DNA from: an uncultured bacterium
GTDB lineage: Bacteria > Cyanobacteriota > Vampirovibrionia > Gastranaerophilales > Gastranaerophilaceae
Reading direction: 5' to 3'
Length of the DNA stretch: 44,409 nt
Assembly: GCA_902801985.1 (NCBI GenBank)
Contig: CADCKD010000008.1
Coordinates: 1-44,409, forward strand
The notes under the pieces were generated by a model, which worked only from the letters and a program-made list of their open reading frames with translations, did not search any database and was not told the origin of the DNA. Below, piece after piece: positions 1 to 44,409 of the stretch. Position numbers and translations under genes: made by a program. Position 1 is the first letter of the stretch. Each line of letters starts with the position of its first letter.

Positions 1-177
1 CTATCAAAAAAAACATTGTGCAAGGAATTTCAACAAACTGTCTCAATATCTTAAAGGGTTATACACCTTAAATATAGGGAGTTTATAAGCCTTGGGGATG
101 TTACAAAAAATTACATTAATTCTCAAAATGAACTTTTTTATTTTAGAATCGTTTATAAGGTGTAAGGATTAAAAATT

Positions 178-522
178 ATGAAAGAAACATGTTCAAAATA
201 TGAAGCGTTATTTACTTTTGGTGATGAGGAACAATTAAGGGCCCACATCGCTGAATGTGAGGATTGCAAAAATGAAGATGAAACTATGAAAAAAGTTTCG
301 GCATTAATTCAGGAAGTAAAACCGCATTATGCAAAAAAACAAAATTTTGTTATGCGAATGAAGGCTGCATGTTTGCTTTTTGCAATTATATTAGGCGGAA
401 CAACATTATCTGTTGTCGGAACAAATCAGGATGTGATGGATACGCTTAAATATGGTACAACATTGAGTGCGGAAGATTTAGGTTTTCCGGTCGATTCGTA
501 TGGCTTAATTATGGTAGAATAG
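178..522 (+). CDS. Anti-sigma factor, zf-HC2-like, single membrane segment
   Basis: A 114-residue protein with a short cytoplasmic zinc-finger-like part: Cys5, then His-x3-Cys-x2-Cys (HIAECEDC, about residues 23-30), the usual ZAS anti-sigma signature. One hydrophobic segment follows at about residues 63-81, then a short outer tail of about 33 residues. The stop codon is directly followed by the ATG of an ECF sigma factor, so the two are co-transcribed and probably translationally coupled. By family logic it would hold the sigma factor at the membrane until an envelope signal arrives. A GTAAGGA ribosome site lies about 9 bases before the ATG. The order anti-sigma then sigma is the reverse of the commonest one. 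The function is inferred from the zinc motif and the neighbour. Confidence 0.72.
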   Translation: MKETCSKYEALFTFGDEEQLRAHIAECEDCKNEDETMKKVSALIQEVKPHYAKKQNFVMRMKAACLLFAIILGGTTLSVVGTNQDVMDTLKYGTTLSAEDLGFPVDSYGLIMVE

Positions 523-1020
523 ATGGATTTTAATAAAATAATAAATGAAAATAAATCTCATATAAAAAGTATCATTCGTTCCATTACCGGTGAAGAAAAT
601 GAAGATTTGGAACAGGATGTGAGCCTTAAGATATGGAAAAATTCACAAAAGTACGAAGAAAAAGGCTCTTTAAAAAGCTGGATTTCAACAATTGTACGCA
701 ATACTTCTCTTGACTATATCAAGTCTTCATATAGAAAAACAAGTCTTAATTCTACATCGGATGATTATATAGTTACAAATATTCAAGATAGTAAAGAATC
801 TCCTGAAAATAAGGTTATAAATCTTGAAAGAAGAAAGAAAATAATTCAGGCAATAGATAAACTAAAGCCAAAATTCAAACAGGTAATTATGATTTGTGAA
901 ATTCAAGGTTATTCATACGAAGAATGTGCAAAAAAACTTAGATGTCCTCTTGGGACAGTAAAATCAAGAATATATAATGCAAAAAAAGAATTGAGTATAG
1001 AACTGCAAGATTTGTTATAA
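523..1020 (+). CDS. ECF-type RNA polymerase sigma factor
   Basis: A 165-residue sigma-70 family protein with only regions 2 and 4, as in ECF sigma factors. Region 2 spans about residues 10-75 (NEDLEQDV, IWKNSQKY, SLKSWISTIVRNTSLDYIK). Region 4 spans about residues 110-160, with the helix-turn-helix around GYSYEECAKKLRCPLGTVKSR. It starts at the base after the anti-sigma stop. A Spy-like periplasmic protein gene follows 19 bases downstream, so the three probably form an envelope-stress operon in which the sigma factor may drive its own promoter. The promoter sequence it recognises is not identifiable here. The ECF subgroup is not assigned. Confidence 0.88.
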   Translation: MDFNKIINENKSHIKSIIRSITGEENEDLEQDVSLKIWKNSQKYEEKGSLKSWISTIVRNTSLDYIKSSYRKTSLNSTSDDYIVTNIQDSKESPENKVINLERRKKIIQAIDKLKPKFKQVIMICEIQGYSYEECAKKLRCPLGTVKSRIYNAKKELSIELQDLL

Positions 1021-1039
1021 ACAAAAGAAAGGATTATTT

Positions 1040-1591
1040 ATGAAAAAATTATTTTCACTTATTTTATTTGCAGCATTTGTTATTGTAGGAAGCTCTTTCA
1101 ATCAGGCGAATGCGCAGCCGCCTCAAGGCAAAAAAATGGGACAAGTTTTTGAAAAAAGATTAAATCTTTCTGAAAAACAAAAAGAAAAGGCAAAAGTTAT
1201 TCATCAAAAAGGCCATGAACAAATGAAACCTGTTATGGAACAAATGGGTCAAAAACACAAAGAAATTATGACTATTAAAAAAGATGAAACTTTAACAGAA
1301 GAACAAAAACAAGAAAAAATCAAACCGATTGCCGAGCAAATGAAAGAATTAAACAAGCAAGCAATGGAAATCAGAAAACAAAACAGCAAAGATTTTGAAA
1401 AAATTCTAAACAAAAAACAGAAAAAAGAACTAGAAAAAATGAAGGCTGAAGGTCGTGCAAGATTTGAAAAAAATCACCCTCAAAGAAAACCGCGTGAAAT
1501 GTTTGGCGCTCAGGAATTTTGGAATAAAAAGCCTTTGTTCCCGCCAGTTAAAACTCAACCTATGCCAAAACCAATACCACAAGAAAAATAA
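1040..1591 (+). CDS. Spy/CpxP-like periplasmic LTxxQ-type protein
   Basis: A 183-residue exported protein. Residues 1-25 form a signal peptide ending in an A-x-A-type site (NQANA). The mature part is almost all charged helix, rich in Lys, Glu, Gln and Met, with repeats that resemble the LTxxQ motif (LNLSEKQKEKAK, TLTEEQKQEKIK). Spy/CpxP proteins are periplasmic chaperones or stress sensors induced by envelope damage. Its place behind an ECF sigma/anti-sigma pair supports that role. The C-terminal 40 residues are Pro-rich and probably disordered. A clear AAAGGA ribosome site precedes the ATG. The fold is inferred from composition and motif only. Confidence 0.65.
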   Translation: MKKLFSLILFAAFVIVGSSFNQANAQPPQGKKMGQVFEKRLNLSEKQKEKAKVIHQKGHEQMKPVMEQMGQKHKEIMTIKKDETLTEEQKQEKIKPIAEQMKELNKQAMEIRKQNSKDFEKILNKKQKKELEKMKAEGRARFEKNHPQRKPREMFGAQEFWNKKPLFPPVKTQPMPKPIPQEK

Positions 1592-1617
1592 TCGAATCTA
1601 TTCATTGTAAAATATAA

Positions 1618-1641
1618 ACCCGAGATTTATCTCGGGTTTTT
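1618..1641. terminator. Bidirectional intrinsic terminator
   Basis: A perfect 8-bp stem (ACCCGAGA / TCTCGGGT) with a TTTA loop, followed by a T run on the + strand and an A/T-rich run on the other side. It lies between the convergent Spy-like gene and the Cys-rich gene and can serve both. Confidence 0.85.
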
Positions 1642-1642
1642 C

Positions 1643-1960
1643 TTAGTTTAAACTGTTTTTTTCGCTTTCTTTAATTACGGAACATTGCTCTTGAAGTTTG
1701 TTATCTTCCATAGCATCTATCAGGGCTTGTATATTGTTAAATTTTTTCAGAGCAAAACCTGTTTCCGCAAGTATTACACAATCGTTGCAAAGTCTGTATT
1801 TATCATATTGAATAGATCCTGCCAAACATTTATTTTGACCGCAGCAATCACAATCAAAATATTCATTTGCCAAATCCGGATTTTCTTCCAAATCATCTTC
1901 AATCATTTGTGCTGCTACTTGTTGCATTTCTGCGATTATTTCTTCTTTTGATTTTGCCAT
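1643..1960 (-). CDS. Small Cys-rich protein, probable zinc binder
   Basis: A 105-residue protein of unknown function. Its middle holds a Cys cluster (CDCCGQNKC, then CNDC about 20 residues on) that looks like a treble-clef or ribbon zinc site. The N-terminal third is acidic and helical. The ATG abuts the stop codon of the upstream Xre-type regulator, and an AAGGA site lies inside the end of that gene, so the two are co-transcribed. No signal peptide or membrane segment is present. The pairing with a small repressor suggests a regulatory or toxin-antitoxin-like unit, but nothing in the sequence proves it. Confidence 0.6.
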   Translation of the reverse strand: MAKSKEEIIAEMQQVAAQMIEDDLEENPDLANEYFDCDCCGQNKCLAGSIQYDKYRLCNDCVILAETGFALKKFNNIQALIDAMEDNKLQEQCSVIKESEKNSLN

Positions 1961-2188
1961 TTATATTTCCTTTTCATCCAAGTTGTAAGAAACCTTAAAT
2001 CCCAAAATATCAGCAATCATCATAACTTCGTTGTACGGAATAGTTCCTCGTCCAAGTTTCTGCGACAACGAACTTACGGAATAATTTTCCTTTGTTTTTT
2101 TTGATATAAGTTCTGCTAATTTAGTTAAAGTTATACCTTTTAACGCTGTCATTGCTTTTATTTGTTCTTTGGCTTTAATGTTTTTCAT
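1961..2188 (-). CDS. Xre-family small DNA-binding regulator, probably leaderless
   Basis: A 75-residue helix-turn-helix protein. The pattern MTALKGITLTKLAELISKK, followed by SVSSLSQKLGRGTIPYNEV, is a lambda-repressor/Xre-type HTH covering almost the whole protein. The longer frame back to 2224 would start at a TTG inside the -35 box, so the ATG at 2188-2186 is preferred. The promoter -10 (2195-2200) lies 6 bases upstream of that ATG, so transcription should begin at or very near the start codon and leave no ribosome site. The regulator faces the broken gene at 2322 across a shared promoter region and probably represses both directions. Confidence 0.7.
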   Translation of the reverse strand: MKNIKAKEQIKAMTALKGITLTKLAELISKKTKENYSVSSLSQKLGRGTIPYNEVMMIADILGFKVSYNLDEKEI

Positions 2189-2194
2189 AATTTG

Positions 2195-2224
2195 ATTATA
2201 TAATATTATCTTTTTTATTGACAA
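2195..2224 (-). promoter_or_regulatory. Promoter of the Xre-type regulator
   Basis: On the minus strand a TTGTCA -35 (2219-2224) and a perfect TATAAT -10 (2195-2200) are 18 bases apart. The predicted start of transcription falls at about the A of the ATG at 2188. The -35 overlaps that of the opposite promoter. Confidence 0.7.
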
Positions 2225-2246
2225 ATTTTACAAATAAGAGTAAAAT
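2218..2246 (+). promoter_or_regulatory. Promoter facing the broken gene at 2322
   Basis: A perfect TTGACA (2218-2223) and TAAAAT (2241-2246) with 17-base spacing on the plus strand. Transcription would start near 2253 and leave a leader of about 70 bases. The leader has three related AT-rich boxes, ATATAA at 2251, ATGTAA at 2272 and ATATAA at 2295, spaced 21 and 23 bases, which could be operator sites. Confidence 0.65.
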
Positions 2247-2321
2247 ATTTATATAAACATTAAAAATTTTTATGTAAATATAAAAATAGTTTTTATATAA
2301 GTTAATACAGAAAGGAAAAAC

Positions 2322-2561
2322 ATGGAAAAAAGACTAAAAGAAATTTAACCTGACATTGCAGAAATACTGTTGTATGCATATAAAATAAAAGATGTTGTAA
2401 AAACAATATTATATGCAATGGATTTTTGCAGTGATGAAGAAAAAGACTCTGTCAGTGTTATTTCTGTTTTAGAAATACTTCTGAAAATAACGGATGAACA
2501 AATTGCGAAAATAGATGATTACAATACAAAGTTTTTAAAAATTACCTATAATATTGTGTAG
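2322..2561 (+). pseudogene. Small gene interrupted by an in-frame TAA at codon 9
   Basis: The ATG at 2322 has a strong AAAGGA ribosome site 6 bases upstream and a consensus promoter further up. The frame reads eight codons, meets TAA at 2346-2348, then stays open for 70 more codons to the TAG at 2559-2561. The later part (LLYAYKIKDVVKTILYAMD and onward) is well-formed helical protein. A single C-to-T change (CAA to TAA) would explain the break. No clear ribosome site supports a restart at the TTG at 2370. The intact protein would be 79 residues of unknown function, perhaps the partner of the divergent regulator. A real 8-codon leader peptide or stop read-through are the alternatives. Confidence 0.55.
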
Positions 2562-2634
2562 GTTATTTATAGATTCTATAATTGTTAACTTTAAATTTAT
2601 TCGGCAAATTCATTTCTCAAGAAAGACAAAGTTT

Positions 2635-3345
2635 CTATTTTATTAAATTTTTCATTTCAGCCACTGCACTTTCAAGTCCTGTAAATATAGCTTTGGAAAT
2701 TATGCTATGACCTATATTCAGTTCATAAAGCCCATCTATTTCGTGCATTCTATGTACATTTTTGTAATCAAGCCCGTGACCTGCGTTAACTTTTAGTCCT
2801 ATACTTTGGGCATATATTGCAGCATTTTTAAGTTTTAAAAATTCTGTTTCTTCATTTGAAGTGCCATAAGCATTTGCGTATGAGCCTGTGTGCATTTCAA
2901 TAAATGGTGCTCCAACTTTTTTACTTGCTTCAACCTGATCTTTAGAAGGGTCGATAAACATACTGACGATTATTCCTGCTTCGTTTAGTTTAGCGACAAA
3001 TTTTGTCATCTTTTCTATTTGACCTGCAACATCAAGTCCGCCTTCGGTTGTTACTTCCTGACGCTTTTCAGGAACAAGACATACAGAATGAGGTTTTATT
3101 TTTAATGCAATTTCAAGCATTTCATCTGTTACCGCCATTTCAAGATTAAGAGGAGTGCTTACGGTTTTTGATATCAGTTCTACATCTGAATCTTTTATGT
3201 GGCGTCTGTCTTCCCTCAGGTGTGTTGTAATAGAACTTACTCCTAGTTTTTCGCAGATTTTTGCCGCCTCTATCGGTTGAGGTTCAATTCCGCCTCTTGC
3301 ATTTCGCAGTGTTGCAACGTGATCTATATTTACACCTAATAACAT
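2635..3345 (-). CDS. pdxJ: Pyridoxine 5'-phosphate synthase PdxJ
   Basis: A 236-residue cytosolic enzyme that condenses 3-amino-2-oxopropyl phosphate with 1-deoxyxylulose 5-phosphate to make pyridoxine 5'-phosphate, the last ring-forming step of the DXP-dependent vitamin B6 route. The N-terminus LGVNIDHVATLRNARGG carries the family signature. TTHLREDRRHI and the late GHGLDY and ELNIGHSI segments are also typical of this TIM barrel. The length is normal. A strong AAGGAGA site precedes the ATG. It follows murT by 11 bases on the same strand, so the two share a transcript. PdxA is not in this window. Confidence 0.96.
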   Translation of the reverse strand: MLLGVNIDHVATLRNARGGIEPQPIEAAKICEKLGVSSITTHLREDRRHIKDSDVELISKTVSTPLNLEMAVTDEMLEIALKIKPHSVCLVPEKRQEVTTEGGLDVAGQIEKMTKFVAKLNEAGIIVSMFIDPSKDQVEASKKVGAPFIEMHTGSYANAYGTSNEETEFLKLKNAAIYAQSIGLKVNAGHGLDYKNVHRMHEIDGLYELNIGHSIISKAIFTGLESAVAEMKNLIK

Positions 3346-3356
3346 TTTATATCTCC

Positions 3357-4682
3357 TTAAAATTTCATTTTATTTATACTTAAAAGTGCCGTATATGAAG
3401 GTAATATTGTTATATCTTCCATATTATCAGAAGATGCTGCAATTTCAATTGCCTGTTTTATATCTTCTACAACTTGAATTTTGTCTTGTTCAATTCCCGC
3501 GTATTTAAGCCTTAGCGCCATATCTTTTGCTCTTATTCCAGAAGTTATAACAAGCTTTTTTGCCTCTTTTAATTGCTCAAAATCGCTATCCCAAAGCCAC
3601 GAAATATCACGCCCGTCAGCATAATTGTCGTTTATCGCAACAATTATATTAGAATTTAGGTCAACAGTTTTAAGCACTTCACTTGCTCCTGTCGGATTTT
3701 TGATAAGTTGTATCAGGGTGTTATGCCCATTAATTATTCTTTTTTCCGCTCTGCCAAAAATTGACTTGTAATTAGACACCGCTTGTTTTATCGGTTCATA
3801 TTCAACACCGCTTGCAAAAGCACAAGTTATTGCACCAAGAGCATTATAAACGTTATACAACCCGACAAGATTTAATTTAAACTCGTACGAATTGTTATTC
3901 CAAATTACTTTTATTTCAGAGTGGTTATCATAAATTTTTACGTGGGCTTTACAATCCGGCTCAGGACGTTTATATCCGCATGAAGAACAATGATAATGAC
4001 CTTCTTGGGCAAAAAATTGTTTGTCATATTCAAGCGGGTTGTTGCAAATACAATTAAAAACTTCTGTTGGAGCACAAGAGGAGTGATTATGTTTATTAGA
4101 ATGATATTCGACATCCTCTATACCATAGTATATTGCTTTTTTGTTCTTTCCAAAATTCGCAACCAGCGGGTCGTCAGCATTTAGCACAAGTATAGTACTA
4201 TCAGATTTATCAATTGCGTTTTGGATAAAGCTTGCTGTTGTAGAAAGCTCTCCGTATCTATCCAGTTGATCTCTGAAAAGGTTGGTAACAACAAGATAAT
4301 CCGGTTTTAAAAAGTCATATAATTTTGTCAGGTATGCTTCATCTGATTCAATTACTGCAACATCTTTATGGGAAGATAATTTTATATTTAGAGCAAACAT
4401 GTTTGCAATGCCTGTGAGCATATTTGCACCTTGAGTATTGTGGATAACTCGGTTCCCGTCTTGTTTGTATATCTGTGCAAGCAGTCCGGAAGTTGTTGTT
4501 TTACCGTTTGTGCCGGTAACAGCCGCACTATATGAAATATATTTTTTGCAATATTTTAGAAAATTCGGACAAATTTTCAATACCGCCATACCAATGAAAG
4601 ATGTTCCTCCTTTATGACGAAGGACTTTCATCATAAATAGTATCAGTCTTGCACATATTAATGCGGTATAAAATCTTAGCAT
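3357..4682 (-). CDS. murT: MurT-type Mur ligase (lipid II isoglutaminyl synthase subunit)
   Basis: A 441-residue Mur-ligase-family enzyme. GTNGKTTT (about residues 57-64) is the ATP loop. ESDEAYL and TNLFRDQLDRYGE are Mur-ligase central motifs. A four-cysteine zinc ribbon (CIC, then CSSCGY) is inserted in the middle domain, as in MurT. The C-terminal DUF1727-like part ends the protein. MurT works with the glutaminase GatD to amidate D-glutamate of lipid II. gatD is not adjacent here: the next gene is pdxJ. The ATG at 4682 is chosen because GGGGAG lies 10 bases before it; an upstream ATG at 4754 has no such site. The first 25 residues are hydrophobic, so membrane association is possible. Confidence 0.85.
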   Translation of the reverse strand: MLRFYTALICARLILFMMKVLRHKGGTSFIGMAVLKICPNFLKYCKKYISYSAAVTGTNGKTTTSGLLAQIYKQDGNRVIHNTQGANMLTGIANMFALNIKLSSHKDVAVIESDEAYLTKLYDFLKPDYLVVTNLFRDQLDRYGELSTTASFIQNAIDKSDSTILVLNADDPLVANFGKNKKAIYYGIEDVEYHSNKHNHSSCAPTEVFNCICNNPLEYDKQFFAQEGHYHCSSCGYKRPEPDCKAHVKIYDNHSEIKVIWNNNSYEFKLNLVGLYNVYNALGAITCAFASGVEYEPIKQAVSNYKSIFGRAEKRIINGHNTLIQLIKNPTGASEVLKTVDLNSNIIVAINDNYADGRDISWLWDSDFEQLKEAKKLVITSGIRAKDMALRLKYAGIEQDKIQVVEDIKQAIEIAASSDNMEDITILPSYTALLSINKMKF

Positions 4683-4772
4683 ATATAAATACTCCCCTAA
4701 GTGTATATTATTTAAGAATTTTTTATAATATACTATATAATAATTGTAATACAAAAACAGGAAAATAAAATA

Positions 4773-5147
4773 ATGTTGACCTTCTTTTTTATTATAGTGT
4801 TTATTGCGGAATTGATTATTGTTTGCAGTTTAATATCCTGGATATTGAAACTTGATAAGAAGGTTTGTGAACTCAATGAGTGTTTTTCGGTAATAAATCC
4901 AATCATTGAAGATACGATTACATCTGTGCGTATAAGTATTAATAGCGCAGCTCTTACATTAAATAAAATTCAGATAAAAATAGCCCAAAAGAAAGATAAA
5001 TATAAAACGTTGATAATTAAAAATATCGTTACGTTTATTTTATTTTTGGTGCTTAGTAACAATGCAAAAAAAGTTATTTCAGTCACAGAATTAGCATTTT
5101 CAATGGTCGATTTAAGTAAAGCTGTTGTAAAGGCTTTCAATGCTTGA
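4773..5147 (+). CDS. Small membrane-anchored protein of unknown function
   Basis: A 124-residue protein. A strongly hydrophobic helix at residues 3-26 anchors it, and a second hydrophobic stretch sits at about residues 85-100. Between them is a helical segment with evenly spaced Ile/Val and polar residues (about 30-75), similar in layout to DUF948-type proteins such as the one at 5571. It is divergent from murT and heads a set of four small membrane or coiled-coil genes on the plus strand. An AGGAA site precedes the ATG. No enzyme motif is visible. Confidence 0.5.
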   Translation: MLTFFFIIVFIAELIIVCSLISWILKLDKKVCELNECFSVINPIIEDTITSVRISINSAALTLNKIQIKIAQKKDKYKTLIIKNIVTFILFLVLSNNAKKVISVTELAFSMVDLSKAVVKAFNA

Positions 5148-5162
5148 AAAAATGACTTTTTC

Positions 5163-5191
5163 TTGAAAATTTGAGAATAATATGTTAAAAT
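5163..5191 (+). promoter_or_regulatory. Promoter of the YtxH/DUF948 gene pair
   Basis: TTGAAA (5163-5168) and TAAAAT (5186-5191) with 17-base spacing. Predicted transcription starts near 5198, about 25 bases before the ATG at 5225. Confidence 0.55.
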
Positions 5192-5224
5192 AGCAAAGTA
5201 ATTTATAAAAAGAGGTTTACAACT

Positions 5225-5557
5225 ATGAGTAGAAAGAATGATGCATTTGTATTCTCTATGGGTATAATTGCAGGAGTCATTGGCGGAATTATCGGCGGTG
5301 TACTTTATGCCCCAAAACCTGGTGAAGAATCAAGAAAAGAACTAAAAGACGCAGCTTGTGAATTTTATGAAAAACACGCTCCGCAAATTGTGGATGCAAA
5401 AAAACAGGCGTTAGAATCTGTTGATTTGATGAAATATAAGTTAGAAAGACAATTCAGAAAAATCAATAATTCTTTGAAATCAAAAAAAATGATGAAGGCT
5501 AAAGAATTAGAAGATTTTGAATCTGACAATAACAACGATAACGAATTTGATTACTAA
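5225..5557 (+). CDS. YtxH-domain small membrane protein
   Basis: A 110-residue protein with one glycine-rich helix (about residues 9-28, GIIAGVIGGIIGGVLY) followed by the APKPGEESRKEL signature of the YtxH family, then a charged helical tail. YtxH proteins are small stress-associated membrane proteins of unknown biochemical role. A second YtxH gene lies at 6007 and a DUF948 gene lies between them, a common pairing in bacteria. An AGAGG site precedes the ATG. The C-terminus is very acidic and Asn-rich. Confidence 0.75.
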   Translation: MSRKNDAFVFSMGIIAGVIGGIIGGVLYAPKPGEESRKELKDAACEFYEKHAPQIVDAKKQALESVDLMKYKLERQFRKINNSLKSKKMMKAKELEDFESDNNNDNEFDY

Positions 5558-5570
5558 AGAGAGGTAAACT

Positions 5571-5939
5571 ATGAATATTGAAATGTCACAAGTTGTTTTA
5601 AATAACGGTTTAACTTTCTTGGCAATTTCAACAGGAATAATGGTTTTGGTTGTCGGTGGTTTTATAGTAAAGTTACTGATTGATTTGTCAAAATTGGCAA
5701 ATAATGCAAATGAGACCACAGTTCTTTTGAATACCGAGCTCAAGCCGACATTAACGGAATTGAATAAAACTCTTAAATCTGTAAATGAAATTGTTCAAAA
5801 TACCGGAGAAGGTATGGGTAATATGAAACTCGGCATCGAGAGCGTTTTTAAAAAAACAAAATTATTATCAGGAAATATATTAAGCGGTTTTTTGAAAGGA
5901 TTTATGGGTGCTTATACTCTTTTCTGTAAAAAGAAATAA
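5571..5939 (+). CDS. DUF948-like membrane-anchored protein
   Basis: A 122-residue protein with a single membrane helix near the N-terminus (about residues 14-38, LAISTGIMVLVVGGFIVKLL), then a helical segment with the heptad-like pattern of DUF948 (LSKLANNANETTVLLNTEL, LNKTLKSVNEIV). It starts 13 bases after the YtxH gene behind a GAGAGG site, so the two are co-transcribed. The role is unknown; the family is found beside YtxH genes. Confidence 0.6.
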   Translation: MNIEMSQVVLNNGLTFLAISTGIMVLVVGGFIVKLLIDLSKLANNANETTVLLNTELKPTLTELNKTLKSVNEIVQNTGEGMGNMKLGIESVFKKTKLLSGNILSGFLKGFMGAYTLFCKKK

Positions 5940-6006
5940 CCAATAGGGGGAGTAAAGCATAAAAAAAATTGTTTATACTATGTAAGAATAAAAAAGGAGA
6001 ACAAAA

Positions 6007-6279
6007 ATGTCAGCAGGAAAATTTATTGGCGGATTTGCCGTAGGTGCAGCAATAGGGGCTATTGCAGGTATATTATTAGCTCCAAAATCAGGTGAAGAAA
6101 CAAGAAAAATGTTATCTGATTCTGCTAAAGAAATGGCTAAAAGAGCTGATGAAACAGCTAAGCAAATTCAATCAAAAGCAGATGATGCTGTTTCTGAATT
6201 ACAAAAGAAAGGTGAAGAAATCAAGGATAAAATCCAAGATTTGATTTCTAAACAAAAGAAAGATCAACCCGAAGGTTAG
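6007..6279 (+). CDS. YtxH-domain small membrane protein, second copy
   Basis: A 90-residue protein with a Gly/Ala-rich helix (about residues 5-26) followed by LLAPKSGEETRKML, the YtxH signature, and a Lys/Glu/Ala-rich amphipathic tail. It shares this core with the protein at 5225 but has a different tail, so the two are paralogues. An AAAGGAG site lies 7 bases before the ATG. The gene ends at a strong terminator. Confidence 0.8.
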   Translation: MSAGKFIGGFAVGAAIGAIAGILLAPKSGEETRKMLSDSAKEMAKRADETAKQIQSKADDAVSELQKKGEEIKDKIQDLISKQKKDQPEG

Positions 6280-6300
6280 TCATATAAGGTTATTTATTAC

Positions 6301-6330
6301 AAAAGCACCCTTTTTAAGGGTGCTTTTATT
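6301..6330 (+). terminator. Intrinsic terminator after the YtxH cluster
   Basis: A perfect 12-bp stem (AAAAGCACCCTT / AAGGGTGCTTTT) with a TTT loop and a T-rich tail. It closes the small membrane-protein cluster. Confidence 0.88.
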
Positions 6331-6374
6331 GTTAATAGAGCCTAGTACGTATAAAGTAATTATAGTTCTTTTAC

Positions 6375-6402
6375 TTGAATTTTTTTTAGCAGTGGATAAA
6401 AT
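6375..6402 (+). promoter_or_regulatory. Promoter of pgpH-ybeY-dgkA
   Basis: TTGAAT (6375-6380) and TAAAAT (6397-6402) with 16-base spacing. The start of transcription would be near 6409, about 29 bases before the ATG. Confidence 0.5.
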
Positions 6403-6437
6403 TAGTATATAAATAGAATAAAATAGGAATATTATAT

Positions 6438-8666
6438 ATGATAAAAATTGAATATTTAGAGAGAGCAAAGGAATTTTTCAGATCCTCTGAGTTTGTGAAA
6501 TACTCGTATTTAATTCTCTTTACGTTATGTGTAACGGCTATTATTGCATCTCAAAATTTCTTTTTCCAAGGGATTATACAGAACGGTATAAGCCAAAAAG
6601 ATGTTATTGCTCAGCGTACAATTACTGTTGAAGATACTAAAAGGACCGAACAACACAAAAGAGAAGTCGCTCAAAAAGTCGAACCTATTTTAGTGCCTGC
6701 AGAAGATGATTTTATCAAGACAAATCTTGATACTTTACAAAATTCTATTTTACAAATAAGAAAAAAATATGTTTCTGAAGATGAAAAAAAGAAAGAGTTA
6801 AACGTATTATTTGATTTGTCCGATAATCCTAAACGTGATTTTATTGTAAATTATTTATTAAATGTTGATGAACCAAGTCTTCAAGAAGCATTTGATAAGG
6901 CATCTGTTTCTCTTGTAAATATTTTGCATGTCGGAATTACTGAAAGAGATTATGAGAAAGAAAATATTCAATCTATTATACGTAATAATTTAGTTAGTAA
7001 TGTTTCAAAAAGGCAGATTTCCGTTATCTCCGCGATGTTAGAACAAGTTATTGTTCCTAACTTGGTTATTGATGACAGTGCAACAGAAATGGCAAAACTG
7101 AGCGCACAAGAATCTGTTAAACCATATAAAGTTACTTTCCAAAAAGGTGATAAAATTGTTTTTGAGGGTGAACCTGTTACGAAATTGAAAAGGGATGCTC
7201 TTCGTGAAGCGGGTTATAATGTTTATGAGCTAAACTGGCAGGGGTTATCTTCTGTTTATGTATTAGTTTTGCTTGTAACTGTTATATTCCTAGCATATTT
7301 AAGATTTTTCGAAAAAGAATTCCTTGAACCAAGATTTATGGCTCTTGCTGCAACAATGGTAATATTTAGCTGCGCTATAGGTGTTCTTTTACCTACCGGA
7401 TTTTCTCCGTACGTAATTCCGATACCTCTTGTAATAATAATTTCGGCAATTTTCTTAAAACCAAGAATATCGTTTGTTTTAACAACATTACTTGTTGCAT
7501 TAATGGCTGTGGGTATGCAATATAAAGCACCGTTTGTAGTTGTATATACGCTGCTTGCGGTAATTGGTATGATTACTGTTTCAAGAATTCATTATACCCG
7601 CCGATTTGACCTTATAAAAGTCGGATTTTACGTTGGTGTTGCCGGAATTTTGATAATGATGAGTTTATACCTTATTGACAAGTGCTTAATTGATGTTAGT
7701 AATTATTTGATATTGAAAGATTGTATGTTGATATTCGGTAATGCGATTTTGAGTTCAATAGTTGCATTGGGTATTTCTCCTGTATTTGAAAGTATTTATC
7801 ATATAATTACACCTTATGGTTTGGCTGAATTTGGCGACCATAATCAGCCTTTGTTGAAAAGATTACAAATTGAAGCACCCGGAACTTATCACCATAGTTT
7901 GATGGTTTCAAGTTTGTGCGAAGCGGCAGCAGAAGCAATTGGTGCAAATCCTATTTTAGCGCGTGTCGGGGCATTCTATCACGATATCGGGAAATTAAAA
8001 AGACCACTATTTTTTGTTGAAAATCAATCTTATTTCAGTATTGAAAACCCGCATAATAACTTGACTCCGAGACTTAGTAAAATGGTTATTACCGCACATC
8101 CAAAAGACGGTGTTGAGCTTGCAAAAGAATATAAATTGCCAAATGTTATAAATGATTTTATTCTTCAGCATCATGGAGAAGGAGTTGCAAAGTATTTTTA
8201 TAATCAAGCACTTCAAGAAGAAGGCAGCGAAAATGTAAAAGAAGAACAGTTCCGTTATACCGGACCAAAACCTAATTCTAAAGAGACTGCTATTCTTATG
8301 ATTGCAGATGCTGTTGAGTCTGCAGTGCGTGCGATGAAAGCCGCAACACCTGAAGAAATTGAACAAATTATTGATAAAATTATTGTAGAACGTTTAAATG
8401 ACGGTCAATTGGAAGATAGTCCGTTGACCTTGAAAGATTTGAAAATTATTGCTGCTACATTCAGCCGAATATTGAGAGGTATGCAGCATAATAGAATTAA
8501 GTATCAGGAAAATATCGCGGAAGAATTTAAGAAAAATAAAATAGAAATGCCAAATAAAACGCTGGATGCTGATTTGGAAGAAAAAATCAAAAAGTTAGAG
8601 GCTTCAAAACCTGCTATCCTTGATACAAATGAAGATAAAAGTAATAATGAATTTCATTCATTGTAG
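6438..8666 (+). CDS. pgpH: 7TM-HD phosphohydrolase, PgpH/YqfF-type cyclic-di-AMP phosphodiesterase
   Basis: A 742-residue membrane protein with the full 7TMR-HD layout: an N-terminal helix (about 23-40), an extracytoplasmic 7TMR-HDED domain (about 45-260), seven membrane helices (about 275-455) and a cytosolic HD domain (about 475-680). The HD metal ligands are visible as YHHSLM (about 485), FYHDIGK (about 515) and HHGEG (about 577). Known members hydrolyse cyclic-di-AMP to pApA and tune osmotic and wall homeostasis. It lies just upstream of ybeY and dgkA, the same order as yqfF-ybeY-dgkA in Firmicutes, which supports the call. The substrate is inferred from the family. Confidence 0.9.
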   Translation: MIKIEYLERAKEFFRSSEFVKYSYLILFTLCVTAIIASQNFFFQGIIQNGISQKDVIAQRTITVEDTKRTEQHKREVAQKVEPILVPAEDDFIKTNLDTLQNSILQIRKKYVSEDEKKKELNVLFDLSDNPKRDFIVNYLLNVDEPSLQEAFDKASVSLVNILHVGITERDYEKENIQSIIRNNLVSNVSKRQISVISAMLEQVIVPNLVIDDSATEMAKLSAQESVKPYKVTFQKGDKIVFEGEPVTKLKRDALREAGYNVYELNWQGLSSVYVLVLLVTVIFLAYLRFFEKEFLEPRFMALAATMVIFSCAIGVLLPTGFSPYVIPIPLVIIISAIFLKPRISFVLTTLLVALMAVGMQYKAPFVVVYTLLAVIGMITVSRIHYTRRFDLIKVGFYVGVAGILIMMSLYLIDKCLIDVSNYLILKDCMLIFGNAILSSIVALGISPVFESIYHIITPYGLAEFGDHNQPLLKRLQIEAPGTYHHSLMVSSLCEAAAEAIGANPILARVGAFYHDIGKLKRPLFFVENQSYFSIENPHNNLTPRLSKMVITAHPKDGVELAKEYKLPNVINDFILQHHGEGVAKYFYNQALQEEGSENVKEEQFRYTGPKPNSKETAILMIADAVESAVRAMKAATPEEIEQIIDKIIVERLNDGQLEDSPLTLKDLKIIAATFSRILRGMQHNRIKYQENIAEEFKKNKIEMPNKTLDADLEEKIKKLEASKPAILDTNEDKSNNEFHSL

Positions 8667-8678
8667 GAAGATAACTTG

Positions 8679-9197
8679 ATGAGTACTGTAAATATTGAAT
8701 GCGAAAATATATATTCAAATTGGGATATAGATATTACTCTGATTACAAAACAGGCTCATAGTCTTTATGATTTTTTGTGCTCTCAGAGTGAGATAAAAGG
8801 TAATTATTGTTTGCGAGATTATCAATTTGATGAAGTCTCTTTTGATATTTTGTTTTGTGATGGTAATAAAACGCACGAAATCAATAAAGAATATCGTGGA
8901 AAAGATTATCCTGCTGATATAATTACATTCGCTGTATTTGCAGATTCTGAACCTGAAGAGAGATTTATTCTGGACGGGGAATTAAATCTTGGAGAAATTA
9001 TTATTGCTTTGGATAAAATAGAGGAGAGTGCAAAAGAAAAGGGTATTTCACCTGAAGCTGAGTTAGCATTTTTTATTGCTCACGGTATAATGCATCTTTT
9101 GGGATTTGACCATCAAACAGAACAAGAATATAATTTTGTTGTAAAATATCAGAAAGAAGCTCTGGAAAGTATAAATATTAATTATGACAAAGTATAA
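8679..9197 (+). CDS. ybeY: Endoribonuclease YbeY (rRNA maturation)
   Basis: A 172-residue metal-dependent endoribonuclease involved in 16S rRNA 3'-end maturation and ribosome quality control. The zinc motif H-x3-H-x5-H is intact as HGIMHLLGFDH (about residues 130-140). YRGKDYPADIITF and GELNLGEIII are other YbeY hallmarks. The ATG at 8679 is chosen because AGGAAG ends 8 bases upstream; the TTG one codon earlier is less likely. The stop overlaps the start of dgkA by 14 bases, indicating translational coupling. Confidence 0.95.
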   Translation: MSTVNIECENIYSNWDIDITLITKQAHSLYDFLCSQSEIKGNYCLRDYQFDEVSFDILFCDGNKTHEINKEYRGKDYPADIITFAVFADSEPEERFILDGELNLGEIIIALDKIEESAKEKGISPEAELAFFIAHGIMHLLGFDHQTEQEYNFVVKYQKEALESININYDKV

Positions 9198-9564
9198 AAC
9201 ACAAAATATTAAAAATACATTTAAAAATGCAAGAAAGGGTATGCGATTATCTTTAAAAAGTGAACGTAATATACGTATTCATATATTTGCGGGAATGTTA
9301 GCCTTGAGTACGGCATTTTGTCTACATTTTTCGATTGAAAAGTTTTGCATACTTTTAATTGTTATTTCTGCTGTAATTTCTGCGGAGATGATTAATTCTG
9401 CAATAGAATTCGCCCTTGATGCTATTTATCACAATCGTTATTCCAGAATTGTCGGTATGGCAAAAGATATAGCAGCAGGCGCGGTTATGGTAGTTACGAT
9501 TATGGCTTTGCTAGTCGGGGCATTATTATTTATCCCCCCAATTTTGGATATTATTGCAGCTTAG
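9184..9564 (+). CDS. dgkA: Diacylglycerol/undecaprenol kinase DgkA
   Basis: A 126-residue integral membrane kinase with three helices. The catalytic and metal-binding Glu residues sit in SAEMINSAIEFALD (about residues 67-80). The KDIAAGAV segment is the nucleotide-site signature. In many bacteria this family phosphorylates undecaprenol or diacylglycerol and so recycles lipid carrier or lipid. The start overlaps ybeY by 14 bases. It ends at a strong terminator, closing the pgpH-ybeY-dgkA operon. Whether lipid or undecaprenol is the main substrate cannot be told from sequence. Confidence 0.92.
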   Translation: MTKYKTQNIKNTFKNARKGMRLSLKSERNIRIHIFAGMLALSTAFCLHFSIEKFCILLIVISAVISAEMINSAIEFALDAIYHNRYSRIVGMAKDIAAGAVMVVTIMALLVGALLFIPPILDIIAA

Positions 9565-9586
9565 ATAGTATTTATAAGAACAATAA

Positions 9587-9618
9587 ACCCTTGTTTGATA
9601 TTCAAACAAGGGTATTTT
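9587..9618 (+). terminator. Intrinsic terminator after dgkA
   Basis: A perfect 12-bp stem (ACCCTTGTTTGA / TCAAACAAGGGT) with a TAT loop and the tail ATTTTT. It could also end transcription from the convergent gene at 9641. Confidence 0.88.
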
Positions 9619-9640
9619 TATATTCGGTTGCGAAAATTTT

Positions 9641-9844
9641 CTAATTATTACTTAATACTAATCTTAATGTTGCCAAACTTTCAATTGATAACATTACGTG
9701 ACGATTTTGTTGTTCTTGTGATAAGTCAAAAATTCGAATAATTCTTTGAATTTCAGCCAAATCTTTATAAGAATCGATTCTATAAACGTTCTCTATCGGA
9801 TCAGTAACCACAGACATAAGTGTATTTAATTCTTGTTCTTTCAT
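9641..9844 (-). CDS. Small protein of unknown function
   Basis: A 67-residue, mostly helical, soluble protein with no recognised motif. The only ribosome-site-like sequence (GAGGA) is about 13 bases from the ATG, longer than usual, so the start is uncertain. The frame fills the space between the dgkA terminator and surE on the same strand as surE, which supports it being real. Confidence 0.45.
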   Translation of the reverse strand: MKEQELNTLMSVVTDPIENVYRIDSYKDLAEIQRIIRIFDLSQEQQNRHVMLSIESLATLRLVLSNN

Positions 9845-9948
9845 AATAACCGAGTAATCCTCTTTCCTATATACATATATATAAAGTATTTGTATTTCGG
9901 AGAATTGCTTTTTTGAAAGATATATACTTAATATATGTTTACAATTAA

Positions 9949-10728
9949 TTATGCAATTGCTTGTTTTTGTAGGATATTACTGAGTTTCTGTATTGATTCC
10001 ATACTTGTCATATCGTAATATATCGGCGTAATTGAAATTATATTATTTCTAATTGCTTCAAGGTCTGTCAGTTCATTTTGTAAGTCACCGGCCAAGACTC
10101 CTGCCAGCCAATAATATTCTCTCCCTTGTGGGTCGACTCGTTTTTCGTATTCACTTGTGAAAATTCGTTTTGCCAATTTTGTTATAGCGATGTCTTTTAT
10201 AGTCTCTTCATTCCCTTTTGGGAAGTTAATATTCAGCGTTACGCCGGTTTCATATTGGGTAAAGCTATCAATAAAAGAAGATATAAATTTTGCAGGATAT
10301 ATAAAATCATTTGGGTCAATATTTATTGAAGCAAGAGAAACAGCAATAGAATTATATCCTAGCATTGAACCTTCAATTGCGGCACTTACTGTCCCTGAAT
10401 ATCTCACGTCATGCCCTAAATTCGGACCGTGATTTATGCCGGAAAGTACGATATCAGGTTTTTGGCTATCTTCCAGTATTGTGGAAATACCGATTTTAAC
10501 ACAGTCTGCAGGGGTTCCTGTAACCGTCCAAATTTTTTTTGCCCCAAAATCTTTATTATCAAATTCTTTTACTCTTAGAGGAGAATGTATTGTTAAAGAG
10601 TGGCTTTTTGCACTCTGTTCTCTATCCGGTGCAATTATATATACATCATGCTTTTTAGCAAGTTCCTGCGATAAAATCTTTAAACCAAGAGCGTTTATCC
10701 CATCATCATTAGATATTAATATATTCAT
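9949..10728 (-). CDS. surE: 5'/3'-nucleotidase SurE
   Basis: A 259-residue metal-dependent phosphatase that removes phosphate from nucleoside monophosphates, linked to survival in stationary phase. MNILISNDDGINALGL at the N-terminus holds the two metal-binding Asp residues. PDREQSAKSHSLT, VTGTPADCVKIG and SGINHGPNLGHDVRYSGTV are all SurE signatures. The length is normal. A GAGGAAAA ribosome site precedes the ATG. It stands alone, with no operon partner close enough to be sure of. Confidence 0.95.
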   Translation of the reverse strand: MNILISNDDGINALGLKILSQELAKKHDVYIIAPDREQSAKSHSLTIHSPLRVKEFDNKDFGAKKIWTVTGTPADCVKIGISTILEDSQKPDIVLSGINHGPNLGHDVRYSGTVSAAIEGSMLGYNSIAVSLASINIDPNDFIYPAKFISSFIDSFTQYETGVTLNINFPKGNEETIKDIAITKLAKRIFTSEYEKRVDPQGREYYWLAGVLAGDLQNELTDLEAIRNNIISITPIYYDMTSMESIQKLSNILQKQAIA

Positions 10729-10849
10729 AAAACTTTTTCCTCACTTAATATCAATAGTATAGCACACTATATAATTTGGGTTTTGTAACGGATTATTAAG
10801 TATGATTTACGCAATATCGCAATTTTATATACAAAAAAAACTTTATATA

Positions 10850-10980
10850 CATGTAAACACGAGGATGCTTAAACGAGGACAAACATCGGACTTTAAGCAC
10901 ACACTTCACACTTCACTATTACGAGGAATGGTAACAAATTTACATTCCAAAGGGTATCATTAAGATACTCTTTTTTTTAT
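10850..10980 (+). ncRNA. Candidate small RNA with three ACGAGGA motifs and a terminator
   Basis: The gap between surE and a 48-residue gene holds an ordered set of structures: hairpin 1 (TGCTTAAA 10866-10873 with TTTAAGCA 10892-10899), hairpin 2 (GGAATG 10925-10930 with CATTCC 10943-10948) and an intrinsic terminator (10952-10978). The motif ACGAGGA occurs three times (10859, 10873, 10921), the second copy running from the last stem base into the loop of hairpin 1. No protein-coding frame fits. No strong promoter was found upstream, so the 5' end is a guess. A protein-binding sponge RNA or an antisense regulator are possible roles. Confidence 0.4.
10952..10978 (+). terminator. Intrinsic terminator of the candidate sRNA
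   Basis: GGGTATC / GATACTC (7 bp with one G-U pair) around an ATTAA loop, followed by eight Ts. No annotated + strand gene lies upstream except the candidate sRNA. Confidence 0.8.
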
Positions 10981-10986
10981 GCAAAA

Positions 10987-11133
10987 TTATTTATTTTCGA
11001 CACTAACTTTTACTTCTGCAAGCTTTCCTGAACCACCGTTTTTGAAGCGTATTTCAATAGACTTGGGCTCTTTTGGCTTGAAGTCTTCTTTTTGATAACC
11101 GTAAATAAATTTCATAAATTCTTTACTGTACAT
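10987..11133 (-). CDS. 48-residue protein of unknown function
   Basis: A short frame from ATG 11133 to the TAA at 10987, with AAAGG about 6 bases before the ATG. The product begins MYSKEFMKFIYGYQKEDF and ends GKLAEVKVSVENK. It is Lys/Glu-rich and soluble, with a likely beta-rich second half (SIEIRFKNGG, AEVKVSV). It ends just beside the sRNA terminator, as expected for a convergent pair. No family recognised. The region upstream (11134-11373) shows no further gene. Confidence 0.5.
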   Translation of the reverse strand: MYSKEFMKFIYGYQKEDFKPKEPKSIEIRFKNGGSGKLAEVKVSVENK

Positions 11134-11373
11134 ACTATACCTTTTCCATGCAGATTTAATTAACCTTCACATATATAATAAAACAAATAAATCCAATATA
11201 TTGCTACCTGTTTACGAAATTGTTACAAACTTAGTAATTCGAAAATTACCCTACCGGATTAGCGGAATTTCTAATGTTTAAAAAATACTGAAAAGTACAT
11301 AATTTGGTATAAGTTCGTTTTTTAAGAGTTCTGTTTTGTATAAACAGGGCTTGAACCAAACAAGGAGGTAAAA

Positions 11374-13353
11374 ATGTCAATTAAAAAACTAACTGCGGCA
11401 GCTGCGATTGCTATTGGAATAGCAACGTGTTCCTTGAATTCTGCGATGGCAGCCTGCCCTTGTACTCAAAATGATGCTATGCCGGTTATAACAGGACCTG
11501 CTTGTCCTGCCCAGCCGAGTACTTGCTCTAAGTGCAAAAGAGTAAAATCTGATTGTGGCTGCAAAAGACATAAACGTTGTCCATCAAAAGTTGCTCCTGC
11601 GGATATAAGTTGTGATAAATCAGCAGGCCCTTCTACCGCTCTTTGTCCTCAAACAGGTAAACCTGACAGAGCACAAATGAAACAGGTATATGGCTATCCG
11701 CAAGCAATTTACGGTACAAATAATTATGTAGGTGAGAGTGCAAATTCTATTTTTTCAACTGAAACAGCGATGAGAGGCTGCCCTGCTTCTATGATGTCTT
11801 CTGCTATCAGCGGTACAACCATCTCGTCTCAGCCAATTCAAGGTTTAACAACCGGTGCGGCAGCTCAAATGCCATGCTTAAATGAGTTGCCTCAGTGTAA
11901 TAACGGGGTAACAGTTAATAATGATGCTCAAAAGGCTTGCCCTATTGATTTCCAATCTGCAAATTCAATAAATGCGGTAAAAAAATCATTAGTTCCTTAT
12001 ACTATTAAGGAAAATATCACCGGCGCTGCTGCTCCTGCAACAACTAATTTTAATGGCGGCTGCATGTTTCCGGATGTTCCAAACGGCTACTGGGCTGCTT
12101 GTGATATAGATAAATTGGCTATAAATGATGTTGTTGTCGGCTATCCTGACGGTATGTACAGACCAAACAGAAACATTTCTCGTGCTGAGTTTGCGACAAT
12201 GTTAGTTAAAGGTTTTAATATGGATGCTCATGGCGCTACAACTTCTCAATTTTCAGATGTTTCTCGCGATAACTGGGCAAATGCCGCTATTGCAAGAGCT
12301 GTAAATGAAGATCTGTTACGCGGCTATCCGAACCATACGTTCAGACCAAATGCAAATGTAACCCGTGTTGAAGCCCTAACTTCAATATCTAAAGGTATGA
12401 CTTGCGATATTGACAGCTGCAAGGCTGATCAAATTCTTAGCAGATATGCTGACGGTAACAAAGTTCCTAATTGGGCAAGAATTCCGGTTGCAAAATCTTT
12501 AGAAAACGGTGTATTAAAGGATTCACCTAATCCAAATATGATTATGCCTAATAAAGATGCGACAAGAGCTGAAATTGCGTCTATGATGCAAACAGCACGT
12601 GTAGCTTTAGGTTATGATACAAATCCGAAAACTGCAAACGCTGCTTGTCCTGTTTGCCCGATAGAAAAAGAAGCATTTATTGAACAAGAAGAAATAGTTA
12701 AAATCCCTACATTGAAACTTTCAATGATAGACCAATTAACTGCCAAATCTTCTCACGTTGGTCAATACTTTAGAGCGAATACTCTTGAGGACGTGACAAT
12801 TAATGGTAAGAAATATCCTTGCGGTTCTACTGTTACAGGTCAGGTTGTCGAAGTCGTAAGACCATCAGGATGTAACAAAGGTGCTTTGAAATTAGCATTT
12901 ACAAGTATTTCTAACGGTAATTGCAAGACAAAATTGCCAAAACAAATTCTTCAAGCGCAAGTTAACAGAAATAAAAACGTTAACCCTGTTGCAAGACTTG
13001 TTGAAATGCCGTTTACCTGGGCAGGTTCTTTAATCGGTGTTGTCGGCAGAACTGCCGGTGGTATATTGACAAATATTGGTAATGCCGCTGAAAACGTTTC
13101 AAATGATGCCGGTTATATGTTAGGACACGCATTCCAAGGACAATTCGGTGCTGCTTCACGTAGTTTGGCCGATGGTGTTTGGGAAACTGTTAAAGCCCCT
13201 GTTGATGTTACAAGAACAGCCCTTTCAGGTACAATGGGCTTGTTCCAAACAACAGGTGATGAGTTTGCTTATCTTGTCGACCCAAGAGGTTACAAAATCT
13301 CTGCGGTTAACCCAAGAGAACATTTAACAATTGCTTTTGGCTGCAGTGATTAA
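11374..13353 (+). CDS. SLH-domain envelope protein, Cys-rich
   Basis: A 659-residue exported protein. Residues 1-26 form a signal peptide ending NSAMA. Residues 27-200 are rich in Cys and Pro (CPCTQND, CSKCKRVKSDCGCK). Three SLH repeats follow at about residues 225-410, each with the Y-[PS]-D/N...RAE or RVE pattern (VVGYPDGMYRPNRNISRAEF; GYPNHTFRPNANVTRVEA; third copy more diverged). The C-terminal part (about 440-659) is unknown and has Gly/Ala-rich helices. SLH domains bind pyruvylated wall polymers and are found in cyanobacterial outer-membrane proteins. A perfect AAGGAGG site precedes the ATG. The many cysteines are unusual for SLH proteins and suggest disulfide cross-links. Attachment role is inferred. 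Confidence 0.82.
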   Translation: MSIKKLTAAAAIAIGIATCSLNSAMAACPCTQNDAMPVITGPACPAQPSTCSKCKRVKSDCGCKRHKRCPSKVAPADISCDKSAGPSTALCPQTGKPDRAQMKQVYGYPQAIYGTNNYVGESANSIFSTETAMRGCPASMMSSAISGTTISSQPIQGLTTGAAAQMPCLNELPQCNNGVTVNNDAQKACPIDFQSANSINAVKKSLVPYTIKENITGAAAPATTNFNGGCMFPDVPNGYWAACDIDKLAINDVVVGYPDGMYRPNRNISRAEFATMLVKGFNMDAHGATTSQFSDVSRDNWANAAIARAVNEDLLRGYPNHTFRPNANVTRVEALTSISKGMTCDIDSCKADQILSRYADGNKVPNWARIPVAKSLENGVLKDSPNPNMIMPNKDATRAEIASMMQTARVALGYDTNPKTANAACPVCPIEKEAFIEQEEIVKIPTLKLSMIDQLTAKSSHVGQYFRANTLEDVTINGKKYPCGSTVTGQVVEVVRPSGCNKGALKLAFTSISNGNCKTKLPKQILQAQVNRNKNVNPVARLVEMPFTWAGSLIGVVGRTAGGILTNIGNAAENVSNDAGYMLGHAFQGQFGAASRSLADGVWETVKAPVDVTRTALSGTMGLFQTTGDEFAYLVDPRGYKISAVNPREHLTIAFGCSD

Positions 13354-13380
13354 ATAAAATAGTTCACACTATTTAAGAAA

Positions 13381-13410
13381 GGCTCGGGATATTATTCTTG
13401 GGCCTTTTTT
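13381..13410 (+). terminator. Intrinsic terminator after the SLH gene
   Basis: An 8-bp stem with G-U pairs (GGCTCGGG / CTTGGGCC), an 8-base loop and six Ts. The T run overlaps the stop codon of the convergent helicase gene. Confidence 0.8.
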
Positions 13411-15700
13411 AGTCTACATCTACAGGTTCTTTTAATATCTTTTCTATCGCATCTCTTGCGGTAAATACAAGTGCTTCCGGTACATTATCTATTACGGTTA
13501 ATTGTCTTAGTACGTCAACTACGCGTTTGAATGCTCTAACAATATCGCCTTCGCCAATATCTTTCATTACGCCGGTAACTGTATCCCATTCGGCTCCTTC
13601 TACCCAGAGTTCTATCATTGAGCTGAAATGAGGGTTAATATACAATGGTGCTTCAACATTATGATTTGTTTGAATTCTTTCAAGTTTCTTTTTAATATTG
13701 CGTATTTTATTTAGTGTCTTTCTGACAGGTTCTGACATTGGGACATAAGGAACTTCAAGCCTTACGTCTTCTGTTGTTATTGCACAAATAACTCCTGCCA
13801 GTTGAGATGGTGTAAGTGTTTCTAAAAGACCGGAGAAAATTATCTCCGCGAGGAATAATTCATTCTCAGAACGTATTTGTGAGGTTGTTTTCCCTGAATC
13901 TGTCGGGAAATCGCCGTTTAAATATCCATATTCTTGAAGTACGGCTCTATGGTTTAAAAATTTATCCCAGTAAATATCCTTTTGTCTTTCTATTTCTTTT
14001 TCGAGTTTTTGGATTTTATTATCAAGGCGCTTTGTTACTTCAATATTTTTTGTGTGTTTTCTGTATAGTTTACAGTTGTCGCATTGGTATTTTTGCATTT
14101 GGCGTAATTCTTCTTTGTTGCGTTCGCCAAATTCAAGAACTTCCTCAGAGAGTGCTCTGTGTTTTGATTTTTCTTGTTTAAGAATTTTTTTGTATGTTTG
14201 TCTGTTTTGAACATACAAAAATCTTATTCTGTCATATTTTTCAACGTCTTCATCAGTTAATTTATACGGGCAAGCAAATGCTCTTTCCACTTTTTCTTTA
14301 TTGTAAGCTTCTACTTGAGCTAGGATAGGTTTGAGCCTGTAATCAGATGAATAATATCCAAAACTCTTTAAAATAAGTTCTTTAGCTTCATCTAATGAAA
14401 ATCTTTGTAGCAAGTTCAATACCATAGAATAGCTTGGAGAAAATTTACTTTCTAGCGGATTTGAACTGCTTTGAACAAGTTCGGCCACTTCTTCAGGGCT
14501 TTGGAAAGATGTCCCTATTACTGTTACATATCCGACTTCATCCATACCTCTGCGGCCTGCACGCCCTGACATTTGTAAAAATTCATTAGCCGTAAGCATT
14601 CTGTGACCGGAATCTGTTCTTTTGCTCACAGAGCTTATTACAGTCGATCTGGCCGGCATATTTATTCCGGCAGCAAGGGTTTCTGTTGCGAATACAACTT
14701 TAATTAAGCCTTGTTGGAATAATTTTTCTACAAGGTTTTTCCATGCAGGCAAAAGACCGGCATGATGAGATGCTACTCCCTGAACGAGGTAATCAATATT
14801 TTTGTTACCGTATAAATGCGGGTTTTCCGCTATAAAATCTTCTATAAACTGTTTGATTTTTTGTTGTTCTTCTTTTGTATTTAGTTCAAGACCTGAGCAT
14901 TTTTCCATTTGTTCGTCACATTTTTGACGAGAAAATGTGAAATATATCGCAGGAAGCATATTTTGTTGCGCAAGATTTGATATGACTTGTCTTACGTATG
15001 ATTTTTTGCGTTTATCTCTGCCTTTACTCCATTGTGGTTTTTCAGGACGAATTTTATTGTTTAACTGCCCGCTTGGGGTTAAAAGCGGTAACAATTTAAA
15101 CGGCTGCGAAGAATCAAAATAATAAAATCTCAGAGGAACAGGACGAAAATCCGTATTTACAAGTTTAGTTTTTGAATGGACGGTGTTTATCCAATCCGTT
15201 AGCTCCTGACAGTTTGCAACAGTTGCAGAGAGTGCAATTATTTGAATATTTGTCGGACAATAAATGATACTTTCTTCCCAAACAGTTCCTCTTTGTTCAT
15301 CATTCATATAGTGAACTTCGTCTAAAACAACGTATTTAACGTTTTTTAAATTGTCTGCAACTGCGCCAAAATTCGTACCGTAAAGCATATTCCTGAAGAC
15401 TTCCGTTGTCATAATGACAATTTGAGCATTACGGTTAATAGAGGTATCCCCTGTCAAAAGTCCGACATTATCCTGCCCGTATTGTTCGCAAAAATCATAA
15501 AACTTCTGATTTGATAACGCTTTAAGAGGGGTTGTATAAAAAATTCTAACACCTTCTTTTAGTGCATTATTTATTGCGTGTTGGGCAATGACTGTTTTGC
15601 CTGCTCCTGTTGGGGCGCAAACTACTACGCTTTCGCCGTTATCAATTACTTCACAGGCTTCTTTTTGAAAATCGTCTAATTCAAATGGGAATTCACTCAT
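13409..15700 (-). CDS. Ski2/HelY-type DEVH-box RNA helicase with DSHCT domain
   Basis: A 763-residue superfamily 2 helicase. Motif I APTGAGKT (about residue 33), TTPLKAL (Ia), DEVH (II), SATVAN (III) and SGRAGRRG (VI) are all intact. A Cys-containing coiled-coil region (YQCDNCKLYRKH, about 515-560) precedes a C-terminal DSHCT-like domain (about 625-760). Such proteins unwind RNA in decay and processing and are typical of cyanobacteria and actinobacteria. The ATG at 15700 is chosen because GAGAGGA lies about 6 bases upstream; the frame extends five codons further to a TTG that overlaps this site. The gene stands alone and converges on the SLH gene. Confidence 0.9.
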   Translation of the reverse strand: MSEFPFELDDFQKEACEVIDNGESVVVCAPTGAGKTVIAQHAINNALKEGVRIFYTTPLKALSNQKFYDFCEQYGQDNVGLLTGDTSINRNAQIVIMTTEVFRNMLYGTNFGAVADNLKNVKYVVLDEVHYMNDEQRGTVWEESIIYCPTNIQIIALSATVANCQELTDWINTVHSKTKLVNTDFRPVPLRFYYFDSSQPFKLLPLLTPSGQLNNKIRPEKPQWSKGRDKRKKSYVRQVISNLAQQNMLPAIYFTFSRQKCDEQMEKCSGLELNTKEEQQKIKQFIEDFIAENPHLYGNKNIDYLVQGVASHHAGLLPAWKNLVEKLFQQGLIKVVFATETLAAGINMPARSTVISSVSKRTDSGHRMLTANEFLQMSGRAGRRGMDEVGYVTVIGTSFQSPEEVAELVQSSSNPLESKFSPSYSMVLNLLQRFSLDEAKELILKSFGYYSSDYRLKPILAQVEAYNKEKVERAFACPYKLTDEDVEKYDRIRFLYVQNRQTYKKILKQEKSKHRALSEEVLEFGERNKEELRQMQKYQCDNCKLYRKHTKNIEVTKRLDNKIQKLEKEIERQKDIYWDKFLNHRAVLQEYGYLNGDFPTDSGKTTSQIRSENELFLAEIIFSGLLETLTPSQLAGVICAITTEDVRLEVPYVPMSEPVRKTLNKIRNIKKKLERIQTNHNVEAPLYINPHFSSMIELWVEGAEWDTVTGVMKDIGEGDIVRAFKRVVDVLRQLTVIDNVPEALVFTARDAIEKILKEPVDVD

Positions 15701-15817
15701 TCTTAATCCTCTCAATCATTCTTATTATGCCCGAAATTTTTACAAATGTAAAATATATTTACTATTTGTAGCAAATATATTATTTACGGATTTTAATACG
15801 GAAAAGGAGATATTATA

Positions 15818-16204
15818 ATGCAAGTAAATATGAATGCAAATCAAAATGCAAAACCGGCTTTTGGGATGATAAAATTGCATGGCGGTTCGGAAGATGTATT
15901 GAGAAGAATGTTAACTCGTACCGAATGGCTTGATTTTTCTAAAATTTTAGAAGAACAAAAACTAAATAGTACGGTTGATGCAATATTTTTTGCAAACGGA
16001 GAAAAGAGGCTTATAGGCCGTGTCGTTAGCAAGGATAAGTTACATCCTCATTTTAAAAATTATAGTCAACACTTTTGGCAATCGACAATGAATTTTATTA
16101 ATAAGGTTGTAAGTAAAGCAGATAAAGTGAAAGCCGAAATAGAAGCAGAACCAAAAGTAGATGTAGATGAAATTTTAAAAAACGCTAAAGATATATTATA
16201 TTAA
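15818..16204 (+). CDS. Unknown protein with N-terminal KPAFG patch
   Basis: A 128-residue soluble protein with no recognised domain. The first 22 residues are Asn-rich and contain KPAFGM, similar to short N-terminal patches in several other unknown proteins of this window (see findings). The rest is mixed helix and strand, ending in an acidic helix. An AAGGAGA site lies about 8 bases before the ATG. It converges on serS at a terminator. Confidence 0.6.
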   Translation: MQVNMNANQNAKPAFGMIKLHGGSEDVLRRMLTRTEWLDFSKILEEQKLNSTVDAIFFANGEKRLIGRVVSKDKLHPHFKNYSQHFWQSTMNFINKVVSKADKVKAEIEAEPKVDVDEILKNAKDILY

Positions 16205-16209
16205 TAGAA

Positions 16210-16243
16210 AGAGGCAATACCCTTTGGCATTGCCTCTTTTTTT
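16210..16243. terminator. Bidirectional intrinsic terminator
   Basis: A 9-bp stem (AGAGGCAAT / ATTGCCTCT) extended after one mismatch, followed by eight Ts. It sits between the convergent unknown gene and serS. Confidence 0.85.
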
Positions 16244-16244
16244 G

Positions 16245-17510
16245 CTAGATTTTATCAAATCCAGTGTATTTTCTTAATACTTCCGGAATTATTATTGTTC
16301 CGTCTTCTTGCTGATAATTCTCAACAATCGCTGCAAATGTTCTGCCAACTGCAAGACCTGAACCGTTTATTGTATGTACAAATCTTGTTTTACCTGTTGA
16401 TTTTTCTTTGTAGCGGATGTTTGCTCTGCGAGCCTGATAATCACCATAATTAGAACAACTTGAAATTTCTTTATATGTGTTATAAGAAGGAAGCCATACT
16501 TCCAAATCCCAACATTTATTTGCACTGAAGCCAATGTCTGCACTGCATAATGCAACACGTCTATAAGGCAAGCCCAAAAGCTGTAACATTCTTTCTCCGT
16601 CTTGCGTTAATTTTTCGTGCTCTGCCGGTGAATTTTCAGGGGTTGTATATTTAACCATTTCAACTTTATTGAATTGGTGAACACGAATTAGACCTCTTGT
16701 GTCCTTTCCTGCAGAACCGGCTTCACGTCTAAAACATGGAGTATATGCAGTCATATACATAGGAAGATCATCTTCTGATAATATTTCTCCTGAATATATA
16801 TTGGTTACAGGAACTTCGGCTGTTGGTATAAGGTACAAATCTTCTTGTTCGCATTTGTACATATCTTCTTTAAACTTAGGTAATTGTCCTGTACCGGTCA
16901 TTGTTGCCGCATTTGCCATAAATGGAGGCAAAATTTCTTCATAACCTTCATTTTCAGTATGTTGGTCAAGGAAGAAGTTTATAATTGCACGTTCTAATCT
17001 TGCGCCTTTTCCTCTATAAAGTGTAAATCTTGATTGAGATAGCTTTACACCTCTTTCAAAATCCACCAAACCTTTTTCTTCACACAAATCCCAATGTGCT
17101 TTTGGCTCAAAATTAAATTTTGTTGGTTCACCCCAAGTTGAAACTACAATATTATCATCTTCAGATGTCCCGACAGGTGTTGTTTCGTCAGGGATATTCG
17201 GAATATGAAGCAATACATCTTTTTGTTTAGCATCAAGTTCGTTTTGTCTGTCTTCAAGTTCCTTTATGTCATCTCCGAGTTTGCGAACTTCTTCCTGTAT
17301 TGCATCGGTATTTTCTCCATTTTTCTTCATCATACCAATCTTTTGGGATTCGTTTTTACGCTTTGCTCGAAGTTCGTCTGCTTGAGTTTGAATTTTTCTT
17401 CTTTCTTCATCAATTTTAATTACTTCATCAATTGATAATTCGGGGTTTCTTCTCTTTAGTAATTCATTAATTTTTTCAGGATTTTCTCTAATTAATTTAA
17501 TGTCTAACAT
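16245..17510 (-). CDS. serS: Seryl-tRNA synthetase
   Basis: A 421-residue class II aminoacyl-tRNA synthetase that charges tRNA-Ser. [14 protein letters not shown] opens the N-terminal coiled-coil arm (about residues 30-105). The class II motifs follow: motif 2 around [22 protein letters not shown] and motif 3 around [16 protein letters not shown]. The ATG at 17510 is preceded by GAGGGAAT and matches the usual family start; the frame runs 30 codons further upstream but that stretch has no homologous look. The length is normal. No T-box leader was seen. Confidence 0.97.
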
Positions 17511-17629
17511 ATTCCCTCTTTCCTTCCTTTTGTCAGTATAATGATAATTTAAAGAAAAATCATAATCAAGACTTTTGTGTATGTATTTGTCATGTAGCAA
17601 AATTTAAATTTTGAAGGTTTAAGTATATT

Positions 17630-18202
17630 ATGAATAATAATAGTAAAATCTCTTTTACCTCTCAAATAGTGCCTGTATCAACAAAAACGTTTCATAAACT
17701 CGAAAGAGATATAGGGCTTCAATTCGAGTCTGCTTTTCCTTGGGTGATTTCTACAAGTGTGAAAGGTCCTAAAGTATACACAAAAGGAGTAATAGATTGC
17801 ACTTCTTGTTTAATTGCGGATGGAAAAGAGGGATTGCTCATGCATTTAACTCCGGCTTATGAAAACAATCATAATTTTCGTCTTGTTTTAGGGTATTTGC
17901 GTCTTTGCTTTAATTTATTTGATAAAAATTTACACGCAGTAATACTTGGTTCAAAAAATACAAAAAAAAGTTTAGATATATACAATAAATTTGTTCAAAT
18001 GCTTGGCGATTTGGGAATTCCGTTTTCTGTTTTAAAAAACGGTAAAAGTCCTTCTCATATGGCCTATAATGCGATAACTGATGAAGTTTTTATTTCAAAT
18101 GATACTATCAACAATGCCTTAAAATATAATTTTAATAATCAAAATGTTTTAAATAATGCTTTTGAGAAGGTCTCTTTATGCTCAAAAGACACAATAAAAT
18201 AA
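17630..18202 (+). CDS. Unknown protein, 190 residues
   Basis: A soluble alpha/beta protein of unknown family. It opens MNNNSKISFTSQIVPVS, an N-terminal beta-like patch similar in style to other unknown proteins here. The middle (HAVILGSKNTKKSLDIYNKF, LGDLGIPFSVLKNG) reads like a small Rossmann-like or CheD-like fold, but no active site can be named. The ribosome site (GAAGG) is about 13 bases from the ATG, so translation may be weak. It ends inside a terminator stem. Confidence 0.55.
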   Translation: MNNNSKISFTSQIVPVSTKTFHKLERDIGLQFESAFPWVISTSVKGPKVYTKGVIDCTSCLIADGKEGLLMHLTPAYENNHNFRLVLGYLRLCFNLFDKNLHAVILGSKNTKKSLDIYNKFVQMLGDLGIPFSVLKNGKSPSHMAYNAITDEVFISNDTINNALKYNFNNQNVLNNAFEKVSLCSKDTIK

Positions 18203-18239
18203 ACTCGAGCATTAATTTTATACCCGAGTTTATTTTAAT
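18198..18239. terminator. Bidirectional intrinsic terminator
   Basis: A 10-bp perfect stem (AATAAACTCG / CGAGTTTATT) with a 17-base loop and T-rich flanks, between the convergent unknown gene and the OmpH-like gene. Confidence 0.7.
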
Positions 18240-18257
18240 AAAATTGAAATTGTTAAG

Positions 18258-18701
18258 TTATTTAACAATTTTTACAATTTCTGCAGTGATGTCTTGTCCG
18301 CCGTATAATACTACATTTTTACTTAAAACAACACTGTATCCGTCTGCTTTAGCTTTGTCTGTAATTTGTTGAGAAATTGATTTATCTAAAGCTTGCAATT
18401 TTGTAGCGTAATCAGCATCCATCTTTTCTTTCTTTGCTGTTAATTCTTTGTTGTATTTTTCTTCTGCAGCTTGTTTCTTCTTTGTGTCTGTTATTGAAGC
18501 AACATCTTTTCTTGCTTTTTCAATAAATTTGATGATTTCTTGAGCTTTAATTTGTTGTTCTTTTTTCAATGCTTGTACTTGTGCTGATGCATTGACAACA
18601 GCAGGTACATCAACTACTGCAACTGAAAAACCTTCAGCACTTGCGCTTAAACCACATAAAAGTGCTGCACTTACAGCTAATAACCCTAATTTTTTAATCA
18701 T
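18258..18701 (-). CDS. OmpH/Skp-like periplasmic chaperone
   Basis: A 147-residue exported protein. Residues 1-22 form a signal peptide ending LSASA. The mature part starts with a beta strand (FSVAVVDVPAVVNAS), continues as a long coiled coil (about residues 45-115) and ends with strands (YSVVLSKNVVLYGG), which is the Skp layout: a small beta barrel with helical tentacles. Skp trimers carry unfolded outer-membrane proteins across the periplasm. Its divergent neighbour is a TpsB-like outer-membrane barrel, a plausible client. The ATG at 18701 has AAGGAGA upstream; the longer frame to 18731 is rejected. Confidence 0.82.
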   Translation of the reverse strand: MIKKLGLLAVSAALLCGLSASAEGFSVAVVDVPAVVNASAQVQALKKEQQIKAQEIIKFIEKARKDVASITDTKKKQAAEEKYNKELTAKKEKMDADYATKLQALDKSISQQITDKAKADGYSVVLSKNVVLYGGQDITAEIVKIVK

Positions 18702-18793
18702 ATTAACTCTCCTTTTGTTTATAAAAAACATGCTATCACAAAATTTTTTTTTAACATATAGTCATCCGTTTGATTTATTTTTTTGTAACATTC

Positions 18794-18822
18794 TTTACAC
18801 GTATTTTAAAAATTTGTATAAT
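18794..18822 (+). promoter_or_regulatory. Candidate promoter of the TpsB-like gene
   Basis: TTTACA (18794-18799) and a perfect TATAAT (18817-18822), 17 bases apart. It implies a leader of about 145 bases before the ATG at 18974. Confidence 0.5.
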
Positions 18823-18973
18823 GTGTATATGGCAAATAATATTTTTACAGGTTTTTGTAAAAATGTTGTAATAAAAATTTATAAAGGGTTTATTATTATA
18901 TTCGTTCGTAGGACAATATACTTAAAGATATACAACTAGATATATAATGTAATAATAGAAGGTGAATAGATCA

Positions 18974-21031
18974 ATGAAAAAGATGAACAAAAGTAACAAA
19001 CTGCTTAGCACAATATTAGCTGTGTCTATGTGCTATGCTGTTGGTGGTTTATTCTCTCCTGCTGGTGCGATTGATGCAAGTCCTGCATCAAACTTTGCTG
19101 GCTACGGTTACACTCACGGGCAAATACCTGTAATGAATGAAATTGGCGGTGCCAGCATTCACGATGCAGACCTTATGCGCTATGAGAAAAATAGCCGTAT
19201 GAGAGAAATGGATTATTCTCACTATGAGAATGCAAAAAATGGCACAGGTGAATCTCCGGTGTCAAATTATACTGATGCAAGTTCCAATTTAGGAGCTGCC
19301 GGTGATCCGTATATGAAAGCTACAATTGATGAAGTTGGTTCTCAAGGAGTTTATGTAAACTCTATTGAAGTTTCTCCATCAGAAATTCTTTCCAGAGATG
19401 AAATCAACTCTGTAATCGGCCAATACGTTGGAAGAAACGTATTTATGACTGATATTCAGAATGCTATCAACGGATTGAACAGATTGTATGCTGAAAAAGG
19501 TTTTGTTACTGCAAGAGCTTACTTGCCTGAACAGACAGTTTCTAACGGAAATATCAAAATCGAACTTATTGAAAGTAGAATTGGTAATGTATCTGTTATA
19601 AACAACAAATATACTACTGATAATTACATTTTAAAACGTATACCTGAAAAATCAGGACAATTATTTGATATCGTTGATTTAGAAAAAGACGTATTGGATT
19701 TCAACAGATATCATGACGGTGTTAACCTTACTGCCAACTTAAAAGCAGGTACACAACCGGGAACAACAGATATTGAGTTAACAGCTCACGAAACATTCCC
19801 GTTCCACATGATTGGTATGATGGATAACGCTGGTCGTAGAAGTACCGGTCAATTAAGAGGAGGCCCGGCTTTGGTTGCTGACTCTTTATTCCACCACAGA
19901 GACCAAATGTCTATGGGTGCATACTTCTCTAAAGGTGCTATAAGCCCATTCTTCGATTATAGCGTACCTATTAACAAAAAAGACGGTAGAATCGGATTTT
20001 CATTCTCTTCAACTTTTGCAAGAGTTAAATACGGTCCTGCTTATCTTACAAACTTAGGATTAAAGAGTAATTCATATATTTATAGCTTGTACTATGATCA
20101 ACCGATTGTCAGAACAAGAGGATTTGAGTTCAAAACTTACGCAGCTATGAACTACAAACGCGCAAAAACTTGGTCAAAATATGACGGTATTATGCGTGAA
20201 GTATTTGGTTTCTCTCCGTTTAACGATAAAGATGAAGTTACAAGTTTAGATATCGGTTTCAATATTAGAAAAGATACTAAATATGGTATTTGGTATTTCA
20301 ACCAAATGGCATCTCAAGCATTCCCTATATTTGACAGCGATTCAAGCTACTTCAAATATTCAGGCGGATTGTTGAGATTACATGACTTCTCACACGGCTT
20401 TATCGGTCAATTACGTGGTAGTTACCAAATTATACCTAACAGCAAATATATCCCTTACTTAGATCAATTCCAAACAGGTGGTTTGGCTACAGTTAGAGGC
20501 TATTCTGAAGGTGTATTGATTGGTAAAAACGGTTACTTCTTCAGTGGTGAATTGATGTTCCCATTGTTGCCAAGAACTATTTCTACTAAGAATGGTACAA
20601 AACCATTCATCGGTAATTACATCAAGGGTGCTATCTTTGCAGATACTGCAGGTGTATTCCCTTGGCACGAAGCTGATTACTATGATGGAAGTTACTTCTT
20701 AGCTTCAGTAGGTATGGGTATCAGGGTTCAATTGCCTGGTGACTTAAGTGCCAGATTATATTGGGGCTATCCATTGATCAATAACAGATATGAAAACCAC
20801 AGACATATGGGTAGATTCCACTTTGAATTGACATTAGAACCTGATATTGACGGTTTGTTGGCTAAGAGATCTACAAAGGCTCAGCCTGCTCCGGCTCAAC
20901 CTCAGCCTCAACCTCAACCACAACCTAAAGCTCAACCTCAACCAGAGCCATTGCCTGATCTTGGTCCTAACAACTATGACGATATCAGACACTATGACTA
21001 CTTGTTAGATGGTTCAGCAACTGCATTATAA
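18974..21031 (+). CDS. TpsB/ShlB-like POTRA outer-membrane transporter
   Basis: A 685-residue exported protein. It has a signal peptide (about residues 1-33), a linker, a POTRA domain (about 110-190; VNSIEVSPSEILSRDEIN, then LYAEKGFVTARAYLPEQ, typical of POTRA_2) and a ShlB/FhaC-type 16-strand barrel (about 235-630). VRGYSEG near residue 510 is the conserved loop-6 V/L-R-G-Y motif that fills the pore. Known relatives export large TpsA proteins. No TpsA gene is near. After the last barrel strand (FHFELTLEPDI) there is an unusual 55-residue tail with Pro-Gln repeats and an acidic end. The ATG at 18974 has AAGGTGA 9 bases upstream. An Omp85 insertase role is the alternative. Confidence 0.85.
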   Translation: MKKMNKSNKLLSTILAVSMCYAVGGLFSPAGAIDASPASNFAGYGYTHGQIPVMNEIGGASIHDADLMRYEKNSRMREMDYSHYENAKNGTGESPVSNYTDASSNLGAAGDPYMKATIDEVGSQGVYVNSIEVSPSEILSRDEINSVIGQYVGRNVFMTDIQNAINGLNRLYAEKGFVTARAYLPEQTVSNGNIKIELIESRIGNVSVINNKYTTDNYILKRIPEKSGQLFDIVDLEKDVLDFNRYHDGVNLTANLKAGTQPGTTDIELTAHETFPFHMIGMMDNAGRRSTGQLRGGPALVADSLFHHRDQMSMGAYFSKGAISPFFDYSVPINKKDGRIGFSFSSTFARVKYGPAYLTNLGLKSNSYIYSLYYDQPIVRTRGFEFKTYAAMNYKRAKTWSKYDGIMREVFGFSPFNDKDEVTSLDIGFNIRKDTKYGIWYFNQMASQAFPIFDSDSSYFKYSGGLLRLHDFSHGFIGQLRGSYQIIPNSKYIPYLDQFQTGGLATVRGYSEGVLIGKNGYFFSGELMFPLLPRTISTKNGTKPFIGNYIKGAIFADTAGVFPWHEADYYDGSYFLASVGMGIRVQLPGDLSARLYWGYPLINNRYENHRHMGRFHFELTLEPDIDGLLAKRSTKAQPAPAQPQPQPQPQPKAQPQPEPLPDLGPNNYDDIRHYDYLLDGSATAL

Positions 21032-21063
21032 TATGTAATTAAGTATTGTAATATAAAATGAAT

Positions 21064-21087
21064 AGCGGCCCGAAAGGGTCGCTTTTC
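21064..21087 (+). terminator. Intrinsic terminator after the TpsB-like gene
   Basis: An 8-bp stem (AGCGGCCC / GGGTCGCT, one G-U pair) with a GAAA tetraloop and a short T run. Confidence 0.8.
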
Positions 21088-21108
21088 ATTTGTGTGAAAT
21101 CTTTTAAA

Positions 21109-22245
21109 TTACAGTATGTTTTGGAAATTTTTGTGTATTTTTACGTTGTGAACTCTGATATAATCTATCTTATCGTTTATAAGTATACTATTCAGGGCAA
21201 GAGTATAGATATCTTTTTCTTCGTTAGTTGCATTTGGCATGTTAAGCAGACTTTTTCTGGATAGCCCTATTAGTATTGGGCATTCAAGGGTTTTAAGCTC
21301 TTTCCATCTTTTAATTATTTCTAAATTGTGGTCTTTAGTCTTTCCAAAACCAATACCGGGATCGATAATTATATTTTCTTTTTTAATTCCTTTATCAATT
21401 GCATATTTTATTTTTTTATTTAAGTTTTTATAAATATCGTCCATTAAATTCCCGTATTGTGGGTTGTTTTGCATTGTTTCGGGGGTGCCAAGGCTGTGTT
21501 GTAATATTATTTTAATATTTGTGTTTTGAGCTATAACATCGGCCATTTTTTTATCATAATCAAATCCTGAAACATCATTTATTATTGAGGCTCCGAGCTT
21601 TATGCATTCTTGAGCCACTTTAGCGCTTCGAGTGTCAATGCTTATCGGGGTTTTAATATTTTTATTTTTTATATATTGCAGCATGGGAATCAGCACTTTT
21701 AATTGAGAATCTGCATCGACACCAGTTGAATATGGTTTTGTTGATTCTGCACCAATATCTATTATGTCGGCTCCATCATCAATAAGCTTGTGTAAATGTT
21801 TTATGCTGTCTTCAAATTCGTAGTAATTCCCGCCATCTGAAAATGAGTTTTGGGTAATGTTAAGTATGCCTATAATTTGTGTTCTATTTGGAAAATTTAT
21901 TTTTATTTTTTCTTCAAGAATTTGTCCGAGTTCTTTTAGTCCGAAAGGTTGTAATTGAAGTTTTTGAGCAATCTTTAATAACTGCGAAAAGCTGCCGCCG
22001 AGTATACAATCTGATAATTCAACTTTGCCTGTTATAACATCTTTGCAAGTTCCACAATCTGCACCAACGGAGAGTGCAAGTTGTTTTATTATATTAGCCT
22101 GTGCGCAAGTCAAGTTAAATATTTTGTAATTGGAATATTCAAATTTTTCAATAGCCTTGTGCGTATACGACCGGTCATACCCGATATTTATCAGTTCGTT
22201 TTCAATATTTGTATTATCAAGTTTTTTCAATAAAAAATCGTGCAT
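21109..22245 (-). CDS. folP: Dihydropteroate synthase with N-terminal extension
   Basis: A 378-residue protein. The C-terminal 265 residues are a dihydropteroate synthase TIM barrel: GILNITQNSFSDGG (the usual N-x-TPDSF loop, here NITQNSF), DIGAESTKP, ISIDTRSAKVA, IINDVSGF, DPGIGFGKT, GLSRKSLL and RVHNVK. It joins pterin pyrophosphate to p-aminobenzoate in folate synthesis. The N-terminal 110 residues are an extension with several Cys (GADCGTCKDV) that is seen in some anaerobes' FolP and has no known role. The start codon lies in a terminator-like hairpin with no ribosome site, so its translation may be controlled or the start may be further in. Confidence 0.88.
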   Translation of the reverse strand: MHDFLLKKLDNTNIENELINIGYDRSYTHKAIEKFEYSNYKIFNLTCAQANIIKQLALSVGADCGTCKDVITGKVELSDCILGGSFSQLLKIAQKLQLQPFGLKELGQILEEKIKINFPNRTQIIGILNITQNSFSDGGNYYEFEDSIKHLHKLIDDGADIIDIGAESTKPYSTGVDADSQLKVLIPMLQYIKNKNIKTPISIDTRSAKVAQECIKLGASIINDVSGFDYDKKMADVIAQNTNIKIILQHSLGTPETMQNNPQYGNLMDDIYKNLNKKIKYAIDKGIKKENIIIDPGIGFGKTKDHNLEIIKRWKELKTLECPILIGLSRKSLLNMPNATNEEKDIYTLALNSILINDKIDYIRVHNVKIHKNFQNIL

Positions 22246-22268
22246 AGTATAAACTTAGCACGATTTTT
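22233..22268 (-). terminator. Terminator-like hairpin over the folP start codon
   Basis: A perfect 11-bp stem (22233-22243 with 22258-22268) and a 14-base loop, followed on the minus strand by a T run. It separates folP from the two coupled genes upstream. The folP ATG (22243-22245) sits at the loop/stem edge, so this could be an attenuator as well as the end of the upstream operon. Confidence 0.65.
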
Positions 22269-22287
22269 ATATTTTTTCAATTTGCAT

Positions 22288-22722
22288 TTAGCTTAAGATA
22301 TCAAACCTGTCTTTTAAATCTCCAACAGCAATTCTTCCGTTTCTTACGGCCTTACTTAAACCCGTAACTAAAGCGAAGAATGCCATCGCAGCTCCGCATC
22401 CGCTAGCAACTAATCTTACGGCCGGATTCTTTATGATTGGCCCAATATATTTCATATTTTTAAATTTACCAATTCTGTTCATTATGCTGGCAGAAAATAC
22501 TTTTGCATCCTTTAGGAATTTACCCCATAAGCCTGTAACTTCTTTTGTACTATTTTTTGCAGTCGTGCCGAAATTAATGGCTTTTTGAATTCCTTGGCGA
22601 AGCCCTTTGTTAGAAACCGCAGCACCACCAACACCTGCACCAACCGCAACGTTTTCTGCTCTGTCACGTCTGGTTGTTGTTTCGCTATATGGATTTCTTG
22701 CAAATGATATTTCAGCTACCAT
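22288..22722 (-). CDS. Unknown protein with hydrophobic C-terminal segment
   Basis: A 144-residue protein that begins MVAEISFARNPYS, a short N-terminal patch similar to other unknown proteins in the window. A Gly/Val-rich stretch (about residues 26-38) and a hydrophobic segment (about 100-125, LVASGCGAAMAFFALVTGLS) suggest membrane contact. Its ATG shares a base with the stop of the gene at 22722-23381 (TAATG), so the two are translationally coupled. No family recognised. Confidence 0.6.
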   Translation of the reverse strand: MVAEISFARNPYSETTTRRDRAENVAVGAGVGGAAVSNKGLRQGIQKAINFGTTAKNSTKEVTGLWGKFLKDAKVFSASIMNRIGKFKNMKYIGPIIKNPAVRLVASGCGAAMAFFALVTGLSKAVRNGRIAVGDLKDRFDILS

Positions 22723-23381
22723 TATTCTTCTTCGACCTCATCAAACATTTCAGGATCACGTTCTTCCGGAGTCATTGTTGCTTCATAAGCTCCTGTTGCA
22801 CCTGAACCTATACCCAAAACTGTTGCAACACCTTTTGTTGCTTTATCACCATTCATATTTTTGATTGGAGCTAAAACTTTTTCCAATACTTTGCTTAATT
22901 GTTTTTTAAATTTTCTTGCGTGATCTAAAATTCTTTTTCCCTTTTTTGTGCTGAAAAATTCATTAAGTTTAGCTTCAATTCGTTTTCCAATAGATGTTTC
23001 TTTTGCTTTTTCTACGCCTTTTTTAAATAATTCGCCTAATTTCTCAGCGAAGCTAAGAGCTTTATCCACAACAGGTTTTGCTTTTCCAACTGCTTGCTGA
23101 ACAACTTTGTTACCTTTTCCTTTTTTTAGGAAATCACCAAGTATCATTACAGAACCAAATACCGCAAGTCCTTCTAATGCAGCATTAGTAAGTACCTTGA
23201 AGAATTTTACCGGTTTTTTAAGTTTGTCAGGTACTTGCTGATCATTAAGAATTTCATTCAAAGCACGCTGACCATCCTCAATTGTTTGTCTGCCTTGGCT
23301 AATATCGTCTTCCCAGCCTTTGAAATTAACTTTAGCCGGTTTATTATAATTGTTTGTTGAAACGGGTTGAATAGCTAACAT
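22722..23381 (-). CDS. Unknown protein with N-terminal VNFKG patch
   Basis: A 219-residue protein beginning MLAIQPVSTNNYNKPAKV then NFKGW. After a short linker it has one hydrophobic segment (about residues 65-85, ALEGLAVFGSVMILGDFL), then a Lys-rich helical region (about 90-185), a Gly-rich stretch (VLGIGSGATGAYEA) and a very acidic tail. The ATG at 23381 has GGAG 7 bases upstream; the longer frame to 23426 lacks one. It overlaps the next gene by TAATG. Both proteins share the layout patch, hydrophobic segment, basic helices, and may act together. No function can be given. Confidence 0.6.
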   Translation of the reverse strand: MLAIQPVSTNNYNKPAKVNFKGWEDDISQGRQTIEDGQRALNEILNDQQVPDKLKKPVKFFKVLTNAALEGLAVFGSVMILGDFLKKGKGNKVVQQAVGKAKPVVDKALSFAEKLGELFKKGVEKAKETSIGKRIEAKLNEFFSTKKGKRILDHARKFKKQLSKVLEKVLAPIKNMNGDKATKGVATVLGIGSGATGAYEATMTPEERDPEMFDEVEEE

Positions 23382-23492
23382 ATTATTCTCCACACTACAC
23401 TTTATACGAATACTACAAAACTCCAAAAATTTAAATTTTGCTTATTTTCGAATATAATGTTACAATTCTACACATATTATTTCACATTATAA

Positions 23493-24419
23493 TCAATTTG
23501 TAAAGTGTTTAAACCCTTGATATGAATTTCTTTTAAGTAATTCTCTATCAATTTTGTTTAGGCAGTCCAATTTTGCACCCAGCCATCTTGGTGCTATCAA
23601 ACTTTTTCGAAAGCCATTACCTGCAAGCCTGTGTATAGTCGTTGTTTTAGGCAAAATTTCAAGAAAATCACACACAAGACTTACATAATCATCTTCGCTC
23701 ATAAAATCTATTTCATTATTTTCATACATTTTTGCAAGTGGGGTTCCTTTTAATGCGCATAACATATGAATTTTTACTCCGTCTACATTCAAGTCTGCAA
23801 GTCTTTGTGCTGTTTGTAGCATTTCATCACGGCTTTCCCAAAGTCCAAGAATGACATGAACGCAAACATTTATTCCTTTTTCTTTTGTTTTTTCATAAGC
23901 TCTTACAAAGCATTCGTAATCATGCCCGCGATTTATACGCATCAAAGTATGATTGTGTGAAGATTGTAAGCCGTATTCGACCCAGGTATACCAGTCTTTT
24001 GAGATGTCTGAAATCAAGTTTAATTTATCTTCATCAACGCAATCAGGACGTGTTCCTATTGATATTCCGACAACATCAGGATGCTTTAGTGATGCTTTGT
24101 ATATTGTTTCAAGTTCTTTTGCCGGCTTATATGTATTTGAGTATGCCTGAAAATATGACATAAATTTCTCAGCTTTAAATCTTTTTGAAAGTGTTTCAAC
24201 TCCGATTTCAACTTGTTGTTCTATTGAAAATAAATTTGAGTGTGCTTGTGAAAAACTGCCGGTATCATCACAAAAAATACAACCACCAGAAGATATTGTT
24301 CCGTCCCGATTCGGACAAGAAAAGCCGGCATCTATAGTTATTTTATATACCTTTGCGCCAAATCTGTTCTTTAAATATGCACTGAATTGATTGTATCTTT
24401 TGTCTGTATTATTAAACAT
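23493..24419 (-). CDS. Radical SAM protein, YhcC/TIGR01212 family
   Basis: A 308-residue radical SAM enzyme. The cluster motif is SCPNRDGTISSGGCIFCDD (C-x11-C-x2-C rather than the standard C-x3-C-x2-C), the signature of the YhcC family. YFQAYSNTY, ISIGTRPDCV and WVEYGLQSSH also fit. Its reaction is not established; it is related to the Elp3-like branch. A GGGGAT site precedes the ATG. A small zinc-ribbon gene and obg lie upstream on the same strand. Confidence 0.87.
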   Translation of the reverse strand: MFNNTDKRYNQFSAYLKNRFGAKVYKITIDAGFSCPNRDGTISSGGCIFCDDTGSFSQAHSNLFSIEQQVEIGVETLSKRFKAEKFMSYFQAYSNTYKPAKELETIYKASLKHPDVVGISIGTRPDCVDEDKLNLISDISKDWYTWVEYGLQSSHNHTLMRINRGHDYECFVRAYEKTKEKGINVCVHVILGLWESRDEMLQTAQRLADLNVDGVKIHMLCALKGTPLAKMYENNEIDFMSEDDYVSLVCDFLEILPKTTTIHRLAGNGFRKSLIAPRWLGAKLDCLNKIDRELLKRNSYQGFKHFTN

Positions 24420-24472
24420 TTTTATCCCCTATTAACCCTATCCCCTTATAAAGGGATACGGGGATATCCACA

Positions 24473-24640
24473 TTATTGTTCTTCGTTATTATCATAAATA
24501 GGATAAACGTAATGTTCGCCGCAATTCGGACAAACAACTTCTTGTTGTTTGCCGTCTTCTGTTTGAGCGACTTCAAATAAACATTTACATCCTGATTGTA
24601 CGCATCTTATAGCCCAAGTAGGTCTGATTAATCTTGCCAT
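24473..24640 (-). CDS. 55-residue zinc-ribbon protein
   Basis: A short frame from ATG 24640 to TAA 24473 with a perfect AGGAGG site. The product starts MARLIRPTWAIRC and has two cysteine knuckles (C-x4-C-x-C and CPNCG), giving a four-Cys zinc ribbon. The late segment HYVYPIYD is compact. It lies between obg and the YhcC-type gene on the same strand. No partner is proven; such mini-ribbons often bind nucleic acid or assist a larger enzyme. Confidence 0.7.
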   Translation of the reverse strand: MARLIRPTWAIRCVQSGCKCLFEVAQTEDGKQQEVVCPNCGEHYVYPIYDNNEEQ

Positions 24641-24695
24641 CTTATTATCCTCCTATTCTTTTGCATTATAGCACGTAAGCGCCCATAAGTCCATA

Positions 24696-25988
24696 TTAAA
24701 ACTCTTGTTTGTACATTTCGTCATCCCAGTATTCAAGCTCTAATTTCCCGATAATAACCGTATCACCGTTTTGAATACCGATGTGTTTCAATTCGTCAAT
24801 TATTCCCATTGCACGCATTGTATTTTGCAGCCTTATAACTTGTTCTGTATTTCTTGTATTTATGACTTGTGAAACCCTTATAATCTTTCCGCCATCAACG
24901 AGATATGTATTTTTATCTAATTTACGTACTTCCCAATAGCTATCATCATTATCAGTTGCGGCTAAATCTTCTTCCACAACTATATCTGAAACAGGCTTCG
25001 GAATGGTATCAACTTTTTCTGATAACTCATTCTTTAATTCCTCTACGCCTGCTCCTGTAACAGCAGAAATACAGTATATATTAACTCCTTCATTCTTGAA
25101 TTCTTGTTTAATTTCTTCAAGTCTTTCAGGGAGAATTGCATCAATTTTGTTAATTGCTGTTATTTGATGAAGTTGAGCAAGTTTCTGAGAATATTTTTCA
25201 AGCTCATTATTTATAATCTTGTAGTTTTGAAGCGGATTTTCTTCTGTTCCGTCCACAATGTGAAGTAAAAATCGACATCTTTCAACATGACGCAAAAAAT
25301 CATGTCCCAAACCTACACCCTCTGAAGCTCCTTCAATGAGCCCAGGAATATCTGCAATTACAAATCCGTCCCCATTAGATTTTCTTACTACCCCAAGATT
25401 TGGGATAAGCGTCGTAAACGGATAATCTGCAATTTTTGGTTTTGCTGAGGAAACTCTGCTTATGAAAGTTGATTTTCCTGCATTCGGAAAGCCCAGTAAA
25501 CCAACATCTGCGATAAGTTTCAACTCTAATTGCAATTCTCTTTCAATTCCTGGCTCTCCGGGTTCGCAATACTGAGGTGCTCTATTTTGCGGGGTACAAA
25601 AATGAATATTGCCTCTTCCTCCCTTGCCGCCTTTTGCAACAAGTACTTTTTGCTCATGCTCTGTCAAATCCGCTATGATATTACCGGTTTTTAAATCCTT
25701 AACAATAGTGCCGACAGGAACATTTATAAATAAATCTTTTGCACTTTTGCCGTGCATGCTTTTTTTGAATCCGTTTTCACCATTTTCAGCTTTGTATACG
25801 GTTTTATATGCAAAATCCATAAGGGTAGACATGTTTTCAGTTGCAACTATATAAACGCTTCCGCCATTGCCGCCATCACCGCCTGCCGGACCGCCTTTAT
25901 CTACAAATTTTTCACGACGCCATGCGACAACTCCGTTGCCGCCTCTGCCTGAAACTATTCTTATTTTTGCTTTATCCATAAATTGCAT
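24696..25988 (-). CDS. obg: GTPase Obg/CgtA
   Basis: A 430-residue ribosome-associated GTPase needed for 50S assembly and growth control. The glycine-rich Obg fold covers residues 1-158 (SGRGGNGVVAWRREKF, GGDGGNGGSVY). The G domain follows with GFPNAGKST (G1), DIPG (G3) and NKID (G4). A C-terminal OCT domain (about 345-430) ends the protein. The length fits the longer Obg class. AGGA lies 8 bases before the ATG. It sits directly after rpmE, a common pairing of ribosomal protein and Obg genes. Confidence 0.97.
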   Translation of the reverse strand: MQFMDKAKIRIVSGRGGNGVVAWRREKFVDKGGPAGGDGGNGGSVYIVATENMSTLMDFAYKTVYKAENGENGFKKSMHGKSAKDLFINVPVGTIVKDLKTGNIIADLTEHEQKVLVAKGGKGGRGNIHFCTPQNRAPQYCEPGEPGIERELQLELKLIADVGLLGFPNAGKSTFISRVSSAKPKIADYPFTTLIPNLGVVRKSNGDGFVIADIPGLIEGASEGVGLGHDFLRHVERCRFLLHIVDGTEENPLQNYKIINNELEKYSQKLAQLHQITAINKIDAILPERLEEIKQEFKNEGVNIYCISAVTGAGVEELKNELSEKVDTIPKPVSDIVVEEDLAATDNDDSYWEVRKLDKNTYLVDGGKIIRVSQVINTRNTEQVIRLQNTMRAMGIIDELKHIGIQNGDTVIIGKLELEYWDDEMYKQEF

Positions 25989-26008
25989 ATTTTTATCCTG
26001 AATACAAA

Positions 26009-26042
26009 AGAGCCTTGAGAAATAACCCCAAAGCCCTTTTTA
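26009..26042 (-). terminator. Terminator between rpmE and obg
   Basis: An 11-bp stem with G-U pairs (arms 26009-26019 and 26027-26037) and a 7-base loop, followed on the minus strand by TTTTG. It would reduce or stop read-through from rpmE into obg. Confidence 0.65.
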
Positions 26043-26062
26043 ATTTTCTTATAACTACCGGA

Positions 26063-26266
26063 TTAGTTTTTCTTACCGTATCTTTTGTTGAATCTTTCAA
26101 CTCTACCTTCAGAGTCAAGAATTTTTTGTTGTCCTGTGTAGAACGGATGGCAGTTGTTGCAAATTTCAACTGTGATATTTTCACCAACTGAACCTGTTTC
26201 GATTTCGTTTCCGCATACACATTTGATTACGGTTTTCTTATATTCCGGATGTATTCCTTCTTTCAT
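26063..26266 (-). CDS. rpmE: 50S ribosomal protein L31, zinc-binding form
   Basis: A 67-residue ribosomal protein. [19 protein letters not shown] opens with the first CxC pair, and [11 protein letters not shown] gives the second pair, so this is the Cys-containing (C+) L31 that binds zinc. [12 protein letters not shown] is the family's C-terminus. An AGAGGTAGGA site precedes the ATG. Confidence 0.97.
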
Positions 26267-26360
26267 TTCCTACCTCTTTCTTTCAAGATTCCAAACTTGA
26301 ATATTTGTGTATTTATTTCGACTAACTATAGTCTACAATGCTAAAAACATAAAATCAAGG

Positions 26361-26517
26361 GGGTAAATGTTGTTATCAATGGTTGCGTATGATTTGTACG
26401 ATATTGTGTACTGGTGGGGTAAATGTTGTTATCAACGGTTGCGTATGATTTGTACGATATTGTGTACTGGTGGAGTAAATGTTGTTATCAACGGTTGTGT
26501 GTATTATTCATCAATTG
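26361..26517. repeat. Tandem repeat, 56-bp unit, about 2.6 copies
   Basis: The phrase GTAAATGTTGTTATCAA recurs with a strict 56-base period (the T of GTAAATG at 26364, 26420 and 26476). Copies 1 and 2 differ by a single base in the sampled part; copy 3 degrades after its first third. Each full unit has GTAC-8-GTAC. There are no unique spacers. It fills most of the 292-base gap between rpmE and the gene at 26559; no coding frame is seen. Confidence 0.9.
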
Positions 26518-26558
26518 CGTACGTGTAAATTGGAACAATAATATATTTACCCCTACCC

Positions 26559-26900
26559 CTACCATTTTTTAAATATAAAAAATACCGCTAAGACAATTAG
26601 AGCAAAACCTACAAGATAATTCCATTTGAACTGTTCCTTTAAGTAAAAAACGGAAAATATGCTAAAAACGACCAGTGTTATGACTTCTTGAATTGTTTTT
26701 AGTTGAGCGGCATTATATGTTTCGTAGCCAATTCTGTTTGCTGGTACTTGAAAACAATATTCAAAGAATGCAATTCCCCAACTGGCAAGAATAATTAACC
26801 ATAGTGCGCCGGATTTGAATTTAAGGTGTCCATACCAGGCAAATGTCATAAAAATATTTGATATTGTCAGTAAAAATATAGGCGTAATAGCTTTAATCAT
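26559..26900 (-). CDS. DUF486-family small membrane protein
   Basis: A 113-residue protein with four hydrophobic helices (about residues 4-22, 30-48, 70-88, 93-110). The pattern SNIFMTFAWYGHLKFK, then SWGIAFFEYCFQVPANRIGY and LKTIQEV is typical of DUF486, a DMT-like family of unknown substrate. The ATG at 26900 has AAGGAG about 10 bases upstream; a longer frame exists but reaches into the tRNA promoter region. It is divergent from the tRNA cluster. Confidence 0.82.
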   Translation of the reverse strand: MIKAITPIFLLTISNIFMTFAWYGHLKFKSGALWLIILASWGIAFFEYCFQVPANRIGYETYNAAQLKTIQEVITLVVFSIFSVFYLKEQFKWNYLVGFALIVLAVFFIFKKW

Positions 26901-26955
26901 AATAGTGTATCTCCTTTTGTATTCATTAAATATATTATAGATTAAAGACAACGGC

Positions 26956-26983
26956 TTGACATGAAAATTTTTTTTAATATAAT
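26956..26983 (+). promoter_or_regulatory. Promoter of the tRNA cluster
   Basis: A perfect TTGACA (26956-26961) and TATAAT (26978-26983) with 16-base spacing. Transcription would start near 26990, about ten bases before the first tRNA. Confidence 0.8.
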
Positions 26984-27000
26984 AAATTATACAAGCACAC

Positions 27001-27073
27001 GCCGGCATAGCTCAATTGGCAGAGCAACGGTTTTGTAAACCGTAGGTTGTAGGTTCGAGTCCCATTGCCGGCT
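27001..27073 (+). tRNA. tRNA-Thr (UGU)
   Basis: A full cloverleaf: acceptor GCCGGCA / TGCCGGC, D arm GCTC/GAGC, anticodon stem ACGGT/ACCGT with loop TTTGTAA (anticodon TGT), T arm with TTCGAGT. The CCA end is not encoded. Confidence 0.97.
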
Positions 27074-27139
27074 ATTCTTATGAAAGGGTGCAAGCAGCGT
27101 AGTTTGCGTAGGACTTGCGAAATTGTACTCGAGGCGCAG

Positions 27140-27211
<72 letters not shown>

Positions 27212-27251
27212 AATTTATAAAAAACCTTGCGAGAAAATGAAAATTAAATAA

Positions 27252-27603
<352 letters not shown>

Positions 27604-27706
27604 TATTTGTTGTCGGAAGAATTTTGATGGGTTTCACCCAACATACTGGCTAAATGACTTAAAAGTTGTAAAATTTAAAATATTTTATGTTATTATTTAT
27701 TTTAAG

Positions 27707-29443
27707 CTAATCTTTTGGAATAACTACAATATTACCTTTTGTATACCCGTCACCAAGCAATTCGTTAAATTCTTTTTTTACATCTGCATTAAATATAATG
27801 TTGTCTTGAACATGTTCTCTTACTTCTTCTTTTATTGATTTTGGAATATTCAGATAAGCATCATCTTTTGCCAAGTTTCTCATAGTGGCTATATATGAAG
27901 AACATTCTCCAACGTCAGAATAATCCGTATCCATTGCCTTGTGAACTACAACATTTAAGTTTTCGCCTTTTTTATTCTTTAATTTACCCTCATTACTCAT
28001 TTCAACAAGTTTTGGAATGATTTCTCTATCCCATAAACATTCGATAACTTTGAGGTATTCTTCACGAGTTATTGGCTTTTTAACTCCACCTTTATCCCAT
28101 ATCAAAGTTTCATAAGCATTTCTGATTTTATTTCTGTATATTGTTGCTATTGTATCAACTATTTCCGGATTGATGATATATATGAATGCATTACTTAGTG
28201 CGGTTTTTCTTCCGTTTTTGTCACGTAAGAATTCTTTTTCCCCGTTTGCATTAGTTTTATATAAAAAGTCATCATTTGCTTGTATTGTTTCAAGTGACGG
28301 TTTGTATAAAAATTCTTTTATATTGTTGTCTTTGTCAGCTTTTATCAAACCACCGTAGCATCTGTAATCAGGAACACCTACAATCATCATACCGACATTT
28401 TTGGTCTTTATATAATCATCCAAGACTTCGGGCAAGTTTATATCAATTACGTTATCGGAAGGTAGAATTATAACGGCTTTATCTTTTGGCAAAACAGATT
28501 TACCGTCTTTTACCAAATCAACACCGTCTAAATTGTTTTTAATTTTGTAGCCTAAAGTTGTGATAACACAACCTACTGCACTATTCGCTTCATCTTGAAT
28601 AACAAAATCCACGTCATCTGTTGATTTTGGCAGCAGATTTGCTTGATACAAGTTCAAAAGGCTAAAGTGCATTAAATCCATTCCTTTAACAGGAGTTGCA
28701 GTTGATGGTTTGTTATCTTCTCTGCCGTAGCTGAGAGCTTCTATTCGAGAGCCAAAACCTCCGGCTAATAAATATGGATGAAAATCCTCATAATATGGTT
28801 TATCTGTCTTGGTTATAGATTTGAATAACGGGGAATCTTTGAATAATTTAAAAAATCTTTGTATAGATTTGATTGTTTTTTCAGATTTATAGTACGCATT
28901 TATTGTTGTTGTAGGTTCCTTTTTTTCGCCTGTAAAAGTTGGAGTATCCATTTTTTTATTTACAACTTTAAGGCCTTTTTTATTATTAAATTCTGAATTT
29001 TCAAAAACCTCTATTATGTAATTGTCGCCATTTTTTTCTGTTACTTCCAATGTCGCGTAAAAACCGGTTTTGCCTAATATAAATCCCGGTTTTACATTTT
29101 TGTAACGTTTTTCATCTATATCAATTTTAATTACAGAGTTTAATTCAGGATTTTTGACAGTATAAGATGTAATTCCGTTTTCAGTTGAATTGTACACTGA
29201 AACAGCATGGCCAAGCCTTTTGAGGTTTGAGCTGAATCTATCCATGTCCTTTAAATAATAATGATAATTTCTTAAATCACTAACAATTAAATTTTCAATT
29301 ACATTGCTGTTTGATTTAAATTCTACTGTATCTTTGGGCATTACAGTATTATTTCGAACAATTCGAAAATTCCCCTTTTGATTATTTTGCGCAATACCAT
29401 AATTCCTAGAACCGGAATAACCTAAAACACTATTTACTAACAT
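27707..29443 (-). CDS. Nucleotidyltransferase-like protein with long N-terminal region
   Basis: A 578-residue protein. The part from about residue 210 is a sugar-phosphate nucleotidyltransferase fold: LLAGGFGSRIEALSYGREDNKP resembles the G-x-G-x-R-[x]n-K-P loop, with an unusually long gap between the Arg and the Lys-Pro, and AVIILPSDNVID matches the L-P-x-D metal region. The first 200 residues are unknown and hold DTVEFKS near residue 41, similar to N-terminal patches elsewhere in this window. The C-terminal 120 residues are helical. manC is nearby but on the other strand. The sugar substrate is unknown. The ATG at 29443 has GGGAG upstream. Confidence 0.65.
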   Translation of the reverse strand: MLVNSVLGYSGSRNYGIAQNNQKGNFRIVRNNTVMPKDTVEFKSNSNVIENLIVSDLRNYHYYLKDMDRFSSNLKRLGHAVSVYNSTENGITSYTVKNPELNSVIKIDIDEKRYKNVKPGFILGKTGFYATLEVTEKNGDNYIIEVFENSEFNNKKGLKVVNKKMDTPTFTGEKKEPTTTINAYYKSEKTIKSIQRFFKLFKDSPLFKSITKTDKPYYEDFHPYLLAGGFGSRIEALSYGREDNKPSTATPVKGMDLMHFSLLNLYQANLLPKSTDDVDFVIQDEANSAVGCVITTLGYKIKNNLDGVDLVKDGKSVLPKDKAVIILPSDNVIDINLPEVLDDYIKTKNVGMMIVGVPDYRCYGGLIKADKDNNIKEFLYKPSLETIQANDDFLYKTNANGEKEFLRDKNGRKTALSNAFIYIINPEIVDTIATIYRNKIRNAYETLIWDKGGVKKPITREEYLKVIECLWDREIIPKLVEMSNEGKLKNKKGENLNVVVHKAMDTDYSDVGECSSYIATMRNLAKDDAYLNIPKSIKEEVREHVQDNIIFNADVKKEFNELLGDGYTKGNIVVIPKD

Positions 29444-29560
29444 ACTATCTCCCACTTATACTATATGAATCCCATCAGATGATTTCATTCTAAAATAAAC
29501 ATATAATATATTCTATTATATATCCTTAAATATTTACAATTTTTAAATTATTGTAACACC

Positions 29561-29878
29561 TTATAATCTTTCGCGGTAACCGTAGTTTATATCAAGGCAA
29601 AATTCTTTATTTTCTTCTATTTCTGCTTTTAATTGTAATATTTTTTGATCAATATCTGCTAATTTTTCTTCTATATCCGGTTTATTTGCACCTTCAACAT
29701 TTTGAAGGCATTGTACTAAAGATGTTTTTCTCTGTTCCAAATTATTGATTTGCTCTTGCAGTTTATTATTTGCTTTGCGAAGTCTTTCGGTTTCTTCTTC
29801 AATTTTTACCAAATCAGAAATCTTCTTTGATATTGGTCTAAAAGGTTCTTCATTTCCTTTGAAATTTGTTATCTTCAT
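29561..29878 (-). CDS. Coiled-coil protein with N-terminal NFKG patch
   Basis: A 105-residue protein that begins MKITNFKGNEEPF, another example of the N-terminal F-K-G patch, then forms a coiled coil from about residue 20 to 95 (ERLRKANNKLQEQINNLEQ). A strong AGGGGG site precedes the ATG. It lies 117 bases upstream of the nucleotidyltransferase-like gene on the same strand and may be co-transcribed. No function assigned. Confidence 0.65.
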   Translation of the reverse strand: MKITNFKGNEEPFRPISKKISDLVKIEEETERLRKANNKLQEQINNLEQRKTSLVQCLQNVEGANKPDIEEKLADIDQKILQLKAEIEENKEFCLDINYGYRERL

Positions 29879-30048
29879 TTTAACCCCCTTGATCTGTAAT
29901 AATAAAGTCTATAAATTATAAAAATTTGTTATTTTATTTTTATAGTTTTACATTTATTAATATTTAAACATTTTAACCCTCCAGAACTATTGAAATAAAG
30001 GTTATTATGTTAGAATATTGGAATAATAGTAATAAAAGGGAGTAGGGA

Positions 30049-31437
30049 ATGAAATCAATAATATTAGCAGGTGGTTCAGGCAGTCGTTTATGGCCATTAT
30101 CAAGGGACATGTATCCTAAACAACTTTTAGCATTGGATAAAAGTGAAAGTTTGTTGCAGCAAACTTTTTCAAGATTAAATACAATTATGAGCGCTTCTGA
30201 TATTATTACTATTACTAATGTGAAGCATTATCAGGATATTAAGCTTCAATTGAATAAAATAGACTCCGGCAATATTGTAATTGCCGAGCCGCAAGGTAAA
30301 AATACTGCTCCTGCTATAGCCTGTTCTTTGGAGTATTTAAGGCAAAATTCTAATAATGATGATGTTGTTTTGATTGCACCTTCTGATCATTTAATAAAAG
30401 ATATTGAGGCGTTTAATAAAAGTGTAAAAGAAGCAGAAATTCTGGCAAATGAAGGTTATATTGTTACATTTGGAATAAAACCGCTTTCTCCGGAAACAGG
30501 ATTTGGTTACATAAAAACGGATAAAAAGTTAAGTGTCGGTTACAGAGTAGAGCAATTTGTAGAAAAACCGAATTACGAAAAAGCAAATAAATATTCTAAA
30601 GAAGAAGATTATTATTGGAATAGCGGGATATTTATGGGTAAGGTATCTGTATTTTTAGATGAATTCAAAAAATATGTTCCGGATATTTATTCAAATTTAA
30701 ATTTATTAAATTTTTCTAATAGTCTAAAAATAGATTTCGGGGTATATGAAGTAATGCCTACGATTTCTGTTGATTACGCTGTTATGGAAAAATCAGATAA
30801 GATTGCTCTTGTAGAGCTTCAGTCTGATTGGAGAGATTTGGGCTCATGGCAATCGTTGTACAGTGTAAAAGCAAAAGATGAAAATGGAAACGTAACTAGT
30901 GGTAAAGTTCTTACAAATAATGTCAAAAATTCATTTATATACTCTCAAAAAGAGGTTGTTGCCGTTTCGGATTTAGAAGATGTTGTCATTGTAGAAACAG
31001 AAGATGCCATTATGGCTTGCAAAATGGATAAATCGCAAAATGTCAAAAAATTATATGAGAATTTAAAATCAATTCAAAGCGGTACAACAAGACTTCACAA
31101 AACAGTATTCAGGCCTTGGGGGTATTATACTTGTATGAATGAGGGAGATGGGTATTTGACTAAAACGATATGTGTTTTGCCGCAGCAAAAATTATCTGTT
31201 CAATCCCATAACTATCGTTCAGAACATTGGGTGGTGCTTGAAGGCGAAGCACTTGTTATTAAAGGTGATAAAGAATACCATTTAAATCCGGGTGAAAGTA
31301 TTGATATTCCGGTTAAAGAAAAACATTCATTGCAAAATCCTTATGATAAAGAATTAAAAATTATTGAGGTTCAGCAGGGTGATTATATCTCTGAAGAAGA
31401 TATAATCCGTTATCAAGATGTGTACGGCAGAGTTTAG
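30049..31437 (+). CDS. manC: Mannose-1-phosphate guanylyltransferase / mannose-6-phosphate isomerase
   Basis: A 462-residue bifunctional-type enzyme. The N-terminal guanylyltransferase (residues 1-330) has IILAGGSGSRLWPLSRDMYPKQ, the GDP-mannose signature, and FVEKPNYEKA. The C-terminal cupin (about 350-462), with SVQSHNYRSEHWVVLEGEA, is the type II phosphomannose isomerase. It makes GDP-mannose for surface glycans. The ribosome site GGGAGTAGGGA is close to the ATG. A long hairpin covers its stop codon. The aldose epimerase gene follows on the same strand. Confidence 0.95.
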   Translation: MKSIILAGGSGSRLWPLSRDMYPKQLLALDKSESLLQQTFSRLNTIMSASDIITITNVKHYQDIKLQLNKIDSGNIVIAEPQGKNTAPAIACSLEYLRQNSNNDDVVLIAPSDHLIKDIEAFNKSVKEAEILANEGYIVTFGIKPLSPETGFGYIKTDKKLSVGYRVEQFVEKPNYEKANKYSKEEDYYWNSGIFMGKVSVFLDEFKKYVPDIYSNLNLLNFSNSLKIDFGVYEVMPTISVDYAVMEKSDKIALVELQSDWRDLGSWQSLYSVKAKDENGNVTSGKVLTNNVKNSFIYSQKEVVAVSDLEDVVIVETEDAIMACKMDKSQNVKKLYENLKSIQSGTTRLHKTVFRPWGYYTCMNEGDGYLTKTICVLPQQKLSVQSHNYRSEHWVVLEGEALVIKGDKEYHLNPGESIDIPVKEKHSLQNPYDKELKIIEVQQGDYISEEDIIRYQDVYGRV

Positions 31438-31453
31438 GATTAAACTCTGCCGT
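31424..31453 (+). terminator. Strong hairpin over the manC stop codon
   Basis: A perfect 13-bp inverted repeat (31424-31436 with 31441-31453) and a GGAT loop. There is no T run after it, so it may act as an mRNA 3' stabiliser rather than an intrinsic terminator. Confidence 0.5.
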
Positions 31454-31612
31454 GTGTGTGCTATTTATGTAGATTCGGTTATTTGTGTTTATTTATTTTT
31501 TATAAGCACTATAAAAAATATTTTTGCTATTTAAAAATATTACATTTTACATAACTTAATTATAAAATTTTATTTTTTAGTTATTATATATACAAAGAGA
31601 ATAGGAGTGATT

Positions 31613-32857
31613 ATGCCGATAGATTTTAATCCAAATGCGGTGCCGAATGCAAATACTAATTTTTTCCACAGACCTAGTATTCAATCGTTTTTGCATACGA
31701 AATACGAACCGGACAGGTTTGTCAAAACAGTGAATAGTGCGGTTTCTGATGTTGATAAAGATTATGAAAATATAACGATCGAACAAAAAGATTTTGGTAC
31801 AATCCAAAAAACAGGGGAAAAAGCAAAACTTTTTACAATTACTAATAAAAATGGTGCAAGTGTAGATTTATCTACCTTTGGAGCAACAATAACATCTATA
31901 AAGGTCCCAGATAAAGATGGTAAAATTATTGATGTTACACAAGGATATGATAATGTTACCCCTTATGAAACTGCTCCTGTCGGGCATGCAGGTGGTACAA
32001 TCGGTCCTGTCGCAAATAAAATTGATAAGGGAGAATTTGCAATAGGTGAAGAAACATACAAACTTGAAACAAATAAAGATAACGGCAAAACTCATTGTCA
32101 TGGCGGCAGTGACGGTTTTGATTTAAAAAATTGGACACCAAAAGTTTTACCTGACGGTGTTGAATTTACATATAATAAAAAAGATATGGAAAGTGGTTAT
32201 CCGGGGAATGTTGAAGCCAAAGTTGTGTACAAATTTGATAATAATAACAATTTACATATTAAATATTTCGCTACAACTGACAAAGATACCCTTATAAATA
32301 TGACTAACCATACATATTTCAATCTTGAGGGAGCAGAAAATACTCAGGAAAATTCTGTGTATAATCACATTGTGACATTACCCAATTCATCATTCTTTAC
32401 GAAAAATAATGAAATAGCTGTTCCGACAGGAGAAATTTTGAGTGTTGAGGGCACTCCGCTTGATTTTAGGACTCCAAAAAAAATTGGTGATGTAATAAAT
32501 TCAGAATCAGATCAGCTAAAAATAGGTTCCGGATTTGACCAAAATTATTGTATAGATAACTATGACGGAAAAACTTTAATTGAAGTCGCAGATGTAAAAT
32601 CTCCAAAAACAGGCATAAATTTAAAAGTCGCTACAAATCTTCCGGGATTTCAATTTTATAGTGCCAATCATCTGGGCAAAACCGCTCAACCCGGAGGAAA
32701 ACACGGAACACGTTATGAAAAACGCTCGGCATTTTGTGTGGAACCACAATTTTATCCAAATGCTATTAATACAAAAGAATTTAGTGAAAAAGGTATTCTA
32801 AAAAAAGGTGAAACATACTCCAGAGAGATTGTTTATTCTTTTTCTACCAATAATTAA
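31613..32857 (+). CDS. galM: Aldose 1-epimerase with N-terminal extension
   Basis: A 414-residue protein. From about residue 55 on it is an aldose epimerase: DFGTIQKTGEKAKLFTI, STFGATITSIKVPD, NMTNHTYFNLEG (catalytic His) and FCVEPQFYPNAIN (catalytic Glu) are the family marks. It interconverts alpha and beta anomers of galactose or glucose. The first 50 residues are an Asn/Pro-rich extension not usual for GalM, with no signal peptide. The ATG at 31613 has AGGAG 5 bases upstream; a GTG two codons earlier overlaps that site. A terminator follows. Confidence 0.88.
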   Translation: MPIDFNPNAVPNANTNFFHRPSIQSFLHTKYEPDRFVKTVNSAVSDVDKDYENITIEQKDFGTIQKTGEKAKLFTITNKNGASVDLSTFGATITSIKVPDKDGKIIDVTQGYDNVTPYETAPVGHAGGTIGPVANKIDKGEFAIGEETYKLETNKDNGKTHCHGGSDGFDLKNWTPKVLPDGVEFTYNKKDMESGYPGNVEAKVVYKFDNNNNLHIKYFATTDKDTLINMTNHTYFNLEGAENTQENSVYNHIVTLPNSSFFTKNNEIAVPTGEILSVEGTPLDFRTPKKIGDVINSESDQLKIGSGFDQNYCIDNYDGKTLIEVADVKSPKTGINLKVATNLPGFQFYSANHLGKTAQPGGKHGTRYEKRSAFCVEPQFYPNAINTKEFSEKGILKKGETYSREIVYSFSTNN

Positions 32858-32874
32858 AAAAAATATATTATAAA

Positions 32875-32905
32875 AAAAGCGGCTGCAATTTCAGCCGCTT
32901 TTCTT
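32875..32905. terminator. Bidirectional terminator between galM and hydA
   Basis: A perfect 11-bp stem (AAAAGCGGCTG / CAGCCGCTTTT) with a CAATTT loop, T-rich on one side and A-rich on the other. Confidence 0.88.
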
Positions 32906-32922
32906 GTTTTAAGTTTAAGATA

Positions 32923-34689
32923 TTATATATCTCTGTATGAACCGTCAAACTTATTGTTATAAGTTGTATGAAGATCGTGGTGTGCTTTGTGTGAACCAGG
33001 ATGTTCATAATGTTCATTATACAATTTTTGAATTGATGGGTTCATGTGAGATTTTCTTAGCGGAAGTTCTTTATCTTCCTTATAAAGTCCGTTTGCACGT
33101 TTACCTTTAATCAGAGTATCATCACAGCTTCTAGGTTGCCCGCCGCCATTGATACATCCGCCAGGACAAGCCATAACTTCAAGCATATGGAAGTTTGCGC
33201 TGCCGTTTTTGATTTCCTGAAGAGCTTTTTCAGCTTCTTTAAGAGTTGAAACAACTCTCACAACAACCTTAGTCCCTTTGATATCAAGTTCAACAGTTTT
33301 AGAACGATTAGATGTCCCTCTCATTTCTTTGATATCAACATCTTTAAGGACTTCGCCTGTTGCATATTCATATGCTGTACGAACTGCAGCTTCTGCTACC
33401 CCGCCTGAAGCTCCAAAGATTGTTCCTGCACCGGTGTATTCGCCAAACGGAGAATCGTTTCCTTCAGGTTGAAGTTCTTTAAAGTTGATGCCTGCAGCTT
33501 TAATCATTTTACCAAGTTCTTTTGTTGTTAAAACGATGTCTGTATCCGGACGTCCGTTTTGATAGAACTCAGGACGTTTGCATTCGTACTTTTTAGCTGT
33601 ACAAGGCATTATTGCAACTACACTTAAGTTTTCTCTAGGAACATTGTAGTTCTTAGGCATTAAATCAACTAAAACCGCTGACATCATACCCATTGGAGAT
33701 TTGCAGCTGGATAAGTGATTAAGCATATCAGGATGATACATTTCCAAATATTTAACCCATGCAGGGCAGCAAGAAGTAAATATTGGTAAATTTTGGCCTG
33801 ATTTTAATCTTTCCAAAAATTCTGTTGCTTCTTCAGTGATTGTTAAATCTGCAGAGAAGTTTGTATCAAATACATAGTCAAAACCAAGTCTGCGTAAAGC
33901 AGCGTTGATTAAACCGATAGTGTTTTCACCGGGTTCCAATCCAAACATTTCACCCAAAGCTACACGAACTGAAGGTGCAATTTGAACAGCAACTTTTTTA
34001 TCAGGATTGTTAATTTCATCCCATACTTTATCAATGTCATTTTTGATAGATAATGCGCCTGTCGGACAAACTGCAACACATTGGCCGCAATTTACACAGT
34101 CAACTTGACCGATTGGACGTCCGCTCATAGGTTGAACAACTGTTTTAGAACCTCTGTTTGCAAAGCCTAATACAGAATGACCTTGGAATTCTGTACAAGC
34201 TCTGACACAAGCTCCGCAAAGAATACATTTATTAGGATCTCTAACAAATGACGGGCTGCTGTCATCTACCGGTAAAAATTCTTTTTCTTCTTTATCAGGG
34301 AATCTTATGTTTTTTATATTGTATTCTTCAGCATATCTTTGAAGATCACAATCTCCTGATTTATCACAAGTTAAGCATTTTCTATCATGGTTTGCAAGAA
34401 GTAATTCAAGAACTGTTTTTCTGATTCTTCTTACTTTCTCAGTATTTAGATATACTTTTATACCTGCTTCCGGCGGCATTGTACAAGATGAATTGATTAT
34501 CTTTCTTCCGTTCGGGTATTCAACTTCTACTACACACATTCTGCAAGCCCCGAAAGATGTTAAATCAGGTCTGTAACAGAATGTAGGAACATTCATTCCT
34601 GCTTTACGGATTACTTCAAGTAGGTTTGGTTCATTTGAGAATTCAACCTCTTTTCCGTCTATTATTAATGTTTTTTTATCTTCTGTCAT
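32923..34689 (-). CDS. hydA: [FeFe] hydrogenase catalytic subunit (HydA/HndD type)
   Basis: A 588-residue [FeFe] hydrogenase. N-terminal [2Fe-2S] domain (about 1-80, CRMCVVE), His-Cys3 cluster (HDRKCLTCDKSGDC), two [4Fe-4S] sites (CILCGACVRAC; CVNCGQCVAVCP), then the H-cluster domain with all three signatures: TSCCPAW, MPCTAKKYE and MACPGGCINGGGQP. Such group A3-like subunits with HydB and HydC bifurcate electrons, making H2 from NADH and reduced ferredoxin. It lies 14 bases after hydB in a hydCBA operon. The maturases HydEFG are not in this window. Bifurcation is inferred from subunit make-up. Confidence 0.97.
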   Translation of the reverse strand: MTEDKKTLIIDGKEVEFSNEPNLLEVIRKAGMNVPTFCYRPDLTSFGACRMCVVEVEYPNGRKIINSSCTMPPEAGIKVYLNTEKVRRIRKTVLELLLANHDRKCLTCDKSGDCDLQRYAEEYNIKNIRFPDKEEKEFLPVDDSSPSFVRDPNKCILCGACVRACTEFQGHSVLGFANRGSKTVVQPMSGRPIGQVDCVNCGQCVAVCPTGALSIKNDIDKVWDEINNPDKKVAVQIAPSVRVALGEMFGLEPGENTIGLINAALRRLGFDYVFDTNFSADLTITEEATEFLERLKSGQNLPIFTSCCPAWVKYLEMYHPDMLNHLSSCKSPMGMMSAVLVDLMPKNYNVPRENLSVVAIMPCTAKKYECKRPEFYQNGRPDTDIVLTTKELGKMIKAAGINFKELQPEGNDSPFGEYTGAGTIFGASGGVAEAAVRTAYEYATGEVLKDVDIKEMRGTSNRSKTVELDIKGTKVVVRVVSTLKEAEKALQEIKNGSANFHMLEVMACPGGCINGGGQPRSCDDTLIKGKRANGLYKEDKELPLRKSHMNPSIQKLYNEHYEHPGSHKAHHDLHTTYNNKFDGSYRDI

Positions 34690-34703
34690 TTTTTTTACCT
34701 TTC

Positions 34704-36560
34704 CTATTCTTTACCTATGGCTTTGAACGGACATGCATTCAAGCAAGCCTCACATTTAATACATTTAGTTTGATCAATTTTGTGAGGGTTTTTAACTGTA
34801 CCTTCAATAGCGCCAACAGGGCAGGTTCTTGCACATTTTGTACAACCTTTACATAAATCTTCATGAATAACTATTTTCTTCATGGCTGTACAAACACCTG
34901 CAGGGCATTTGTGATCACGAATATGTGCTACATATTCATCTCTGAAATATTTAAGTGTTGAAAGAACAGGGTTTGGAGCAGTTTTACCAAGGCCGCATAA
35001 TGAACCGTCTTTGATTGTATGTGCGATTTCTTCCAAAACATCCAAATCTTCCATTGTTGCTTTACCTGCAACGATTTTTTCTAATATGTGAAGCATATTT
35101 TTTGTACCTTCACGGCAAGGAACGCATTTGCCGCAAGATTCATTTTTAGTAAAGTTCATAAAGAATCTTGCAACTTCAACCATACAAGTATCTTCAGCCA
35201 TTACAACCAAACCGCCTGAACCAACCATTGCTCCTGCTTTTGTCAGACTTTCGTAGTCCATTGGCAAATCCAGATGCTGTTCTGTCAAACATCCGCCTGA
35301 TGGTCCGCCGATTTGAACTGCTTTAAATTTCTTTCCACCGCGAATTCCGCCGCCGATATCAAAAATAATTTCTCTTAAAGTTGTTCCCATCGGAACTTCA
35401 ATAAGACCGGTATTGTTAACTTCACCGGTTAGCGCAAAAGTTTTTGTTCCTTTTGAAGTTTCTGTTCCCATAGATGAGAACCAGCTTGCACCTTTTCTTA
35501 TGATAAGAGGAATATTTGCAAGAGTTTCAACGTTGTTAATTAATGTTGGTCTGCCAAATAAACCTTTATTTGCAGGGAAAGGTGGTTTTGGACGAGGCAT
35601 ACCTCTTTCACCTTCAATTGAGGCGATAAGTGCGGATTCTTCACCGCAAACAAATGCCCCTGCACCTTCTTTAATATGTAATGTGAAAGAAAAATCCGTT
35701 CCCATTATATTTTTACCCAAGAAATGTTTTTCTTCCGCATCTGCAATTGCTTTTCTTAAACGTTTAATAGCAAGTGGGTATTCTGCACGGACGTATATAT
35801 AACCTTCGTCTGCGCCTATTGCAAAAGCTGCAATAGCCATACCTTCCAATAATTTGTGAGGGTCACCTTCCATAACGGATCTGTCCATAAATGCTCCCGG
35901 ATCCCCTTCATCACCATTACATACAACATAAGATTTTCCACCTTTATTTGCTGCTGTAAATTTCCATTTTAATCCTGTCGGAAATCCTGCTCCGCCTCTA
36001 CCTCTAAGACCGGAATCAAGAACTTCTTGAATAACTTTGTCAGGATTATTTTCTTTGATAACATTTGCCAATGCTTCATAACCGTGAACAGCAATTGCTT
36101 CTTCTATTGATTCTGCGTTTATTTTTCCGCAATTTGCAAGAGCAGTTCTTGTTTGTTTTGCGTAGAAGTTTATGTCATCATTTTTGTGTACGCGTTCTCC
36201 GGATTTTGGATCTGTGTATAACAATCTCTCTACCGGTTTGTCATTTTTTACGTGACTTTCAAAAATTTCTTCAACATCTTCAACGTGTACTTTTACGTAT
36301 GTTACGTGTTTGTCAGGGATAATAACTAAAACACCCTGTTCGCAAAAACCGTGGCATCCTGTCGGTACGATTGTCATTTTATCGTAATCTGTCAAGGTCG
36401 AAACACTTGCGCCAAGTTCTTTGAATTTTTCTATTACTTTTAATGAACCGTTAGCAACACAACCTGTTCCTGCACATACTAAAACTCTTAGCCCTTGTTC
36501 TTTTATATGTTGTTGGGCTTTATTTTGTTCTTCAACTATATCTATACTCAAGTTAGTCAT
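34704..36560 (-). CDS. hydB: NADH-binding hydrogenase subunit (HydB/NuoF type)
   Basis: A 618-residue subunit. Residues 20-115 form a thioredoxin-like [2Fe-2S] domain (CAGTGCVANGS, TGCHGFC). The NuoF core (about 145-520) has GRGGAGFPTGLKWKF (FMN/NADH site) and ESCGKCVPCREGT ([4Fe-4S] ligands). The C-terminus carries two ferredoxin-type clusters (CKGCTKCARTCP; CIKCEACLNACP). It passes electrons between NADH and the hydrogenase chain. Its ATG shares a base with the hydC stop, so the two are coupled. Confidence 0.95.
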   Translation of the reverse strand: MTNLSIDIVEEQNKAQQHIKEQGLRVLVCAGTGCVANGSLKVIEKFKELGASVSTLTDYDKMTIVPTGCHGFCEQGVLVIIPDKHVTYVKVHVEDVEEIFESHVKNDKPVERLLYTDPKSGERVHKNDDINFYAKQTRTALANCGKINAESIEEAIAVHGYEALANVIKENNPDKVIQEVLDSGLRGRGGAGFPTGLKWKFTAANKGGKSYVVCNGDEGDPGAFMDRSVMEGDPHKLLEGMAIAAFAIGADEGYIYVRAEYPLAIKRLRKAIADAEEKHFLGKNIMGTDFSFTLHIKEGAGAFVCGEESALIASIEGERGMPRPKPPFPANKGLFGRPTLINNVETLANIPLIIRKGASWFSSMGTETSKGTKTFALTGEVNNTGLIEVPMGTTLREIIFDIGGGIRGGKKFKAVQIGGPSGGCLTEQHLDLPMDYESLTKAGAMVGSGGLVVMAEDTCMVEVARFFMNFTKNESCGKCVPCREGTKNMLHILEKIVAGKATMEDLDVLEEIAHTIKDGSLCGLGKTAPNPVLSTLKYFRDEYVAHIRDHKCPAGVCTAMKKIVIHEDLCKGCTKCARTCPVGAIEGTVKNPHKIDQTKCIKCEACLNACPFKAIGKE

Positions 36561-37063
36561 TATTTAACTCCCTCCTCTTTCATAAGTGTGTCAAGTATTA
36601 TACTTACTGCATCAGAGGTCATTTGAGGGTAAACTTTATCATTTACCATCATAACCGGAGCTAAACCGCAAGCACCTAAGCAGCTGACTGTTTCCATTGA
36701 AAATAAGCCGTCATCTGTTGTAACTTTTCCGTCTTTTAAGTTTAATTTCTTTTTAATTGCATTCATTACAGGCATTGAACCTCTAACGTGGCATGCTGTA
36801 CCATCGCAAACTTTGATTTCGTATTTCCCTTTCGGGTCTAGTGAAAATTGGGCATAAAATGTTGCAACGCCATAAACTGTTGCTGGGGATAAACCTACAA
36901 TCTTTGACCCAATGTAAATTAGTGCATCTTCAGGTAAATATTTGTACTCTTCCTGAACTTTTTGTAAAATCGCAATCAAATGTGACTTATCAGAACCGCA
37001 AGATTCTATAATCTCATCTAACTTCTTTGTGTCGATTTTACGAGAAATTTCTTCCACGCTCAT
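36560..37063 (-). CDS. hydC: Hydrogenase [2Fe-2S] subunit (HydC/NuoE type)
   Basis: A 167-residue NuoE-like protein. A helical N-terminal part (about 15-80) precedes a thioredoxin-like fold with four cluster cysteines (CDGTACHVRGS and SCLGACGLAPVMMVND). The ATG at 37063 has AGGAG 7 bases upstream; an ATG at 37117 in the same frame lacks one. It is the first gene of hydCBA and overlaps hydB by one base. The divergent neighbour is leuC. Confidence 0.95.
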   Translation of the reverse strand: MSVEEISRKIDTKKLDEIIESCGSDKSHLIAILQKVQEEYKYLPEDALIYIGSKIVGLSPATVYGVATFYAQFSLDPKGKYEIKVCDGTACHVRGSMPVMNAIKKKLNLKDGKVTTDDGLFSMETVSCLGACGLAPVMMVNDKVYPQMTSDAVSIILDTLMKEEGVK

Positions 37064-37219
37064 CCTCGGACTCCTATTATATTTTGTTGTATAAACCCAC
37101 AATTGTTGTAAAAACAACGCTAATTATAATGTACACGGAACATAGTAAAAAATCAAATTAATCAATGCGTATCTTTTAAAACTCTTTATGATAAAATAAA
37201 AAAAAAGAGGGATAAATTT

Positions 37220-38461
37220 ATGGGACAAACTTTAGTAGAAAAAATAATCTCTGCTCATTCGGATCATAATGTCAGAGCCGGAGAGCTTGTTATTGCAAAT
37301 GTTGATGTATGCGCTGTTCAAGATGGTACAGGGCCTTTAACTGTTGAAGAATTTAAAAAACTCGGAAAAGATAAATTATTTAATCCTGAAAGGACGATAC
37401 TTTTCATTGACCATGCATCTCCGAGTCCAAGAAAAGAGCTTTCAAATATGCATACGACATTGAGAGATTTTTCAAGGGATTATGGTGCGGTTTTATCTGA
37501 AGTTGGTTCAGGAGTTTGTCACCAAAGACTTGTGGAAACTTTTGTCAATCCGTTAGAAATACTTGTAGGGGCTGATTCTCATACTTGTACATCAGGTGCT
37601 TTGGGTGCATTTTCAACCGGTATGGGATCAACGGATGTCGCCGTTGCAATGGCTCTTGGAAAAACCTGGTTAAAAGTTCCTCAAACTTTCAAAATCGTTG
37701 TAAACGGTAAATTTAAGCCCGGTATTTGCTCAAAAGATTTGATTTTACATTTAATCGGAATGATTGGAGCAGATGGTGCGACATACAAAGCATTAGAGTT
37801 CCACGGTGAAACGATTGATAATATGTGTATGTCAGAGCGTTTTACTATGGCAAACATGGCTGTCGAAGCCGGTGCTAAATGCGGTTTATTTGTTCCTGAT
37901 GAAAAAACAAAAGCATATCTTGAAGAAAAAGGACGAGGAGACAAGTTTAAAAGTATAAAACCTGATGAAGATGCAAATTATGAAAGAATAATTGAAATTG
38001 ATGCTGCAACTATTGAGCATACTGTTTCTTGTCCTCATACAGTTGATAATACAAAACTTGCAAAAGATTTAAACGATATTAAAGTCGATCAAGTTTATGT
38101 AGGAACTTGTACAAACGGAAGAATAGAAGATATGAGAGTTGTTGCTCAAATTTTAAAAGGTAAAAAAGTCCATGAAGGGGTAAGAATGCTAATTTGTCCT
38201 GCTTCGAGAACTGTATATAAGCAAGCACTAAAAGAAGGTCTGCTTGAAATATTTCTTGACGCAAATGCGACAATTTTACCTCCGGGATGCGGGCCTTGTG
38301 TAGGAATTCATGCAGGTATCTTGGCTGATGGAGAGGTATGTTTGACTACTCAAAACAGAAACTTTATCGGGCGTTTGGGGAATACAAAAGGATTTATTTA
38401 TCTTTCATCTCCGTATGTGGCAGCATATTCTGCAATAAACGGTTATATTAGCGATAAATAA
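37220..38461 (+). CDS. leuC: 3-isopropylmalate dehydratase large subunit, LeuC type
   Basis: A 413-residue aconitase-superfamily enzyme. The three [4Fe-4S] cysteines sit in GTCTNGRIEDMR (about 296) and PPGCGPCVG (about 355-358). GADSHTCTSGALGAFSTGMGSTDVA is the substrate-loop signature. The length fits the shorter LeuC/HacA (bacterial/archaeal-type) group. It isomerises isopropylmalate in leucine synthesis, or homologous tricarboxylates. The small subunit LeuD is not adjacent. An AGAGGG site precedes the ATG. Homoaconitase activity cannot be excluded. Confidence 0.88.
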   Translation: MGQTLVEKIISAHSDHNVRAGELVIANVDVCAVQDGTGPLTVEEFKKLGKDKLFNPERTILFIDHASPSPRKELSNMHTTLRDFSRDYGAVLSEVGSGVCHQRLVETFVNPLEILVGADSHTCTSGALGAFSTGMGSTDVAVAMALGKTWLKVPQTFKIVVNGKFKPGICSKDLILHLIGMIGADGATYKALEFHGETIDNMCMSERFTMANMAVEAGAKCGLFVPDEKTKAYLEEKGRGDKFKSIKPDEDANYERIIEIDAATIEHTVSCPHTVDNTKLAKDLNDIKVDQVYVGTCTNGRIEDMRVVAQILKGKKVHEGVRMLICPASRTVYKQALKEGLLEIFLDANATILPPGCGPCVGIHAGILADGEVCLTTQNRNFIGRLGNTKGFIYLSSPYVAAYSAINGYISDK

Positions 38462-38463
38462 TT

Positions 38464-39810
38464 CTATCCTACAATTGCAACATAAAGTATAGCCGCAATT
38501 ATAAGCGGGATGTTGTAGTGCAAAAATGTCGGAACACAAGTATCCCAGATGTGGTTATGCTGTTCATCCGCATTTAAACCTGCGGTAGGCCCTAATGTTG
38601 TATCAGAAGCCGGAGACCCTGCATCTCCCAGAGCTGCAGCTGCTGCCAGTACTATTATCATAGAAGGAATACTAAATCCGAGTTTTGCAAAAATTGGTAC
38701 GTATAAAACTGCAAGTATAGGTATTGTTCCAAAAGATGTTCCTATTCCCATTGTAATAAATAAGCCGACAAAAAGCATTAAACAAGTTGCAAGTACTTTA
38801 TTTGTCATCATAAACGGTGCAATTGCATTTACTAAAGAATCAATCCCGCCGGTTGCTTTCATTACAGCAGCAAATCCCGCAGCGACAAGCATTACAAATG
38901 CAACGTAACCCATTAAGCCAACACCTTCGTTAATGAGTTTATCCATTTTGTCGTGATCTATTGCTTTAAAACCGAAAATTACCGCCAAACCTACCAAGGC
39001 TCCTAAAGGTAAAGAGCCTGTCCATAATTGTATCCCAAGGGTTATAAATGCCGCAAGTAGTGTTACATAATGATTTTTATTTAATGAAAGATCGACATTT
39101 TGTTTTTGCTCAATTTCTATTGTTTTGTATTCTCTTGGCTTTGAATAAGTTATAAAAATAGCAATTAAAAAGCCTATTAACATAGCAAGCCCAAGTACCC
39201 AGGCATGTTTCCAAACTTCGTTTCTGGATATTTCAATACCGTTTTGAATAATATTATCTGCAATTAAACTTTGGAATATTAACCCAAACCCTGCAGGGAT
39301 AACTATATATGGCGCTTTTAATCCGAAAGCCAGCGCACAGGCTACACTTCGTCTATCAATTTTTAGTTCATTCATTATGCATAATAATGGTGGTATTAAA
39401 ATCGGTATAAATGCAATATGGACAGGAATTAAATTTTGTGACAAAATTGCAATTCCTGTTAATATAAAAATAAGCATATATTTTTTTGATTTTATGGCAT
39501 TACCGATTTTCATAGAAAGAATTGGTGCCAGTCCTGTGTGTGTCATTGATACTGCAAATGCTCCAAGTAAAATATAACTCAATGCTGTTTCTGCATTATC
39601 GCCCATACCGTGGACAAAAATATTCATTACATCGGATATGCCAATGTGTCCTAAAAGTCCGCCTACAACGGCTGAAATTATTAGTGCCAAAAGGACATTT
39701 ATTCTGCATAAACACAATATGCAAAGCAGTACAACTGATACTATTATAGGGTTTGTTATAAGTGTAATCATAATTAATAGGATATCATGAAAAATGAAAG
39801 TTTCATTCAT
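38464..39810 (-). CDS. Na+/H+ antiporter family protein (NhaC/YuiF-like)
   Basis: A 448-residue transporter with about eleven to twelve hydrophobic helices. GMGDNAETALSYILLGAFAVSM near the N-terminus and AAALGDAGSPASDTTLGPTAG near the C-terminus are family signatures of the YuiF/Na_H_antiport_2 group. Such proteins exchange cations or amino acids for protons. The start overlaps the stop of the upstream gene by 8 bases (ATGAATGAATGA), indicating coupling. An internal ATG at 39771 lacks a ribosome site. Substrate not provable. Confidence 0.82.
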   Translation of the reverse strand: MNETFIFHDILLIMITLITNPIIVSVVLLCILCLCRINVLLALIISAVVGGLLGHIGISDVMNIFVHGMGDNAETALSYILLGAFAVSMTHTGLAPILSMKIGNAIKSKKYMLIFILTGIAILSQNLIPVHIAFIPILIPPLLCIMNELKIDRRSVACALAFGLKAPYIVIPAGFGLIFQSLIADNIIQNGIEISRNEVWKHAWVLGLAMLIGFLIAIFITYSKPREYKTIEIEQKQNVDLSLNKNHYVTLLAAFITLGIQLWTGSLPLGALVGLAVIFGFKAIDHDKMDKLINEGVGLMGYVAFVMLVAAGFAAVMKATGGIDSLVNAIAPFMMTNKVLATCLMLFVGLFITMGIGTSFGTIPILAVLYVPIFAKLGFSIPSMIIVLAAAAALGDAGSPASDTTLGPTAGLNADEQHNHIWDTCVPTFLHYNIPLIIAAILYVAIVG

Positions 39811-40525
39811 TCATAAAATTGATTTCATAACAAGGGTATGATTTTGAACATCCTTCAAACCTTTGTAATTTTATTTTTATAGGCTCATTAAAGCTGAATT
39901 GATTTGAAAATTGGTTTATTTCGATTTTATTTGTATCATCAGTTGTTATGTAATATCTGTAAAAACTTTCGCCGATATCGTTTATAATAATATAATTCTG
40001 TTTATCTTTAGAAATATTTATATCAAGTTTTCTATTGTTAAAATCGGATAATTTTATGATTTTGTAATCCGGGAACAGTTTTGTGATGTCGTTAGTTTCG
40101 AGTCTGCGCATAACAAAATTGAAACCGTTGAATACGATTTCAAAGTATTCAAATGTTCTTGGGTAATATGTATATAATTTATCCCCAACGATAAATTCAA
40201 TGCTTCCTTCAGATATAAAGAAATCTTTACCAGGGACATCTTCGTTTTCTGTGATTAAATCGTATGCGGTAACATCCGGGTTTTGCGAATCTTGTTTAAT
40301 GCGTAGTATTATTTCGTTGTTTTTATCAATTTCATAATCGTGTTTTATATAATTGTGCCATTGGTGTTGTGGAATATTGTATACCCATAGGTTTTGACCT
40401 ATTCTTGGAACTTTGTCTGACATATTTTTAGAAGAAGTTTTGTCTGAAACATCAACCCCGAAAATAAATAACAATATAAATATTAATGCCAGTAGCGCAA
40501 ATATAATTATTTTAAAATTTTTCAT
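39803..40525 (-). CDS. Membrane-anchored protein of unknown function
   Basis: A 240-residue protein with one N-terminal membrane helix (about residues 5-24) and an outer part rich in beta strands and aromatic residues (YTYYPRTFEYFEIVF, YRYYITTDD). The ATG at 40525 has GAGG 5 bases upstream. It overlaps the antiporter gene by 8 bases and is likely its partner or a separate envelope protein. Two Cys near the C-terminus (CSKSYPC) may form a disulfide. No family recognised. Confidence 0.6.
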   Translation of the reverse strand: MKNFKIIIFALLALIFILLFIFGVDVSDKTSSKNMSDKVPRIGQNLWVYNIPQHQWHNYIKHDYEIDKNNEIILRIKQDSQNPDVTAYDLITENEDVPGKDFFISEGSIEFIVGDKLYTYYPRTFEYFEIVFNGFNFVMRRLETNDITKLFPDYKIIKLSDFNNRKLDINISKDKQNYIIINDIGESFYRYYITTDDTNKIEINQFSNQFSFNEPIKIKLQRFEGCSKSYPCYEINFMNE

Positions 40526-40690
40526 AATACCTCGCAATAATAAAATACAATATACGTTTAAATATTGCAAGATTTTGATTTAGTAAATAATTACCCACAA
40601 ATATGCCTTGTCAGGTAATAGTAAAGGATGCATGTTGAAGTTTAAATGTAGATAATCTTTTTCATACTTCCAGCTATTCTTAATTCCAAC

Positions 40691-40713
40691 GAGGGCATTT
40701 GCCCTCTTTTTTT
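40691..40713 (+). terminator. Orphan intrinsic terminator
   Basis: GAGGGC / GCCCTC with an ATTT loop and seven Ts on the + strand. The only upstream space is a 165-base gap after a divergent minus-strand gene, so it may end an unannotated small RNA; a small hairpin (TTACC/GGTAA, 40591-40618) lies in that space. The rest of the 40526-40866 gap holds the inverted repeat and promoter listed below. Confidence 0.75.
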
Positions 40714-40770
40714 ATAAGCGAAATCGGAAAATTGTAATTGTAATTGTACTATAGCCTCTACCAGTTGTGT

Positions 40771-40802
40771 GTCCGTACTTTTACGGACGTAAAAGTACGG
40801 AC
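40771..40802. repeat. Perfect 14-bp inverted repeat upstream of the toxin
   Basis: GTCCGTACTTTTAC (40771-40784) and its reverse complement (40789-40802) flank a GGAC loop. It lies just before the -35 of the toxin promoter and could be an operator or an insertion scar. Confidence 0.85.
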
Positions 40803-40832
40803 TTGCGGATGATATTCAAAAATTTTTATAAT
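40803..40832 (+). promoter_or_regulatory. Promoter of the toxin/immunity pair
   Basis: TTGCGG (40803-40808) and a perfect TATAAT (40827-40832) with 18-base spacing. The -35 abuts the inverted repeat. Transcription would start near 40839. Confidence 0.6.
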
Positions 40833-40866
40833 GTATATGTGATTAGAATACAAGAGGAAAAATATA

Positions 40867-42243
40867 ATGCAAAAACAAATTCATGTAAACTCATATATTA
40901 AAAGAGATGGGACACAAGTAAAAGAGCACTTTAGAAATATCTCAACTGATAATTTTGGGACTTTGTCTATTGTTCCCGAAGATCAAAACGGTCCGGTATT
41001 GGACGAACAAAATCATAATCCGTTAGAGAATATATTCCCGAATATATTTGAGCCGACTATGGGTATAAATTCTACTCCGGTACTTAAAGGGAGTGTTTCA
41101 AAGTCTGATATTGACTGGGGGAATATAGGATCGATTTTTGGGAATATAGGAGGTGCAATTGGCTCGGTCATTGCGGTTGGAATGGAAGTACTACCTATCG
41201 CACTTCAGATGTGTGAAGCGGTAAACAATGGTAGTGCACAGGCCATAAAATATTTACAACCTCAATTTGATACCAAAATTAAACAACTTGATACCCAAGT
41301 TGCCCAAATAAAGACTAATATTGATACCTCTGTAAAAAAATTAGCAAATACAAAGACGCAAACAGAATATAACAAAATATATGAACTATTACAAAAAGAT
41401 TGGCAAGCATATCAAAGTGCAAAAAATATTGTTGACCGAATTAAAGTTCATGCTATCAACAATGATTTTCAATCTGTTGCGAATGAATTGGGGAATTTTA
41501 CAAATCACAATCAGAAACGAATCATATCTGATTTATTACAACAAAATGTAAAATTGAAAAATAATATAAATAACGCAAAAGATTTTATAAATAAATATCA
41601 TTTAGACGATAAATTCAAATATGCCTTGAGCCACAATACAAGTGGCATAAACCGCAGTGCGGATTTTTCTGATTATGGTAATGAGAATATTAAAATAAAT
41701 AATTTTTTAAATAGAAATAGACAAAATACAAAAGAAATGGCAAATATATTTTTAGCAAAACCACAAAATATCCCATTAAGTAAAGAATATAGTTACATTC
41801 CTAAAGGTTATGCTAATATATTAAATTACAAATATAAATTATTTGGAACGAATAAAGAAATCCCTCAAAATTGGGAAGGTATTGTATTTAATCAATACAG
41901 CGCATTGTCTAAAAATGTTTCAAATTCTATTGAAATGCAAAACAAAATCAGAGAACAATTTAACATTATGCAAGCTGATACACTTAATAACAAATTAGAA
42001 GTTGAGTTCTCAAAGGATTCAAATTTACATTTGTCAATCGGTCATGCAACAGTTCTTGAGCCATATATCGATTCACAGGGATATTTCCATGGTATTCTTT
42101 TCGATAAATATGATTTTAATAATGTGTATTTAAAATATTACTCTAATTTAAAAACAACTATTGTTAATAATTATTTTTGGGTAATTCAACATGAAGCTGG
42201 GCATAATTATTATATCCTTGCTCCAATTTTATTTAAATGGTAG
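40867..42243 (+). CDS. Polymorphic-type toxin with colicin M-like C-terminal domain
   Basis: A 458-residue protein. N-terminal part: a VNSYIKRDGTQVKEH motif (about 7-21), a hydrophobic Gly-rich segment (about 83-117) and a coiled coil (about 130-240). The last 70 residues match colicin M: DKYDFN at 413-418 (D413, Y415, D416 align with catalytic D226, Y228, D229), Lys423 where colicin M has R236, preceded by a G-x-h-x-G strand pair, and a C-terminal G-x-x-Y-x-I-L-x-P (445-453). Colicin M cleaves lipid II and so blocks wall synthesis. No signal peptide. An AGAGGA site precedes the ATG. The Arg-to-Lys change and the delivery route are unknown. The alignment was made from memory. Confidence 0.7.
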   Translation: MQKQIHVNSYIKRDGTQVKEHFRNISTDNFGTLSIVPEDQNGPVLDEQNHNPLENIFPNIFEPTMGINSTPVLKGSVSKSDIDWGNIGSIFGNIGGAIGSVIAVGMEVLPIALQMCEAVNNGSAQAIKYLQPQFDTKIKQLDTQVAQIKTNIDTSVKKLANTKTQTEYNKIYELLQKDWQAYQSAKNIVDRIKVHAINNDFQSVANELGNFTNHNQKRIISDLLQQNVKLKNNINNAKDFINKYHLDDKFKYALSHNTSGINRSADFSDYGNENIKINNFLNRNRQNTKEMANIFLAKPQNIPLSKEYSYIPKGYANILNYKYKLFGTNKEIPQNWEGIVFNQYSALSKNVSNSIEMQNKIREQFNIMQADTLNNKLEVEFSKDSNLHLSIGHATVLEPYIDSQGYFHGILFDKYDFNNVYLKYYSNLKTTIVNNYFWVIQHEAGHNYYILAPILFKW

Positions 42244-42252
42244 TATTACCCT

Positions 42253-42780
42253 ATGGTAAATTTTTACAAAACTAATAAAGACATTATATACACAATGGGC
42301 ATACATATTCTTATGCCTGTTGTGTATTTTTTTATTTCTATAGCTACGCTGATAGTACCAATTTTATTATTCTTGGATGAATTCTCGCAAGATATAGAGA
42401 ATCCTTTAGGATTAAATATTAAAACTTTTGTATTCATATTCGTTTGTATATTTATTATGTTTCTTTTTATATTACGAATGTGTATTCTACCTTGTGTTTA
42501 TGGGTACTTTGAAAAAAAATCTAATAACATTAGACTGAAAAATTTTATACATAATTTAAAACACAATTATCTATATAGATTGCTTATACTTATTATTATT
42601 GAAATCCCATTTTTGATATTGGTATTAAATGCAAATACTGTTCATAATCCGCCATATAGGGAATATATTGAATTACATGTTATATTAACTTGTACATGTG
42701 ATTTATTAGGTTGCTATCTTGTATTATTTCTATGGTGGGATATACAAAAATTTATAAAAAAAATTAAAAACAAAACATAA
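42253..42780 (+). CDS. Four-helix membrane protein, probable toxin immunity
   Basis: A 175-residue integral membrane protein with four hydrophobic helices (about residues 10-34, 56-84, 108-128 and 143-166). It starts 9 bases after the toxin stop on the same strand with no clear ribosome site, as expected for a coupled cognate gene. Immunity proteins against the colicin M-like pyocin M are four-helix inner-membrane proteins, so the layout fits. No sequence motif proves it. It could also be an unrelated small membrane protein. Confidence 0.6.
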   Translation: MVNFYKTNKDIIYTMGIHILMPVVYFFISIATLIVPILLFLDEFSQDIENPLGLNIKTFVFIFVCIFIMFLFILRMCILPCVYGYFEKKSNNIRLKNFIHNLKHNYLYRLLILIIIEIPFLILVLNANTVHNPPYREYIELHVILTCTCDLLGCYLVLFLWWDIQKFIKKIKNKT

Positions 42781-42909
42781 AATACGAAAAATAAGGTTGA
42801 GTATTCAAAAGTATACAAATTATTCCTAAAAGATTGGCAAGTATATCAATCTTTTTGGAGTTTGGTTGAAATCCAACAAAATAACTTTAGTTGTTTACAC
42901 TTATTGTGA
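42781..42909 (+). pseudogene. Remnant of a second toxin gene
   Basis: Directly after the immunity stop, in the same frame, an open stretch encodes EYSKVYKLFLKDWQVYQS, which matches residues 167-184 of the toxin (EYNKIYELLQKDWQAYQS; 12 of 18 identical). The DNA is about 70 percent identical to 41365-41420. The frame loses similarity after that and stops at 42907-42909. There is no start codon. It is best explained as the relic of another toxin gene or a displaced toxin cassette. Confidence 0.65.
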
Positions 42910-44409
42910 GAACATTGTGAATGTCTTTTCAACACTCTTATTTATCATGTTCTTAACAGATTCCATTTCAGTATTTAATTCTGAAATTTCAGCATCTAAA
43001 TTCTTATTTTTTAAATCGATATAATCTTCTTTATAAGTTAATTCAGCTTTTTTACGGGTATATTCGGCTTCTGCTCTTGCAACTGCATCTTTATCTATTT
43101 CTTCCACCAAATATCCTGTATCATTATATCTTGTTTGATAGAAATAACCGTCCATATTTAATGACATCAATGAGTATCTTCCGTTTTTAATAGAGTTTTG
43201 GAAGTATTCATTATCATCTATTGCGGAATCATTTCGCCATCCTTTTTCACAAAGATTGTTATATAATTCGTCATAAAAATCTGCGATTTTTACTTCATTT
43301 GTTATAACTTCGTCTGCAGGTTTTCCGACTACATATTGATAATTTTGGCTTTCTGTAATCATATATGTTGAATCATTCTCAAGACTCCTTCCTGCAAAGA
43401 ATGGAGATTCTGAACCCCTTAATTCATTGTCATAGTATGTTAAAAATGTTGAAATTAAGTTATTTATACTAACAGCATAATATCCATCTTTGGTATCTGC
43501 ACCAATTCTGTTAAATTCTATTGCATTTTGGTATGCAGAAGTTTGAGTAGGATTATTTTCATCTTTTTTATCGCCTCTTTGTTCTATATTACCGGCTCTT
43601 AAGAAGTGTGCTTCAGTCATTGCAACTGCATTTTGAAGTGCTTCATAAGATGCATCATCTACATATAAGCCTGTTCCGAGTTTTTGGTTATATCCGAATA
43701 TACCTGCTATATTCTCAAAGATTGCTTTGATATTTGCAATAAAGCTATCAAGCCCATTTGTTGTCTCTGTGGTGCTTCCCTCTTTGTAAATTGTTTGTGC
43801 TTGCATAATTACAACATCATTTGCTAGTAAATCTCTAAGGTTCATTGAGGAAATAGATTTGTTATCTGTTGTAATGCTGCCATTCATAAGTATATTAAGA
43901 GCAGGATTGTATCCTGTAACTCTGCCGTCTGCATTTTCTATAGCAATATTATTAATCAATGCACTGCTGCTTGTTGTGTTAAAATGACTATTTATATATG
44001 CATCATTTACTTGTATATATTTGTTTCTGATTTCTTCATCCCTAATTTGCTTGTATGCTTCAGGAGAGATGTATGTTTTCCCATCATCATCTGTCATTCC
44101 GGCAAACAGGTTTACAACTTTGCCGCCAAATGCTTCAGACATCAACATTTCTGATAATGTCATTGTTGCACCGGCTGTTTTATCTTTTGGCGCTGCACCC
44201 AGACCTGCAAGCCCGTTCCAATCAACTGAACTTGTAGCTTTTGTGCCTGTGGTCCAACTATTAGACTCTTTATTATATATATGATCTGTAACTTGAATTC
44301 GTTCTGCGGTTTCTTGTGTTAACAAACCTTCTGCAACCAAAGCTGCCATGAATTTATCTCTGCCGTCTTGTGATGCAGAACCCCCTGCCATGGAAATACC
44401 CGCAGCTCT
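42901..44409 (-). CDS. Partial unknown protein with C-terminal coiled coil
   Basis: The 5' end runs off the window: the frame stays open upstream of the Met at 44391 (codons for R-A-A-G-I-S). At least 502 residues are visible. There is an Ala/Gly-rich N-terminal part (MAGGSASQDGRDKFMAAL), a long central region with many Asn, Asp and Tyr, and a helical coiled coil in the last 70 residues ending EKTFTMFSQ. No signal peptide is visible in the part shown. No family was recognised. The stop overlaps the end of the toxin remnant on the other strand. Confidence 0.65.
   Translation of the reverse strand, partial: RAAGISMAGGSASQDGRDKFMAALVAEGLLTQETAERIQVTDHIYNKESNSWTTGTKATSSVDWNGLAGLGAAPKDKTAGATMTLSEMLMSEAFGGKVVNLFAGMTDDDGKTYISPEAYKQIRDEEIRNKYIQVNDAYINSHFNTTSSSALINNIAIENADGRVTGYNPALNILMNGSITTDNKSISSMNLRDLLANDVVIMQAQTIYKEGSTTETTNGLDSFIANIKAIFENIAGIFGYNQKLGTGLYVDDASYEALQNAVAMTEAHFLRAGNIEQRGDKKDENNPTQTSAYQNAIEFNRIGADTKDGYYAVSINNLISTFLTYYDNELRGSESPFFAGRSLENDSTYMITESQNYQYVVGKPADEVITNEVKIADFYDELYNNLCEKGWRNDSAIDDNEYFQNSIKNGRYSLMSLNMDGYFYQTRYNDTGYLVEEIDKDAVARAEAEYTRKKAELTYKEDYIDLKNKNLDAEISELNTEMESVKNMINKSVEKTFTMFSQ

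Follow-up and report, generated by a model that had tools for sequence, protein, structure and literature searches.

A regulator module with divergent promoters predicted to share one -35 box, a putative leaderless DUF6471-like repressor and a predicted operator over the partner promoter

The window, by which we mean the whole stretch of DNA analyzed here (44,409 nucleotides), lies in the 2.1-Mb assembly G000 of a gut-type bacterium and contains a control region of 135 bases from which two genes run in opposite directions, with one -35 box predicted to serve both. The features of this region and its surroundings are as follows:

1643..1960, minus strand: gene for a 105-aa protein with paired CxxC-like motifs, its ATG directly after the regulator TAA
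1961..2634, no strand assigned: inserted module of 674 bp, between pdxJ and the 105-aa gene
1961..2188, minus strand: gene for a DUF6471-like HTH regulator of 75 residues, predicted to be leaderless, with four helices and a predicted Cro/C1-like fold
2195..2200, minus strand: predicted minus -10, TATAAT, 18-bp spacer, predicted start at 2188, the A of the regulator ATG
2218..2224, both strands: predicted shared -35 heptamer, TTGACAA, giving TTGACA for plus and TTGTCA for minus
2218-2223, plus strand: predicted plus -35, TTGACA, 17-bp spacer to its -10
2224-2219, minus strand: predicted minus -35, TTGTCA, 18-bp spacer to its -10
2241..2246, plus strand: predicted plus -10, TAAAAT, 17-bp spacer, predicted start at 2253
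2245..2287: predicted operator dyad centered at 2266 (+13 of the plus start), with arms 2245-2265 and 2267-2287 that are 81% complementary
2309..2316, plus strand: Shine-Dalgarno-like AGAAAGGA ahead of the ATG at 2322, read from the sequence
2322..2561, plus strand: divergent small helical partner ORF of 79 codons, with an in-frame TAA at 2346-2348 (the ninth codon)

Sequence comparison indicates that the 674-bp module interrupts a tight pdxJ operon. In 29 relatives this operon is uninterrupted, and the gap between pdxJ and the 105-aa gene ranges from -1 to 120 nt, with G005, the sister genome, at 11 nt. A target-site duplication at the insertion was found neither by eye nor in the repeat list. 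The 105-aa gene now probably rides on the predicted leaderless transcript of the regulator. Beyond it, positions 178-1591 hold an apparent operon for a possible zinc-binding anti-sigma factor, an ECF sigma factor (523-1020), and an LTXXQ/Spy-like protein (1040-1591), which together look like an envelope stress unit.

The regulator is a relative of DUF6471 (Pfam PF20075) that itself falls below the membership line, scoring 18.4 bits (E 0.002) against a gathering cut-off of 26.8 bits, and one member of the same regulator family, L066, exceeds this cut-off with 30.7 bits. Neither the window regulator nor the partners could be assigned with confidence to a family of Pfam, NCBIfam, or PHROGs, and a sequence search of solved structures gave no match. 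Its AF2 model (pLDDT 81.5) consists of four helices, and the top Foldseek matches in the PDB, led by DdrO, ClgR, TP901-1 CI, and C.BclI (TM about 0.55-0.61, E values weak at 0.17 or worse), are mostly Cro/C1-type repressors and restriction-modification (R-M) controller proteins of the same HTH class. The literature searched contained no mention of DUF6471, nor of Melainabacteria together with the term "leaderless".

An earlier first-pass annotation of this DNA had proposed TTGACAA at 2218-2224 as a -35 element in both directions, with spacings of 17 and 18 bases. The proposal holds up well: the plus and the minus promoter each match the consensus at 11 of 12 positions, and a scan for a shared -35 in which both -10 elements had to match at 5/6 or better returned this site alone in the 44-kb window and none in 50 shuffles. 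Because the window is not enriched in promoter-like sites overall (15 versus 12.9 in shuffles), the significance of the site rests on its arrangement and on its relatives. The predicted starts lie 65 bp apart and the -35 is the common element, which places the locus outside the class of bidirectional promoters with overlapping -10 elements and starts 7-25 bp apart. On the minus strand, the -10 ends 6 nt ahead of the ATG at 2188-2186, with the A of this codon as the predicted +1. This ATG is favored over a longer TTG start at 2224 by alignment with relatives, and both the 6-nt distance and the lack of a Shine-Dalgarno site before the regulator recur in the relatives with the same promoter geometry.

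Relatives of the regulator are present in 44 of 59 related genomes, with up to 31 copies per genome, and a phylum-wide draw matched 79 of 194 genomes, 78 of them in the window's own family (its genus included) and one elsewhere in the phylum. At L013, L116, and L138, the regulator genes form tandem runs of three or four copies. The first set of relatives comprised 123 distinct start regions of family members, in 51 of which an exact TTGACAA lies 15-60 nt upstream and is directed away from the gene (shuffle mean 0.6), the commonest distance to the start being 28-29 nt. Loci of the family with TTGACA 26-30 nt from the start codon were termed class A, and a minus -10 in register for sharing the -35 was detected in 31 of 35 of these (first and held-out sets pooled; 3.9 expected by chance). 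Among the 26 first-set class-A loci whose minus -10 matches at 4/6 or better, 22 have a distance of 6 nt from -10 to start codon, and 3 have 7 nt. Another 38 start regions, held out as a second set, contributed 10 class-A loci, all 10 with the 6-nt gap and none with a Shine-Dalgarno site. Such a site is found in 18 of 31 family members with longer gaps versus 2 of 28 in class A, and the leaderless geometry fits 7 of 215 other genes versus 36 of 123 family members. Comparison of the relatives thus shows the promoter geometry and the constant leaderless gap, indicates that the predicted leaderless layout is conserved in the regulator family, and strongly supports the earlier pairing of a shared -35 with a predicted leaderless regulator. 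Class A falls mostly into one clade of the family tree. In a tree of 155 proteins the class-A state changes at least 14 times, so this geometry was inherited and kept rather than reinvented many times.

A dyad as strong as that in the window is rare in shuffles (P = 0.00025), and it has a counterpart across the family. When 72 non-redundant loci were anchored on TTGACA, dyad symmetry was strongest at +13.5 relative to the plus start (z 11.3), and smaller maxima appeared at +3.5 (z 7.0) and +23.5 (z 6.2); the main peak is present in each class and was repeated in the held-out loci (z 7.0). The paired bases form four blocks, or half-sites, at -6 to -1, +8 to +13, +16 to +20, and +28 to +32, and the half-sites recur as direct repeats at exactly 20 bp (z 7.1 and 8.0; all other offsets |z| ≤ 3.1), as expected if two dimer sites are set 20 bp apart. 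The position and the repeat of the predicted operator are thus shown by the comparison, and its place relative to the plus start is fixed whatever the layout of the minus promoter. It adjoins the plus -10 and spans the plus start, and the minus promoter and the minus start lie outside it. In the window, the half-sites are AT-rich and their spacing is nearer to a 21-bp than to a 20-bp repeat. The first-pass annotation had placed the binding target of the regulator at 2240-2310 and had described three ATRTAA boxes spaced about two helical turns. The location agrees with the predicted dyad, and the spacings among the three boxes meant are 21 and 23 bp. However, the leader contains four such boxes (2251, 2272, 2278, and 2295), the first two of them within the dyad, and three or more are found in 1.2% of shuffles; they are better read as pieces of an inverted half-site array than as three direct boxes. 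Co-variation between the recognition helix and the half-sites was not significant (Mantel r 0.03, P 0.09), so it gives no proof that the regulator binds its operator.

The frame of the partner ORF stays open beyond its TAA and is similar to intact partners, among them the one at L066 (phmmer E 3.5e-7 in a set of 37 sequences). With a stop at codon 9, the window partner is probably a pseudogene, unless this codon is an assembly error, and the plus promoter may no longer matter in the window since the gene that it serves is broken. The plus genes recognized in relatives most often encode a helical protein of 58-79 aa and sometimes a prepilin or a HAD-like protein, and a simple filter recognized none in a good third of the loci. 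Prepilin-like divergent genes (FTLAEVLITLGIIGVVAA) occur at L005, L010, L011, L099, L132, L141, and L158, in another branch of the family, where the plus -35 lies 18-20 nt from the regulator start, or 35 nt in L158. HAD-like divergent genes (TILIDLDGVLNEYKG) occur at L121, L125, and L139, which belong to different genomes.

Taken together, we consider it likely that this regulator/partner module of a lineage-specific family combines two divergent sigma-70-type promoters on one -35 box with a leaderless repressor, a two-dimer operator that closes the plus promoter, and self-reinforcement. The minus promoter would produce a leaderless mRNA for the 75-residue Cro/C1-like repressor; the mRNA from the plus promoter, for the small partner protein, would carry a leader and a Shine-Dalgarno site. 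Two dimers of the repressor, spaced by about 20 bp, would occupy the operator between the edge of the plus -10 and about +34, blocking the plus promoter and leaving the minus promoter uncovered; repression of the plus side would then help the minus promoter through the freed -35, resulting in a self-reinforcing repressed state. We infer repression, cooperativity, polymerase exclusion, and self-reinforcement from this layout. Since the layout recurs, with a precisely placed predicted binding site, in dozens of related gene pairs, it appears to be real and built to switch a neighbor gene off. As far as the sequences can tell, the most likely role of the regulator is to repress the plus gene, because the operator lies over the plus start and clear of the minus promoter, and its fixed place relative to the plus start points the same way. 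An either-or switch by polymerase exclusion, as was first proposed, is physically plausible, given that a single -35 hexamer has room for only one sigma factor. However, repressor binding is likelier to be the main switch than polymerase exclusion alone, as the operator sits on the plus promoter only. In a published study of five bidirectional promoters of E. coli, the two directions hardly competed at basal activity and did so only where one of them was strong (PMC12825309). The weight of polymerase competition would thus depend on how strong the promoters are; it may matter in the window because both promoters are near consensus, and if it does, self-reinforcement of the repressed state would follow.

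The two promoters could instead be real but independent, without meaningful exclusion, the regulator merely repressing the plus gene and the shared -35 being inherited for compactness. We regard this as possible, though somewhat unlikely. It would agree with the constant association of operator and plus promoter across all classes, even where no -35 is shared, with the largely single-clade, and so inherited, geometry of class A, and with the small basal competition in E. coli (PMC12825309). However, the near-consensus strength of both promoters in the window is the condition under which competition appears, and the seventh base of the heptamer, needed for the minus -35 only, is conserved more often in relatives with a shared -35 (A in 42 of 48 such relatives versus 34 of 59 others, P = 0.001). 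That the regulator chiefly activates its own promoter from the operator, with repression of the plus gene as a by-product, seems improbable: the operator does lie just upstream of the polymerase footprint expected at the minus promoter, with centers near -68 and -88 relative to the minus start, but this promoter is already near consensus, and members with other minus layouts hold the operator at the plus start and not at the minus start. Instead of serving as a protein operator, the dyad might act at the RNA level in the plus leader, as a hairpin or another control element, and the inverted repeat is indeed mostly inside the transcribed leader. However, one of the four conserved half-sites, the first (-6 to -1), is upstream of the plus start and untranscribed, which argues for a DNA site, and a hairpin has no need of the direct 20-bp repeats; we therefore give the RNA reading very little weight. 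Chance in an AT-rich genome can practically be dismissed, since the arrangement, for all the AT-richness of the leader and the ordinary frequency of promoter-like sites, never appears in the shuffles and recurs in held-out relatives.

Closest in layout to the switch proposed here is CvkR/cas12k of cyanobacterial CRISPR-associated transposons (PMC9938897), in which a leaderless small regulator is encoded at overlapping divergent promoters with 82 nt between the starts, and a palindromic operator lies on the target promoter, without sign of binding to the regulator's own core promoter (PMC9938897). The window module resembles it in its predicted leaderless small regulator, the overlapping divergent promoters in a short spacer, and the predicted operator on the target promoter. 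However, CvkR is of the MerR type, has another target, and both genes are leaderless, whereas the window has a DUF6471-like regulator, a target mRNA with a leader and Shine-Dalgarno site, and a -35 that is shared. In size, predicted fold class, and paired dimer sites, the closest systems are the R-M controller (C) proteins C.Esp1396I, C.AhdI, and that of EcoRV (PMC4041747, PMC5333194); C.BclI and C.Esp1396I are among the Foldseek matches of the regulator, and two adjacent dimer sites are found at family level in the four half-sites and their 20-bp repeat. A leaderless mRNA has been described for AhdI and mutually exclusive divergent promoters for EcoRV (PMC4041747, PMC5333194). In contrast to the window operator, which is on the opposite promoter, C-boxes are located at the C gene's own promoter. 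An R-M controller identity was rejected, as the neighbors are pdxJ, the 105-aa gene, and the partner ORF, with no restriction or methylation genes adjacent. Neither CvkR nor the R-M controllers are of the same family as the regulator.

Phage CI/Cro switches (lambda PRM/PR, TP901-1) likewise have divergent promoters, the Cro/C1 fold that is predicted for the window regulator, and repressor sites at the opposing early promoter. Lambda PRM and PR are not known to have a common -35. Unlike these phage repressors, the one in the window has no oligomerization domain and no phage genes around it. The mRNA of lambda cI is leaderless (PMC9938897). A phage immunity region was considered and rejected, since the module lies in a chromosomal pdxJ operon and phage records gave no match. 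The bidirectional promoters of E. coli and Salmonella share a -10 and have starts 7-25 bp apart (PMC12825309, PMC10268837); as in the window, a single DNA element serves polymerase both ways, here the -35 with starts 65 bp apart. Overlapping divergent promoters with a leaderless regulator are already known, and the window arrangement is a lineage-specific variant with a DUF6471-like regulator.

The proposed switch gives the DUF6471-type family a concrete regulatory logic with base-level operator coordinates, and it offers natural material for testing if two promoters become coupled through a common -35, and for asking what makes leaderless mRNA so frequent among small repressors that move horizontally. 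More tentatively, and we are rather doubtful here, these modules may belong to a family of two-gene cassettes that are confined to this bacterial order and enter operons; a leaderless repressor of about 70 residues and a shared -35 would then form a minimal bistable latch capturing new neighbors (here the 105-aa gene). In such a latch, the repressor would close the partner promoter, free the -35, and open its own promoter. As a separate observation, many T4-like-looking viral contigs (L161, L165, L172, L174, and similar ones) also contain a consensus shared -35 (ATTATA-TTGACAA-TATAAT), which mostly lies 25-26 nt before one conserved T4-like gene (..SEHYVNNKEFLAALIKY..) and not at the leaderless gap.
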